This document shows, piece after piece, positions 1 through 42,888 of a stretch of DNA of 42,888 nucleotides. Each line of letters begins with the position of its first letter. The stretch's first letter is position 1. The stretch lies in the IMG/VR virus record IMGVR_UViG_3300042400_000575, positions 1-42,888 of that record, one strand, 5' to 3'. The notes under the pieces were generated by a model. The model did no database searches. It had not been told where the DNA came from and saw nothing but the letters and a program-made list of their open reading frames with translations. Both the position numbers and the translations under genes were made by a program. The stretch is from a virus.

Positions 1-99
1 AGCAAACGCTGTAGTAGCTAGTTGAGTTGAGTTTACTGTAGTAGCTGCAGTTGGAGCTGTTGGCGTTCCAGTTAGTGCTGGACTTGCTAGAGGTGCTCT
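1..99. repeat. 99-bp exact direct repeat, copy 1
   Basis: Bases 1-99 are identical to 42391-42489. Both copies lie in tail-fibre coding sequence in the same frame, encoding the tail of the TSRAPLASPALTGTPTAP...TTAFA module. Flanks differ: after base 99 one reads gcttgtgtc, the other actagtatc. It is therefore an internal module duplication, not a terminal redundancy. The window starts exactly at this repeat, which suggests an assembly breakpoint. Confidence 0.95.
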
Positions 100-1116
100 G
101 CTTGTGTCAATTGGGTGCACATGGTCTTGTCTAGCAGCTAGAGTGGATGTACCCACAACTGCGGTTACGGCTGGAGCTACTGGCGCTACTGAGGCTAATC
201 CAGTAATACTGTTAAAACTCGTACCAGTCGAAACGCCAAGACCCGTTACATTACCCGTAAATACTGGAGAAGCGATATTTGCTTTTAATGCAATATCCGA
301 CTCAAGTTGAGTATGAGTTCTTGTTCCTATATTGCTTAATGTCGTGTGGTCTGTAGGATTGAACTTAAGAGAAATCCAAGTTGTCGTACCCAAATCGTAC
401 ACATACATTGCATTGAGCGTGTCATTAAAATACAAAGCACCAGAAACTAAGGCGTTGCCATCATTATCTAAAGTTGGTGCTGATGTTTTAGACCCTAAGT
501 ATCGGTCATCAAATGCATCTAGTGCAGCTTCAGCCGCAATCCTAGCAGTTGTCGCCAACCCAGCTTGTGTTGTTGCCGTAGAGGCAGATGCAGCCGCTTC
601 TGTAGCTAATGTCTTTGCACTCTTATCTGTAGTGCCATTTGGGCTAGAGGAATCTATCGCCCATGCCTTTGCTGAACCACCAGAAGCCGTAGCATCTCCG
701 CTAGCGTATTCTTTTGATGAGTAAGATGTACCATCTACTGTTGTTGTGGCTTTAGTAGCCCAAGACTTAGCTGACCCACTTGTAGCAATACCATCAGGGT
801 TTGAGGCATCAACAGCCCATGCTTTGGCTGAACCGCCTGTTGCTGTCAAATCACCAAGTGCAAACTCTTTAGCTGAGTATGTCCCAGTCTCAACGGTAGC
901 AGCAGTTTTTACCGCATAATCCTCTGCCAACTGTTGTGTTGCGTTTACTTCTACTTGAAGTTGATTAGCTTGAGTTGCGAAACTGTTTAACTGAGTAACT
1001 GTCACGGCTTGCAGCGTGTCCTGAAAAGCTTCTTGCTTTGTGACAAAGACTGTACGAATATCAACGCCCCTATGACCAGCTGGTGGTAAAGCGGTTATGT
1101 TTTGAGTAATTGCCAT
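1..1116 (-). CDS. Tail fibre protein, N-terminal part (runs off the left edge)
   Basis: 372 codons from an ATG at 1116 (AGGAGA eight bases upstream) to base 1 with no stop. It begins MAITQNITALPP. Residues about 80-170 are rich in Ala and Ser and repeat short GGSAKAWA / SGSAKSWA / TYSAKEFA motifs, as in N-terminal, virion-attaching parts of phage tail fibres. Residues about 225-250 hold a DDRYLGSKTSAP segment, then one ITGLASVAPVAPAV...DHVHP module and a TSRAPLASPALTGTPTAP module. The last codon in the window is in frame with the open - strand frame beginning at 42888, so I infer that the two pieces form one protein of about 648 residues on a circular molecule. It follows the tail-tip gene that ends at 1128, as expected for a fibre attached to the tail tip. 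Fibre identity is firm; receptor unknown. Confidence 0.85.
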   Translation of the reverse strand, partial: MAITQNITALPPAGHRGVDIRTVFVTKQEAFQDTLQAVTVTQLNSFATQANQLQVEVNATQQLAEDYAVKTAATVETGTYSAKEFALGDLTATGGSAKAWAVDASNPDGIATSGSAKSWATKATTTVDGTSYSSKEYASGDATASGGSAKAWAIDSSSPNGTTDKSAKTLATEAAASASTATTQAGLATTARIAAEAALDAFDDRYLGSKTSAPTLDNDGNALVSGALYFNDTLNAMYVYDLGTTTWISLKFNPTDHTTLSNIGTRTHTQLESDIALKANIASPVFTGNVTGLGVSTGTSFNSITGLASVAPVAPAVTAVVGTSTLAARQDHVHPIDTSRAPLASPALTGTPTAPTAATTVNSTQLATTAFA

Positions 1117-1127
1117 ATTTATTTCTC

Positions 1128-2165
1128 CTAGATAGCTTCAACTATAGACCAAGTCATAGTAGTTTTTTGAGAGTTACTTAGAACTATTGAAGCAGATTCA
1201 ACTACCCCTAGTGTCAATAAGTTCTCATAATTGTTAGAGTCATCCTCAACTATAAATACAATTATATCATTATAAATACTCTTGATGTTTTGACGTATTC
1301 TCATTAGGTATGTAGAGTCAAATACAGTCTCAAAATCCACCAAGTCTTGCACTGCCCTTTTGGTTACAGATAGAGTACCAAAATCATCAGTTGATTTAAT
1401 TGCAAATGAGTTATACTTAAAGCCTACTCCCCATAAAGTTTCTCCCATATATACAGATAAGCCTCCAGCCAAGAAGCCACAAGCAGCTCTTATGCCTGAG
1501 CTGTATAGCGTAACCCTAATTTTACTTCCAAGAACAGGAATGTCTATCTTAATCCCTCTGGACACTGCGAAATCATAAGGCTCATAAATGTATGAGTAAT
1601 AGTCATCTACTGCAATATTATAGAAGTCTTTATTCTCATAAGTCCACAAAACAGTTAACTCATCCGCAGTTAATACCTCAACTTTAATCCCAGATGCCTC
1701 ATAGTTACCTATAGCAAGAGTCTCAATACCTACTTGATTAAACACAACAACTAGATCAGCTCCAATAACTTCACTCTGTGAATTAGCAGATAAATCTAGC
1801 ATTGCTAGTCTATTGCTTACACTCCACTTTACCCAATATACTCCAGTATATATATCTGGTCTTTTATCTGAATTAATAGCAACAGCTTTATATATGTAAG
1901 GCTCCAATAAAAGCAAGTCTCCAGCTACATATGTAATCATAGCTGTACCAGTTCCGCTTCCAACTCCAGTGGCAGTGAATACAGTTCCGATAGTGTTTGA
2001 TGATGCACCAATTAAAGTAAAGTTTGTTGTCCCAACATATAGTATGGTATATGTCTTACCAACAGTAAAGCTTCCTGCTGCAACTTGCTCATTAGACCAC
2101 ACTTCTGTATTCTCTGGTATATTGGATGACACAAAGGCTTCTATCTCTTGCTTTAAATACCTCAT
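1128..2165 (-). CDS. Tail tip / baseplate-region protein, function unassigned
   Basis: 345 aa, lying between the tape-measure side and the tail fibre, where siphoviruses encode distal tail or hub proteins. Residues about 29-76 form a Gly/Thr/Ser-rich module (AGSFTVGKTYTI...GVGSGTGTA) that recurs inserted in many phage structural proteins and probably forms a beta domain. The rest is a mix of beta-type and aromatic sequence without a motif I can name. Its start overlaps the stop of the upstream 91-aa gene by one base (TAATG), so the two are translationally coupled. I cannot tell distal tail protein from hub or minor tail protein by sequence alone. Confidence 0.65.
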   Translation of the reverse strand: MRYLKQEIEAFVSSNIPENTEVWSNEQVAAGSFTVGKTYTILYVGTTNFTLIGASSNTIGTVFTATGVGSGTGTAMITYVAGDLLLLEPYIYKAVAINSDKRPDIYTGVYWVKWSVSNRLAMLDLSANSQSEVIGADLVVVFNQVGIETLAIGNYEASGIKVEVLTADELTVLWTYENKDFYNIAVDDYYSYIYEPYDFAVSRGIKIDIPVLGSKIRVTLYSSGIRAACGFLAGGLSVYMGETLWGVGFKYNSFAIKSTDDFGTLSVTKRAVQDLVDFETVFDSTYLMRIRQNIKSIYNDIIVFIVEDDSNNYENLLTLGVVESASIVLSNSQKTTMTWSIVEAI

Positions 2166-2440
2166 TATGTAACCGCCTTATAGAGACCTATTTTTAAAGT
2201 ACAGTCCTTGTCAAACTCAAAAGTATCTCCTGTTTGTACGTACTGCTCTTCACCATCCTTGTATTTAGCCATTGGTGTATTATTTACAGTTATCCCTACT
2301 GTATCGCCAGATATGTCAGTTGACAGCTTTGCAACTGTAGCTCCTGCAAATGATAATAATAGCGAAGCTGTTGTGTATTTGGTGTTTTTAACTACTCTCA
2401 CTGTACCCAAATAACGTATTGCATAAACTGGTTGTGCCAT
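2165..2440 (-). CDS. Small tail-region protein, unknown
   Basis: 91 aa, predicted mostly beta (alternating hydrophobic residues, many Thr and Val), with no signal peptide or membrane segment. It sits directly after the tape measure gene and is coupled to the 345-aa tail-tip gene by a TAATG overlap. The ATG at 2440 has AAGGAACAG just upstream, and a TATAAT box lies in the short gap before it. Position suggests a minor tail or tail-completion component; the sequence does not settle it. Confidence 0.6.
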   Translation of the reverse strand: MAQPVYAIRYLGTVRVVKNTKYTTASLLLSFAGATVAKLSTDISGDTVGITVNNTPMAKYKDGEEQYVQTGDTFEFDKDCTLKIGLYKAVT

Positions 2441-2463
2441 CTGCTGTTCCTTTTATTGATGTA

Positions 2464-2469
2464 ATTATA
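2464..2469 (-). promoter_or_regulatory. -10 box (TATAAT) between tape measure and tail-tip genes
   Basis: On the - strand GGGTATAATTAC occupies the 31-base gap after the tape measure stop codon, about 25 bases before the ATG at 2440. No convincing -35 is present. A promoter here would let tail-tip and fibre genes be transcribed independently of the 6.3-kb tape measure gene. Confidence 0.4.
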
Positions 2470-2471
2470 CC

Positions 2472-5400
2472 CTAAGCTACGCTTTCAGCCAGCATAGCTC
2501 TTTGGGTACTTAGTTGCTTTGAACTATCTGCAACAAGCTTTATTGTTAGATTCTTTAAATCACTGATTTCATTAAGCAGCTCTTCAAAGACACCAGATGA
2601 GTTATTCAGTCCTAAATCTTTAGTTGTCTGAGCGTTAACTACATATTCCTGTCCATGTACGATACCAGCAAAATCATCTACTCCAATATTTCCAGTATAT
2701 CCTCCAGACTGGAATCCAAAGTAATCCTTCAGAGGAATATTATATCTATCTGCTGCACTTAGATAACTATTGGCAAGACGAACATAAGAGTCATACATTG
2801 CTTGGTTAGCATTTTCACCACGCTTCTCGTTGGTATTAAACCCAGTGCCATACTTATTAAGTATAGCATTGTCTTGCATCTCATTGGTACTCTGCCACCA
2901 GTCTTTATGAATCTTTTGGAATCTACTTACAACACCCATTATCTCTGTATAGGCAGATAGGTTGTTTGCTCTAGCTGCTTGAGAAGCTAAGTATTCGCTT
3001 TGAGCACTATCTTGTAGTGATTGTTGAACAGCTGAGTACGCTACTTGTGCATCTTCTGGGGCTCTGTCACCAAGTGACTTTATTATCTTCATCATAGTTG
3101 GGTCTGACAATGATGAACCACTTAGCCCCGATAGTTGCTTCAAGTAAGAAGTATCATCTGCCTGAGTATCGAAGCCTTGTATATCTATAATTGCTTTTTC
3201 AAACTCTTGAGAGCCTATAGTTAATCCTGTTGCTTTTGCAAAGTCAATTCTCTCCTGAGTGCCAAGCGTATGTCCAGCAGTGAAAGTAGAAGCTGATAAG
3301 GGCGCTGTTTCTTTTGCTTTAGCATCTGCCTGTGCTTGGTACAGCAATTTAATATAGTCACCCATACCTGTCTCTGTGCCAGTAAGCAAAACACTTAATG
3401 TCTCATCTCCAAATAAAGACGCAAACTGCGACTCAAGACTTGCTTGTAACTCAGTGATGTAATCTATAAACGTATCGTTAATATCGCCAAGAGTAGTTGA
3501 ATCATCTGAAGTAGCTAAAGAGCTAATCTCATTTGCCAATACAAGTGATTGATATTGATAGTCAGCCAATGAAGTTGCATTTGTTTTAATGTTATTTGCA
3601 TAGTCATTAGCAGACTTTGTAAAATCAGCAACATATCCAGTGAAATCAGTATTGTTTGCAATAGCAGTTTCAATCAGTGTGTACATTGAGCTGTATTGAG
3701 CCTGTGAGCTACTTAGAGTTGTACCCATTGCAGTATCTCTAATGGACTTAGAAAGGTCATTTAGACTAGCTACAGCGTTAATTATGCTCTGTATTGAGTT
3801 CAGCTCACTATCACGAGCTTCTTCTAGCTTTGATATTACATCATTAGCATTCTCAAGCGTAGCTGTACCTATTAATGGATATAGTTCAGCCAGTTTCTTG
3901 AATGCTGTAGGATTTAGTATTCTATCAATTCGTGAGAACAATTCAACATAACTATTTCTAGCATTCTCAGCTGACTCAGATGCTTCATCAAATGCGCTAC
4001 TTAGAAGAATTACTCTTCCATATAGGTCTTGTCCAGCTTCTGTTGTGGTATCAATACCATCAACCAGCTCTTTGAAACCAGCTTTGCTATCTGGCATAGT
4101 TAAGTTGAGTCTATCAAACTGCTCTACCAATAGTGATACTTTGTACATAGTTTGTTCTGACTCAGCTAGGAACCCATCTATGTAGTCAGAGATACCACTT
4201 GCAAGCTGTTCGATACCACCAGCTCCAGCTATCATTGCTTGAGTCAACATAATGCTATCTATGCCTACAGATGAAAGCATAAGACCCAATGAGTCTAGTG
4301 CGTTGTATAATGAATATAGCTCCTCTGCTGTTCCACCTGCCGCATCCATAAGCTCTATAAGACCATTGCTTAAGTCTTTGGTTACATTATTAGCATTTGC
4401 TATAGACTGCATTAATGCTTCAAAGCCTACATCACCTTGCTTATTTAGTATGTCAAGATATGAAATATCATCAAATGCATAACCCAAACGGTTGATGTAG
4501 TATTCAGCTTCTTCCATACCTACTGACACACGACTCATCGTCTCAAATAGACCCTCACCTACATTTTGAAAGGCTGTTAACAGTGGAAATGTGGTTAGCG
4601 CAATATCATCACCAATTTTGCCAAATATAGCACTTAGCGTTTCTTGTATCTCATCACCAGTCTTACCCTTGAGGGAGATTTTCCCAATGGATACAACAAA
4701 GTTATCAAGGCTTGCCCCTACAGATAAGGCGGATGCATCTAACGCATTGCCAGCAAGCATTGTAGTATCATATAGTCCACCTAGCACAAGACTGAATTGT
4801 CGTTCTAACTCGCCATTCAATTCGTCAAAGTGAGTGACTATTGATGTACTCGATGACTTTTTAAACCACGACTTCTTGCTTACTGTAGTTGATATAGTTT
4901 GATACGCACTACCCTCAAATTGCTCTTTGGCATTTTGTAATAGGGCGTCTGCAAAAGTTATACCAGAGTCTGTCATATTTTGAGATACTGAGGTTTTGCC
5001 GAATATCCCGCCTGCAATCTTCGAAATAAGTGCGTTCCCTGCTAACAGGAACGCATTAGACAAAATCCCACCTATGTTTAATGGGGACTTGTCCAAAAGA
5101 GTAAGAGTTTTGTCTATACGACTATCTATACTATTTTGAATAGACGACTTTCTTGTAATATTAAAACCTTCGTAACCTTCACCAAGCGCAAAACCACCTT
5201 GCCGTATCAATAGGCTTGAAACCCCACCAATCTTCTGGTCAATAGATATAAGCGATTTATTCATCTGTGAAATTAACGCAAACTCAGGCTTAGCTATATC
5301 TCCCATAAGCTCAAGAGAGTTAGCTATTGACTCTGAAGCCTTTGATGCATCCCCAAGAACAGAACCTTTACCATCATTTGCAGCCATAGAAGAGAATGCG

Positions 5401-8400
5401 TCAGATGATGTAGATACCTTTTCTCCACCAAACATAGTCTTTATGCTTCCCCCGATAGAAGTTACCATTGGTATTACAATAGCAGCCATAGCAGCCATTC
5501 TTCCCCACGAAGTATATGGGTCTCCTTTTCCTTGTTCAAGGATAGCTGTGACACCAGATATTCCTGCTAGTGCAGTTTGTATGATTTGGAATGCAGCTGC
5601 TTCCTTAGAGCCTTGTTTAAACATACTAGACATAGCTCCAGCTAGATTGCCATACATATCAAGTTGAGCTTGATAGTTATTATAGTCAATGATAGCCTGC
5701 TCTTTTGACTTCTCTTCCTCTAGGTCAGCAAAGAACTGTGCAGATTTCAAATCTTTTTTGTCTCTACCTTCTGCCTTCTTGGCATACTTTATTTCAAGCT
5801 GCTCTTGTGCTACTGCCGCTTTCTTTTGAAAGGCATATATGCCAGAAATTGAATTAGCTACATTTCCATACTCACTATTTATCTTTCCTATTGAGTCAGC
5901 CCATACTGTCATGCCATCAGCAATTGAAGCTTGTTGGTCTGCTATCTCAATACGTATATCACGAAGAGTATTTGCATCTTTAATTGCTAGTTCATCAAAT
6001 GACTTATTCTGTTTAGCTATTGCTAGTTCTGCATCAGCTACTATCTTGCTATCCCTTTCAGTTCCAGCTGGAGATGTATTGTATTTTGAAATAGCTTCTG
6101 CCATATCAAGCTCAAACTGCATACGAATCTTAGACTCTTCAAACATGGCTGATTCAAGATTAGCCTTTGCCTTTAACACGTCTAACTCATTGGCTTTTTC
6201 AATAGCAAACTTCTGATTAGCTCCTAGTATATCAACTACAGCATCAAGTCTAGCCTTCTCAGCATTACTAATATCGTCAACAGCCCAAGCATGAGACTTG
6301 TACTCTTTAGTAGTGTCTTCAATTCTTTGCAGCGTAATACCAGCATGATATTGGCTTTGTGATTCTTTATCAAATATACCGTACTTAATAAACGCTAATT
6401 GCTCTTCTTTGTTTATTAGAGCTATCTTATTTTTTAGCTCTTGTCTAGCTAATCTCTCAGCCTCATCAGCAATCTGCTTTGCAGTTTTTTCTTTTTTAGT
6501 TGTAGGCATTACTCCTACAGCAGATGTATCTACTACTTTTATTGGCTTATCTTTCTTTTCAACTACTTGTAAATCAGACTTTAGTTTGCGTATAGACTCT
6601 AGTCTTTTTGATAATATTATTATTGAATTGTCAAGCTTATTTTTAGTAGCTGAATCAGTTCTAGCTCTCTGCTCATCTGTAATTGAAGTTAACTTGTTCA
6701 GTCTTGATACAAGTTCAGTTTCAATTCTAACAGCTTCTTTTAGCTTATCAGACTTACTTTTGTATCCAGCAACCATGCTAGTATCTTTAGCAGATGCGGT
6801 ACTTGCACTTGACTGTAATCCATCTCTATTAATCTGATTCTTTAGATCAAGAATTTCTCTATACATATCTATTAATCTTAGTGCTTCTGCTATAATAGTT
6901 ATCATTGGGAATTTCTTGAATGCTACAGCTGCAACTCCAATCTCAATTGCTAATGTTGAGAATCCTCCAGTCATTCCAGCAACAGCAGTAGTTGCATCTT
7001 TAGCGTATGATGCAAATGATGACGCTATTCCAACTAAGCTACCTAGAGCCGTTACAGCCCCACCAATTGCTGTAACTAATGGTGTAGCTATTTCTCCAGC
7101 AAGAAGTCCAGCTGATTCTGCTACAGCATTAAATGTCTTAGACAGCTCAATCATCTTTGTATCGAATTGCTCAGCAGTAGTGCTTGAACCAGAGAATGAC
7201 TTTTTAAATCCTTCTTCTAGCTTTACAGCAGATTCAACTCCAGCTGCTTTAATCCTCTCCCACATCTTCTCATAACTAAGAGAAATCTTCTTAGATGCTT
7301 CATCCAGTGAACCACTAGCGTTATCAGCAGCCTTAGCCATATCTGCATATTCCCTACCAGCAATAAACCCAGATTGGATAGTCTGTTTATCTAGAACTTG
7401 CATAGTTCCAAGTATTTTATCAACAGCTTCTTTTTGTGCTTTAGGAAGTTTCTCATATGTACCCATCTGCGCCATGAATGATTTCATTGCCGATTCTTGA
7501 GTAGCTTTATCACCAGACTTAAGAGCCTTATTCACTTTATCAATATCAATGCCCATAGCCCAATAGGCTTTTCTAGCCTCTTCAGAACCACCTTCTATTT
7601 GGCTAAACAAACGTCTAATTTCTGTACCAACAATAGAATCAGCTTTACCTGTTTGCTTCCAAGCCCCAGCTAATGAGATTAGATTTTCCGCTGTAACTCC
7701 AGCAGAAGCTCCAGCAGCAGTTATGTATGATGTAGCAGTCTTCAAGCCATCTATAGACAGTAGCGACTCATTTGCTACCTTTACCATAACATCGCCAAGT
7801 CTTTTCATATCGTCTATTTGGTATGCTATACTCCAAGAAGACAGCATCTCTGTTACATTCTCAATACTATCTCCAGAAATCAATGCAGCTTGTGATGCTA
7901 CCTTTAGTCCAGTAGCTAATTTTTCACCTTCAAGACCAGCTCTTCCCAATTGTAATGCTGCTTCGCTAATACCCTGTGTTGTACCACCAAATTCTTTGCC
8001 TACATTAAATATTGATTGCTGTAATTCTTTAGCTTTTACATCATTTAATTCAAGTACACCTTTAAACATTTGCAGGTATTTATCTGATTCCACAACAGCA
8101 TCTTTAAGCGATGTAAATGCTCCAGCAAGCGCATATAGACTAGAACCAGCTATTGCATATTGTGCTGTTGTTGCAAGCTTATGACCAAATGTCGTTCCTT
8201 CTGTAAGCGAACCCATAAATGTTTTAGCATAATCACTATTTACTTTAGCAATCTTAGCTTTAGCTACTTTTGCATCATTAAGCATATTCTGCTGAGATTG
8301 TTTACTGGCTTGCTCTACAGCTCTAAATCCATATATCTGCTCATTAACATTTAGCTTGTTTTGAGCCTTTAGTTTTTCATATGCAATCTTATGTCTACTA

Positions 8401-8753
8401 ACCATAGATTCCATAGATTTGATATGAGCATTTTGTATTGCTTTCTGATTGGTCTGCTCAGCTACTAATTCTTTTTGTAGGATAAGCTTCTTGTTATCAA
8501 GTCTTTTTAGCTGTAGCTTTTCTTGATGAGTAAGAGATTGTTCTGCTAGTTTATTTTGCTTTGCATATCCATCTGATATTAACTTATTTACTCTAGTAAT
8601 CTGCTTTTCAATCTTAGCTAACGAGCCTGAATCACCTTCAAATACAACCTTCTTTGTTTCATCTTTTAGTTGTTTCTTCAGCTCTTTTAATTGAGCTTCA
8701 AGACCTTTCATGTCTAATGTAGCACCAACGTTTAACTTAATATCATCAGCCAT
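2472..8753 (-). CDS. Tail tape measure protein
   Basis: 2093 aa, the longest gene, which sets tail length in siphoviruses. Residues 1-180 are Lys/Glu-rich coiled coil. A TP901-type core follows from about 190 (FGHKLATTAQYAIAGSSLYAL) to about 480, with GGTTQGISEAALQLGRAGLEG as a typical segment. Hydrophobic stretches occur near 545-625 and near 1090-1110 (MAAIVIPMVTSIGG), as expected for parts that insert into the host membrane during DNA entry. A charged coiled coil spans about 690-1080, and the C terminus is again helical. At the usual 1.5 angstrom per helical residue, the tail could be roughly 300 nm, unless part of the protein is processed. It follows the G/G-T chaperone genes, the standard order. 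ATG at 8753. Confidence 0.95.
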   Translation of the reverse strand: MADDIKLNVGATLDMKGLEAQLKELKKQLKDETKKVVFEGDSGSLAKIEKQITRVNKLISDGYAKQNKLAEQSLTHQEKLQLKRLDNKKLILQKELVAEQTNQKAIQNAHIKSMESMVSRHKIAYEKLKAQNKLNVNEQIYGFRAVEQASKQSQQNMLNDAKVAKAKIAKVNSDYAKTFMGSLTEGTTFGHKLATTAQYAIAGSSLYALAGAFTSLKDAVVESDKYLQMFKGVLELNDVKAKELQQSIFNVGKEFGGTTQGISEAALQLGRAGLEGEKLATGLKVASQAALISGDSIENVTEMLSSWSIAYQIDDMKRLGDVMVKVANESLLSIDGLKTATSYITAAGASAGVTAENLISLAGAWKQTGKADSIVGTEIRRLFSQIEGGSEEARKAYWAMGIDIDKVNKALKSGDKATQESAMKSFMAQMGTYEKLPKAQKEAVDKILGTMQVLDKQTIQSGFIAGREYADMAKAADNASGSLDEASKKISLSYEKMWERIKAAGVESAVKLEEGFKKSFSGSSTTAEQFDTKMIELSKTFNAVAESAGLLAGEIATPLVTAIGGAVTALGSLVGIASSFASYAKDATTAVAGMTGGFSTLAIEIGVAAVAFKKFPMITIIAEALRLIDMYREILDLKNQINRDGLQSSASTASAKDTSMVAGYKSKSDKLKEAVRIETELVSRLNKLTSITDEQRARTDSATKNKLDNSIIILSKRLESIRKLKSDLQVVEKKDKPIKVVDTSAVGVMPTTKKEKTAKQIADEAERLARQELKNKIALINKEEQLAFIKYGIFDKESQSQYHAGITLQRIEDTTKEYKSHAWAVDDISNAEKARLDAVVDILGANQKFAIEKANELDVLKAKANLESAMFEESKIRMQFELDMAEAISKYNTSPAGTERDSKIVADAELAIAKQNKSFDELAIKDANTLRDIRIEIADQQASIADGMTVWADSIGKINSEYGNVANSISGIYAFQKKAAVAQEQLEIKYAKKAEGRDKKDLKSAQFFADLEEEKSKEQAIIDYNNYQAQLDMYGNLAGAMSSMFKQGSKEAAAFQIIQTALAGISGVTAILEQGKGDPYTSWGRMAAMAAIVIPMVTSIGGSIKTMFGGEKVSTSSDAFSSMAANDGKGSVLGDASKASESIANSLELMGDIAKPEFALISQMNKSLISIDQKIGGVSSLLIRQGGFALGEGYEGFNITRKSSIQNSIDSRIDKTLTLLDKSPLNIGGILSNAFLLAGNALISKIAGGIFGKTSVSQNMTDSGITFADALLQNAKEQFEGSAYQTISTTVSKKSWFKKSSSTSIVTHFDELNGELERQFSLVLGGLYDTTMLAGNALDASALSVGASLDNFVVSIGKISLKGKTGDEIQETLSAIFGKIGDDIALTTFPLLTAFQNVGEGLFETMSRVSVGMEEAEYYINRLGYAFDDISYLDILNKQGDVGFEALMQSIANANNVTKDLSNGLIELMDAAGGTAEELYSLYNALDSLGLMLSSVGIDSIMLTQAMIAGAGGIEQLASGISDYIDGFLAESEQTMYKVSLLVEQFDRLNLTMPDSKAGFKELVDGIDTTTEAGQDLYGRVILLSSAFDEASESAENARNSYVELFSRIDRILNPTAFKKLAELYPLIGTATLENANDVISKLEEARDSELNSIQSIINAVASLNDLSKSIRDTAMGTTLSSSQAQYSSMYTLIETAIANNTDFTGYVADFTKSANDYANNIKTNATSLADYQYQSLVLANEISSLATSDDSTTLGDINDTFIDYITELQASLESQFASLFGDETLSVLLTGTETGMGDYIKLLYQAQADAKAKETAPLSASTFTAGHTLGTQERIDFAKATGLTIGSQEFEKAIIDIQGFDTQADDTSYLKQLSGLSGSSLSDPTMMKIIKSLGDRAPEDAQVAYSAVQQSLQDSAQSEYLASQAARANNLSAYTEIMGVVSRFQKIHKDWWQSTNEMQDNAILNKYGTGFNTNEKRGENANQAMYDSYVRLANSYLSAADRYNIPLKDYFGFQSGGYTGNIGVDDFAGIVHGQEYVVNAQTTKDLGLNNSSGVFEELLNEISDLKNLTIKLVADSSKQLSTQRAMLAESVA

Positions 8754-8796
8754 AGTAGAGCCTTATTGTGGGATAGTCGTTTGACTTGTTATTGTA

Positions 8797-8802
8797 ATTA
8801 TA
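8797..8802 (-). promoter_or_regulatory. -10 box (TATAAT) upstream of tape measure gene
   Basis: The - strand reads CGCTATAATTACAATAAC about 45 bases before the tape measure ATG, in an 81-base gap. There is no clear -35 element. A hairpin lies between it and the previous stop codon. Confidence 0.4.
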
Positions 8803-8818
8803 GCGAAGGTTTTGAAGT

Positions 8819-8835
8819 GTACCCATAGAGGGTAC
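8819..8835 (-). terminator. Hairpin after tail chaperone T
   Basis: GTACCC and GGGTAC form a perfect 6-bp stem with a five-base loop, overlapping the stop codon of the T reading frame on the - strand. No U tract follows, so it is at best a weak terminator or an mRNA processing/stability structure separating chaperone and tape measure transcripts. Confidence 0.35.
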
Positions 8836-9140
8836 TATTTGGAGATTAGACTAAACATATTCTTGACATCACTTTCATCCATGAATAGCGGTTTGTCTAC
8901 TTGCGGTTTATAATTAGTAATCAAAAAGTCATCTACTGATTTCTTTCCACCCATCATATTAGCTACAACAGTTGTAAGTAATGCTAGTTGAATCTCAATT
9001 GAGTTAGATGGTTCAAGTGATAGATACTCAGACCATGAGTTTAATTCATTGATTGACATTGTGTGTTCAATCTCGAATACAGTTTTACCTAATGTCCTAG
9101 CTACCCTGTGTAAGAGTAGCTTCTCAGGACTTAGGCTTCG
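8835..9140 (-). CDS. Tail assembly chaperone T part (made as G-T fusion by -1 frameshift)
   Basis: The frame is open from 9140 to the stop at 8835 (101 aa after the shift) and overlaps the end of G. Its ATG at 9059 has no good ribosome binding site, while the upstream part of the frame is open exactly back to a GGGAAAC slippery heptamer in G. This is the arrangement of the lambda G/G-T tail chaperones. A G-T fusion of about 205 residues is predicted: 104 from G, then 101 from this frame. The segment LNSWSEYLSLEPSNSIEIQLALL is typical of the small T-like domains encoded before tape measure genes. T domains recruit tail tube protein while G coats the tape measure. An internal start at 9059 (74 aa) is the less likely alternative. 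Confidence 0.85.
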   Translation of the reverse strand, partial: RSLSPEKLLLHRVARTLGKTVFEIEHTMSINELNSWSEYLSLEPSNSIEIQLALLTTVVANMMGGKKSVDDFLITNYKPQVDKPLFMDESDVKNMFSLISK

Positions 9141-9146
9141 TTTCCC
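9094..9146 (-). promoter_or_regulatory. -1 programmed frameshift signal (GGGAAAC plus hairpin)
   Basis: In the G frame the codons read GAG GGA AAC, giving the X XXY YYZ heptamer GGGAAAC at 9146-9140; lambda uses GGGAAAG. Nine bases downstream begins a hairpin spanning 9130-9094: GTCCT pairs with AGGAC, AGCTAC pairs with GTAGCT, with four unpaired bases on one side between the helices. Slippery site, short spacer and strong stem are the three expected parts of a -1 signal. Confidence 0.9.
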
Positions 9147-9451
9147 TCACCCTTAGCAATCATTGCATCAGATGCTTCATAAATCTCATTGATAGCATCA
9201 GAAGCAGTTGAGCTTAGTGCTTTCAACTCAGCAACAGTCATAGCAGGGCTAATCAAACAAGTAGCAATACGCTCAAGCTTAGCTTCAAGGAAGTTAGCAA
9301 CATTCATAGTTCCATCAGGATTAGCCATTAACTTATAGAAGTCAGCAATCTCGATAACAGTTGGTTCACGTAATTCTACTTCAGCATTACCTAAAGCCTT
9401 AATCTTTACCTTTTTAGTTTTGGTAGTAAACTTTGCGAATGGGTTTGGCAT
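9131..9451 (-). CDS. Tail assembly chaperone G
   Basis: 106 aa, starting at an ATG at 9451 preceded by AGGAGATGTGAA. Residues 10-30 are basic, followed by an acidic helical body (EPTVIEIADFYKLM...), as in lambda gpG-like chaperones. It ends GEGNEA, and the slippery heptamer lies three codons before the stop. It sits between tail tube and tape measure genes, the fixed place of this chaperone. It is thought to bind the tape measure protein and keep it soluble until the tube polymerises. Confidence 0.85.
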   Translation of the reverse strand: MPNPFAKFTTKTKKVKIKALGNAEVELREPTVIEIADFYKLMANPDGTMNVANFLEAKLERIATCLISPAMTVAELKALSSTASDAINEIYEASDAMIAKGEGNEA

Positions 9452-9477
9452 TTCACATCTCCTAATTTAGATAGGAA

Positions 9478-9486
9478 AGTATATCA
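9478..9486 (-). promoter_or_regulatory. Extended -10 (TGATATACT) for the chaperone genes
   Basis: TGATATACT on the - strand is placed so that transcription would start about 20 bases before the ATG at 9451, leaving a short leader with the AGGAGA site. One mismatch to TATAAT. No clear -35. Confidence 0.45.
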
Positions 9487-9574
9487 TATAATTAGCTCTA
9501 AAAGATACTAGGGAGGAGATGAGTCAACCTAGTACCCATTAGAACTAATACCCCGAAGGGTATATAGATATTAC

Positions 9575-10066
9575 TTACGCAGTAATATCTTTAGCAATTT
9601 CAACTGGAACAGAAGCAAATTCAACAGTAGCGTTAATCATAACGGCATTGTCTTTTTGAATTGAAACTTCAACAGAAGAAACAGCACCAGTAAATACAAA
9701 ACAAGTTGGATTTGTAGTTGAACTGAAAGCTCCATCAGATAGACCAACAATAAACTCACGACGAGTATTTGCAGAGAACATATCTTTAAGTTCTTTTTGA
9801 CCAGCAGTATCAGCAGGGTCAAACAACATTCCAATAGTCATATTACCAAGACTAACTGAACCAAGAGATTTAGCAATCTCATCAGATGATAAACAAGAAT
9901 ACTCTTGTACGTTACGGGATTTAGTCATAGACCCTAAGTCTTGAATACATCCAACAAGCTTTGCAGAAGCATAAGCAGTTTGAATATTTGCAGGCGTAGC
10001 AAGTGCAGTATTAGCTGGAGCGATATAAACACGTGTTCCCTGTGAATCGAGCAAATTGATAGCCAT
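9575..10066 (-). CDS. Major tail protein (tail tube subunit)
   Basis: 163 aa from the ATG at 10066, which has AAAGGAG six bases upstream; an upstream in-frame start at 10099 has no such site and lies in the leader. Sequence begins MAINLLDSQGTRVYIAPANT and is rich in beta-type segments and Ser/Thr, like siphovirus tail tube proteins (GCIQDLGSMTKSRNVQEYSC, then NMTIGMLFDPADTAGQ). It lies between the tail terminator and the G/G-T chaperones. It has its own strong-looking extended -10 and leader hairpin, as suits a protein made in high copy. Confidence 0.85.
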   Translation of the reverse strand: MAINLLDSQGTRVYIAPANTALATPANIQTAYASAKLVGCIQDLGSMTKSRNVQEYSCLSSDEIAKSLGSVSLGNMTIGMLFDPADTAGQKELKDMFSANTRREFIVGLSDGAFSSTTNPTCFVFTGAVSSVEVSIQKDNAVMINATVEFASVPVEIAKDITA

Positions 10067-10088
10067 TGTGGCTCCTTTAAGGTAGAAT

Positions 10089-10102
10089 AGATTGTACAAT
10101 CT
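10089..10102. promoter_or_regulatory. 14-bp perfect palindrome in the tail tube gene leader
   Basis: AGATTGTACAATCT is fully self-complementary. It lies between the predicted transcription start (about 10116) and the start codon at 10066. It could be an mRNA-stabilising hairpin or a repressor/activator site; the sequence does not distinguish these. Confidence 0.4.
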
Positions 10103-10122
10103 TCTTTCAAAGATTTAATAGC

Positions 10123-10131
10123 ATTATATCA
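10123..10131 (-). promoter_or_regulatory. Extended -10 (TGATATAAT) for the tail tube gene
   Basis: A perfect TGnTATAAT element on the - strand, just after the stop of the upstream terminator gene and about 57 bases before the tail tube ATG. The same nine bases occur upstream of the scaffold gene (13864-13872) and of the regulator at 26088. Confidence 0.6.
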
Positions 10132-10133
10132 TT

Positions 10134-10511
10134 TCAATAAGTTGTCATATTCAATTCTAGTTCTATGTAGCTTTTATTCAAAGTCTTATCATATCCTTGA
10201 GCTGTTAATAGCATCTCATTTGGATACATATTAGATACCTTCTTGCCCTTAAATAGCGCTAATGCTGTATCAGCTATATCTGTAGCTCTGTAAGCTGTTT
10301 CAGCCATAGATACAAGCTTTATATAGCCTCTGTGTGAATATACTGCATTATCTAATCCACTATCAGCTATTGTAGAGCCTATGTACTCAAAGTAAATCCA
10401 CTCTGCATTGATTGACGTATCAAAGTTAGTACCAGCATAGTGTATAGCTGTCTCAGTATAGTTAGTGTTGAAGTATGTTTCCATAGCTATCTTTATTTGC
10501 AGTAATGTCAT
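10134..10511 (-). CDS. Tail terminator / completion protein (DUF4128-like)
   Basis: 125 aa. Length, position just before the tail tube gene, and the pattern MTLLQIKIAMETYFNTNY...WIYFEYIGS...YSHRGYIKL match the small tail terminator proteins (lambda gpU-like fold, often called DUF4128) that cap the tube next to the head. Its ATG overlaps the preceding stop (ATGA), so it is coupled to the neck protein gene. The function is inferred from place and size more than from diagnostic residues. Confidence 0.65.
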   Translation of the reverse strand: MTLLQIKIAMETYFNTNYTETAIHYAGTNFDTSINAEWIYFEYIGSTIADSGLDNAVYSHRGYIKLVSMAETAYRATDIADTALALFKGKKVSNMYPNEMLLTAQGYDKTLNKSYIELELNMTTY

Positions 10512-11002
10512 TTTATTCCTTTTTTAATTGCTCTAGTTATTGAAGCTTTTGAGTTTCCAATAAATTGTCTCCATTTAGCTCCAGTAAGTTGATTAGGTCT
10601 TTGAATACCAGTTCTAACCAATCTTCCATTCTTCATTATCATAGCATCTTTCTGATGAGGATAAGAAGACCTAAATCCTAGATTATGACCAAGTGATGAT
10701 TCTTCACTGTATATGTATCTAGCATACTTAGCTCTATTTCTTATTTCAAATGATAGAGTTGACGCTGAGCTTCTATTTCTTTTAGTCCACATATCTTTAG
10801 AGTGAGGTTTGCTATTATATGGGCTATCATACATTTTTTTTAGTTCATCGTATGGAGCTATGCCACCATCAGAGAATCTGGTTGAAAGCTTATCTACAAC
10901 CTCATCTACTGCAACATTTACTATCGGCATAAGTCTATCAATAACTTGCTGATTAAGCTTTTTTAATAGACCCTTTTCTCCAAGAGTAAATTGTATTCCC
11001 AT
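10508..11002 (-). CDS. Neck / head-tail joining protein (HK97 gp10-like)
   Basis: 164 aa, strongly basic at the C terminus (ASITRAIKKGIK). Central SYPHQKDAMIMKNGRL...IQRPNQLTGAKWRQF and an early amphipathic helix resemble HK97 gp10-type proteins encoded between head connectors and tail terminator. The start at 11002 overlaps the upstream stop (TAATG) and its own stop overlaps the next start (ATGA), so it belongs to a tightly coupled string of four connector genes. Confidence 0.65.
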   Translation of the reverse strand: MGIQFTLGEKGLLKKLNQQVIDRLMPIVNVAVDEVVDKLSTRFSDGGIAPYDELKKMYDSPYNSKPHSKDMWTKRNRSSASTLSFEIRNRAKYARYIYSEESSLGHNLGFRSSYPHQKDAMIMKNGRLVRTGIQRPNQLTGAKWRQFIGNSKASITRAIKKGIK

Positions 11003-11364
11003 TAGAAATATACTTTTAATACAATAGGAGTATCTTGAGCTTCAGTCTTAATAACCTTATGAACCTTCTTTCCATTTATAGTCCAATCATTTGTTATATT
11101 AGAATAGTCACTCTTATACGCTATAGTTGCTATTCCTGACACTTTATTCCATAAAGAGGAATCTATACCACTGTATTCAAGTTCAGCTGTTGTAGGTGCT
11201 TTAATGTAAGCCTTATCGCTATACGTTGTATTAACGATTGCATATCCTCCAGCAATAGCAGGATTATATACAGTATCTTTAACAGACTTAATCAAAGTAA
11301 CTGCATTTCCATACTTTACTAGAAGCTGTACTGATGTAGCTTGTAGGTTAGTAGCCAATGACAT
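11002..11364 (-). CDS. Head-tail connector protein (stopper-like)
   Basis: 120 aa from the ATG at 11364 (MSLATNLQATSVQLL); an upstream in-frame start would run 23 codons into the previous gene and is unlikely given the TAATG coupling. Mostly beta, with the C terminus reading KVHKVIKTEAQDTPIVLKVYF. Position after the adaptor and before the gp10-like gene fits the head-closure (stopper) protein of siphoviruses. No catalytic motif is expected or seen. Confidence 0.6.
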   Translation of the reverse strand: MSLATNLQATSVQLLVKYGNAVTLIKSVKDTVYNPAIAGGYAIVNTTYSDKAYIKAPTTAELEYSGIDSSLWNKVSGIATIAYKSDYSNITNDWTINGKKVHKVIKTEAQDTPIVLKVYF

Positions 11365-11864
11365 TATGCACGCTCTAATGTAGCTTGTCTGAATCCACCG
11401 TTGCTTAGTATTGCTCCGTATGACTTCAAGCATGATTGAACTGATGCTGGGAATGGATTAGTTTCTCTACTAGATAGTTGCTTGGATGAAGCATTAGCTC
11501 CATGAATGTAAGTAACTTCTAGATCACCAACCTTCTCTTTGGCTATAAGCCCAGTCTGAGGATTGATTTCAGAACTTAATCCATATGCTAAATCGTGTAT
11601 AGCCATCAATGCACAAGACTTAGGTAAGCAGCTATCTGCTGCTAAATATTTTGCTTCATCTAAGTAGCCAGTTGGGTTTGAGTAATCATAGGATACTGAG
11701 TTTAGTATTCTAGTAGTTGCTATACGTAGATAGATTTCTTTATTTGCAGATGTTAATGCAGACCACAATGATGACTGTAGGCTATTGGCTGTTATGATTG
11801 CTGTAGCATCTGCCTCCGATATTAATGAATCGTACCCAGTTGCAGGATAAATAACTAGTGCCAT
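11364..11864 (-). CDS. Head-tail adaptor (DnaT-like/HK97 gp6-like family)
   Basis: 166 aa. MALVIYPATGYDSLISEADATAIITANS followed by W and helical segments matches the family annotated as putative DnaT-like ssDNA-binding proteins, which in phages sits directly after the capsid gene and acts as head adaptor. LPKSCALMAIHDLAYGL forms a long helix. Encoded after the capsid and a small gene, before the stopper. I take the adaptor role from context; DNA binding is not supported here. Confidence 0.65.
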   Translation of the reverse strand: MALVIYPATGYDSLISEADATAIITANSLQSSLWSALTSANKEIYLRIATTRILNSVSYDYSNPTGYLDEAKYLAADSCLPKSCALMAIHDLAYGLSSEINPQTGLIAKEKVGDLEVTYIHGANASSKQLSSRETNPFPASVQSCLKSYGAILSNGGFRQATLERA

Positions 11865-11898
11865 TGATTATTCCTTATAGAAAAATATTCATAGCCTC

Positions 11899-12114
11899 CT
11901 AAGAGACTACTTTATTCTGCTTTTTTGGTAAAGGCTTATCTTCTTTACTAGAAATAGGACTAACTTCAATACCAGCATCTTTGTATGCAGATTCAATTTT
12001 ACTATCATCTGTATAGACTTTTGTAACACCTTTTTCAACTCCTGAGAATCTAAACGGTTCAACGTATTGACCACTTAGACTATCAACCTCTTTGTTAGAG
12101 TAGATGATAGTCAT
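11899..12114 (-). CDS. Small protein next to the capsid gene, unknown
   Basis: 71 aa, starts MTIIYSNKEVDSLSG, ends in a Lys/Pro-rich hydrophilic tail (EDKPLPKKQNKVVS). It starts six bases after the capsid stop. Size and place fit a minor capsid or head-completion protein, but no family is recognised. Confidence 0.55.
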   Translation of the reverse strand: MTIIYSNKEVDSLSGQYVEPFRFSGVEKGVTKVYTDDSKIESAYKDAGIEVSPISSKEDKPLPKKQNKVVS

Positions 12115-12120
12115 AGTTTA

Positions 12121-13068
12121 TTACGCTACGAAAAGAATAACGCCAGCAGTTGACTTGACGTTAGTTGCTTTCTTTTCCCAGTTAGCAGCAGTACCTACAG
12201 CAGCGATAGTTGGGTTTGTTCCACTAGCAGCTTTCCAGCTATAGCCTTTTACGTTAAGAGCATAAGAACCCTCAGCTTGGATACGATACTTAATGTTCTC
12301 TCCACCAGATACCATTTCACTCATAAAGTCACGAGACTCTGATTCAATGATACTGACAGCATCCATAGTAAGACCAAGAACAGCAGTTCCAGCTTCTGCA
12401 CCAACTGTCATTGCAAGACCAGCAGCATCAGTTACGAATACAGGACGACCAAGACTACCAGTAGCACCTTCATAGATAGCACCATAAGCAACAGAAGAAG
12501 AAGTAGAAGCAATTGCACTACCAACCAAATCATTATATGTAGCACCATTCATTACGAAAGATACGATTGAATCTTGAGCATCACCAAATGTTTTCAATGA
12601 GCTATTCAACAATGTAGGAGTAATTGTAGCGATACCATCACCAGTAACATATCCACCAGCTTGAATAGAAGCACGTACAGCTGCAATACCAGCGTTTAGA
12701 GCATAAGAAATGATACCCTTACCAATTTGCTCACCAATAGCAGCTGAGAATGCACCAGCATCAGTACCATAACGTTTTGCATCTACTGATTTAAACTCAA
12801 TAGCACCAGTTCCCCAGTAAACCTTAATCGTATTCTCATCACGTGAGTCAACAGTTTTAACAGCAGCAGCTGCATCTGAAGCAATATCTCTACGAGCGAT
12901 AAGTGAAGCAATTTCTGCCAACATAGAAGTTTCAAGCATATCACCTGAAATCATTTGAGTACCTAGTGTAATAGCTCCACGAGTACCAGCTGTGAATGCG
13001 TCAACATTCTGCATAATAGTTTCTGTAGCAACCGTGTGTACGATTTCATTATCAATTTTAAGTGCCAT
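12121..13068 (-). CDS. Major capsid protein
   Basis: 315 aa, MALKIDNEIVHTVATETIMQ. Features of HK97-fold capsid proteins: an early helix (MLETSMLAEIASLIARRDIA), an E-loop-like charged stretch, a long Ala-rich spine region (EQIGKGIISYALNAGIAAVRASI), and a C-terminal beta domain. It lies directly downstream of the scaffold-like gene and upstream of connector genes. The closest family type I recognise is the group called major capsid protein 13, but I cannot verify that by search. The codon pattern is smoother and slightly richer in GC than in neighbours, as often in highly expressed genes. Confidence 0.85.
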   Translation of the reverse strand: MALKIDNEIVHTVATETIMQNVDAFTAGTRGAITLGTQMISGDMLETSMLAEIASLIARRDIASDAAAAVKTVDSRDENTIKVYWGTGAIEFKSVDAKRYGTDAGAFSAAIGEQIGKGIISYALNAGIAAVRASIQAGGYVTGDGIATITPTLLNSSLKTFGDAQDSIVSFVMNGATYNDLVGSAIASTSSSVAYGAIYEGATGSLGRPVFVTDAAGLAMTVGAEAGTAVLGLTMDAVSIIESESRDFMSEMVSGGENIKYRIQAEGSYALNVKGYSWKAASGTNPTIAAVGTAANWEKKATNVKSTAGVILFVA

Positions 13069-13082
13069 TGTTTATCCTTTTG

Positions 13083-13814
13083 TTATTTTGGTAACTTCAA
13101 ATACGCATTCTGACCATGTTCAGTAATAAACTTAGCCTTATCCGCATTTGTCATTGACCCTCTGCTTAAAGTCTGTGTAGACCCACCTTTTGTTCCTTGA
13201 GTACCAGAACCAGACTTTGGCTTGGTCTCAACAAACAAGAACTTAAACCCTTCAGATTCTTTCAACTGATTATACTTATCAGCAAGAGTCATTGGAGTAC
13301 CATCTGTATTTCTGACAGTAGTTCCATCATTTGCTTTGAAAACTAGATTGCCATTATCAAAAACAGCATTCTGAGTAACTTCAGCCAATAGAATATCGTA
13401 AGCCTTCTGTCCGTTAGCGTCCTTAGCAGCACCAAGCTCATTTAACGATCTTTCAATCTTACCCATATTTACAGTTTGCTCATACTTTGAAGATAGACCA
13501 GTCTTCTCTTCCTGTAATGCAGCAATCATCTGTTCAAGCTTTGACTTTTCAGCCTCAAACTCAGGAGTTCCTTGCTTGGCTTTACTCTGTAGTGCTTTTT
13601 CAAGAGCATCTTCAGTAAGTTCTTCAAGACCAAGTTTAGCCTTTACAAGTTCAGCTTGTCTATCACGCTTCGAGATTGTACCTTGAAGTTCTTTTTCTAA
13701 GTAGCCGATTCTATCCAGATTCGCACTCATTGAACTACCTATGCCTTTTACGGCACTCAACAACTCTTCGTTACCACTTTCTTCTGCAAACTTTTTTACT
13801 ACATCTAAAGACAT
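13083..13814 (-). CDS. Scaffold-like protein
   Basis: 243 aa from the ATG at 13814, chosen because AGGAGG lies eight bases upstream; a second ATG at 13820 is too close to that site. Lys/Glu-rich coiled coil over about residues 30-125 (KELQGTISKRDRQAELVKAKLGLEEL...), a flexible Gly/Ser/Thr-rich linker (KSGSGTQGTKGGSTQ), and a basic C-terminal helix end. Together with its place between portal and capsid genes this is the classic scaffold profile; the C-terminal basic helix would bind capsid subunits. No protease domain is seen here or nearby. Confidence 0.75.
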   Translation of the reverse strand: MSLDVVKKFAEESGNEELLSAVKGIGSSMSANLDRIGYLEKELQGTISKRDRQAELVKAKLGLEELTEDALEKALQSKAKQGTPEFEAEKSKLEQMIAALQEEKTGLSSKYEQTVNMGKIERSLNELGAAKDANGQKAYDILLAEVTQNAVFDNGNLVFKANDGTTVRNTDGTPMTLADKYNQLKESEGFKFLFVETKPKSGSGTQGTKGGSTQTLSRGSMTNADKAKFITEHGQNAYLKLPK

Positions 13815-13863
13815 CTCCATGTCCTCCTTCAAATTTTAGCTGGTATCCACCTTTGCTGTGGAA

Positions 13864-13872
13864 ATTATATCA
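13864..13872 (-). promoter_or_regulatory. Extended -10 (TGATATAAT) for scaffold and capsid genes
   Basis: Perfect TGnTATAAT on the - strand, with the TGA of the portal stop codon forming its first three bases. Transcription would start about 45 bases before the scaffold ATG, giving separate expression of the high-copy scaffold and capsid. Confidence 0.6.
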
Positions 13873-15273
13873 CATTTGTTCTGCACTGCTCTTTACCGAT
13901 AGCATCTTATTGTCAATAGCAGTCTTTGACTCTTCGCTCATATTCTTTGGTTCAGGAGTAAAATTATCCTGTCCAATACGCTTTAGTTCATCTTCGACTG
14001 AACCAATATCTACCACTTCATAACTATCAAGCGAGTTTAGGAATGTTTCAATTGACAAAGCCCCGCCCATGTAGATTTCCCAAAGTAGTCGCAAGTCATC
14101 ATTAGCACTTGTAATAGCATTGAAATCTTGATTAACAATAACTCTAGCTGTTTCAGGCATTGGTTCATTAGCCATATCAGCCAACATGATTACTGCTTTA
14201 TTTAATGCAATCTCAACTACGTTAGCAATAACCGTAACACGATTAGATGACTCAGCTGCTTCATAGAATGCTTGAGTGGCTGTTTTAACGGTTGTATTAT
14301 CGCTTGTGGCTGCACGAATTACACCAGAGGTAATATCTTCTTCAATTACAGATAAATCATCTTGTAGAGCTTTTATTGAACTACCACTTAGTTCTCTCCA
14401 CTCAAAGTCACCTTCTTGCTTAGAACCAGTGAATACAAATGCTTCATCTACCCCAATAACAAATACAGGCTTAGTTCCATCTCCGTTATTCTCATCAGCT
14501 CCCCATATAACTGGAATTGGTATAGCAGCCATATCAAGGTACTTGTCTTTAAAGCTTGTTCTATTCATGTGCTTAACAGTAAGTTTTGCAATATCATATA
14601 AAGGAGGTAATTCACTAATATCCAAAGCTACAATTGGGATATAGTCATACTCTGTATCTATTGTTTTGACTAAACCGTATTCACCATTTTCATTCTTTGA
14701 GTAAATATCAACATTTCCATCTTCTTTATATACTCTCCACTGCTCAACTACTTCTATTCCAAACTCACCGCTTGGCTGTTCAATTACTTCATGCACGACA
14801 ACCATGGTGTACTTGCCAGTAGAGTCTTTTCTCCAGTTAATTACGCTATTACGTTCAATAATAGCTAGATATGGATTTCCCCCTCCAATTGGAGTATCAG
14901 CTGCAATAAAACATTTACCATCACGTATCAGTGTAGTAGTTAAATCTCTTGAGAATTTATTGATAGTATTCTTAGTATCAACATTCTTAAATACAGCATT
15001 TACGCTCTTTCCAAAACCAACCGTATCAATAGGCTTTCTGAATATCATACCAACAAATGCTTCAGCAGCTCTCTTAACAAAGTTCTTTAGTGTAGCAGCA
15101 TCTCTTCTTGTAATATAAGATTCATCATTTTCCCTAGGAGCTTGCTTGACATACTTCTTAGCCGTATCAATACCATCGAATATATCTTTTACATACTTAA
15201 CTTGCTCAGCTGAAAGCAAATAGTCAGGATGCTTAAAATCTACGTTATCTTTCTGTTCTTTATATAGAGCCAT
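13870..15273 (-). CDS. Portal protein (DUF4055 type)
   Basis: 467 aa. It begins MALYKEQKDNVDFKHPDYLL and contains the DUF4055-family signature pattern: RREAATLKNFVKR-like region (residues about 55-75, DAATLKNFVKRAAEAFVGMIFRK), YLAIIERNSVINW, and the long helix ALQDDLSVIEEDITSG around 320-340. The family forms the dodecameric portal through which DNA is packaged. It lies between large terminase and scaffold genes. The ATG at 15273 is preceded by AAAAAGGACACATA. Confidence 0.85.
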   Translation of the reverse strand: MALYKEQKDNVDFKHPDYLLSAEQVKYVKDIFDGIDTAKKYVKQAPRENDESYITRRDAATLKNFVKRAAEAFVGMIFRKPIDTVGFGKSVNAVFKNVDTKNTINKFSRDLTTTLIRDGKCFIAADTPIGGGNPYLAIIERNSVINWRKDSTGKYTMVVVHEVIEQPSGEFGIEVVEQWRVYKEDGNVDIYSKNENGEYGLVKTIDTEYDYIPIVALDISELPPLYDIAKLTVKHMNRTSFKDKYLDMAAIPIPVIWGADENNGDGTKPVFVIGVDEAFVFTGSKQEGDFEWRELSGSSIKALQDDLSVIEEDITSGVIRAATSDNTTVKTATQAFYEAAESSNRVTVIANVVEIALNKAVIMLADMANEPMPETARVIVNQDFNAITSANDDLRLLWEIYMGGALSIETFLNSLDSYEVVDIGSVEDELKRIGQDNFTPEPKNMSEESKTAIDNKMLSVKSSAEQM

Positions 15274-15330
15274 TATGTGTCCTTTTTAAACAAAGTAAAC
15301 GTGATTTCAGAGGTTTACCATAGTAGTGAA

Positions 15331-15336
15331 ATTATA
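15331..15336 (-). promoter_or_regulatory. -10 box (TATAAT) upstream of portal gene
   Basis: GGTTATAATTTC on the - strand overlaps the stop codon of the terminase gene, about 58 bases before the portal ATG. No TG extension and no clear -35, so weaker support than for the other elements. Confidence 0.35.
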
Positions 15337-16630
15337 ACCTAAATGTTTTTACCTTAGTTGTAGCCTTATTTACGCCATATTTACGAACTATTAGGTAGCC
15401 TAGAGCATCAAGCATATGGTCAACATTGTTTGCCTTTCTAGGGTTGCCATTATCATCATAAGCTTGTTCATTCAAGTTATCAACCAACTCTTTGCAAACG
15501 TGAGTATTGATAAATAGCCTTCTTGTACCAATAGAATTACAAAACATAGTGTTTACAGCAATAATTCTATCCTTAACAGCACCATTCTTCAGTGGAGCAT
15601 TGATTGTAAACCCAGCTTCTCTTAGCAATACAATATCAGACTTAGATGCATCAACTGTCTTCCTTGAGTTACCACTAGCATCTGGATATACAGTTATTGG
15701 ATGATGACCATATCTTCTATTTATTTCAACTATCATAGATGGAGTATCCCTTTGGTTTGTAATCTCATCTACTATATACATATTATCATCCCTGTGAACA
15801 CCCACTACAGCACTCATATGACCTATGTTGAAGTCTAATCCAACATGAACTCTCTCTGCATTGTTAAATGGTCTATAAGAACCATCTAATGAGAGGTCTG
15901 TATGATTTAGCTTGTTATCAAAGTCAACATACACTTGTCCAGACTCAAGGTTAACAAACTCACCATTAAGATATGCTCTAATCAAATCTTTTGGATAAGA
16001 AGCCTCTAGTGAACGTATGTACTCAGGTGGTAGATAAGGATTATCATAAGTAGAGCCTTTAATTAATTCATAGTCAGAGAAACCAAGCTCTTCAATGTCT
16101 TTAATCCTTTGTTTTTCCCATCTCTGATAAGTAAATCTAAATCCTTCTGGAGTAGTATATGCTGATACAGTATTTGTACCATTATCAGGCAATCTCTTAC
16201 GATTACGAGAGATAATCTTTACCCAAGCATCAGAAGCCTTATCAGCATCTAGCGTATCTAATTCATCTGCATGACTATGATGTACTTCATAACCGATAAT
16301 ACGGCTAGGATTCTCTAATGAACGAAATATTATCTGTCCTACTGATTCAATATCAATAGTACCTTCAGACTTATTCAATCTATACTTCAATCCAGCATTA
16401 GCTAATATCTCTTCAAATCTAGGATACATAATTCTCTTAATAAGGTCAACTGTTGGCTCATATACAGCAATATAAGCATACTCATTAATCTCAAACAACT
16501 GCTTCAATACCTTCATAATCAACGATTCACTCTTACCACTTCCAAAACCAGCTACGAGAGCTGGATACATAGCTTGCGAGTAGATAATCTTATGTTGATG
16601 AGGCAATACTTTCTTCTGCAGCTTAGCCAT
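15332..16630 (-). CDS. terL: Terminase large subunit
   Basis: 432 aa from the ATG at 16630, which overlaps the upstream stop (ATGGCTAA); an ATG six codons earlier (16648) is possible. The ATPase domain carries Walker A GFGSGKS at residues 28-34 and a Walker B ending HADELD with D122/E123. The C-terminal RNase H-like nuclease shows its acidic residues in GLDFNIGH (about 267), PDASGN (about 316) and HMLDALGY (about 410). It packages DNA into the prohead through the portal encoded next. The packaging type (cos or headful) cannot be read from the sequence here. Confidence 0.92.
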   Translation of the reverse strand: MAKLQKKVLPHQHKIIYSQAMYPALVAGFGSGKSESLIMKVLKQLFEINEYAYIAVYEPTVDLIKRIMYPRFEEILANAGLKYRLNKSEGTIDIESVGQIIFRSLENPSRIIGYEVHHSHADELDTLDADKASDAWVKIISRNRKRLPDNGTNTVSAYTTPEGFRFTYQRWEKQRIKDIEELGFSDYELIKGSTYDNPYLPPEYIRSLEASYPKDLIRAYLNGEFVNLESGQVYVDFDNKLNHTDLSLDGSYRPFNNAERVHVGLDFNIGHMSAVVGVHRDDNMYIVDEITNQRDTPSMIVEINRRYGHHPITVYPDASGNSRKTVDASKSDIVLLREAGFTINAPLKNGAVKDRIIAVNTMFCNSIGTRRLFINTHVCKELVDNLNEQAYDDNGNPRKANNVDHMLDALGYLIVRKYGVNKATTKVKTFRL

Positions 16631-16826
16631 TAGGTTGTACTGTTCCATTCTTACAAGCAATAACTATCTGATACACATATCTACTAGCCATACTTGTTGT
16701 AATATTCAATTTACTCTTAGTGAAGTTAACAGCTTGAATAACGCACTTCTTAACCATCTCATTATCATTAAAGTCTACTTGACTAAACTCAACCATAATA
16801 GCATCGTATACTTCTCTATTTGTCAT
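16623..16826 (-). CDS. Small protein upstream of terminase, unknown
   Basis: 67 aa, largely helical (MTNREVYDAIMVEFSQVDFN...), coupled at both ends: ATGA overlap with the upstream gene and ATGGCTAA overlap with the large terminase. The place is that of a small terminase subunit, but it is shorter than usual and I see no helix-turn-helix. It may be a partial equivalent or an unrelated accessory protein. Confidence 0.55.
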   Translation of the reverse strand: MTNREVYDAIMVEFSQVDFNDNEMVKKCVIQAVNFTKSKLNITTSMASRYVYQIVIACKNGTVQPNG

Positions 16827-17083
16827 GCAACAATCCTTTTCTTAATTGATTGATATTCATCTGTACTATCACTCATCTGAGCCATAGCAGCAGTTATAAT
16901 GAGTATATCTATTGTTCCATATACACTCTTCAAGCTATTAGCACTCTGTATCTTCTTTAGTGTTCTATATGTCTCTGGATGAATCTTAATGGACTTTAAC
17001 TCTGATAATTTCTTCTTACTCTTATCTTCATTATATTGAATAATCCTAGCAATATCATCAATCTTTATTGATTTTAGGTTCAT
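16823..17083 (-). CDS. Small protein, unknown
   Basis: 86 aa from the ATG at 17083, chosen because AAGGAGAGAAGAA lies just before it; an earlier in-frame start lacks a site. Lys/Ile-rich with a helical middle (SIKIHPETYRTLKKIQSAN) that is mildly like ribbon-helix-helix regulators. It ends in an ATGA overlap with the next gene. A DNA-binding role, for example packaging recognition or regulation, is possible but unproven. Confidence 0.55.
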   Translation of the reverse strand: MNLKSIKIDDIARIIQYNEDKSKKKLSELKSIKIHPETYRTLKKIQSANSLKSVYGTIDILIITAAMAQMSDSTDEYQSIKKRIVA

Positions 17084-17237
17084 TTCTTCTCTCCTTAATC
17101 CAAGCAATAAGCATCTTATCTAGTGCCTTATTATCCATCTCATTTATATACTTCTTAATGAACTCAAACTCATCTTCATCATATTCAAACATCATCCTAA
17201 CACCAAAGGCTATGTTATATATTTCTTTTTCAGTCAC
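17058..17237 (-). CDS. Small acidic protein with GTG start, unknown
   Basis: 59 aa, starting at a GTG at 17237 with AAAAGGAAC upstream. It reads MTEKEIYNIAFGVRMMFEYD and continues acidic and helical to IKERRNEPKINKD. It overlaps the next gene by 26 bases, whose ribosome binding site lies inside its end. It is the first gene of the - strand arm, starting in the divergent region. No family recognised; the coding call rests on a good ribosome site and seamless packing. Confidence 0.6.
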   Translation of the reverse strand: MTEKEIYNIAFGVRMMFEYDEDEFEFIKKYINEMDNKALDKMLIAWIKERRNEPKINKD

Positions 17238-17271
17238 ATTCGTTCCTTTTACTAGTCACATTTGATTCCTT
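17232..17271. repeat. Tandem imperfect repeat in the divergent promoter region
   Basis: agtcacattcgttcctt (17232-17248) and agtcacatttgattcctt (17254-17271) are two near-identical units five bases apart. On the - strand each unit reads as ribosome site plus start (AAGGAA...ATGTGACT), so the repeat duplicates the translation start of the 59-aa gene. The outer unit could encode a nine-residue leader from GTG to TGA. The pair could also be a two-site operator. Confidence 0.5.
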
Positions 17272-17289
17272 AAGTTCTTGTGATACAAT
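17262..17289 (+). promoter_or_regulatory. + strand promoter of the early arm
   Basis: TTGATT (17262-17267), 16-base spacer, then an extended -10 TGATACAAT (17281-17289). Transcription would begin near 17296, 17 bases before the ATG at 17313, with AAGGTGG as ribosome site. Confidence 0.55.
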
Positions 17290-17312
17290 TCTATCATAAA
17301 AAGGTGGTAATT

Positions 17313-17636
17313 ATGTATGACACTCAAGATGAATCCAAGCAAGCAATAGATTTATTACGTTCTGGAAACATGGAACTAGCAGATAAACTAAAGACTCTTA
17401 TCCATAAAGTAATAGACAAAGCTAATACACTAGTAGATGAAACAGAAAATGCTAATGAGCTTATGACACTTATGAGAACAGCAGAGATAGCAGCTAAATC
17501 AATGGGATTAGCACCTACAGAGTCAGTGTCAAACGTACAAATAAATGCTATATCAGGCTTCATATATGTACTAGATGATGATGAACCTACTAGGCAAGTA
17601 ACTATAGATGAGATATACAAACCTCAGCTAGTTTAA
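17313..17636 (+). CDS. First early-arm protein, possibly a terminase small subunit
   Basis: 107 aa from the ATG at 17313 (AAGGTGG upstream; an earlier in-frame start lacks a site). Helical N-terminal two thirds (SGNMELADKLKTLIHKVIDKAN...), then AEIAAKSMGLAPTESVSNVQINA and an acidic tail LDDDEPTRQVTIDE. The order of a helical body, a KxxGL-type motif, a VQINA strand and an acidic tail resembles the C-terminal halves of some small terminases. A terminase gene transcribed away from the large subunit would be unusual. Treat this as a suggestion only. Confidence 0.6.
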   Translation: MYDTQDESKQAIDLLRSGNMELADKLKTLIHKVIDKANTLVDETENANELMTLMRTAEIAAKSMGLAPTESVSNVQINAISGFIYVLDDDEPTRQVTIDEIYKPQLV

Positions 17637-17648
17637 GACTAGTTTAAG
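17628..17648. repeat. Two tandem copies of CTAGTTTAAG across the stop codon
   Basis: CTAGTTTAAG occurs at 17628-17637 and again at 17639-17648, one base apart, spanning the stop of the 107-aa gene. Short duplication; possible protein-binding site in the following gap. Confidence 0.4.
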
Positions 17649-17880
17649 GTTACTTCCAAAATTGTTTGGCAGTTTGAAGGACGTCACCACTACTATACAA
17701 CAATACCATAGGGGTATACCACCCTTAACACTATCTAACAACTGCCGTTACTCTATCGTAAGCTTAAACTAAAGTCGTACTCTATGAATTAATCTAATAT
17801 GTTAATATGATAACATAGCAACATAGTGCTACAATATCGAACGTCAAATAAGACGAACTTAAAAACATAAAGGGTACAAG
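17637..17880. other. Gap of 244 bases with an inverted repeat
   Basis: No reading frame. GGCAGTT (17668-17674) pairs with AACTGCC (17740-17746), enclosing a loop that contains the palindrome GGTATACC (17713-17720). Near the right end a TGCTACAAT extended -10 precedes the next gene. Could hold operator sites; nothing else seen. Confidence 0.4.
17827..17835 (+). promoter_or_regulatory. Extended -10 (TGCTACAAT)
   Basis: TGnTACAAT, one mismatch to TATAAT, predicting a start about 40 bases before the ATG at 17881. No clear -35. Confidence 0.45.
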
Positions 17881-18360
17881 ATGAATGCACAAAACGAACT
17901 ACTAAAGACAATCAATACAGGAATGCTTGATAATAGCTATAAAGCGAAACAAGCACGTTTAGATAACGATAGTAAAGTACGTGAGGTAATCAGTTATATA
18001 ATGGAGTCCATTAAGGACGAGTCGGTTATAGGAGCAACTAAAAAGGACAAAATCAACTTTGTCTTAAAAATGGAATTAGAAGGGCTTAAAGCAAAACAAT
18101 TTCACGACAAATTCAAATTAGCTATAAAGGTTGCTAGATTGAAATTGATTGACGGGTTAAAGATTCGAGATGAATTATTGACTATCGGACAAATTAACAA
18201 TCTGATTTCTAATTTTGAAATCAGCACTATAAATGCCTTGTTTGATAAATTCAATATTGAGGATTATAATTTAGGGATAGTTGAATTCCTAAAAAATTCA
18301 AAAGTAAGCACTACTTCAAAAAAGATTGTCGGTGATAAAATGAAAAAAGCTAAAAAGTGA
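17881..18360 (+). CDS. Lys-rich early protein, unknown
   Basis: 159 aa, helical and Lys-rich throughout (IKDESVIGATKKDKIN, KAKQFHDKFKLAIKVARLKLIDG) with a very basic end (TSKKIVGDKMKKAKK). No membrane segment or metal site. The ATG at 17881 follows AAAGGGTACAAG. It stands alone between two non-coding stretches and is closed by a hairpin with a U tract at 18391-18416. A small nucleic-acid-binding early protein is plausible; no family recognised. Confidence 0.65.
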   Translation: MNAQNELLKTINTGMLDNSYKAKQARLDNDSKVREVISYIMESIKDESVIGATKKDKINFVLKMELEGLKAKQFHDKFKLAIKVARLKLIDGLKIRDELLTIGQINNLISNFEISTINALFDKFNIEDYNLGIVEFLKNSKVSTTSKKIVGDKMKKAKK

Positions 18361-19009
18361 TTACCACCTTTTAGTAGTAATTGATTAATTAATAAGCTAT
18401 AAATCGCTTATTTTTTAATCACGATTATGCCTACAATATAGCACTATTCTATAGTGTTGTACAGTTCGCATATCTGTAAAAAATATAGTGTTCTATGATG
18501 TTTTAATGAAAAACTATTTATCTATACGTGTTTAATTGTAGAATTAATGCAATTCTATCCAACGATTAAGCCCATTAAATAGAAAAATAGAAATATAGAA
18601 TTATATGGATTATTGCAATTTGTATCTATATACATTAAAAAGAAGTAGTGTTTTTTGAATTGATTTTATAATAGTAATTAGAGCTTAATAGCTCCATTAA
18701 AAACGATTGTTTATATAGTCGGATTGTATCACTTCGAGTGACAATTAAACGTGGTAAAAAGAGGGTGAAATGAAACTATAAATGTCCGTTATGTTAATAA
18801 ATCTTATTTGTGATTAATACAATAAAAGTATTCCTATAATGTAGTTTTTATAGGGCGTAACTAATAAGTCGGTGCGCTATAAATGCGCTCAATATCCGTT
18901 GGCATAGAATAGAAAGCTATGCAAAAGTAAACTACACTTTATAATTAATGGAGTTATTAATTTTCGCATTAAGCTAATAATTCCACAGATTATAAAAAAG
19001 GAGATTATT
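18361..19009. other. Gap of 650 bases rich in hairpins and short repeats (candidate origin or RNA region)
   Basis: No reading frame. Perfect or near-perfect stems, in order: AATAAGC/GCTTATT (18391-18412); AGCACTAT/ATAGTGTT (18440-18458); TAGAATT/AATTCTA (18539-18557); GAGCT/AGCTC (18681-18694); ATTG-TCACT/AGTGA-CAAT with a TCG loop (18723-18745); AATAC/GTATT (18816-18832); GCATAG/CTATGC (18902-18922); AATTAAT/ATTAATT (18943-18962). Three tandem 8-mers AAATAGAA, AAATAGAA, ATATAGAA lie at 18577-18600. Very AT-rich. The density of stems, the short iterations and the position ahead of the replication genes suggest an origin or structured RNAs; neither is proven. Confidence 0.55.
18391..18416 (+). 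terminator. Rho-independent terminator after the 159-aa gene
   Basis: AATAAGC, eight-base loop, GCTTATT, then a run of six T (the last two stem bases included). The stem is AT-rich, but the shape is that of an intrinsic terminator, 30 bases after the stop codon at 18360. Confidence 0.6.
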
Positions 19010-19270
19010 ATGGAAAATAATCAGAACATCAAATTATTGAAGCAATTTCAGAATATGGATAAATTGCCATTATTTGAAATTAATTGGAAAGATTACGACA
19101 GTAGGGGCGAAGATGATTGTGAGGTGTTTAATATCCAAGCTGATGAGCATGGCATTTATACAATGGTAGATGGTGGAGTAGTTGTAATTGAATGGGATGA
19201 TACATTTTCCCTAGATGAGCATTTACAAGAGTTATACAGTAAAGTTTTGGAGGATAAACTAAATGCGTAA
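19010..19270 (+). CDS. Small acidic early protein, unknown
   Basis: 86 aa, AAGGAG site before the ATG at 19010. Acidic (DSRGEDDCEVFNIQADEHG) with a VVVIEWDDTFSLDEHLQELY end. First gene after the hairpin-rich gap; overlaps the next gene by 8 bases. No family recognised. Confidence 0.65.
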   Translation: MENNQNIKLLKQFQNMDKLPLFEINWKDYDSRGEDDCEVFNIQADEHGIYTMVDGGVVVIEWDDTFSLDEHLQELYSKVLEDKLNA

Positions 19271-19583
19271 AATAACTGAAGATATGTCTTATGCTTTTTG
19301 GAGCTTTAGACCTGCTAAACGGGATAATACTGAGGTGTTTCACAATAATGATGGTGAGATATGCATGAAACTGCATAATACAGTAATTGCACGTATATCT
19401 AAAACTACTGGCGAGTTAATTCTGAACAATGGTGATTATTATACAGTCACTACAAAAGAACGATTAAATGGTGTATTGCGTCATATAAATCTATCTATTA
19501 CCCAAAAACAAGGCAAATGGAGAGTGTACGATAAACGTGGTGATTCAGTGCCATTTGTAAATGGAATGAGGGTAAAAATATGA
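19263..19583 (+). CDS. Small phage protein, conserved type, unknown
   Basis: 106 aa. The pattern FRPAKRDNTEVFHNNDGEICMKLHNTVIARI, then LNNGDYYTVTTKERLNGVL and NGMRVKI, recalls a widespread but uncharacterised phage family in which a short beta domain (VxLHxxxIA) precedes a TxxTRxRLN helix. The ATG overlaps the upstream gene, and ATGA-type overlap couples it to the next. Confidence 0.65.
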   Translation: MRKITEDMSYAFWSFRPAKRDNTEVFHNNDGEICMKLHNTVIARISKTTGELILNNGDYYTVTTKERLNGVLRHINLSITQKQGKWRVYDKRGDSVPFVNGMRVKI

Positions 19584-19762
19584 AGTTTTATCGTACTTGC
19601 AGTAATTGCGGACAAGGCATGAACGAAGGATATTGCGCTGGAAATGGTGAAGAATATTATTGTTCTGATGAATGCCTATTCACAGATGGCTATACAAAAG
19701 AGATGTTTGTTGAAGATTACGAAAATGACAATATATATTGGACTGAATGGGAAGAGGAGTAA
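19580..19762 (+). CDS. Small zinc-finger-like protein
   Basis: 60 aa. CSNCGQGMNEGYC (Cys 7, 10, 19) and YYCSDEC (Cys 28, 32) give a probable Zn site of the type common in tiny phage early proteins, followed by an acidic tail. Overlaps the previous gene by four bases. DNA, RNA or host-protein binding cannot be told apart. Confidence 0.65.
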   Translation: MKFYRTCSNCGQGMNEGYCAGNGEEYYCSDECLFTDGYTKEMFVEDYENDNIYWTEWEEE

Positions 19763-19765
19763 GTT

Positions 19766-19903
19766 GTGAGTAGAGCAGAAAAGCAGATGATAGTGATTTC
19801 ATATTTAATGATGCGTTATCCAAATATCACAGTTGGCAGAGTTGGCAGATTGCTTGATGCATGGGAATATAAGACTGGTAACGTCTTGAACATTAAGGGA
19901 TAG
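19766..19903 (+). CDS. 45-aa protein with GTG start, unknown
   Basis: GTG at 19766 with GAGGAG upstream. MSRAEKQMIVISYLMMRYPN followed by ITVGRVGRLLDAWEYKTG. Compact, helical and basic. The call rests on the ribosome site and on filling the gap between two coupled genes. Confidence 0.55.
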   Translation: MSRAEKQMIVISYLMMRYPNITVGRVGRLLDAWEYKTGNVLNIKG

Positions 19904-19906
19904 ATT

Positions 19907-20062
19907 GTGAGTAAGAAAATTAGAAATATCATGGTAGAGCTATGCGAAGAGTTCGGCATAAACTATGTAATTACTGATAAGTATATTTCAGTAATGAATG
20001 CATGGGGAGAAACTGCTTTGTTTACTAATGCTGATGATTTAGCAGAGTGGATTAATTACTAA
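19907..20062 (+). CDS. 51-aa protein with GTG start, unknown
   Basis: GTG at 19907 with AAGGGA upstream, three bases after the previous stop. MSKKIRNIMVELCEEFGINY then VITDKYISVMNAWGETALF, alternating helix and strand, ending DDLAEWINY. Looks like a small folded domain; no family recognised. Confidence 0.55.
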   Translation: MSKKIRNIMVELCEEFGINYVITDKYISVMNAWGETALFTNADDLAEWINY

Positions 20063-20085
20063 CCAAAATAATAGGAGATGATAAA

Positions 20086-20349
20086 ATGAGTACACAAAAT
20101 GATTTACTAGGGCAAGCACTTAAGCCTATGATTACAGAGATAATTGGTGAGCATATAAATGCTTTAGGGATAGAAGAAAAGATAAACGAAGCTATAGGTG
20201 GAATTGCTCAAAATACCACTAAATTACTATCAGTGTCTTATAACGGAAGCGAACCCGTTGATGTTGGGGTAGTGCATAAGCAATTTGAGTTGATTACTAA
20301 GATTGTAGCTAGTGGAGCTAATTTAATGCTTAGTGGACAAGCTGGGAAT
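20086..20349 (+). CDS. MoxR-like AAA+ ATPase, exon 1 (up to the Walker A motif)
   Basis: 88 codons from the ATG at 20086 (AGGAGATGATAAA upstream). It reads MSTQNDLLGQALKPMITEII, an acidic helical region, then ANLMLSGQAGN. It breaks off inside the P-loop: without splicing, three further codons lead to a stop at 20361. The exon ends GGGAAT, which pairs with GTTCCC downstream to form the intron P1 helix with the obligatory U-G pair at the splice site. Joined to exon 2 it gives a 374-aa ATPase with G84-Q-A-G-N-S-K-S91 as Walker A. The family remodels or loads protein complexes; in phages it is usually paired with the gene that follows exon 2. Confidence 0.88.
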
Positions 20350-20600
20350 GAACTTTACTAGTTCCCTTTCAGAGTAATCTGTCAAAATAAATTCCTCTAA
20401 TTGCTGGAACGTCCTTAGAGTCTATATAACTACAACGTGATTAGAAATGATGAGCGTGAATGTTTGAAAATATATAGAATTGGAAAATCAGCAGGTAAGC
20501 ACCGTATGGGTGAAACTTCAACGACTAGTCGAAAGACGTAGGGCTAAGTAGTCCGAAATGGGGAACTCCGTTTTATGAAATTGTAGCTTGTCCAGTTATA

Positions 20601-20609
20601 TGGTATAAT
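20601..20609 (+). promoter_or_regulatory. Extended -10 (TGGTATAAT) for the intron endonuclease
   Basis: TGGTATAAT 28 bases before the ATG at 20637; a TTGTAG lies 17 bases further up as a possible -35. In longer, read-through RNA, TGTCC just upstream (20590-20594) can pair with GGACA over the ribosome site (20628-20632), helped by TGGTA/TACCA between them. An RNA starting at this promoter lacks the TGTCC strand, so its ribosome site would be free. Confidence 0.55.
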
Positions 20610-20636
20610 ACATTTACCAAAACTAAAGGACATACA

Positions 20637-21272
20637 ATGGAAGTTTTTATTGATGTAGAAAATTATGAAGGATTATACGCTGTAAGTAATTATGGCAATG
20701 TATTATCTTATGCAAAGAATGATGGCAATGGCAATAGAGATAGACTGCTTAAGTTGGGAGTTAGTTCTAAAAAATCTGGTGAGCATACAACCTATAGAAA
20801 CGTAACTTTTTCTAAGGATGGAATAGTAAAAAGATTTCAAGTACACCAATTGGTAGCAAAAGCTTTTATTGCTAACCCACTTAATAAACCTCATGTCAAT
20901 CACATTGATAATGATGGCTCCAACAATCACGTATCTAATTTAGAGTGGACTACCCCTAAAGAGAATATGCAACATTCATCTGTTCAAGGTAGACAAGATA
21001 AGAGTAGAAAGATGGGTGGAGATAAGCTTGGCAAGATAAAATCATTCAAAGCAAAAGTAAAACTTCATAATTTAATTGGACAACAATCTGGAAATACTAA
21101 AATAATCAGCATATTAGAATTTGGCAAACATCCAAAGGGTGAGTGTAAATGTTTGAGATGTGGAGCTGTTTTTAGAAATGATTTGACTAGCTTTATTGGT
21201 GGTGCTAAATCATCTTGCAGAAGTTGTGCAATAAAATTACATTGGAAAAAGAAAAAATGGATGAAGATATAG
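20637..21272 (+). CDS. Intron-encoded HNH homing endonuclease
   Basis: 211 aa. NUMOD4 motif at the N terminus (ENYEGLYAVSNYGNVLSY), then an HNH_3 domain: QVHQLVAKAFI...NKPHVNHIDNDGSNNHVSNLEWTTPKENMQHS at about residues 65-120, with catalytic His in VNHIDND and the Asn of SNLEW. The C-terminal third has a Cys4 ribbon (CKCLRC...SSCRSC) and a basic tail, probably for DNA recognition. The ATG at 20637 follows AAAGGACATACA. It would cut the intronless allele of the ATPase gene and so spread the intron. The stop codon is within the intron S element, so the gene end is constrained by the ribozyme. Confidence 0.9.
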   Translation: MEVFIDVENYEGLYAVSNYGNVLSYAKNDGNGNRDRLLKLGVSSKKSGEHTTYRNVTFSKDGIVKRFQVHQLVAKAFIANPLNKPHVNHIDNDGSNNHVSNLEWTTPKENMQHSSVQGRQDKSRKMGGDKLGKIKSFKAKVKLHNLIGQQSGNTKIISILEFGKHPKGECKCLRCGAVFRNDLTSFIGGAKSSCRSCAIKLHWKKKKWMKI

Positions 21273-21346
21273 TCTGGACTGCATAGAGATATGCAGTTGA
21301 GTTAAAAGCTCAGACTGTCAAGTAACGATTGACAGTTGAACAATCG

Positions 21347-22207
21347 AGTAAGTCACATACATTACAGCAAGTAGCTAAAGGGTTAGGAATTCCATTCCAT
21401 AGTCAATCTGTATCTATGCAAACAACCAAAACAGACTTGATTGGCTTTGTAGATGCTAATGGGGTATATAGATATAACGGCTTTATTCATGCTTTCAGAG
21501 ATGGCGGATTATTCAACCTTGATGAAATTGATGCTGGTAATCCTAATGTATTGGTAGTTCTTAATTCAGCAATTAGTAATGGATTTATAGAAACTCCTGA
21601 TGGCAATATGCTAACAAAGCATGATAATTTCCGTATGGCTTGTACAGCTAATACAGTTGGAACAGGGGCTAATACTAAGTATGTAGGGCGTAATAAGTTA
21701 GATGCTGCAACATTAGATAGATTTGCATTAGTACACTTTGAGCTAGATGAAGAGCTAGAGGAGAAGCTATGTGGAGATAAAGCACTAGCAAGTGGATTCA
21801 GAGCCATGAGAGCTGTTGCAGATGCTAAGTTTGAAGATATTATGATAACTATGCGTTCTTGTATTGGTACTGCTAAGCTTATGAAAGCTGGGATAGATGT
21901 TTATGAGGCATTGAAGATTCACTGTTTCAAGGGTATTGATGAGGATGCTAGAAACGCACTACTTAAACAATTCAAAGCTAACTATAAAACATCATCATTT
22001 ACAGCAGATAAAGCGTTCACTACTACAGCCCCTAAGATTGAGCATAGTGGCAAAGAATGTGTAATTTGTGGCAAAGGTCATATGATTGAGAAGGAAGGCA
22101 AGTACGGTAAGTTTATGGGATGTACCAACTTTCCTGAATGTATCCATACTGAGAAGGTTGTTGTGGCTAATACTACAGTAGATAGTGACCCATTTGATTT
22201 AGACTAG
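21347..22207 (+). CDS. MoxR-like AAA+ ATPase, exon 2
   Basis: 287 codons including stop. Starts SKSHTLQQVAKGLG, completing Walker A. Walker B is GGLFNLDEID (near residue 146 of the spliced protein); the sensor 1 region is FRMACTANT, then LDAATLDRFALVHFELD as in MoxR/BchI-type ATPases with an arginine-containing RF motif. The C terminus adds a topoisomerase-type Cys4 ribbon (CVICGKGHM...GCTNFPEC), a nucleic-acid or protein contact. In-frame starts near 21329 lie in the intron and are not real. The next gene, with a GEPE motif, is its usual phage partner type. Confidence 0.88.
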   Translation, partial: SKSHTLQQVAKGLGIPFHSQSVSMQTTKTDLIGFVDANGVYRYNGFIHAFRDGGLFNLDEIDAGNPNVLVVLNSAISNGFIETPDGNMLTKHDNFRMACTANTVGTGANTKYVGRNKLDAATLDRFALVHFELDEELEEKLCGDKALASGFRAMRAVADAKFEDIMITMRSCIGTAKLMKAGIDVYEALKIHCFKGIDEDARNALLKQFKANYKTSSFTADKAFTTTAPKIEHSGKECVICGKGHMIEKEGKYGKFMGCTNFPECIHTEKVVVANTTVDSDPFDLD

Positions 22208-22216
22208 GAGCATAGT

Positions 22217-23008
22217 ATGAAAATAAAACATGATACTAACCAAGAAATACATATTGAGTTCAATAGCGTATATGATATTCAACAGTTCTTGATAGAGAAT
22301 GAGAATGTTAAAACTAAAAGAAAAGACTCTAAAAGGAAAGTTGATGATGATGACGATATTTCTTTTACTGGAACACATACCTATGAAGACTTTATGGATA
22401 TTGTAGAAAATGGAAGTAATGAAATAATCAGTAAGATTAAATTAGCTTCACATAAATACGCCGATACCTTAGATGATAAATATGAAACTACTAAAGATTA
22501 CAAGTTTGATGTATATGGTCAATTCTTTGATGTAGGGTTAGTATTGAGTGGAGAGCCTGAAGCATGGGTTAATCCAATAGATGATGATGTTAAGAAGCAG
22601 ATACAAATTAGTGTTAATGCCTCTTATCTCTCAGACGTTAAACATGAAGATGTAATCAATAATGCTAGTCGTATTATTGGAATGATATTAACTCTTGAAA
22701 AGATGGGTATTGAAACCAAGCTATTACTTAACTTTAGAAGTAATGATATGTACAACAAGAACAGCAGAAAGATATTCATGGTTAGTCTTATAGCTAAAGA
22801 ATATGAGCAAGGTATTGATTACAAAAAACTATCTTGTTTACTTCATACCTCAATGTTTAGACGTGGAGTATTTAGAATGAGAGAAGTTATAGTTGGCGAT
22901 GATATGCAATCTTATGGAACGACTAAACCTCTTTCAGAAGATACTTTAATAGATAAAAGTAGTTCAGTAGATGAGCTAGAATATAAATTATTTAGGAGTT
23001 CAAAATGA
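22217..23008 (+). CDS. Partner protein of the MoxR-like ATPase (DUF7192-like)
   Basis: 263 aa, GGAG before the ATG at 22217. FTGTHTYEDFMDIVENGS, then VYGQFFDVGLVLSGEPEAWVNP and YLSDVKHEDVINNASRIIGM follow the pattern of a phage family (I believe DUF7192) that is regularly encoded next to AAA+ MoxR-type ATPases. The N terminus has an Asp run (KVDDDDDISF). MoxR ATPases usually act with a substrate-binding partner, so a joint function is inferred; the substrate is unknown. Starts ten bases after the ATPase stop. Confidence 0.65.
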   Translation: MKIKHDTNQEIHIEFNSVYDIQQFLIENENVKTKRKDSKRKVDDDDDISFTGTHTYEDFMDIVENGSNEIISKIKLASHKYADTLDDKYETTKDYKFDVYGQFFDVGLVLSGEPEAWVNPIDDDVKKQIQISVNASYLSDVKHEDVINNASRIIGMILTLEKMGIETKLLLNFRSNDMYNKNSRKIFMVSLIAKEYEQGIDYKKLSCLLHTSMFRRGVFRMREVIVGDDMQSYGTTKPLSEDTLIDKSSSVDELEYKLFRSSK

Positions 23009-23349
23009 TATTACTATCAGATAACACAAAAAAGTGTGAAAAAGGTTTCTACTACGTAGTTAAAGCAAAAGGCAATTGTTATTACACAGTCATGCAACAT
23101 GGACAAAGAACGTGGGTAGCTAATTGTATTACTCACAATGAAATGGATGCTCAATACTTTGTGGGTAATAGCTATGCAGTTATTGCTCAGTTAAAAGAGT
23201 ATGCAGGAAGTGAGTTCAAGATATATCTCTCAAGAGACTTAACAGACTTTAGAAAAGGAGTAATGGCAGTTTTGGTAGGAATACAACCAAACCATAACGT
23301 AACAGCTAGTGCGGAAACAGACAAAATATTAATAGGGGTAATGAAATGA
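23005..23349 (+). CDS. Early protein, unknown
   Basis: 114 aa, overlapping its neighbours at both ends by four bases (ATGA). Begins MILLSDNTKKCEKGFYYVVK, mixed alpha/beta, with TVMQHGQRTWVANCITHNEMDA in the middle. No motif recognised. Confidence 0.6.
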   Translation: MILLSDNTKKCEKGFYYVVKAKGNCYYTVMQHGQRTWVANCITHNEMDAQYFVGNSYAVIAQLKEYAGSEFKIYLSRDLTDFRKGVMAVLVGIQPNHNVTASAETDKILIGVMK

Positions 23350-23687
23350 AAGGCATAAGAGGCATTTGCATATCAACCAAAGATTACACAATCAAAGAAG
23401 TGTGGATTAAAGACTATAAAGACTATTATAAATATCTTGAATGTGATACATTTGATGCAGTAACCAATGCTCTAGGAGATATTAGTGCCTTTATAGATGA
23501 TGAGGGATTATTGAAGAGTGGCAATCTAGTTGTAGATATAAGCCCATTTGCTTTTCCTCAACCATATGCAGGAAGCATAGTGCTAGTAGGTGGTGTAGAT
23601 GATGAAGGTGAAACTTTACCATTACCTGATTATGTAACCACAGACATGGTGGAAGAATTTGCTAAAATAGTTGGAGAGACAAGATGA
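23346..23687 (+). CDS. DUF3846-like phage protein
   Basis: 113 aa. DISAFIDDEGLLKSGNLVVDISPFAFPQPYAGSIVLVGGVDDEGETLPL matches the core of the DUF3846 family (D-x-x-DDEG, then a G-x-x-VLxG-x-DDEG strand pair). The function of the family is unknown. Coupled to both neighbours by ATGA overlaps. Confidence 0.7.
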   Translation: MKGIRGICISTKDYTIKEVWIKDYKDYYKYLECDTFDAVTNALGDISAFIDDEGLLKSGNLVVDISPFAFPQPYAGSIVLVGGVDDEGETLPLPDYVTTDMVEEFAKIVGETR

Positions 23688-23890
23688 GACAGTGGAAAGA
23701 ATTGTACGGAGCCGATGCTGATGGCAATCGTGGACAATGGATGACAGTGTTTGAATTAGAACCTAGTGATGAATTCAGTATCATTGAACAGATACTAGAT
23801 GCTTATCCTGATGCTGATGATAGACCTAGTAGCATGACCATTGAAATAGATGGAATTGAATTTGAAATTGATATTGAGGAATACTTATGA
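23684..23890 (+). CDS. Small acidic protein, unknown
   Basis: 68 aa, pI clearly acidic (AYPDADDRPSSM, EIDGIEFEIDIEEYL). ATGA overlaps with both neighbours. Acidic small early proteins often bind host enzymes, but nothing here names a target. Confidence 0.6.
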   Translation: MRQWKELYGADADGNRGQWMTVFELEPSDEFSIIEQILDAYPDADDRPSSMTIEIDGIEFEIDIEEYL

Positions 23891-24156
23891 AAACAAAAAG
23901 AGTACAGATGGTATTTACAGACCATGCTATCGAAAGAGCATTAGAACGGCTTAGAGGCTCTAAAGTAGTTAATCCAAGTAAGGATATGTGTAATAGCATG
24001 GAAGTGGCTTTAAGATGCATTATTGAGCCTTCTGGTATTAGTTTCCTAGAGGGAGCTACTTATAAAGCTAGAATTGAAGGTTATGATGATTACAGGGCTG
24101 TAATTGTTGTTGAAGATGGAGTGCATATAGTGAAATCTGTAGTGCCTGTAATTTAA
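23887..24156 (+). CDS. Small protein with an HAIERALER-like motif, unknown
   Basis: 89 aa. FTDHAIERALERL near the N terminus resembles the first helix of DUF4258 or RelE-type folds, and the C-terminal half (ATYKARIEGYDDYRAVIVVEDGVHIVKSV) alternates strands as in those folds. Resemblance is weak, and no toxin partner is visible. Coupled upstream by an ATGA overlap. Confidence 0.55.
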   Translation: MKTKRVQMVFTDHAIERALERLRGSKVVNPSKDMCNSMEVALRCIIEPSGISFLEGATYKARIEGYDDYRAVIVVEDGVHIVKSVVPVI

Positions 24157-24166
24157 AGGATAAAAA

Positions 24167-24424
24167 ATGTGGATAGAAAAATATATTGAAGTAGAAGTTA
24201 AATTAGATGACTTTGAAACAGAAGATTTATATGATGAATTAGTTAGCAGATTATCTACTCAAGAAATATGTGACTTCAGAAAGAGACTTTACGATGATTT
24301 AATAGAAGATAGAAATAGAATTAAAGCATTAAAGGATAGCATCTATGCTATGGATAGAGATGAGTTTCAAGAGCTATTAACCATAATGATTAATGACTAT
24401 AAATATTTAGATGGAGGATATTAA
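24167..24424 (+). CDS. Small charged helical protein, unknown
   Basis: 85 aa, AAGGAT before the ATG at 24167. Alternating acidic and basic helices (STQEICDFRKRLYDDLIEDRN), no membrane or metal motif. Confidence 0.6.
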   Translation: MWIEKYIEVEVKLDDFETEDLYDELVSRLSTQEICDFRKRLYDDLIEDRNRIKALKDSIYAMDRDEFQELLTIMINDYKYLDGGY

Positions 24425-24425
24425 G

Positions 24426-24623
24426 ATGGGTAGAGTAAAAGAAAACTACGAACAGATTAAACAGCTGCTAATGGAATGTGAACTAGAACATAGTGAACCA
24501 ATAGATTGTACATTCGATGGTATTGACGTTAATGCTTATGCTTACTGGCTATGCTATATAGACTTAGATGGTAATCTAAATGATTTACTAGAGAATATCC
24601 AATTATATGGAGGAATAAAATGA
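24426..24623 (+). CDS. Small protein, unknown
   Basis: 65 aa from the ATG at 24426, with GGAGG eight bases upstream; an in-frame ATG at 24411 lies inside the previous gene and is itself part of that ribosome site. MGRVKENYEQIKQLLMECEL then GIDVNAYAYWLCYIDLDGN. Overlaps the next gene by four bases. Confidence 0.55.
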   Translation: MGRVKENYEQIKQLLMECELEHSEPIDCTFDGIDVNAYAYWLCYIDLDGNLNDLLENIQLYGGIK

Positions 24624-25057
24624 CTAAAGAAGTATTATTAGCAATAGGTTGGTTTGATGAAGATGCTGAAACACGTACATTTCATGAGCGTGATTTAATT
24701 AAGTTCTTCACTTCAAACGTGATTGTTCCAAGAGGTGAGAATGGGCATGAGTTAGTTGTAGGAGACTATTGCTATGTGTCTGATTCAATATTTGATGAAA
24801 AGGTACAAAGAATTTACTTGGGGTATTTCAATGGTATGCACCTAACTGTATCTGGTGATACCACTACGTCATTTGAGAATGGAGAAGAATTTGATACTAA
24901 TTTATGGTGTTACGCTGAGCCAAAGGAACCTATTTACGAATGGCAGTGGATGTATAACAAAGTAGTTTATGATGTAGGGTTTTATACAGATGAAGAAGCT
25001 TCAAAATGGAGTATACAAGCAACTAAGATTGAAGAAACTAAAAGGATTAGACAATGA
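24620..25057 (+). CDS. Phage protein, paralogue of the gene at 32887
   Basis: 145 aa. Shares with the 32887 gene: DLIKFFTSNVIVPRGENGHE against DLKKFFDSNVCIPRGENRHP, a middle segment, EPIYEWQWMYN against EPVYEYKVRMMY, a T-x-x-E-[AY] turn, and the identical end TKRIRQ. The 3' DNA ends (aaaggattagacaatga) are also the same, including the overlap with the next start. The C-terminal EPxYEYxxxY...TxxE...KRIR pattern occurs in uncharacterised phage proteins. Function unknown. Confidence 0.65.
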   Translation: MTKEVLLAIGWFDEDAETRTFHERDLIKFFTSNVIVPRGENGHELVVGDYCYVSDSIFDEKVQRIYLGYFNGMHLTVSGDTTTSFENGEEFDTNLWCYAEPKEPIYEWQWMYNKVVYDVGFYTDEEASKWSIQATKIEETKRIRQ

Positions 25058-25908
25058 GTGTATTTGAAAAGATAAATGAGATTGAAATTAAACCTCATGG
25101 TGCAGAATATGCTAACTATGAAGGTATGGTAATTAGTCCTAGTGGATTGCGTAATCTATATGATAATCCAATGATGTGGAAGAAGAATGTTATTGATAAA
25201 GAAAAGACATTCTTTGGTAATGCTAATACTGTATTTGGAACCCTTGTCCACTTATATGCCCAACTTTACTATGAAGGAAAGTTAAATAAAGACATGAGTA
25301 TGCCTAAGGATTACATAGAGGCATCTCTAAGGAACGAAAAAGATGTTTCCATATCAGACATCGACTTAGACTATTTACAGCTTGTATGCTCTGTATTTAG
25401 ACAAGAGTATTTAGAATTGAATCCAACTCCTGATGAAATAGAAGGATATATTGAATACGATATTAGCAATGATATTAAGATTGCTGGTAGTTATGACGCT
25501 TTAGTTAAAAACAAAGATGGTACTTATACTGTGATTGACTATAAAACATCCAATAGGAGTGTGACTGATATTAATGCTTATGCTTTACAAATGAGTGTGT
25601 ATGCTACGTTGTTACAGATTAATCGTGGCATAGTTGTATCCACTATAAGAGCTGTTGTTATTGTAAAAAATAAAGCTCCTAAGGTTATTGTACTAGAAGC
25701 TAAACCAAACATTAAGTTTGCTAATAGGTCAATCAGTCTAGCTATTAAGAAAATTGAAATAGCTACACAGCATCCTGAGATTATTGATATGCTATTTACA
25801 GAGAATCCATTTAGCTTTACTTGTGAAAGTAAGATTATCGAAGAGACTACTGTTCTTGATAATAATGCTTTGACATTGAGCAGAGTTAAAAAAGATATTT
25901 TTGGGTAG
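25054..25908 (+). CDS. RecB/Cas4-like PD-(D/E)XK exonuclease
   Basis: 284 aa. Motifs in order: FGTLVH with His66, IAGSYDALV with Asp148, VIDYKTS with Asp162 and Lys164, and QMSVY (Gln179, Tyr183), the full set for RecB-family nucleases of the lambda-exonuclease/Cas4 type. No Cys cluster for an iron-sulphur centre is seen. With the Sak4-like ATPase (30151) and the SSB-like protein (30847), it would form a recombination and end-processing set. ATGA overlap with the previous gene. Confidence 0.85.
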   Translation: MSVFEKINEIEIKPHGAEYANYEGMVISPSGLRNLYDNPMMWKKNVIDKEKTFFGNANTVFGTLVHLYAQLYYEGKLNKDMSMPKDYIEASLRNEKDVSISDIDLDYLQLVCSVFRQEYLELNPTPDEIEGYIEYDISNDIKIAGSYDALVKNKDGTYTVIDYKTSNRSVTDINAYALQMSVYATLLQINRGIVVSTIRAVVIVKNKAPKVIVLEAKPNIKFANRSISLAIKKIEIATQHPEIIDMLFTENPFSFTCESKIIEETTVLDNNALTLSRVKKDIFG

Positions 25909-26087
25909 CCTCTATAGTATATAGAAAAAAGAAGGAAAGGAAAGGAAAGGAAGGAGAGAGTAAGAAAGGAAGTAAAAGTAAGAGTACTCCCAAAAGTACT
26001 TGTAAAAATACTTTCAACATATATAATACTTTATATTTATTTTATATTTATAATGATATAATACATAAACCAATAGGGAGAAAAGCA
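25909..26087 (+). other. Gap with a purine tract and AT-rich promoter
   Basis: 25923-25960 is 38 bases of pure A/G with repeated GGAAA units, continuing to about 25985 with only isolated T. Then two agtact boxes, then TTTATATTTAT repeated, then an extended -10 at 26054. No reading frame. The purine strand is the mRNA-like strand. Confidence 0.6.
26054..26062 (+). promoter_or_regulatory. Extended -10 (TGATATAAT)
   Basis: Perfect TGnTATAAT in a very AT-rich stretch, predicting a start about 20 bases before the GTG at 26088. Identical to the elements upstream of the tail tube and scaffold genes. Confidence 0.6.
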
Positions 26088-26243
26088 GTGAAAGATAAAT
26101 CAAGTAAAGCAGTAACGTTTACTCTTAATGATGAAATACTTTTTATGCTCAAACAATTGGCTGAAAAAAACTCAAACTCTATGAGTTATGAGGTAAGAAG
26201 GTTGGTAAAAGATGAGTACGAAAGAGCAAAGGTTAAGTCATAA
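26088..26243 (+). CDS. Ribbon-helix-helix DNA-binding protein
   Basis: 51 aa with GTG start at 26088 (GGGAGA upstream). AVTFTLNDEILFMLKQLAEK then MSYEVRRLVKDEYER: one strand followed by two helices, the Arc/CopG fold, with the strand residues VTFT positioned to read DNA. First gene after its own strong promoter, overlapping the next gene by 32 bases; autoregulation is likely. It is the only clear transcription regulator in the window. Confidence 0.7.
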   Translation: MKDKSSKAVTFTLNDEILFMLKQLAEKNSNSMSYEVRRLVKDEYERAKVKS

Positions 26244-26631
26244 ATTGTATAACCAATACATGACGATATTAGAGGAATTTAAACCTCCTAAAAAAATTAA
26301 TAGTGATAAGTATTACGAAGTTGATGACTACTATGGTGTTGGATTTATGAAAGAAAAGAAAAGCAATAAATACAATGTTAAGTTGCTTTATGACTACCAT
26401 GATGGAAATTCTAAAGTAGGAAGCTCATTGCTGTTGGATACATTGGATGAAGCTATTGAAATTGTAAGAATAATGGAGGAGTTCGCAGTGGATAAATCTA
26501 CTAAGAAAAAAGCTAAGTTTGACTTCAGTAATGTTAAAGATTATAAATCATCTCATATTGAACCAATTAGTATTGAGGATGAAGAGAAAGCTAGAAAAAT
26601 AGCATCAATCAAAAAAGAAGTATTTTATTAA
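26212..26631 (+). CDS. Lys-rich protein, unknown
   Basis: 139 aa, MSTKEQRLSHKLYNQYMTIL. Basic and helical, with a YYEVDDYYGVGFMKEKKS strand region and a basic C terminus (STKKKAKFDF). Co-transcribed with the ribbon-helix-helix gene. No family recognised. Confidence 0.6.
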   Translation: MSTKEQRLSHKLYNQYMTILEEFKPPKKINSDKYYEVDDYYGVGFMKEKKSNKYNVKLLYDYHDGNSKVGSSLLLDTLDEAIEIVRIMEEFAVDKSTKKKAKFDFSNVKDYKSSHIEPISIEDEEKARKIASIKKEVFY

Positions 26632-26643
26632 AAGGAGTGTTGC

Positions 26644-26820
26644 ATGGATGAGTTTAATCACTCGATAAATCAGTATATAAATACTATGATAGAAAACATG
26701 ATGGTTACTATAAAAGAGCATATTGATGAAAAGCTAGAAATGGATGGACTTACTGATGTCGAAAAAGAGTTGCAAGAAATTGACATTAAAATAAGATACC
26801 TAAAGTCACTGCTTGATTAG
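26644..26820 (+). CDS. Small coiled-coil protein, unknown
   Basis: 58 aa, AAAAGGAGTGTTGC before the ATG at 26644. Reads MDEFNHSINQYINTMIENMM, then VEKELQEIDIKIRYLKSLLD, a probable coiled coil. Short but with an excellent ribosome site. Confidence 0.6.
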   Translation: MDEFNHSINQYINTMIENMMVTIKEHIDEKLEMDGLTDVEKELQEIDIKIRYLKSLLD

Positions 26821-26961
26821 TTAATAATATGTACTTATATGGTTAGTATGGTCTGAGCAGTCGTCCTTAAAGCTTTGTGGATGTTTTTAGCTAAAGCATA
26901 AAAACGATCCAGTCGCTTACGTAGACTACTCATACAAAAACAGAATGGAGGAGGAAGAGAG
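26821..26961 (+). ncRNA. Structured leader or small RNA between genes
   Basis: 141 bases without a frame. GGAT-GTTTTTA (26879-26889) pairs with TAAAAAC-g-ATCC (26899-26910), an 11-bp stem with one bulged G and a nine-base loop. Around it GAGCAGTC (26855-26862) can pair with GACTACTC (26924-26931) with a single mismatch. No U tract follows, so not a simple terminator. The structure ends some 30 bases before the GGAGGAGGAAG ribosome site of the next gene. Confidence 0.45.
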
Positions 26962-27192
26962 ATGAGCAAGACATTCTTTTGTGTTCACTTAAATTATGAA
27001 GATGAGATTAGAGTTACAGCAGTAAAAGATGGATTGCTGATTCATGATGAAAGATTACGTGATGATGAAGCCAATGAAGCTATTGTAGACTTTATAGAGT
27101 TGGTTGCAGGAGACGAGAGAGATGTTATGAAAAAGACACTAGCTAGTCTCTATGAGAATTTTGAAGTTAAAAGTATTGGAGTAGAGATTTAA
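26962..27192 (+). CDS. Small acidic protein, unknown
   Basis: 76 aa, GGAGGAGGAAGAGAG before the ATG at 26962, the strongest ribosome site in the region. MSKTFFCVHLNYEDEIRVTA, then DDEANEAIVDFIELVAGDERD; acidic, alpha/beta. Preceded by the structured RNA segment, which may control it. Confidence 0.6.
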   Translation: MSKTFFCVHLNYEDEIRVTAVKDGLLIHDERLRDDEANEAIVDFIELVAGDERDVMKKTLASLYENFEVKSIGVEI

Positions 27193-27201
27193 ACTAAAGC
27201 A

Positions 27202-27210
27202 TGGTATAAT
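27202..27210 (+). promoter_or_regulatory. Extended -10 (TGGTATAAT) for the HNH gene at 27299
   Basis: TGGTATAAT ten bases after the previous stop; the RNA would start near 27216 and include the whole pseudoknot-capable leader. Confidence 0.55.
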
Positions 27211-27231
27211 GTCCTATGTAGAAAGTTTATC

Positions 27232-27296
27232 TGAGAGGTTGTCTACAGCCTCCTCAGCTTCAACCTCTCATATAAATTTATAAGTCTGAGGAGGCT
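27232..27296 (+). promoter_or_regulatory. Pseudoknot-capable leader that masks the ribosome binding site
   Basis: Stem 1: TGAGAGGTTG (27232-27241) with CAACCTCTCA (27261-27270), 10 bp perfect. The loop of stem 1 holds AGCCTCCTCAG (27247-27257), the exact complement of CTGAGGAGGCT (27286-27296), which contains the AGGAGG ribosome site of the ATG at 27299. Order S1a-S2a-S1b-S2b is that of an H-type pseudoknot, with loops of 5, 3 and 15 bases. Either way the ribosome site can be closed. Confidence 0.8.
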
Positions 27297-27298
27297 TT

Positions 27299-27979
27299 AT
27301 GTTAGAAAAATCACAAGTACCAGTTCCATTGTTATTAGAAGATATAGGAATGTATTATCCAACTGCTAATGCTGTAAAAAAGCGAAGATATGGAATTTAT
27401 AAATGCTATTGTGGAAAAGAGTTTAGAGCAATGGCTCAAAGTATTAAGAGCGGAAATACAATAAGTTGTGGATGCTATCACATAGAGCAAGCGTCACAAC
27501 AGCTTACAAGTCATGGAATGTCTGGAACTAGATTATATAAGATATACAGAGGGATGAAGGATAGGGTATTGAATATAAAATGTTCTGCATTTGAACATTA
27601 CGGTGGAAGAGGAATAAAAATATGTTCTGAATGGGAAGGTGAGTTTGTTAAATTTTATGATTGGGCTATCGCTAATGGATATGATGACGACTTGACTATA
27701 GATAGAATAAATAATGATGGCAATTATGAGCCTTCAAATTGCAGATGGGTAAGCATGACTGTTCAAAATAGAAATACAAGCCTATTGTATTCACATAATA
27801 CAAGTGGCTATAGAGGAGTGTGTTTTGATAAAAGACGCTGTAGATATATATCATCAATAGGTATTGGTGGTAAGAGAATTAGACTTGGAATGTTTGATAC
27901 AGCTATTGATGCTGCTAAAAAATATGATTCTTATGTTCTTGAGAATAATCTTGAACATACAATTAATGGAGTAATATGA
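27299..27979 (+). CDS. Free-standing HNH endonuclease with AP2 domain
   Basis: 226 aa. N-terminal Cys-rich motif (YKCYCGKEF...TISCGC), linker SHGMSGTRLYKIYRGMKDR, then the HNH-type core YGGRGIKICSEW...LTIDRINNDGNYEPSNCRWVSM at about residues 100-155, and a C-terminal AP2 DNA-binding domain (NTSGYRGVCFDKRR...LGMFDTAIDAAKKYD). This is the common phage homing endonuclease layout. Not inside an intron: the flanking genes are complete. Its end overlaps the start of the primase gene (ATGATG). Own promoter and a masked ribosome site suggest tightly limited expression. Confidence 0.88.
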   Translation: MLEKSQVPVPLLLEDIGMYYPTANAVKKRRYGIYKCYCGKEFRAMAQSIKSGNTISCGCYHIEQASQQLTSHGMSGTRLYKIYRGMKDRVLNIKCSAFEHYGGRGIKICSEWEGEFVKFYDWAIANGYDDDLTIDRINNDGNYEPSNCRWVSMTVQNRNTSLLYSHNTSGYRGVCFDKRRCRYISSIGIGGKRIRLGMFDTAIDAAKKYDSYVLENNLEHTINGVI

Positions 27980-30096
27980 TGTTAGATAAGATGGTTTCGG
28001 TTTTAGCTGGCAAAGATGCCAATAGCGATTTAGCCCACTATATGAGGGTACTTAGTTTATTCGGCGTGGCTGTTATAGCAAATAATGTTCGCAGCAAGGT
28101 TCAGTGTCCTACAGACTTTAGTACAGTACCAGCTAATGTGTATGGTATTGCTATTGCAGGAAGTGGATTAAGCAAGAGTAGAAGCTTACGATACATAGAA
28201 GAGTTATTCATTAAAGATGCTCTAATTGAAATCAAAGCTATTGCTGAACAGAAGATGGAAGATATTGACCCATTTGATATGGAAGGTATTGCCAAGCTTA
28301 TCAAGGAAGGGGTAACTATTAGTCCTATCTATAAGAGTGCTACAGACAGTGCTATTAGTGCTATACGCTCCATGATGGATACTATGGATATTTATTCAGT
28401 AAACATTGCATTAGATGAAATGGGTTCAGTATTAGCTAAAGAGTACGATATGTTAAGTGATACATTGCTTAATGCATTCGATCATGGAGTTATCAAACCT
28501 AACCTAAGACGTACTACGGGAGTCAAGGGAGCTACTAAACCAGTTCCTCATAATATGATGATGTTTGGAAGTCCTACATTAATCTTTGAAGGTAAAGCAG
28601 AGACAGAAAAGCTATTCTTTGATTTACTAGGTGCTGGTATGGCTAGACGTAACTTATTTGCTATGGTTACAAGCCATGTAAATCACTATACTCTTGTTAA
28701 CGAAGGTGCTACAGCGATAGCTATCAATGAGATTAGTGCTTGTATGACTTACATTGCAACCAACTATCATAATAGAGTCTTGGAGCTTGATGATGAAGCT
28801 AAGAGGCTTTATATTGAGTCAGAGATTAAAGGCAAAGAAGACAGCGAGCTAGTATCTAAATATAAACCACTAAACATGGTATATACTCAGAATAAGCATT
28901 GGTTGGCATTGAAGATTAGTGCATTGATTGCAATGATGGATATGAAACAGCAAGTAGAAGCTAAACACTTTAATGAAGCTATGGCTATTGTTGAAGAGAG
29001 TTTTGAAAGCTTGAAGCTAATTAATTCAAGACCTGAGAAGTATGAACTTATTGTTGATTGGTTGTGTGAAAGCAATGGTGAAGAGAGTGAATATACATTA
29101 ACACAAGAATTACCATTCTATGCAGATATTAAATCCAAGAAAGCCTTTTGGGAATTAGCTAAAGGTTATGCTTATCAGAACAATATTACTTTACAGATTG
29201 AAGACAGGCAGAACATTACGTTTTATCAAGCTAGAGGAAAGACTGCAACAGACTTAACTGAACCATTGATATTCAGTTATTCAGCAGATATGACAACTGG
29301 ATATACACCTAATGAAATTGGTACTTGGACTGATATGCATAAGGTTACTCAGTCAGATGGGTTGTGTTATTCAGCACATAGATTCAAGAATGGGTATAGA
29401 AATAAAGATAATGTAATTACATCATTTTCATTGCTTATGCTTGACGTTGATGGTGGAACCACATTGGATATGGCTAAAATCATTTTGAGCGACTATACAT
29501 ACCTTATTTCAACTACTAGGAACCATCAGAAAGAAAAGAATGGTATTGTCTGTGATAGATTCAGAATTATCATGCCTATGGAATATACGCTTGACTTGAC
29601 AGTGGAGCAATATAGTAACTTTATGAAGAATATCATGGAGGATTTGCCTATTGAGCTAGATAGACAATGCACTGATGCTAGTAGATTCTTTTATGGAGCT
29701 AGTGGTGAGTATTGGTATAACGAAGGGATACTGATTAACTGTGATAAGTACGTATCAAACACTGGCGAGAGTGAAACTTATAGAAAAGCTGGGTCTAATC
29801 TATCCAAGAAGAATATTGGTGGTATCAGTCAGTATATCATTCGTAATCAACATGGAGGAAGAAACAGTGCATTGATTAAGTTAGCCCTATTGCTTATGGA
29901 TACAGGCTATACACATGATGAAGCCAAAGATGAAATACTCAGGGTCAACAAGCAGTTCGACAATCCTCTTACTACTAGAGAGCTTGAAAAGACTATATTT
30001 AAAACCATAGAAAGGAAAGAAGAAAAAGAAGTCGATGACTATTCAGATGATGAATATGTCGAAGAAGGCGATCCTTTTGCTGAGACATATGATTAA
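27976..30096 (+). CDS. Primase/ATPase fusion (DUF3987-like plus primase-like)
   Basis: 706 aa. The N-terminal half is a P-loop ATPase of the DUF3987/helicase type with a deviant Walker A (A61-G-S-G-L-S-K-S68) and IALDEMGS as the likely Walker B. The C-terminal half resembles archaeo-eukaryotic-type primases: LMLDVDGG (about 485-493) with the catalytic D-x-D, STTRNHQ, DRFRIIMPM, then DRQCTDASRFFYG (about 574-586), followed by a basic helical region and an acidic tail. It would prime and unwind DNA at the phage fork. No DNA polymerase is encoded in the window, so it presumably works with the host replisome. GGAG before the ATG pair at 27976. Confidence 0.75.
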   Translation: MMLDKMVSVLAGKDANSDLAHYMRVLSLFGVAVIANNVRSKVQCPTDFSTVPANVYGIAIAGSGLSKSRSLRYIEELFIKDALIEIKAIAEQKMEDIDPFDMEGIAKLIKEGVTISPIYKSATDSAISAIRSMMDTMDIYSVNIALDEMGSVLAKEYDMLSDTLLNAFDHGVIKPNLRRTTGVKGATKPVPHNMMMFGSPTLIFEGKAETEKLFFDLLGAGMARRNLFAMVTSHVNHYTLVNEGATAIAINEISACMTYIATNYHNRVLELDDEAKRLYIESEIKGKEDSELVSKYKPLNMVYTQNKHWLALKISALIAMMDMKQQVEAKHFNEAMAIVEESFESLKLINSRPEKYELIVDWLCESNGEESEYTLTQELPFYADIKSKKAFWELAKGYAYQNNITLQIEDRQNITFYQARGKTATDLTEPLIFSYSADMTTGYTPNEIGTWTDMHKVTQSDGLCYSAHRFKNGYRNKDNVITSFSLLMLDVDGGTTLDMAKIILSDYTYLISTTRNHQKEKNGIVCDRFRIIMPMEYTLDLTVEQYSNFMKNIMEDLPIELDRQCTDASRFFYGASGEYWYNEGILINCDKYVSNTGESETYRKAGSNLSKKNIGGISQYIIRNQHGGRNSALIKLALLLMDTGYTHDEAKDEILRVNKQFDNPLTTRELEKTIFKTIERKEEKEVDDYSDDEYVEEGDPFAETYD

Positions 30097-30116
30097 GATA
30101 TGTTAAAGCATTATAC

Positions 30117-30125
30117 TGTTACAAT
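30117..30125 (+). promoter_or_regulatory. Extended -10 (TGTTACAAT)
   Basis: TGnTACAAT (one mismatch), 26 bases before the ATG at 30151; gives the recombination genes their own promoter. No clear -35. Confidence 0.45.
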
Positions 30126-30150
30126 ATTTTAAATAATAAGGAGATGTATT

Positions 30151-30837
30151 ATGAGTGACTTTGAAATTAAGAATACTTCAGAAGCGCATACGGATGGTAT
30201 CAAGGTACTACTTTTCGCAGAATCTGGAGTCGGGAAGACTACACAGCTTGGAACATTAGTTGGTAAAACACTTGTATTGAGCGCAGAAGGTGGACTACTA
30301 GTCCTAAAGGATAAGAAGATTGATGTTATTGATATTCTTGATATTGCTACACTTGGAAAAGCATATTTAGCTATCAGGGATGGTAAGTTAAAGTATGACA
30401 ATATTTGTATCGACTCATTGACTGAGATTGGTGAGATGATTGTATCTGAGCTAGAAGACGATGAGTACTTTGGTAATCCATCTAATACTTTCCCTAAGTG
30501 GCAAGAGTACACTAAAAAGATGATTAAGATGGTAAAGATGTTTCGTGATTTAAAGGGCGTAAACATTATCTTTTCAGCTTTACGAGAATCAGCAGAAGCA
30601 AATGGTTCTGTTACATATATGCCACAGATACCTGCTAAGAAGGCACAGAGCAAGCTAGTAAGTTTGTTTGATGAAGTGTACTATATGAACGTAAATAATG
30701 ATGGAGAGCGTGTATTGCATACTAACTCAACTTCAACTTATGTAGGTAAAACAAGAGCTGGTATTCCAACAGGTCAAGTCATTTCCGATACAGTAAATAT
30801 CGGTTCAATCTTAAAATCTATTACAACAAAAAAATAA
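30151..30837 (+). CDS. Sak4-like RecA-fold annealing ATPase
   Basis: 228 aa. Walker A AESGVGKTT (residues 23-31), Walker B NICIDSL near residue 92, then the KWQEYTKKMIKMVKMFRDLKGVNIIFSALRE region typical of phage nucleotide-binding proteins of the Sak4 group (AAA_24). Sak4 proteins promote single-strand annealing and are usually encoded next to an SSB, as here (30847). AAGGAGATGTATT before the ATG. Confidence 0.85.
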   Translation: MSDFEIKNTSEAHTDGIKVLLFAESGVGKTTQLGTLVGKTLVLSAEGGLLVLKDKKIDVIDILDIATLGKAYLAIRDGKLKYDNICIDSLTEIGEMIVSELEDDEYFGNPSNTFPKWQEYTKKMIKMVKMFRDLKGVNIIFSALRESAEANGSVTYMPQIPAKKAQSKLVSLFDEVYYMNVNNDGERVLHTNSTSTYVGKTRAGIPTGQVISDTVNIGSILKSITTKK

Positions 30838-30846
30838 GGAAATACA

Positions 30847-31572
30847 ATGTCAATTTTTAAACGTATCAATGAAGAAAAAATCGGAACTATGCAAGAGGAG
30901 ATGAAAGATTCATCAGGAATGAGTTTTATCAGTGAGGCTGGTGTATATGAGTTAGTTGTTAATCGTGCTTGGGGTATTCAGTCAGAAGGTGGAGCAATTG
31001 GTGTTCACGTAGAGTTTGAAGGCGAAGGCTTATGGAGTACAGACTTGTATGCAACCAACAGAGAGCAAGATACTTTCTATGTGGATAAGAAGACTGGTAA
31101 GAAGATGTCACTGCCTACATACATTACAGTTAAAAAGATGAACTACATTGCTACTTTGTCAGAGAACAATTCATTGGCTAACATCAAGTCTGAGTCACGT
31201 ATTGTTAAGACAAAAGAGTGGAAAGAAGTTGATGGTGAACGTAAGCAAGTTGAAGTAGAAAAAGAAGTTGACTTCATGGTTGATTGGCAAGGGAAGACCA
31301 TGAATGTAGCATTGCAACAGATTGAAGCTCTTGACAAAGATAAGAACCCAGTTAAGAACAAAGATGGAAATCAAGTGTATAACTTAGAGATTCTAAATGT
31401 ATTCAATGCTGATAAGCTATCTGCATCAGAAATGCTATCAGGAGCTACAGAGACTAAGGCTTATGACTCAGCTAAGGCTAGACTAGAAAAGAGTCCTGTG
31501 AAGAAAACTAAAGCTAAGCAAGGTACTACAAATGCAACAACAGCAACCAAGAAAGTTAACCCTTTCGCTTGA
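30847..31572 (+). CDS. SSB-like protein partner of Sak4
   Basis: 241 aa. Mostly beta in the first 120 residues (SGMSFISEAGVYELVVNRAWGIQSEGG...), a charged linker (KTKEWKEVDGERKQVEVEKE), then QIEALDKDKNPVKNKDGNQVYNLEILNVF, and a basic low-complexity tail ending KKVNPFA. Layout and position fit the phage SSB family (DUF669/DUF2815-like) paired with Sak4. AAGGAAATACA before the ATG. The basic tail, unlike the acidic tip of bacterial SSBs, is notable. Confidence 0.75.
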   Translation: MSIFKRINEEKIGTMQEEMKDSSGMSFISEAGVYELVVNRAWGIQSEGGAIGVHVEFEGEGLWSTDLYATNREQDTFYVDKKTGKKMSLPTYITVKKMNYIATLSENNSLANIKSESRIVKTKEWKEVDGERKQVEVEKEVDFMVDWQGKTMNVALQQIEALDKDKNPVKNKDGNQVYNLEILNVFNADKLSASEMLSGATETKAYDSAKARLEKSPVKKTKAKQGTTNATTATKKVNPFA

Positions 31573-31801
31573 TATAAAAACTGAGTTCCCAAAGCTAACA
31601 GCCAGTAATTCATTTACTGCTGGAGGCATGATCTTTTATTATAAGAAAGATACTGTAGTTTATGGTTGTTGGGAATACAAGTCTGGATATAAGATAGCAT
31701 CTTTCATAAGTAAAGATGTTGCTAAAGAATGGATAGAAAGAAATATTGAAAGGATAAAGGTGAGATTGAATGAAGAAAGAGCGAAAAGACACAACTGTTA
31801 A
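31532..31801 (+). CDS. Small protein, unknown
   Basis: 89 aa if started at 31532, overlapping the SSB-like gene by 41 bases (AAGG eight bases upstream). A downstream ATG at 31628 has GGAGG only two bases away and is less likely. AGGMIFYYKKDTVVYGCWEY then ASFISKDVAKEWIERNIERI. No family recognised; start uncertain. Confidence 0.55.
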   Translation: MQQQQPRKLTLSLDIKTEFPKLTASNSFTAGGMIFYYKKDTVVYGCWEYKSGYKIASFISKDVAKEWIERNIERIKVRLNEERAKRHNC

Positions 31802-31940
31802 CATCAGTGATGTTACTAGTTATAACATGAAGATTCTTTGTGCCGTAAGAGGCATCCAACAGAAAGAGTTTGTAGATATGATGGTTAGAAAAGAGATGGA
31901 GAAACAAGGGCTAAAGTATGCAGTGGTTATACCAGAATAA
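31770..31940 (+). CDS. Small basic protein, possible ribbon-helix-helix
   Basis: 56 aa, AAGGTGAGATTGA before the ATG at 31770. KERKDTTVNISDVTSYNMKI then GIQQKEFVDMMVRKEMEKQG: a strand followed by two helices, faintly like Arc/CopG proteins. Overlaps the genes on both sides. Weak family support. Confidence 0.5.
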   Translation: MKKERKDTTVNISDVTSYNMKILCAVRGIQQKEFVDMMVRKEMEKQGLKYAVVIPE

Positions 31941-32319
31941 CATAGTTGATAGTCTACCAGAAGGAGCTATTGGCTTTGTATATATTATTCACTACAAAGA
32001 TGGAAGAGCTTATGTTGGCAAGAAGCTAGCTGTATCTACAACACGTTTAAAGCCACTTAAAACTCAAAGAAAGAATGCAGTAAGGACAAAAGTTGCTGAG
32101 AACAAATGGAAGTCTTATACAGGCTCTAGTAAGCTTACAGAAGGACTAGAGATTGAGACAAAAGAAATACTAGCTTGGTGCAGCAACCAAAGGACTATGA
32201 CTTATCTTGAAAATAAGTATCTGTTTGGATACGGTGTGCTTGAGTCATGTGCTTACCTGAATGAAAATATCGGGGGGAAGTTTTGGTCTAATTGCCTAGA
32301 TGGGCTTATCTTGCAGTAA
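31918..32319 (+). CDS. GIY-YIG-type nuclease
   Basis: 133 aa. GFVYIIHYKDGRAYVGKK is the GIY-YIG signature (variant F-V-Y...Y-V-G), followed by NKWKSYTGSSKLTEGLEIETKEILAWC and MTYLENKYLFGYGVLESC with the conserved Glu, then a YLNENIGGKFW end. This matches a family of putative phage nucleases. It may act in recombination or host DNA breakdown, or be mobile itself. Overlaps the previous gene by 23 bases. Confidence 0.75.
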   Translation: MQWLYQNNIVDSLPEGAIGFVYIIHYKDGRAYVGKKLAVSTTRLKPLKTQRKNAVRTKVAENKWKSYTGSSKLTEGLEIETKEILAWCSNQRTMTYLENKYLFGYGVLESCAYLNENIGGKFWSNCLDGLILQ

Positions 32320-32336
32320 CAATAAAAGGAAACATA

Positions 32337-32609
32337 ATGAATATATTTAAAGACACTGTAATCGTAATGCTCATATCATTCTCTGTATATGCAGTATACC
32401 ATGAGAATGAATTAGAGAAGGAATATCTTAAAGAAGTAGCATCACTAGAAGCTCAAATGGCTGTATGTGAAGCAGAGTATAATGATAGTGACGAGATCAT
32501 AGCTCATCAGCAACTTGTCATTAAGATTATGGAAGATGGTGCTTCACTTAAAGAAGCTAATATTATTATTGATGCTGCTGAGGATAACAATGTATCCCCA
32601 AAGTTTTAG
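32337..32609 (+). CDS. Membrane-anchored N-terminal part of a frameshifted transglycosylase
   Basis: 90 aa from the ATG at 32337 (AAAAGGAAACATA upstream). Residues 1-20 form a membrane anchor (KDTVIVMLISFSVYAVYH), followed by a coiled coil, then ANIIIDAAEDNNVSPKF and stop. The last 17 residues are the start of a lytic transglycosylase domain (IIxAAxxxxVxP), whose next segment, KVLASICKSES, is in the -1 frame directly after a CCCAAAG heptamer. A full product of about 183 aa needs that shift. Confidence 0.7.
   Translation: MNIFKDTVIVMLISFSVYAVYHENELEKEYLKEVASLEAQMAVCEAEYNDSDEIIAHQQLVIKIMEDGASLKEANIIIDAAEDNNVSPKF
32597..32603 (+). promoter_or_regulatory. Possible -1 frameshift site (CCCAAAG)
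   Basis: In frame the codons are TCC CCA AAG, giving X XXY YYZ = CCCAAAG two codons before the stop. The downstream AGTCA/TGACT stem begins about 18 bases later, further than usual. A one-base deletion in the C or A run (decay or sequencing error) would look the same. Confidence 0.5.
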
Positions 32610-32887
32610 CATCTATCTGTAAGTCAGAGAGTGACTATGAACAAGATGTTACTCATGCTGTACCTTATGTGATAGGTGCTTTTGGTATATCAATTAAAGA
32701 TGGAGACTTATTACCTTGTAGTCCTTATACGTTTAAAGGCAATGCTGAATGTTCAGCTGTACGATTAAAACGTAACCTAGATAAGTATCAAGGTAATTAC
32801 AAAAAAGCTCTTACTGCTTACAAGGGTATATGTAAGCTAGGTAGAGAACAAGCACAAGATGTGCTAAATCATTCAAAGGAGTTATGA
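32603..32887 (+). CDS. Transglycosylase-like C-terminal part in the -1 frame
   Basis: 95 codons open from the shift site to the stop at 32887. VLASICKSESDYEQDVTHAV carries the candidate catalytic Glu (KSES), then YVIGAFGIS in place of the usual GLMQI, and YQGNYKKALTAYKGICKLG as the family's C-terminal AYNxG-like helix. No ATG or good ribosome site precedes it; a GTG at 32669 would miss the catalytic Glu. It therefore makes sense only as the second half of the 32337 gene. Confidence 0.6.
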   Translation, partial: VLASICKSESDYEQDVTHAVPYVIGAFGISIKDGDLLPCSPYTFKGNAECSAVRLKRNLDKYQGNYKKALTAYKGICKLGREQAQDVLNHSKEL

Positions 32888-33303
32888 TGACTAAAGAAGA
32901 CTTTACTGATAGAGTAGAGTTAATTGGAGGACTACTAAAAGAGGATTTAAAAAAGTTCTTCGACTCAAACGTATGTATTCCAAGAGGTGAGAATCGTCAT
33001 CCATCGGCAAATATACTACACGCTTTGGCAGAAGACAAAGACATACCTATCGAATGGTTCAATGATAACTACCAAGATGACAAAATACACTCATGGCTAC
33101 CAATGCCAAGCAATGTATTTTATATTCACAGAAAAATTCGCATCAAACCTTCAGAGCCAGTCTATGAATACAAAGTTAGGATGATGTATTCAGATGGAAC
33201 ATACGAACTTACTGATAGATATTTCACAGTAGATGAGTATAGAGAGTTTGGATTCCCAAAGACCTGTACTCTCGGAGACACAACAAAAAGGATTAGACAA
33301 TGA
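32887..33303 (+). CDS. Phage protein, paralogue of the gene at 24620
   Basis: 138 aa from the second of two adjacent ATGs, which has AAGGAG at better spacing than the first (32884). DLKKFFDSNVCIPRGENRHP, EPVYEYKVRMMYSDGTYEL and the end TTKRIRQ match the 24620 gene, so the two arose by duplication or separate capture of one family. The middle segments differ. Overlaps the next start in the same way as its paralogue does. Confidence 0.65.
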   Translation: MTKEDFTDRVELIGGLLKEDLKKFFDSNVCIPRGENRHPSANILHALAEDKDIPIEWFNDNYQDDKIHSWLPMPSNVFYIHRKIRIKPSEPVYEYKVRMMYSDGTYELTDRYFTVDEYREFGFPKTCTLGDTTKRIRQ

Positions 33304-33476
33304 CACCAACAAATAAAGGCAATTATGATTTTTGCCATGATTGTAAATTTTATATAATAAAACCATTTGACGCTTCATCTTTTAAGTATCCATGTTACTA
33401 TTCACATGATACCGTACGTGGTGAAGTTAAATATGAAAAAGACTTTATAGACTGTCTTAAATATGAAAAGGATTAG
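33300..33476 (+). CDS. Small Cys/His-containing protein
   Basis: 58 aa, AAAGGATTAGACA before the ATG at 33300. CHDCKFYII and later SFKYPCYYSHD and FIDCLKYEKD: four Cys that could bind Zn. Overlaps the previous gene by four bases. Confidence 0.55.
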   Translation: MTPTNKGNYDFCHDCKFYIIKPFDASSFKYPCYYSHDTVRGEVKYEKDFIDCLKYEKD

Positions 33477-33478
33477 AA

Positions 33479-33631
33479 ATGGATAAGCAAGAAGCATTAA
33501 GAATATTAGTTCTATTGTCACAGATGGAAGGCTTTACCATAGGAAAGTTTGGTGACCACTGCCTACCTGATTGGATAAGTGAAGAGTTAGCAAATGTATG
33601 TGAACTATTAGCAAAGAAGGTAAGTGAATGA
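33479..33631 (+). CDS. Small protein, unknown
   Basis: 50 aa, AAAAGGATTAGAA before the ATG at 33479. MDKQEALRILVLLSQMEGFT then WISEELANVCELLAKKVSE, helical. Ends with an ATGA overlap with thyX. Confidence 0.5.
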   Translation: MDKQEALRILVLLSQMEGFTIGKFGDHCLPDWISEELANVCELLAKKVSE

Positions 33632-34179
33632 AAGTAAAACTAATTGCTCATCAAGGACTTGAAGGGATAGACCATAGTATAGGACTTTGCTACGCTAAGG
33701 GAGATTATTCAGACCCAATTAAGCGTGATAATCGTATTACCAAGGTAGCACTGAAACATAAGCACTCTAGTGTATTGGAGTTTGCTACATTCACATTTGA
33801 CATATCAGCTAGTACAAAAGTATTACTTGAAATGACTCGTCATCGTATGGCTAGTTATGCGTGTCAGTCAAGTCGATATACATTGAACAAGACTGATATT
33901 GTATTTGAGCCTACTGGGCATGATAGAGTAGATATGCTACTTGTTCACCTAAAGATATGGATTGAAGACTTTATAGAGGAAGGAGTATCAAACGAGATTG
34001 TATCTCTAATGCTACCGCAAGCCTTCCAATACAACTGGACAGTAATGTTTAACGCTAGAAGCTTAAAGAACTTCCTAGAGCTTCGTAGAGCATCTTCAGC
34101 ACACTTCCAAATTAGAGAAGTCAGTGAAGCAATGTATGAATGTATCCCTGAGGATATGAAGTTTCTATTTAATGAATAG
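33628..34179 (+). CDS. thyX: FAD-dependent thymidylate synthase ThyX
   Basis: 183 aa. Contains the ThyX signature RHRMASYACQSSRY (residues 71-84; RHRxxSxxxxSxR) and HSSVLEF (46-52), plus the C-terminal FNARSLKNFLELRRASSAHFQIRE that shapes the FAD and dUMP site. Makes dTMP from dUMP using methylene-tetrahydrofolate and NADPH, feeding phage DNA synthesis. Somewhat shorter than the usual 210-250 aa, as is common in phages. Coupled to the preceding gene. Confidence 0.93.
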   Translation: MKVKLIAHQGLEGIDHSIGLCYAKGDYSDPIKRDNRITKVALKHKHSSVLEFATFTFDISASTKVLLEMTRHRMASYACQSSRYTLNKTDIVFEPTGHDRVDMLLVHLKIWIEDFIEEGVSNEIVSLMLPQAFQYNWTVMFNARSLKNFLELRRASSAHFQIREVSEAMYECIPEDMKFLFNE

Positions 34180-34652
34180 CCATCTTAGGATGGTTGTGTG
34201 GAGTAACACAGACTGGTTAACCAGTGGATGCAGGGTTCACGTTGAGGTATCCGTAGCGACTACGTGAGATAGTTATATGTGTTGCTCCCCACAGTCATCA
34301 GAAGAAGATACTGTACACTAACCAATCTATGTGTGTTTAATCGTATAGCAGTGGTCTCAGTTGGTTGAGATTGCAACTGTTATCATCGCTGATAGCACGA
34401 TGTATTAGCTATCAAAAAACTTACAGTGATAAACTTTTAAATAAAAGTCTAAAGATTTAGTCACGATATAGGAATGTTTCACTGTCATTCGCTATATCAC
34501 CTTTAGTGAGCCAATAATATTGGTTGATTAAAGGCTTATGCCTACTGATAAATCATTAAGGACACCTACACAATCTAGGTCTGACGTGGTAGAAATATAG
34601 TCGGGTAGTGGATGGTATATCAGCATTGCACTACAACTTCAAAAGGATAACA
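34180..34652 (+). ncRNA. Structured non-coding region of 473 bases
   Basis: No reading frame. Helices: CCATC/GATGG (34180-34193); a 13-bp helix GTGGAGTAACACA (34198-34210) with TGTGTTGCTC-cc-CCAC (34278-34292), enclosing ACTGG/CCAGT (34212-34225) and TCACGT/ACGTGA (34237-34267); GTTATCA/TGATAGC (34379-34396), competing with TGATAGC/GCTATCA (34390-34414); GATATAG-GAATG with CATTC-g-CTATATC (34465-34498), 12 bp; CCAATA/TATTGG (34511-34523). I looked for tRNAs: no T-arm consensus and no proper anticodon stem. Candidate small RNAs or a long leader for the genes from 34653. Confidence 0.55.
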
Positions 34653-34841
34653 ATGGATGAAAAAACAAGATTAGAATTATTATACTCAGCTATTCCAGAA
34701 GATGAGAACCAAGCTAAGCGAAGAGAAGAATTAATCAATAGCTTGGAACGTCATCTAGGTATCATTAAACCAACTCAAGATGCTATGGTAGTTGACGGAG
34801 ATTTAGATGATTGTGATATGTTTAAGGGAGTCAAAAGATGA
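34653..34841 (+). CDS. Small acidic protein, unknown
   Basis: 62 aa from the ATG at 34653 (AAAAGGATAACA upstream; an earlier in-frame start lies in the structured region and has no site). MDEKTRLELLYSAIPEDENQ, then an acidic loop VVDGDLDDCDMF. First gene after the structured region; ATGA overlap with the next. Confidence 0.55.
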   Translation: MDEKTRLELLYSAIPEDENQAKRREELINSLERHLGIIKPTQDAMVVDGDLDDCDMFKGVKR

Positions 34842-35125
34842 TTGTAACATTGCGTGATTTAGAAAATGCTGGAGCCAATATGAGCAATGGCTATCTATAC
34901 CATTTAACGTGTCCAACTGGAACAACAGTGAAGCATGGGTTCTATGCTAACGAATGGGATACCGAGAGAATTAAGAAGGCTATATCTGCTAGAAGATATG
35001 CTCAAGAGGGAAATCCGCATATATCAAATGGACAGAGAGCTAGGTCTTTTAGATGCACTCAAAGCATATTGAAAGCTATATCAAAATTGGAGAAGAAAAA
35101 TGAAGTCATCAGAATACTTGTATAG
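34838..35125 (+). CDS. Small basic protein, unknown
   Basis: 95 aa. MIVTLRDLENAGANMSNGYL, then HGFYANEWDTERIKKAISAR and a basic helical end. Overlaps neighbours on both sides. No family recognised. Confidence 0.55.
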   Translation: MIVTLRDLENAGANMSNGYLYHLTCPTGTTVKHGFYANEWDTERIKKAISARRYAQEGNPHISNGQRARSFRCTQSILKAISKLEKKNEVIRILV

Positions 35126-35321
35126 CACATACTATGATAAGGACTTTGTACAAAAGAATATTAGATTGTTTCATAGGCAAATCATTTGGGCAGAAGATAC
35201 CATTAGGGATTTACTAAATGAGCCATTAGAAACTAGGGATATGAGACGTATTAATGACTGCCTAGAAGCAGTTAATTGGAACAGAAAAAAGATAGCTGAA
35301 GCCAACGAAAGAGGAGAATAA
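35100..35321 (+). CDS. Small helical protein, unknown
   Basis: 73 aa, starts 26 bases inside the previous gene, with GGAGAAGAAAA just upstream. NIRLFHRQIIWAEDTIRDLL and RRINDCLEAVNWNRKKIAEA are long charged helices. Confidence 0.55.
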   Translation: MKSSEYLYSTYYDKDFVQKNIRLFHRQIIWAEDTIRDLLNEPLETRDMRRINDCLEAVNWNRKKIAEANERGE

Positions 35322-35453
35322 ATGAAATACCGTAAAGCAGACAATAACATTCAACAATTTGTTGAAGCAAGAGACCACTTTGGTTATTGGAAAATCATAA
35401 AGATTTTTTATTCAGAAGAAGATGCACAAGAATATATCAAGGATAATAAATGA
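35322..35453 (+). CDS. 43-aa protein, unknown
   Basis: ATG at 35322 immediately after the previous stop, GAGGAG upstream. MKYRKADNNIQQFVEARDHF then GYWKIIKIFYSEEDAQEYIK. ATGA overlap with the MazG-like gene. Confidence 0.5.
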   Translation: MKYRKADNNIQQFVEARDHFGYWKIIKIFYSEEDAQEYIKDNK

Positions 35454-35911
35454 ACATTGTAGAAAGTATTAATAATTGGGGAATAGCTAGAGGTACGGAT
35501 AAGACACCTATCACTAAGAAGCTTGCAGTGTATTGTATTGTTGAAGAGTTGCTTGAAATGCTAGGGCTACATAAAGTTATGGATAAGAAATCTCTCAAGA
35601 AATTAGCAGATACTTATGCTGAGTCAATGTTAGCTGATGCAGAGATGTATAATGCAAATAGCACTGAGGAAGACGTAATTGATGCTCTATGTGACATCAA
35701 TGTATTCACTGTAAACTTTATGCCTAGATTTGGTTTTGATGCTCATATAGCTATGGAAGAGACTGTACTAGAGATTAGCTCAAGACTACAAGACCCAAAG
35801 CAAGCAGAGAAATGGGATTTATATGGCAATGATGGAGACAAGTGGAAGAAGTTTGAGAATCAGCCATCTCACACTTTGTATAAGGCTAACTATAAAAAAG
35901 CAAAGATTTAA
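35450..35911 (+). CDS. MazG-like nucleotide pyrophosphohydrolase
   Basis: 153 aa. VEELLEMLG (the E-x-x-E helix of the all-alpha NTP pyrophosphatases) and, two helices on, DALCDINVFTVNFM (D-x-x-x-D) give the metal-binding residues of the MazG/phosphoribosyl-ATP pyrophosphohydrolase superfamily. Such phage enzymes hydrolyse NTPs or alarmone-type nucleotides. The C-terminal 22 residues (from KWKKFENQPSHTLYKANYKK) are repeated in altered form after the HNH gene downstream (36644-36718). Probably the upstream member of an old coupled pair with the gene at 36715. Confidence 0.75.
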   Translation: MNIVESINNWGIARGTDKTPITKKLAVYCIVEELLEMLGLHKVMDKKSLKKLADTYAESMLADAEMYNANSTEEDVIDALCDINVFTVNFMPRFGFDAHIAMEETVLEISSRLQDPKQAEKWDLYGNDGDKWKKFENQPSHTLYKANYKKAKI

Positions 35912-35914
35912 TTA

Positions 35915-35946
35915 ATAACATAAGTGGTATAATGCACTTATGTTAT
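35915..35946 (+). promoter_or_regulatory. Promoter framed by a 12-bp perfect inverted repeat
   Basis: TGGTATAAT extended -10 at 35925-35933, about 30 bases before the HNH start at 35964. ATAACATAAGTG (35915-35926) and CACTTATGTTAT (35935-35946) are perfect complements around an eight-base loop that contains the TATAAT. As DNA it could be an operator; in read-through RNA it is a strong hairpin. Confidence 0.6.
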
Positions 35947-35963
35947 ACAACAAGGGGGTACTA

Positions 35964-36650
35964 ATGTGGGTTGTAGGTTTCGATGAAAAATATTCAATAA
36001 CAAAAGATGGTATGGTTTTTTCTTATAGTAAAAACAAACATGGCGTTGAAAGAAAATTGGTTCCAGATAAGAATGGGTATTTAACTGTAAACCTATACTT
36101 AGATGGAAAACCTTATTGTAAAAAAATACATAGAGAGGTTGCTAAGGCATATATATATCCTTATCATGGAGAGCAAGTTAACCATAAGAATGGAATTAAG
36201 TCTGATAATAGAGTTGAAAACTTAGAATGGTGTACTGCATCTGAAAATGTTAATCATTCATTAGACAACGGCTTAAAACAAATAGGGAAAAAATATACCA
36301 ACAACTCCACTGGATATTATGGAGTTAAAAGTAGTGGAGATAAATTCACCGCTAGAGTTAGGAGGGGAAATAAGGAGTTGTATCTTGGAACATTTGATGA
36401 TGCAATATCAGCATACAACACTGTATTGAATGCTCTTAAGGATGAAATTGAAGGAATAAGTATTAAAGAGTATAAAAGTGCATCAGTAATATATATGTAT
36501 GATTTGAACATGAATCTTATTGATACATTTCCATCAATATCTGATGCTGAAAGAAAGACTGGAGTTGCTAGTCAACATATTGGAAAGGTTATTCTTGGAA
36601 AAAGAATGACAGCTGGAGGTTATATTTGGAAGAGGGAAAATATATGTTAA
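35964..36650 (+). CDS. Free-standing HNH endonuclease (NUMOD4, HNH, AP2, NUMOD1)
   Basis: 228 aa from the ATG at 35964, preceded by AAGGGGGTACTA; an earlier in-frame ATG at 35940 sits in the palindrome and lacks a site. Order of domains: NUMOD4-like start (MWVVGFDEKYSITKDGMVFS), HNH_3 core (KKIHREVAKAYI...GEQVNHKNGIKSDNRVENLEWCTASENVNHS), AP2 (STGYYGVKSSGDKF...LGTFDDAISAYN), and a NUMOD1 helix-turn-helix (NLIDTFPSISDAERKTGVAS). A homing endonuclease not within an intron; it is inserted between the MazG-like gene and its former coupled neighbour. Confidence 0.88.
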   Translation: MWVVGFDEKYSITKDGMVFSYSKNKHGVERKLVPDKNGYLTVNLYLDGKPYCKKIHREVAKAYIYPYHGEQVNHKNGIKSDNRVENLEWCTASENVNHSLDNGLKQIGKKYTNNSTGYYGVKSSGDKFTARVRRGNKELYLGTFDDAISAYNTVLNALKDEIEGISIKEYKSASVIYMYDLNMNLIDTFPSISDAERKTGVASQHIGKVILGKRMTAGGYIWKRENIC

Positions 36651-36718
36651 AATTGAAGTGGAAAGAACAGCCAGAGAATACTCTATATAAAGCAGACTAC
36701 ACAAAGGCTAAGTTATGA
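36644..36718 (+). pseudogene. Second, divergent copy of the MazG-like gene 3' end
   Basis: 24 codons ending TGA. KWKEQPENTLYKADYTKAKL corresponds to KWKKFENQPSHTLYKANYKKAKI at the end of the intact gene (35450-35911), with one short gap. The stop overlaps the next start as ATGA, the normal coupling in this arm, so this was the original end of a MazG gene. The HNH gene now separates it from an upstream copy that carries its own end. It may be untranslated or made as a short peptide. Confidence 0.8.
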
Positions 36719-37014
36719 GTATTGAAGATACATTAGCAGAACGACAGCAAACACATGGTGATTTTAGTGTTCAGTCAATGATTAGCCAAATGATTAAGCT
36801 TGAGATGAGAGAAGCCACTTGTAGTAACTGGAATGAGCTTGCTTGGGATATGCAAGAATCACTTGATATGATTGTTCATAAGATAGCGAGAATACTAGCT
36901 GGTAATCCAGAACATATTGATAGTTGGCATGATATATCAGGCTATGCTACATTGATTGAGAAGCGATTAAAGCGTGACTTGGAAAAGGACTTAAATGGAA
37001 ACAGTAGTTGTTGA
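36715..37014 (+). CDS. DUF6378-like phage protein
   Basis: 99 aa. RQQTHGDFSVQSMISQMIKL, then WDMQESLDMIVHKIARILAGNPEHIDSWHDISGYATLIEKRL, which follows the DUF6378 pattern (GDF, E-x-L-x-MI-x-HK-x-ARI, DSWxDIxGY). Function unknown, but it is often found near nucleotide metabolism genes. Its start overlaps the remnant MazG end. Confidence 0.75.
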   Translation: MSIEDTLAERQQTHGDFSVQSMISQMIKLEMREATCSNWNELAWDMQESLDMIVHKIARILAGNPEHIDSWHDISGYATLIEKRLKRDLEKDLNGNSSC

Positions 37015-37174
37015 TAAAGAAAACCAGTATCTCAGACTTTTAGTACGTACTGTACCTGAAGTGCTATGGAAAGGGAACAAGAAAGCAGAAGATGCTCTTA
37101 TTAGACTATTGGCTCAATGCTTCTCTGATGGAGTAGAGTTTGGTAGAGATGGTAGAGTAGAAGTAGTCCTTTAG
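36995..37174 (+). CDS. Last gene of the + arm, small protein, unknown
   Basis: 59 aa, AAAAGGACTTAA before the ATG at 36995, overlapping the previous gene by 20 bases. METVVVDKENQYLRLLVRTV, then KAEDALIRLLAQCFSDGVEF. Its stop codon lies in the convergent palindrome. Confidence 0.6.
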   Translation: METVVVDKENQYLRLLVRTVPEVLWKGNKKAEDALIRLLAQCFSDGVEFGRDGRVEVVL

Positions 37175-37179
37175 GACTA
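37164..37179. terminator. Palindrome at the convergence of the two arms
   Basis: TAGTCCTTTAGGACTA is a 7-bp perfect stem with a two-base centre. It contains the TAG stop of the + strand gene (37172-37174) and the TAG stop of the - strand gene (37177-37179). No long U tract in either direction, so a bidirectional terminator is a guess from position and shape. Confidence 0.45.
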
Positions 37180-37416
37180 TTTACAAACTAGATTGGAATC
37201 AAGCAAATCTTCTGCGTATTTCTCCATAAGTAGATAATTGCTCATCACCTTTTCAAATACTTCTTTATCCGTTTTTACAATTGTATTATTCATTATAGGC
37301 TTTTTAACGTTAGGAGTGACACACTTCTTAACTTGTGGCTCACAACCAAAGCACCCACTAAAAAGTATAATTGTTAAAACGATTAATAACATCTTGGCAG
37401 CTGTCATTTTTATCAT
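37177..37416 (-). CDS. Outer-membrane spanin subunit (Rz1-like lipoprotein)
   Basis: 79 aa. N-terminal lipoprotein signal MIKMTAAKMLLIVLTIILFSGC with Cys at about 22, then a short periplasmic part. Its start lies inside the end of the i-spanin gene (59-base overlap), as in Rz/Rz1 pairs. It would be lipidated, sit in the outer membrane and fuse it to the inner membrane at lysis. This implies a Gram-negative host. Confidence 0.8.
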   Translation of the reverse strand: MIKMTAAKMLLIVLTIILFSGCFGCEPQVKKCVTPNVKKPIMNNTIVKTDKEVFEKVMSNYLLMEKYAEDLLDSNLVCK

Positions 37417-37687
37417 CCTCCCATATATAAATTTTCTCAGTCTTAGTTTTGAATACAGTGTCTCTATGCTTCATATTTTCAGTGTACTCGTTGATAGCAG
37501 TCTCATAGTCTTTAGCATCTTGCTCACGCTCTTTAGATATATATGCTAAGTCTTTAGCTTGTAGAGCAACAGTAGCTTGTAGATTAATGTTTGATATCTT
37601 CATCAATACCAATGATGCTGATAATGATAGCAATACAACTAAGACCAATACATACTTCCAATATTGTGTTAATAGCTGTATCCACAT
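37358..37687 (-). CDS. Inner-membrane spanin subunit (Rz-like)
   Basis: 109 aa. Single N-terminal membrane segment (WKYVLVLVVLLSLSASLVLM, residues 10-29), followed by a coiled coil (QAKDLAYISKEREQDAKDYE). Overlapped by the lipoprotein gene in another frame. Standard i-spanin layout. Confidence 0.8.
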   Translation of the reverse strand: MWIQLLTQYWKYVLVLVVLLSLSASLVLMKISNINLQATVALQAKDLAYISKEREQDAKDYETAINEYTENMKHRDTVFKTKTEKIYIWEDDKNDSCQDVINRFNNYTF

Positions 37688-37891
37688 TCATTCCCCCCTT
37701 GGGTCTTTCAAAGCTGATTTTTCACCAAACCAAAAACTAATCATCATTCCAACCATAGTACCTATTTGTGCAAAATACATAGCGAACTCTATCTTTCCGA
37801 TAGCAACGCCCCATGTAGATACTGCGATATACATAGTGGCGAATACATAGGTAAGTATTGGACGAACTGAGTCTGATATTAATTTAAGCAT
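37688..37891 (-). CDS. Holin
   Basis: 67 aa with two hydrophobic segments (ILTYVFATMYIAVSTWGVAI and FAMYFAQIGTMVGMMISFWF), then GEKSALKDPRGE. The pattern ARPI/VRPI...FWFGE(K/R)SALKDP is that of a small holin family encoded next to endolysins. Forms the membrane lesion that times lysis. Start overlaps the endolysin stop (TAATG). Confidence 0.8.
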   Translation of the reverse strand: MLKLISDSVRPILTYVFATMYIAVSTWGVAIGKIEFAMYFAQIGTMVGMMISFWFGEKSALKDPRGE

Positions 37892-38346
37892 TATGCAACC
37901 TTTTCAAAAGTTTTATTGCCATCTTTGGAAACAAAGAACCCACGATAATCACCGACGCTCATAGCTACCTCACAATGCAACCAAGTGCCCTCATGTAATA
38001 CTTTCCTTAAGTCAGGCAATAACCCTGCTCTATGTGCGTTCATTAGTGCATTAAAAGCTTCTTTAATAGGCATAGACGGTGTAATATCTACCGCCTCAAA
38101 CACTGTGTGCTTTGATGCTTTAGACTTACTTCCTACCGCTTTATTGAGTGCTTCATTTCTAAAGCCACTATTGACCTTTAATGGCTTATTCCCAAGTATA
38201 CCTCTGATTGACTCTAGCAGTTTGGATAATCTCTTGCCTGAGTTGATATATCGCATTGCATCAGTACGATTGAGAGACACAAGGTCAGGATGACCAGCTG
38301 AGTTTGTAAGCTCCTCAAAGCTAAAAAATGTGCTAAACCCTTGCAT
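37891..38346 (-). CDS. Endolysin, M15-type peptidase
   Basis: 151 aa. FFSFEELTNSAGHPDLVSLN, then LLESIRGILGNKPLKVNSGFRNEALNKAVG, SKHTVFEAVDI and WLHCEVA: the Peptidase_M15 (D-Ala-D-Ala carboxypeptidase-like/DUF882) layout with Zn ligands His (SKH), Asp (AVD) and His (LHC). The usual Gly in SxHxxGxAxD is replaced by Phe. No signal peptide, so release depends on the holin next door. Confidence 0.85.
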   Translation of the reverse strand: MQGFSTFFSFEELTNSAGHPDLVSLNRTDAMRYINSGKRLSKLLESIRGILGNKPLKVNSGFRNEALNKAVGSKSKASKHTVFEAVDITPSMPIKEAFNALMNAHRAGLLPDLRKVLHEGTWLHCEVAMSVGDYRGFFVSKDGNKTFEKVA

Positions 38347-38750
38347 TATTTAACTCCTTGCAATGCTACTACGTACAACCATGTTACGAATACAGAACCA
38401 CATACTAATGTTCCAAAAGTGATGCCAATCCATTTAAGAATATTGTATGCAGTCCTACCATCCCTAGCTTGTGACTCTACTATACTGCACTTAGTAGAGA
38501 TGCGAGTATTAATATTGTCCAAACCATCTTGGGTTAGTTTGTTAATATCTTTCTGAGCCATATGTCTTGATTCAATACGCTCATTCATTAACCGCATATC
38601 AGATTGAACCTCTACCATGATTTTCATGGATGATGCCATTTCGGATATTCCTTTGCTCATCTGCTTGAGGTCTTGATGAATTAATAACACGCTATCCTGA
38701 GTGATACGTAAGTCTTTCTTAATATTATCAATCTCTACTGCATGTTCCAT
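38346..38750 (-). CDS. Coiled-coil membrane protein in the lysis cassette
   Basis: 134 aa from the ATG at 38750 (GAGGTGGAG upstream; overlaps the previous stop as TGATG). Long coiled coil (residues about 5-90), then one C-terminal membrane segment (WIGITFGTLVCGSVFVTWLYVVAL). Similar in layout to XhlA-type or antiholin-like proteins that sit beside holins; the specific role is not shown. Confidence 0.6.
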   Translation of the reverse strand: MEHAVEIDNIKKDLRITQDSVLLIHQDLKQMSKGISEMASSMKIMVEVQSDMRLMNERIESRHMAQKDINKLTQDGLDNINTRISTKCSIVESQARDGRTAYNILKWIGITFGTLVCGSVFVTWLYVVALQGVK

Positions 38751-38959
38751 CACTCCACCTCTTCTATGCTTTTAATACAATGATTACCCTTACGTGGGTC
38801 AATGCAACTCAACACCTTGCACACTACTACTCTCCACTTGCAACACCCGTAGTCTTTCTCTAGTAGGTTCTCACCCATACGGTCTGACATGGTTTCATCT
38901 TGACCCCTGAATACCTTACGGTTAATCCATACGTCAATGATGATTAAATATTTGTACAT
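38750..38959 (-). CDS. Small Cys-containing phage protein, conserved type
   Basis: 69 aa from the ATG at 38959, coupled at both ends by TGATG. WINRKVFRGQDETMSDRMGE, then CCKWRVVVCKVLSCIDPRKGNHCIKSIEE resembles a common uncharacterised phage family with DETxSxRxG and an H-C-x-x-S/R end, usually near lysis or tail genes. Five Cys. Confidence 0.6.
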   Translation of the reverse strand: MYKYLIIIDVWINRKVFRGQDETMSDRMGENLLEKDYGCCKWRVVVCKVLSCIDPRKGNHCIKSIEEVE

Positions 38960-39594
38960 CACACACCACCAAAAGCTAAGCTGTAATTATCTCTATCTTC
39001 ATCCTTAACCCATCCAAACTTATATGAGCCAACAGTAATTAGAAACAAGTTCTTATCAGTAGGACTCTTCTCATATTGGAAGTAACGGAAGTTGTATGCT
39101 GTATTTCTCCAAGTCCATTGAGTAGTAGCTCCAAAGTGGAAGTTGCTGGTAATGCTGTCACCTAAGTCAAACGTATTACCGTATGCTTTACGTTCAGCAC
39201 CTTTTAGCAACCATACCCAAAACCAACCCTCACTACGTAATCTAACTACATGACCAAAGTCAAACGTATCATCATTACAATCGTCATCAAGCCATCCCCA
39301 TATCAACCAATAGACTAGCTTGTACTCAATCCAAGACACATTGCGTTTCTTGATATAGCCACCAGTAGTGCCGTGATATGGGCGAATATAGTAGTATTTC
39401 CACAGTTGCTGATTTTCGATAGGTCGCTCTAGAAGTCGTTGCAGATATACACCGTTTTGTAGCACATAGTTGTACACAGTGTTTCTAGCATACTTGCGAA
39501 ATGGTAGTGCTACGTATATCCACACTAATCCAAATACCTTACGGAAGAGTGTGAACAGTAGGATTGATGTGTATTCTAGGTATTTCATTTCCAT
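38959..39594 (-). CDS. Aromatic-rich membrane-associated protein (DUF7338-like)
   Basis: 211 aa. An N-terminal hydrophobic region (TSILLFTLFRKVFGLVWIYVALPFRKYARN) then very Trp/Tyr-rich sequence with GWFWVWLLKGAERKAYGNTFDLGD. A phage family of this type exists (I believe DUF7338) with unknown function. The start overlaps the previous stop. Confidence 0.6.
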   Translation of the reverse strand: MEMKYLEYTSILLFTLFRKVFGLVWIYVALPFRKYARNTVYNYVLQNGVYLQRLLERPIENQQLWKYYYIRPYHGTTGGYIKKRNVSWIEYKLVYWLIWGWLDDDCNDDTFDFGHVVRLRSEGWFWVWLLKGAERKAYGNTFDLGDSITSNFHFGATTQWTWRNTAYNFRYFQYEKSPTDKNLFLITVGSYKFGWVKDEDRDNYSLAFGGV

Positions 39595-40025
39595 CTACCT
39601 ACTGCTATATAAGAAGGCTTTGAATTAGACCCAGTTGTAGCTGCCATAATAACTGATATGTAGCCAGTTGTTGTAGGGGTTCCACTAATTACAGCCCACG
39701 AAAACCCTATCAGAGCATCATAGCATCCAACAGATATAGATGGTACTGAGATAAATGTAGCTGGAAAAGTAATGCTCAAGCCAGAGGAGTAAAATAGAGA
39801 GCCAGTTGCAGAATTTGCTGTCTGAATAGTAGCTAGTCTATTGTGGCATATCATAGTCCCATCTGAGTATTTTATAGCTGTCCCATTTGAGTTTACTATT
39901 GTTTCTGCATCTAGTGCCATAGTCCCACTTGTAGTAGGCAATGCTATATTTACGTTAGCAGTAGGATTACTTTGATTTAGATTTGTGCTGAATGTACCAG
40001 CATCATTTTTTAGTGATATGCTCAT
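39585..40025 (-). CDS. Small tail fibre / tip protein
   Basis: 146 aa. MSISLKNDAGTFSTNLNQSN, then AIKYSDGTMICHNRLATIQT, a strand motif (SDGTMIC) common near the C terminus of phage tail fibres, and a Ser/Thr/Gly-rich beta body ending YIAVGRWK. Probably a trimeric tip or receptor-contact protein. Confidence 0.65.
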   Translation of the reverse strand: MSISLKNDAGTFSTNLNQSNPTANVNIALPTTSGTMALDAETIVNSNGTAIKYSDGTMICHNRLATIQTANSATGSLFYSSGLSITFPATFISVPSISVGCYDALIGFSWAVISGTPTTTGYISVIMAATTGSNSKPSYIAVGRWK

Positions 40026-40026
40026 G

Positions 40027-40524
40027 TTATGCTCCTATATAGTGTGCTTGGAAGTATGTTATATCAGGTCTTCCACTAACTGTTGATAATGTACTTCCGC
40101 TTGTTTGATACCCATAAAACTCAATATAATCAGTTGTTCCATTAAGGTATATAATACAACTAACAAGGGGGGTATGACTTACCCCATTACAATATAAAGC
40201 AATAGCCTTATGTTGCACCCCATTCTTATAAATTGTAGCTTGGCTGTTGCCTGTTAATGCTGGAAAGGTTATAGCTCCACTTACTTGATAATATCCAGCT
40301 TTTTGAGGTGTGAATCTATAATTAGTTGTTGCATCATAAGAATTTGTAGTATCAAATTCTTTTATATTAAATACTATTTTTGTTACTACAGCATTTAGAC
40401 AGGACGTACTTCCGTTCTGATAAGCACTAAACATAGGTTTAACACTTAGATTCAAATCAGCATCTTCTACTACTCCACTCTGTACCATGCTCACACCAGT
40501 ATCACCATTTAGTATAAGACTCAT
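40027..40524 (-). CDS. Small tail protein with C1q/TNF-like jelly-roll domain
   Basis: 165 aa. MSLILNGDTGVSMVQSGVVE, then PMFSAYQNGSTSC...KIVFNIKEFDTTNSYD...YRFTPQKAGYYQVSGAITF: the F-D...Y-x-F-T-P-x-x-x-G-x-Y signature of C1q-like jelly rolls, often used as receptor-binding heads in phage tails. One-base spacing to the next gene. Confidence 0.7.
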   Translation of the reverse strand: MSLILNGDTGVSMVQSGVVEDADLNLSVKPMFSAYQNGSTSCLNAVVTKIVFNIKEFDTTNSYDATTNYRFTPQKAGYYQVSGAITFPALTGNSQATIYKNGVQHKAIALYCNGVSHTPLVSCIIYLNGTTDYIEFYGYQTSGSTLSTVSGRPDITYFQAHYIGA

Positions 40525-40937
40525 ACCACTACCTCCATCATAATAATTACACCTAGAGCTTGTATACTCAATGCTAGTGCTTCTTTAAGTTCATCCAGTG
40601 TTACCATAGCCACTGAGTTATCTGCAAGCTTCCAGTATGTTTCTGTTATCCCTACAACATCAGCACTCATAATGGCTGATACCATACGTTGTTGGTCTAT
40701 GTCTCTACCATCAAACACTTTACCTGATGTAGTCGTTACAGTGATTTGCTGTAGTGCTTGTAGCTTTGCCTCTTTAGCTTCCTGTATAGTTTTAAGTGCT
40801 TCTTGTACAGTTGCTTCAGCATCTACTAAGTCCATCTCATCATTAGTAAGTGTTCTCCACTCCCCATTATCTAATACAACCCATTCAGTTGTAAAACCTA
40901 CTTGTAATCCAGTTACTTTATTAATTAATTGTTTCAT
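40521..40937 (-). CDS. Tail fibre assembly-like protein (DUF4376-like)
   Basis: 138 aa, GGAGAAATTAA before the ATG at 40937. Helical middle (ATVQEALKTIQEAKEAKLQA), then FDGRDIDQQRMVSAIMSADVVGITETYWKLADNSVAMVTLDELKEAL, which is the DUF4376 pattern (DGRxxDQQR, WxLxDN, V-T-x-DEL). Such proteins follow receptor-binding genes and probably help fold or attach them. Confidence 0.75.
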   Translation of the reverse strand: MKQLINKVTGLQVGFTTEWVVLDNGEWRTLTNDEMDLVDAEATVQEALKTIQEAKEAKLQALQQITVTTTSGKVFDGRDIDQQRMVSAIMSADVVGITETYWKLADNSVAMVTLDELKEALALSIQALGVIIMMEVVV

Positions 40938-40963
40938 TTAATTTCTCCATTCGCTTTCGCTCA

Positions 40964-42058
40964 TTACGCAAGTTCCAAGTGATCACAGGCGAAACGACAA
41001 CCGATGCCCCAAACCGAATACCAAACGTTGACGCCCCAATAAGACGCGCGCGAACCGGAGCTCGAAGTGTCGTCACGATGGCCGCCGAAGACAGCCGCTG
41101 TTGGTCCGTATTGATACGCATAGAGCGATCCTCGACCTTCGGTCTCAGTATGGTATGCCCATCCTGTACCGTCTGGGCGCATATGTAAATCTTTGCCCCA
41201 AATCCATTGACACCCGGTAGCCATACAGATCCCAAACTTTGAGGTGTAATTGGCGAGATGCTGAGTGATGCCGGTATCGGCAGTTGAAGCGGATGATGCT
41301 TCTAGAACCCCATAAGCAATAGCGACGAACTCGTTATAAGAGATCAAGTCTTTGCTATGCGCTTTGGCGACTTCTGCCGCCTCGAACCATGTGAACGTAC
41401 CATACGTGACCGAACCATCCCCACCATAAAAGAGTGGAATTTTCGGATAGTTACGGCCGTTTGATACCGTACCACCTGCAATAGTTTTACCCGCTGCAGA
41501 TGTTCCATAGGTATGGTGATCGACATTACACAAATAGAGGTCATACCATCGACCGAAGATATATGCCATACCAGACGGATCACAGATAGGGCGGAACTTC
41601 AAATCCCAGAATGAATACTGGTTAATCCCTGCGATTTTTGTTGCATCAGCGGAAGTAATGTTATTGATCGCGGTGAATGCTTCAGGAATAACACCATAAT
41701 GAAACCCACCTATTTGGCGAGAGTTCACAGTAGTGTATCCAGTAGGATTTGTAGCATTGGCAGAGATGATAAACCCACCCGCTTCTAGAGCATAGACGTA
41801 GTAATCCGTTCCTGCGGCTTTAGCACCTGTATCGAGTGCGCCTACTCCTACGCTGTTAAGTGAGAGAGTATATGCTGTAGTTGCTACTGATATGCACTTA
41901 CTGTTTACCATAACAGCTGTACCTACTGGAATAGTAATAGAAGATACAGAAGCTTTGCTAAATAGTGGAGCACCTATAAAAGGCTTCTTCAACACACTAC
42001 CTATTGGCTCACCATTAGCATTTATTACACCATTATTATTTACACCTATACTTGCCAT
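40964..42058 (-). CDS. Receptor-binding protein with DGR-target-like C-type lectin domain
   Basis: 364 aa. N-terminal ~100 residues are fibre-like (MASIGVNNNGVINANGEPIG...). From about residue 150 the sequence becomes a formylglycine-enzyme/C-type-lectin-type domain: SFWDLKFRPICDPSGMAYI, NGRNYPKIPLFYGGDG, LISYNEFVAIAYGV, then CQWIWGKDLHMRPDGT, FGGHRDD, GSRASYWGVNVWYSVWGIG and FACDHLELA at the very end. The aromatic- and Ser-rich stretch before a CDHL end is the pattern of variable regions in diversity-generating retroelement targets. This gene is far richer in G+C than all neighbours, so it was probably acquired. No reverse transcriptase or template repeat is in the window. Confidence 0.75.
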   Translation of the reverse strand: MASIGVNNNGVINANGEPIGSVLKKPFIGAPLFSKASVSSITIPVGTAVMVNSKCISVATTAYTLSLNSVGVGALDTGAKAAGTDYYVYALEAGGFIISANATNPTGYTTVNSRQIGGFHYGVIPEAFTAINNITSADATKIAGINQYSFWDLKFRPICDPSGMAYIFGRWYDLYLCNVDHHTYGTSAAGKTIAGGTVSNGRNYPKIPLFYGGDGSVTYGTFTWFEAAEVAKAHSKDLISYNEFVAIAYGVLEASSASTADTGITQHLANYTSKFGICMATGCQWIWGKDLHMRPDGTGWAYHTETEGRGSLYAYQYGPTAAVFGGHRDDTSSSGSRASYWGVNVWYSVWGIGCRFACDHLELA

Positions 42059-42888
42059 TATACTACCACCAATCTGCTATTTGCACTTATTGTTAAATCA
42101 ACACCAGCATTTATTGTTAAATCCCCATTAGCATCACCTACTACTAGAGCAGACTTACCAGCTGGAATAGTGTAGTTCGTAGTGACTACATACTCATTTT
42201 CATTGAACACATTATCAGTACCACCACCAGTAGCTCCACCACCTACAGAACCCCATGCTCCATTAACATATGCTTCCATAGCTAATAGTTCTGAGTTGTA
42301 TCTCATATAACCGTTTACTGGACTTACTGGACGTTGTGCTGTTGTACCAGCTGGCATTACTGATGCACCAGTTGCATCAGTTCTTGGAGTAGCAAACGCT
42401 GTAGTAGCTAGTTGAGTTGAGTTTACTGTAGTAGCTGCAGTTGGAGCTGTTGGCGTTCCAGTTAGTGCTGGACTTGCTAGAGGTGCTCTACTAGTATCCG
42501 TAGGATGTACATGATCAGCTCTTGCGAAAGTCGTTAAAGTTCCTACTGCCTGTGTTCCATTCATCTTGATATCAGTAGCAGTAGCTGTAAAGTTCGTTGG
42601 ATGTACGTGGTCTTGTCTAGCTACTGCTGTACTTGTTCCTACTGCAGCAGTAACTGCAGGAGCTACTGGAGCTACAGAAGCAAGACCAGTAATAGAATTG
42701 AAACTTGTACCAGTGTAAGCATTTGCTGCGTTAAGCGCATTAGCAGTAGTTGCTGTTGTAGCAGTTGCTGCATTACCTGTAATTGTTGTCTGAAGAGGAT
42801 GTACGTGATCTGCTCTAGCGACAGTTGTACTAGTACCAACAGCGGCGGTACCAGCAACAACAGGTGCAGTTGAACTTAAAGCTGTAAT
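42058..42888 (-). CDS. Tail fibre protein, C-terminal part (runs off the right edge)
   Basis: 276 codons open from base 42888 to the stop at 42058; the ATG at 42564 is internal. It reads ITALSSTAPVVAGTAAVGTS, three DHVHP-containing modules, the TSRAPLASPALTGTPTAP...TTAFA module (within the 99-bp repeat), then a Gly-rich hinge and a beta end (YTIPAGKSALVVGDANGDLT...NSRLVVV). In frame with the left-edge piece (1-1116) if the molecule is circular. Its stop shares a base with the start of the receptor-binding gene. Confidence 0.85.
   Translation of the reverse strand: MTALSSTAPVVAGTAAVGTSTTVARADHVHPLQTTITGNAATATTATTANALNAANAYTGTSFNSITGLASVAPVAPAVTAAVGTSTAVARQDHVHPTNFTATATDIKMNGTQAVGTLTTFARADHVHPTDTSRAPLASPALTGTPTAPTAATTVNSTQLATTAFATPRTDATGASVMPAGTTAQRPVSPVNGYMRYNSELLAMEAYVNGAWGSVGGGATGGGTDNVFNENEYVVTTNYTIPAGKSALVVGDANGDLTINAGVDLTISANSRLVVV
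42391..42489. repeat. 99-bp exact direct repeat, copy 2
   Basis: Identical to bases 1-99. It lies 399 bases from the right end, inside the tail-fibre frame, with different flanking sequence from copy 1. Confidence 0.95.

Follow-up and report, generated by a model that had tools for sequence, protein, structure and literature searches.

A group I intron with an HNH endonuclease gene in the Walker A motif of a viral CobS-like ATPase: probable homing and a possible P-loop-directed lineage

The stretch of DNA analysed here (hereafter, the window) comprises the 42,888 nt of the IMG/VR virus record IMGVR_UViG_3300042400_000575, and carries an ATPase gene whose Walker A motif is split by an intron with its own open reading frame. 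The main features of the locus are:

20086-20349, + strand: ATPase exon 1 (CobS-like AAA_5), 88 codons, ending at the GxxGx of Walker A
20344-20366, + strand: P1, exon GGGAAU (20344-20349) with GUUCCC (20361-20366), 6/6 pairs and a U.G at the splice site
20346-21362, + strand: exon flanks silently recoded with respect to the relative L003 (20346, 21347-21349, 21353-21355 and 21361-21362), with the intron between them
20350-21346, + strand: group I intron, 997 nt, with empty sites in the relatives L002 and L003 and matching Rfam RF00028 in two pieces
20354-20359, + strand: intron strand of P10, with 6 contiguous pairs to exon 2 at 21347-21352
20637-21272, + strand: intron ORF in the P8 loop, a NUMOD4-HNH_3 endonuclease of 211 aa (phrog_59)
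21150-21227, + strand: four-cysteine C-terminal module of the endonuclease (C172, C175, C194, C197), invariant in 6/6 HNHs of Walker A introns
21347-22207, + strand: ATPase exon 2, from SKSHTLQ to the stop, AAA_5 followed by a C-terminal Zn_ribbon_Top1
22217-23008, + strand: DUF7192 protein (phrog_1909), adjoining the ATPase gene

The borders of the intron are set by two close IMG/VR relatives, L002 and L003, in which the equivalent of window position 20349 is joined directly to that of 21347, without 20350-21346. The first-part ORF (20086-20361, +) ends in LSGQAGNELY and a stop, the second part starts with SKSHTLQQ at 21347, and the frame is intact after splicing, with a product of 374 aa in which 0/374 residues differ from the L002 and L003 proteins. 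An earlier note on this DNA had already placed a group I intron with these borders inside Walker A, with a P1 that includes the U.G pair, a P10 and a terminal G at 21346; the empty sites bear it out, all three elements were found, and the alignment it proposed with intronless relatives gave identical proteins. The predicted energy of the P1 duplex is -6.7 kcal/mol, which drops to -0.7 with the exon of L002 and L003, and the first three pairs of P10 are lost with that same exon. Considering the exact empty site, the restored frame, the P1, P7 and P10 pairings and the terminal G, 20350-21346 is almost certainly a splicing group I intron, as far as sequence can tell.

A covariance scan of 20300-21400 alone with Intron_gpI gave two collinear pieces, one of 39.4 bits (E 2.6e-8, model positions 5-158) and one of 29.9 bits (E 1.9e-5, up to model position 253). 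Neither reaches the gathering score of 50, the presumable cause being the HNH ORF that interrupts the core. Scans of the whole window returned no intron match, neither at gathering nor at E<=0.5, and a control of equal length (23000-24100) gave none either (best E 0.53). The check suggested in the earlier note, for which a lack of covariance match would speak against an intron, was thus answered by a match in two sub-gathering pieces that whole-window scans miss. The unconstrained minimum free energy (MFE) fold of the intron core without its ORF, together with the Rfam alignment, yields the following helixes of the P3 to P8 core and of the P9 region:

20392-20397/20560-20565, + strand: P3 (MFE, Rfam alignment)
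20401-20407/20488-20494, + strand: P4, then the P5 region (MFE, Rfam alignment)
20500-20503/20509-20512, + strand: P6a (MFE, Rfam alignment)
20523-20527, + strand: 5' strand of P7, GACTA, inside the R element 20517-20527 (pairing read from the sequence)
20528-20530/20535-20537 and 20541-20545/20550-20554, + strand: P7.1 and P7.2 (MFE, Rfam alignment)
20567-20574/21254-21261, + strand: P8, whose loop contains the HNH ORF
21270-21274, + strand: 3' strand of P7, TAGTC, inside the S element 21264-21274 and including the stop codon of the HNH ORF
21278-21285/21290-21297, 21298-21303/21307-21312 and 21313-21321/21329-21337, + strand: P9, P9.1 and P9.2 (region 21278-21337)

The P7 helix was read from the sequence because an MFE fold cannot hold a pseudoknot. 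In this way, the R and S elements previously proposed were found at 20517 and 21264, with P7 as GACTA/TAGTC and the P9 region as predicted in the fold. Introns of subgroup IA2 (td-like) are recognized by a P7.1 and a P7.2 hairpin that lie between P7 and P3; the fold predicts two such hairpins here, at 20528-20537 and 20541-20554.

The host gene matches the phrog_249 profile (3.1e-46) and AAA_5, and the intron splits its Walker A between residues five and six, GxxGx↓[GS]K[ST], where the arrow marks the insertion. The profile of the family finds CobS in the PDB (9ujv, 2.3e-16), and the CobS model TIGR01650 gives 40.9 bits, far under its cutoff of 558.55. Of the MoxR-like ATPase originally proposed, the ATPase stands and the MoxR label is the less exact part: none of the profile matches is a MoxR-specific model, and a CobS-like AAA_5 ATPase (phrog_249) describes the gene better. 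Among 86 loci with CobS-like genes (6 from phages and 80 from IMG/VR), Walker A is uninterrupted in 85, the remaining one (L093) beginning at a contig end, and a search of genome_contigs with the ATPase found no relative. As regards the neighbourhood, the fetched phages of Staphylococcus, Listeria and Gordonia also show a CobS-like gene followed by a gene of 281-303 aa, the products of which are weakly alike.

The HNH ORF, the exon co-conversion and the same-site relatives described below were absent from the earlier note. Both NUMOD4 and HNH_3 domains exceed their Pfam cutoffs in the intron ORF, and the sole PDB match of the HNH family profile is I-HmuI (1u3e), over 4-128 of the 199 profile positions. 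I-HmuI-type endonucleases have their own C-terminal domain; this DNA-binding domain of I-HmuI was not matched by the profile, and the window protein ends instead in the four-cysteine module. Across 50,697 phage records, the module occurs only in these introns (VCO139 type in each of the 6 records), as it does among the loci gathered in this analysis. In viral_contigs, the HNH has close relatives at 4 loci, two of which (L004 and L006) were translated and are without it. Structure prediction gave a poor result for the HNH (pLDDT 62.8), with which Foldseek returned nothing at E<=0.001, the best weak matches being archaeal RNase P chains. The protein is an I-HmuI-like NUMOD4-HNH homing endonuclease by its domains, and would cleave in a site-specific manner. 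An internal promoter in the intron was discarded, with 5 promoter-like sites against 4.8 expected.

Within the ATPase gene, 9 of 10 DNA differences from L003, all of them silent, fall within 20 nt of the insertion, the further one being at 20307; in other words, 9 of the 20 positions at CDS 261-280 differ, versus 1 of 1105 elsewhere (Fisher p 2e-16). Both Ser codons near the insertion swap between AGY and TCN, and the recoded bases include ones that pair in P1 and P10. A second pair of alleles, the intron of Vibrio phage VCO139 and the natural empty site of phage phi 1 (GSPGV↓GKS), has a patch of its own at this position, 16 nt with 5 differences that are all silent, as against 5/174 around it (p 4e-4). 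Mosaic patches do occur away from the intron (a window-specific one at 24041-24054, positions 135-171 of L002 exon 2 and long tracts in L003), so the patch at the intron could be coincidental, at about the 1% level by our own estimate. Searches for the donor allele gave 9 loci with the AGY-Lys-TCN pattern of Walker A, all by chance, and 2 and 0 loci with patterns of the intron guide, neither of the 2 with an intron. Altogether, recoded flanks that match P1 and P10 fit exon co-conversion during homing, and we consider it very probable that the intron arrived in this way. The HNH would have acted on the P-loop codons of an allele without intron, by a nick or a cut, and repair off an intron-bearing donor may then have copied the intron with at least ~20 nt of donor exon. 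With donor bases silent with respect to the recipient, and some of them paired by the guide, the intron would have come with a splice-site code of its own.

For both the intron and its HNH, the best annotated relative is that of VCO139, which emerged from DNA and HNH similarity without any motif and has the identical codon boundary, GxxGx↓GK[ST], in an ATPase of another family. A pattern scan recovered introns at this boundary in 6/77 loci, one being VCO139's own IMG/VR copy and five additional, of which two interrupt Dda-like SF1 helicases. The scan pattern requires GxxGx ahead of the splice site, so the five introns (of seven) that it contributed carry no information on whether the lineage avoids other sites, and P-loop specificity is something that we infer, since they were found via Walker A; the motif-independent cases are 2 of 2 (the window and VCO139). 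The sampled hosts belong to the phrog_249 CobS-like, phrog_1297 N4-gp24-like and phrog_325 Dda-like helicase families. P1 pairs 6/6 in the seven introns, as compared with 2/42 swaps of guide and exon, and a clear P10 is confined to the window and L149, the other five having 1-2 contiguous pairs. A tree of the HNHs groups those of Walker A introns in one clade (support 98/99) against 15 controls. With the catalytic part only (137 columns, 18 rows, three distant rows dropped), the clade of six HNHs breaks up (46% of bootstrap trees) and L149 floats; L177, with no full HNH, is absent from both trees. The relationships of the introns cross host-gene families, and a search with an S/P9-region pattern gave 9 loci whose introns are located elsewhere. 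The balance of these data tips slightly towards a homing-intron lineage specialised in P-loops.

A good part of this could also be explained by a phage homing intron of the common sort whose host gene is unusual, with independent insertions behind the common Walker A position and relatives of no specialisation. An intron with a preference for conserved codons would frequently end up in whichever conserved motif is most widespread among phage genes. This reading is credible, if somewhat short of probable: introns and inteins favour conserved active-site codons (PMC2988022 and PMC5050341), the catalytic-domain tree does not demand a single clade and most of the same-site introns came from a motif-based discovery. 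However, the two motif-free introns interrupt ATPases of different families at exactly the same codon boundary. Transfer, as opposed to repeated separate arrivals, is also favoured by the introns of L160 (helicase) and L165 (AAA), which are 66% alike over a 999-nt alignment, and by the C-terminal module common to the HNHs. Moreover, the exon ends at 7 Intron_gpI matches chosen without the motif have no GxxGx, their splice sites being approximate (an eighth gave no P1).

As for the flanks, they would not be co-converted if the intronless alleles had been recoded, either by escape from the endonuclease or by recombination removing the intron. Just two intronless contigs serve for comparison, and the Ser codon AGT, one step from the Gly codon expected in Walker A (Gly in 81/85 relatives), looks nearer the ancestor than TCA. 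We regard this as improbable: L002 is nearer the window over most of the region, where L003 is the outlier, yet has L003's intronless codons, so that loss would take two events of the same outcome; the recoded bases fit the intron's own guide and P10 strand, and point mutation from AGY to TCN goes through other amino acids. Finally, a degenerate intron that leaves the ATPase gene split is hardly believable, even with both Rfam pieces under gathering and DNA sequence as the whole evidence, in view of the intact HNH ORF, core elements and splice-site pairings, exons without amino acid changes and a core MFE 3.2 sd below dinucleotide shuffles. Thus, we favour with good confidence the overall explanation of a mobile self-splicing intron with its HNH, which co-converts exons and belongs to a lineage moving among P-loop NTPases. 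This lineage probably moved between non-orthologous genes through recognition of P-loop codons, with a guide retuned for each host. Whether Walker A itself is the homing site stands for us at about even: the four-cysteine HNH would read the P-loop codons, tolerate silent changes and carry the intron between CobS-like, N4-gp24-like and Dda-like NTPases, either retuning the guide or co-converting the exon at every arrival.

In the usual view, a homing intron has little chance of leaving its gene, given that its endonuclease and its guide sequence are both fitted to a single target. If the target were a motif common to unrelated genes, the element would escape this dead end and hop between gene families and phages. 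It would do at the RNA level what P-loop inteins do at the protein level, and nearly any phage genome could offer it a target. Such a case also lends itself to experiments on the extent to which silent changes are tolerated by a homing endonuclease, and on the way in which an intron gets a matching splice-site pairing in a new gene. At a practical level, when a P-loop ATPase or helicase of a phage is split, annotation yields a set of hypothetical proteins and an HNH (e.g., VCO139), and such genes are probably under-called.

Among known systems, the td intron of phage T4 encodes a GIY-YIG endonuclease and interrupts thymidylate synthase. The window intron is like td in its P, Q, R and S core, its predicted P7.1/P7.2-like hairpins and its probable homing with exon co-conversion (PMC2988022), and differs in having an HNH, in P8, within an ATPase. 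The I-HmuI-type introns of Bacillus phages (SPO1; Bastillevirinae survey, PMC11878797) likewise carry a NUMOD4-HNH of PHROG 59 in a loop of an IA-like core, with DNA polymerase, terminase, thymidylate synthase and ribonucleotide reductase genes as hosts, instead of a P-loop NTPase at Walker A. The closest precedent is found in VCO139 and JA1 (JA-1), where HNH genes split the homologue of N4 gp24 and an intron was suggested (Fouts et al. 2013, PMC3670811); in our searches, JSF3 also carries an HNH-split gp24 homologue. The kind of intron is alike, with HNHs of 41% identity over 203 aligned positions, and so are the AAA ATPase host and the Walker A codon boundary, the difference being a phrog_1297 ATPase versus the phrog_249 one of the window. 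In the accessible text of PMC3670811 the words ATPase and MoxR are absent and the split is not placed in Walker A. The unusual intron host claimed initially therefore holds for the phrog_249 family and not for the related gp24 ATPase, already noted in that paper as HNH-split. Lastly, P-loop inteins such as TerL1-a/-b of mycobacteriophages (PMC5050341) and archaeal VMA-b (PMC8966425) are homing elements in the Walker A of several ATPase families, like the lineage proposed here, but they splice as proteins and their classic site lies between Lys and Thr, two residues downstream of the intron site.

The ATPase reading frame starts at 20086, runs through ...LSGQAGN to a stop at 20361, and is found again from 21347 (SKSHTLQQ) to 22207. 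The window as a whole is a virus record of 42,888 bases. Two close IMG/VR relatives, contigs L002 and L003, carry the whole ATPase uninterrupted, and in both the counterpart of position 20349 abuts that of 21347, which defines an insert of 997 nt (20350-21346) and confirms the boundaries that the earlier note had proposed for a group I intron within the Walker A motif. The spliced 374-aa protein, whose comparison with intronless homologues had been suggested as a check, is identical to those of L002 and L003. The other suggested check, a covariance search with Rfam Intron_gpI, gave no match in whole-window scans; with 20300-21400 scanned alone it agreed through two collinear pieces, one over model positions 5-158 at 39.4 bits (E 2.6e-8) and another that stops at position 253 with 29.9 bits (E 1.9e-5), each individually under the gathering score of 50, and an equal-length control stretch of the window gave no Rfam intron match. 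The natural empty site outweighs this covariance evidence, and at the sequence level we consider the intron as such to be beyond reasonable doubt.

The U.G pair at the splice site within a fully paired P1 (6/6), a P10 (six contiguous pairs) and a G as last intron base are all present. An unconstrained minimum-energy fold of the ORF-less intron recovered P1, P3, P4, P8, P9, P9.1 and P9.2, with two hairpins at the places of P7.1 and P7.2; its energy lies 3.2 standard deviations under 200 dinucleotide shuffles, at least one of which was still lower. P7, a pseudoknot (GACTA/TAGTC), was taken from the sequence by reading, and its 3' strand contains the stop codon of the intron-encoded gene:

20637-21272, NUMOD4-HNH_3 endonuclease of 211 aa, in the P8 loop

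The host protein combines AAA_5 and a C-terminal Zn_ribbon_Top1 domain and matches phrog_249; its match to TIGR01650 (CobS) is far under cutoff, and among PDB structures the family profile found CobS (9ujv) and midasin. In the window, serine (GQAGNSKS; spliced codon 89, at 21347-21349) takes the place of a Walker A glycine that is otherwise nearly invariant. This position is Gly in 81 of 85 relatives, the other four being L002 and L003 (Ser) and two with Phe; in the window lineage, intron-bearing and intronless alleles both have this serine. The CobS-like gene of Staphylococcus phage 812a has been annotated as a pair of overlapping ORFs, which is not the case in HMGUsa2.

Ten positions of the 1125-nt CDS distinguish L003 from the window, and nine of these fall at CDS 261-280, flanking the insertion; L002 has 16 differences, L003's 10 plus 6 at 399-435; all are silent. 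The Ser-Lys-Ser codons read AGT-AAG-TCA in the window vs TCA-AAG-AGC in the intronless alleles. With the intronless exon, one P1 pair would be lost (predicted duplex energy -0.7 vs -6.7 kcal/mol), together with the first three P10 pairs. A three-way comparison over ~3.77 kb gave 14 private differences for the window, 6 for L002 and 68 for L003, the most diverged; nine of the window's 14 lie at -3 to +16 from the junction, and such a concentration within 20 nt was reached in 0 of 20,000 random draws. Because the most diverged contig has the same intronless codons as L002, intron gain in the window is the simpler history than loss from both relatives. Short clusters of differences also occur away from the intron (window 24041-24054; L002 exon 2, 135-171), as do long mosaic tracts in L003, the small patches suggesting gene conversion. 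Such mosaic patches elsewhere weigh against this reading and leave coincidence of the recoded flanks with the intron as a very improbable alternative. Exon co-conversion accompanying homing is established in T4 (PMC2988022), and excess diversity at intron borders has been described in yeast mitochondria (PMC5378118). Searches for the Walker A codons and intron guide found no donor allele.

Vibrio phages VCO139, JA-1 and JSF3 head the list when the intron is compared by blastn with 50,697 phage records, and the endonuclease search points the same way (41% identity). The VCO139 intron (940 nt) splits an N4-gp24-like ATPase (...VAGSPGV|GKSKMFEAI...) before the sixth Walker A residue, as in the window. 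Vibrio phage phi 1 offers a natural empty site, where VCO139 shows 5 silent differences grouped in 16 nt (Fisher p 4e-4). Fouts et al. 2013 (PMC3670811) reported gp24 of these phages as split by HNH genes, possibly intron-borne. VCO139 has a second intron after Walker B (...RSVQAAA|, ~4255 of its record L008; second HNH at 4385-4771), and viral contig L177 probably has one too, at ~2572 (...KAVQAAA|; Rfam pieces 2563-2789 and 3208-3367), which would be a second insertion position common to these gp24-like ATPases. In phi 1 (L119, 2104-3001), an HNH lies between ATPase halves ~30 residues past Walker A (...EDPTTIN|), a site unlike that of VCO139.

Viral contigs were scanned with the pattern GGN NNN SCN GGN NNT, a gap, and AATTGCTGGAA, accepting loci where the exon-1 frame closes at most 3 codons from the insertion and exon 2 begins in frame with GK[ST]. 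Six of 77 loci have both features; the remaining 71 look like chance matches.

Accepted scan loci (locus, host gene, insertion)
L128, VCO139's own record
L165, phrog_1297, GNPGI|GKS
L177, phrog_1297, GSPGI|GKS
L149, phrog_1297, GPPGG|GKT
L160, phrog_325 Dda-like helicase, GAAGT|GKT
L181, phrog_325 Dda-like helicase, GAAGC|GKS

The Rfam check, which covered L165 and L177, confirmed L177 (101.4 bits) and was supportive for L165 (49.2 + 35.6 bits). P1 is fully paired (6/6) in all seven introns, window included, although three of its positions each show three to four different kinds of pair across the set, and swapped guide/exon combinations pair fully in just 2 of 42; P10 is clear in the window and L149 only. 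The introns of L160 and L165 can be aligned over 999 nt (66%) despite their helicase and AAA ATPase hosts, and that of L177 (390 nt) keeps just a C-terminal remnant of the HNH.

The six HNHs (window, VCO139, L149, L160, L165, L181) carry the same C-terminal module, marked by four invariant Cys together with an Arg and an Asp. When 15 control HNHs were added to the tree, among them the others from VCO139, phi 1 and the window (35940-36650), the six came out as a single group (support 98/99). With the catalytic part alone they grouped in just 46% of bootstrap trees and L149 was unplaced. Host families are crossed even there by two subgroups, one joining the window to VCO139 (90/84), the other made up of L160, L165 and L181 (92/98). 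Among 50,697 phage records, queries with the four-Cys module retrieved six, every one of VCO139 type. Among the collected loci it was found in these introns only, besides two weak, seemingly unrelated matches, L141 (E 0.035) and L155 (10141-10242, 34 aa against the L160 module, E 0.002), the latter a chance Walker A pattern contig. Two full-length lookalikes, from an elemoA phage and a Rhizobium plasmid, do not have the module. Pfam gave weak one-member matches to the C-terminus, several to zinc domains, and the predicted structure model was poor; the I-HmuI structure (1u3e) resembles the window-type HNH over the NUMOD4-HNH part only. Elsewhere in the window, 35940-36650 is a NUMOD4-HNH_3-NUMOD1 gene where no intron core was detected, and 27299-27979 encodes an HNH protein whose N-terminus has a CxCG...SCGC-type motif and which matches AP2 slightly under cutoff; this gene overlaps the primase gene start at 27976.

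Altogether, we infer a homing-intron lineage that may reside in Walker A P-loops and have moved between non-orthologous NTPases; its P-loop specificity is likewise something we infer, since five cases came through the motif and two independently of it. Literature searches, with subscription journals mostly outside, covered phage group I introns in Walker A motifs or P-loops and introns of CobS, porphyrin-biosynthesis and Dda genes; in the titles and abstract openings listed, those of PMC8966425 and PMC8987985 included, no such case was described. The known analogue of such a lineage is the P-loop inteins, whose classic insertion lies between Lys and Thr (PMC5050341).

Follow-up and report, generated by a model that had tools for sequence, protein, structure and literature searches.

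The ribosome binding site (RBS) of T4-type homing endonuclease genes (I-TevI, I-TevII, I-TevIII, segB and Aeh1 mobE) is held in an RNA hairpin (PMC2988022, PMC3014915). This hairpin arises in read-through RNA, and a late promoter makes transcripts that avoid it; among the free-standing endonuclease genes of T4, several have no promoter (PMC2988022). The locus described here lies in a window of 42,888 nucleotides (the whole stretch of DNA that was analysed, which is a virus record) and has a similar design, with the RBS of a putative phage homing endonuclease gene predicted to be paired in a stable helix. In contrast to the simple hairpin of T4, its leader features two interlocked helices (S1 and S2) and a third one (P3); its promoter is found upstream of the entire lock, so that the promoter RNA, as judged from its predicted start, keeps the 5′ arm that is missing from the T4 promoter RNA; and the leader is conserved across unrelated phages. 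Another potentially harmful gene, the type I toxin gene timP (timPR), likewise has an mRNA with exclusive leader folds, a sequestered RBS and a pseudoknot (PMC11228461). Its pseudoknot is the active form, however, and its control involves an antisense RNA, whereas the interlocked form of the present leader is predicted to be inactive and no antisense RNA was seen. The leader of T4/T2 gene 32 is another phage mRNA with a pseudoknot in translational control, but that pseudoknot is positioned 67 nt upstream of the start, serves as gp32 nucleation site and does not lock the RBS directly (PMC3014915). Rfam covariance models gave no match at gathering score and their permissive search only sub-threshold ones; a hammerhead-like match (19.9 bits for a cut-off of 75) was dismissed as chance. 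The leader thus appears to be an uncatalogued (absent from Rfam) relative of the RBS-sequestering leaders known from phage homing endonucleases.

A sequence-only reading had described S1 and S2 as perfect helices. Their four strands are found at 27232-27241 with 27261-27270 (S1) and 27247-27257 with 27286-27296 (S2), each unique in the window, and the loop lengths of 5, 3 and 15 nt agree with that description, as do the 4 bases between AGGAGG (27289-27294) and the ATG (27299-27301). The S1 stem of 10 bp is present as described and proved too short: pairing continues beyond one mismatch and reaches 19 bp, leaving a linker of only 6 nt between S1 and the 3′ strand of S2. The small helix P3 had been overlooked. 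The features of the locus are listed in Table 1. Where the leader RNA is expected to begin (27216-27221), an AUG is immediately followed by a stop codon; the same is seen in four related leaders (L032, L209, L218, L228) and not in three others (L031, L231, L121).

Table 1. Features of the leader, the HNH endonuclease gene and the adjacent host gene in the window.
Feature	Position	Strand	Remarks
Extended -10 promoter TGGTATAAT	27202-27210	+	-10 box itself at 27205-27210
Predicted transcript start	~27216-27218	+	few bases ahead of S1
S1a, 5′ arm of 19-bp hairpin	27223-27241	+	one mismatch in the window; covariation
S2a, putative anti-Shine-Dalgarno strand within the S1 loop	27247-27257	+	8-bp core paired 72/72
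S1b, 3′ arm of S1	27261-27279	+	
P3 5′ arm AAGTC	27282-27286	+	44/45 cells paired
S2b, partner of S2a	27286-27296	+	covers Shine-Dalgarno AGGAGG; incompatible with P3
P3 3′ arm GGCTT	27293-27297	+	P3 loop TGAGGA exposes the Shine-Dalgarno in part
HNH endonuclease, 226 aa	27299-27979	+	N-terminal Cys pairs, C-terminal AP2-like DNA-binding domain
Primase-like host gene (PriCT_1/DUF3987) beside the insertion	27976-30096	+	start overlaps HNH stop

The downstream gene had been read as an HNH endonuclease, an assignment borne out by a match to PHROG 374 (“HNH endonuclease”, E 1e-61). The protein also has an AP2 match (PF00847, E 2.6e-7) slightly under the Pfam cut-off. In two insert-free relatives (L028 and L029) the primase gene is uninterrupted while the HNH gene and the leader are both absent; the boundary of the insertion was set by visual inspection, as the MAFFT alignment of the empty site misplaced the upstream gene. 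The 3′ end of the HNH gene (27960-27981, GGAGTAATATGATG) is similar to the RBS and start of the primase gene in L028 (GGAGTAGAATTATGAT), and the insertion therefore seems to have retained the initiation signal of its neighbour. Elsewhere in the window, a two-part group I intron signature (20344-21296; RF00028, E 2.6e-8 and 1.9e-5, under the gathering score) surrounds an HNH ORF (20637-21272). An ATPase gene (20086-20361 and 21329-22207) is apparently split by this candidate intron close to the Walker A motif.

A search with the S2 arms identified near-identical copies (L009, L010, L020) and the same leader in other phages, to which L209, L218 and L121 were added through protein searches. A pattern restricted to S1b and the linker, with S2 omitted, retrieved the known leaders, L228, L231 and one chance match within a coding region that has no S2 (L232). 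S2 is complete in both L228 and L231, and each has an HNH gene at the expected position. The leaders occupy seven insertion contexts in otherwise unrelated phages and their HNH proteins are 37-47% identical. The cassette precedes the primase gene in the window and a tape-measure gene, at a common insertion site, in L031 and L228; in the L032 group it has small ORFs on one side and an F-like head gene on the other, and it is placed downstream of an F-like head gene in L209, next to tail genes in L218 and L121, and downstream of a NinG-like gene in L231 (neighbour gene names are a reading of the translations, backed only in part by searches). Among named phages the window leader had no DNA match and the L121 leader a single weak partial one; the leader is absent from the HNH relatives found in such phages (e.g., Polaribacter, Pectobacterium, Vibrio, Staphylococcus), and a plasmid search with the leader DNA gave zero matches. 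An initial pattern made of the RBS only had 20 matches, none of which had S2a outside HNH loci, and these were considered chance RBS matches. From a scan of ~160 HNH loci, L153, L155, L092, L116 and others are not claimed: several of their scores were equalled by shuffles, and with so many loci tested some strong scores are to be expected. In place of the leader fold, the 48% relative L120 shows a simple hairpin that encloses GGGGA, together with an upstream ATG.

The 97 nt preceding the start codon are 75-86% identical among leaders, compared to 48-60% for the ORFs (DNA) and 24-41% for the next 100 nt upstream (L121 and the near-identical L032/L033 pair were left out of this comparison). This drop indicates that the conserved unit begins at the promoter. 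The L121 leader has drifted in sequence (38-43% identity) with its fold unchanged, and a model built without it locates it correctly (29.1 bits, E 0.001 over 80 loci). Covariation was assessed in a small set of nine distinct leaders aligned by hand, S2 included. S1 is paired in 159 out of 166 alignment cells, with changes on both sides at 7 of its 19 pairs. The 8-bp core of S2 is paired in all 72 cells and has compensatory changes at seven of its eight positions; L209 carries one mismatch close to the end of S2. Four types of S2 are found (CTCCTCAG/CTGAGGAG, CCTCCAAG/CTTGGAGG, CCTTCACG/CGTGAAGG and CCCCCGTC/GACGGGGG), which form 8/8 pairs with their own partner and a mean of 5.0/8 across types, a baseline that is expected because S2b, as a ribosome site, is always purine-rich. 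Although their insertion site is the same, L031 and L228 differ in S2, each having a matched pair of its own. In a smaller automatic alignment S1+S2 had a covariation score of 0.193 versus 0.111 for shuffled data (0/500), and slid controls paired 37-52% of cells versus 95% for the actual S1+S2. The sequence-only reading had stated that complementarity not conserved among relatives would count against it; on the contrary, S1 and S2 are both kept by compensatory change in the nine leaders. The comparison thus shows that they are conserved as pairings and that the leader travels with HNH genes. The preservation of the fold by matching mutations in several unrelated phages is the reason to regard it as a real RNA element.

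Interlocked helices as strong as these beside a start codon are also difficult to obtain by chance. The window element scores 66.5, the best of 4000 dinucleotide shuffles reaching 49 (0/4000), and the same test gave 0/4000 in six leaders. When the whole window was examined on both strands (1316 tiles), this element alone reached the cut-off. A second interlocked element of the same topology was found in L227 (640-770; record of L209, 26430-26540), with an S1 of 17 bp and a perfect S2 of 13 bp (0/1000 shuffles). It is preceded by a TGGTATAAT promoter and is not located at an HNH ribosome site.

In most members, nested folding gives S1 and the small hairpin P3: AAGTC(TGAGGA)GGCTT in the window, AAGTC(TTGGAG)GACTT in L218, AAGTC(GTGAAG)GACTT in L228 and AAGAC(GGGG)GTCTT in L121. 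Only one of its pairs covaries (U-G / U-A / A-U), and P3 together with S1b accounts for the invariance of TTTATAAGTC. The hairpin energy of P3 is -3.8 to -5.3 kcal/mol in all members, and its loop holds the Shine-Dalgarno sequence in part. In general, hairpins as weak as P3 hardly impede initiation; S2, whose stacking sum is -16 to -25 kcal/mol versus about -4 for P3, would. The full S1 and the full S2 do not fit together, as a 6-nt linker cannot span 19 bp, and a few outer A-U pairs of S1 must therefore open in the interlocked form. The two helices of this putative H-type pseudoknot, both of which covary, can coexist only under that condition. The idea of two exclusive states, one of the options given by the sequence-only reading, is retained with different partners: P3 excludes S2, while S1, apart from its outer A-U pairs, fits either. 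With an assumed pseudoknot penalty, S1+P3 and the interlocked form are within ~2 kcal/mol of each other in five of the six leaders computed, and the window favours the locked form (estimated at -31.6 versus -22.3 for S1+P3); all these values are indicative only.

The leader is quite probably the complete 5′ UTR of a portable homing endonuclease cassette, made of promoter, ~80-nt leader and HNH-AP2 gene, in which S2 would lock the RBS and the P3 state would free it. Masking of the RBS by S2, which covers AGGAGG and whose 8-bp core is maintained by compensation, agrees with the earlier proposal, and repression by this helix is a well-supported prediction from the comparison of leaders. S1 would fold first during transcription and display S2a in its loop. 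On emerging, the RBS would either enter the weak P3, whose loop would contain the Shine-Dalgarno, or pair with S2a. The latter pairing would generate an interlocked fold of the pseudoknot type, in which S2 coexists with an S1 that has lost a few outer A-U pairs, and would block 30S binding. The choice would thus be between S1+P3, with a nearly free RBS, and trimmed S1+S2, with a locked one. Translation would be low by default at any landing site, the level of expression being set by the frequency of RBS escape into P3. We infer from these data that the outcome is repression, that the P3 state is the open one, that S1 folds first and that expression is low and leaky without a dedicated sensor. 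The requirement for a trigger suggested by the sequence-only reading does not follow from the data, since a permanent dampener fits the data equally well and no conserved unpaired pocket points to a small-molecule sensor.

A true switch with a specific trigger is a possible, if rather doubtful, alternative to this dampener. The long S1 stem would be cleaved by an RNase, or a protein such as the HNH-AP2 enzyme would bind, so that S2a is removed or held and translation is turned on or off. Such a role is consistent with an S1 that is maintained at 14-19 bp and covaries even at outer pairs that S2 does not require, with the almost invariant loop-proximal GGUUG/CAACC of S1, and with the expectation that only P3 would remain without S2a; type I toxin mRNAs offer precedents of processing-activated or two-state leaders (PMC11228461). 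The lack of a conserved unpaired pocket and the nature of AP2, a DNA-binding fold, argue in the opposite direction.

The position of the promoter bears on how the putative lock is delivered. The motif TGNTATAAT is found in L031, L032, L033 and L218, and TATAAT without TG in L209, L228 and L121; a recognisable -10 is absent in L231, and in all other leaders the -10 box is about a dozen bases ahead of S1. In most copies, as the comparison shows, the promoter precedes the entire element. L032, L121 and L218 have the cassette in antisense orientation relative to a neighbour, so these copies need a promoter of their own. Since the -10 box of the window precedes S1a and S2a, the RNA made from the cassette's own promoter, with its predicted start, carries the whole lock, as the sequence-only reading had claimed; its contrast with the T4 promoter bypass also stands, no promoter-like site having been found in the scan of 27211-27298. 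It is improbable that timing is of the T4 style, with a second promoter within the leader (the conserved TTTATAAG ahead of the RBS) yielding a short RNA that avoids the lock. This mechanism is used by T4 I-TevI, segB and Aeh1 mobE (PMC2988022) and TTTATAAG is invariant in 8/9 leaders, but its conservation is accounted for by S1b (TTT) and P3 (AAGTC), L121 has CATAAG, and a transcript starting 7 nt downstream would cut into the Shine-Dalgarno, all in addition to the empty scan.

It is very unlikely that the element acts as DNA, its inverted repeats being bound by the enzyme as an operator, a cruciform or a mimic of the homing site, even if I-TevI is autorepressed through an operator that covers its promoter (PMC2988022) and a palindrome surrounds the -10 of another HNH gene of the window. 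Three pairings around one Shine-Dalgarno, compensated in transcript register, are unexpected for a DNA site, and the S2 arms vary freely in sequence yet stay paired. The palindrome itself (35914-35945, TAACATAAGTG-GTATAATG-CACTTATGTTA) is centred on a -10 box, in an operator-like layout, upstream of an HNH-AP2 ORF listed from 35940, of which a later ATG (35964) has a ribosome site. Least credible is a pseudoknot-type small-molecule riboswitch such as preQ1 or SAM-II, which share the H-type layout with the RBS in the second helix, because the leader has no Rfam match at gathering score and its best permissive matches are far under their cut-offs, its helices are much longer, its joining strands are short or engaged in P3 with no conserved pocket, and it belongs to a selfish, mobile gene without metabolic link.

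The leader is a compact RNA backed by covariation and not present in Rfam. It may represent a portable RNA switch of a new class, a suggestion that is tentative and somewhat short of probable, in which the S1/S2/P3 leader and its own promoter move with homing endonucleases between unrelated phages and toggle the ribosome site between loop-exposed and locked, with cleavage or the binding of a protein as possible triggers. Expression of selfish nucleases must suffice for their spread without harming the resident genome. The T4 examples depend on the promoter timing of the host phage, whereas this cassette appears to bring both promoter and brake. Together these would allow it to land anywhere, even antisense to neighbouring genes, with its expression preset.
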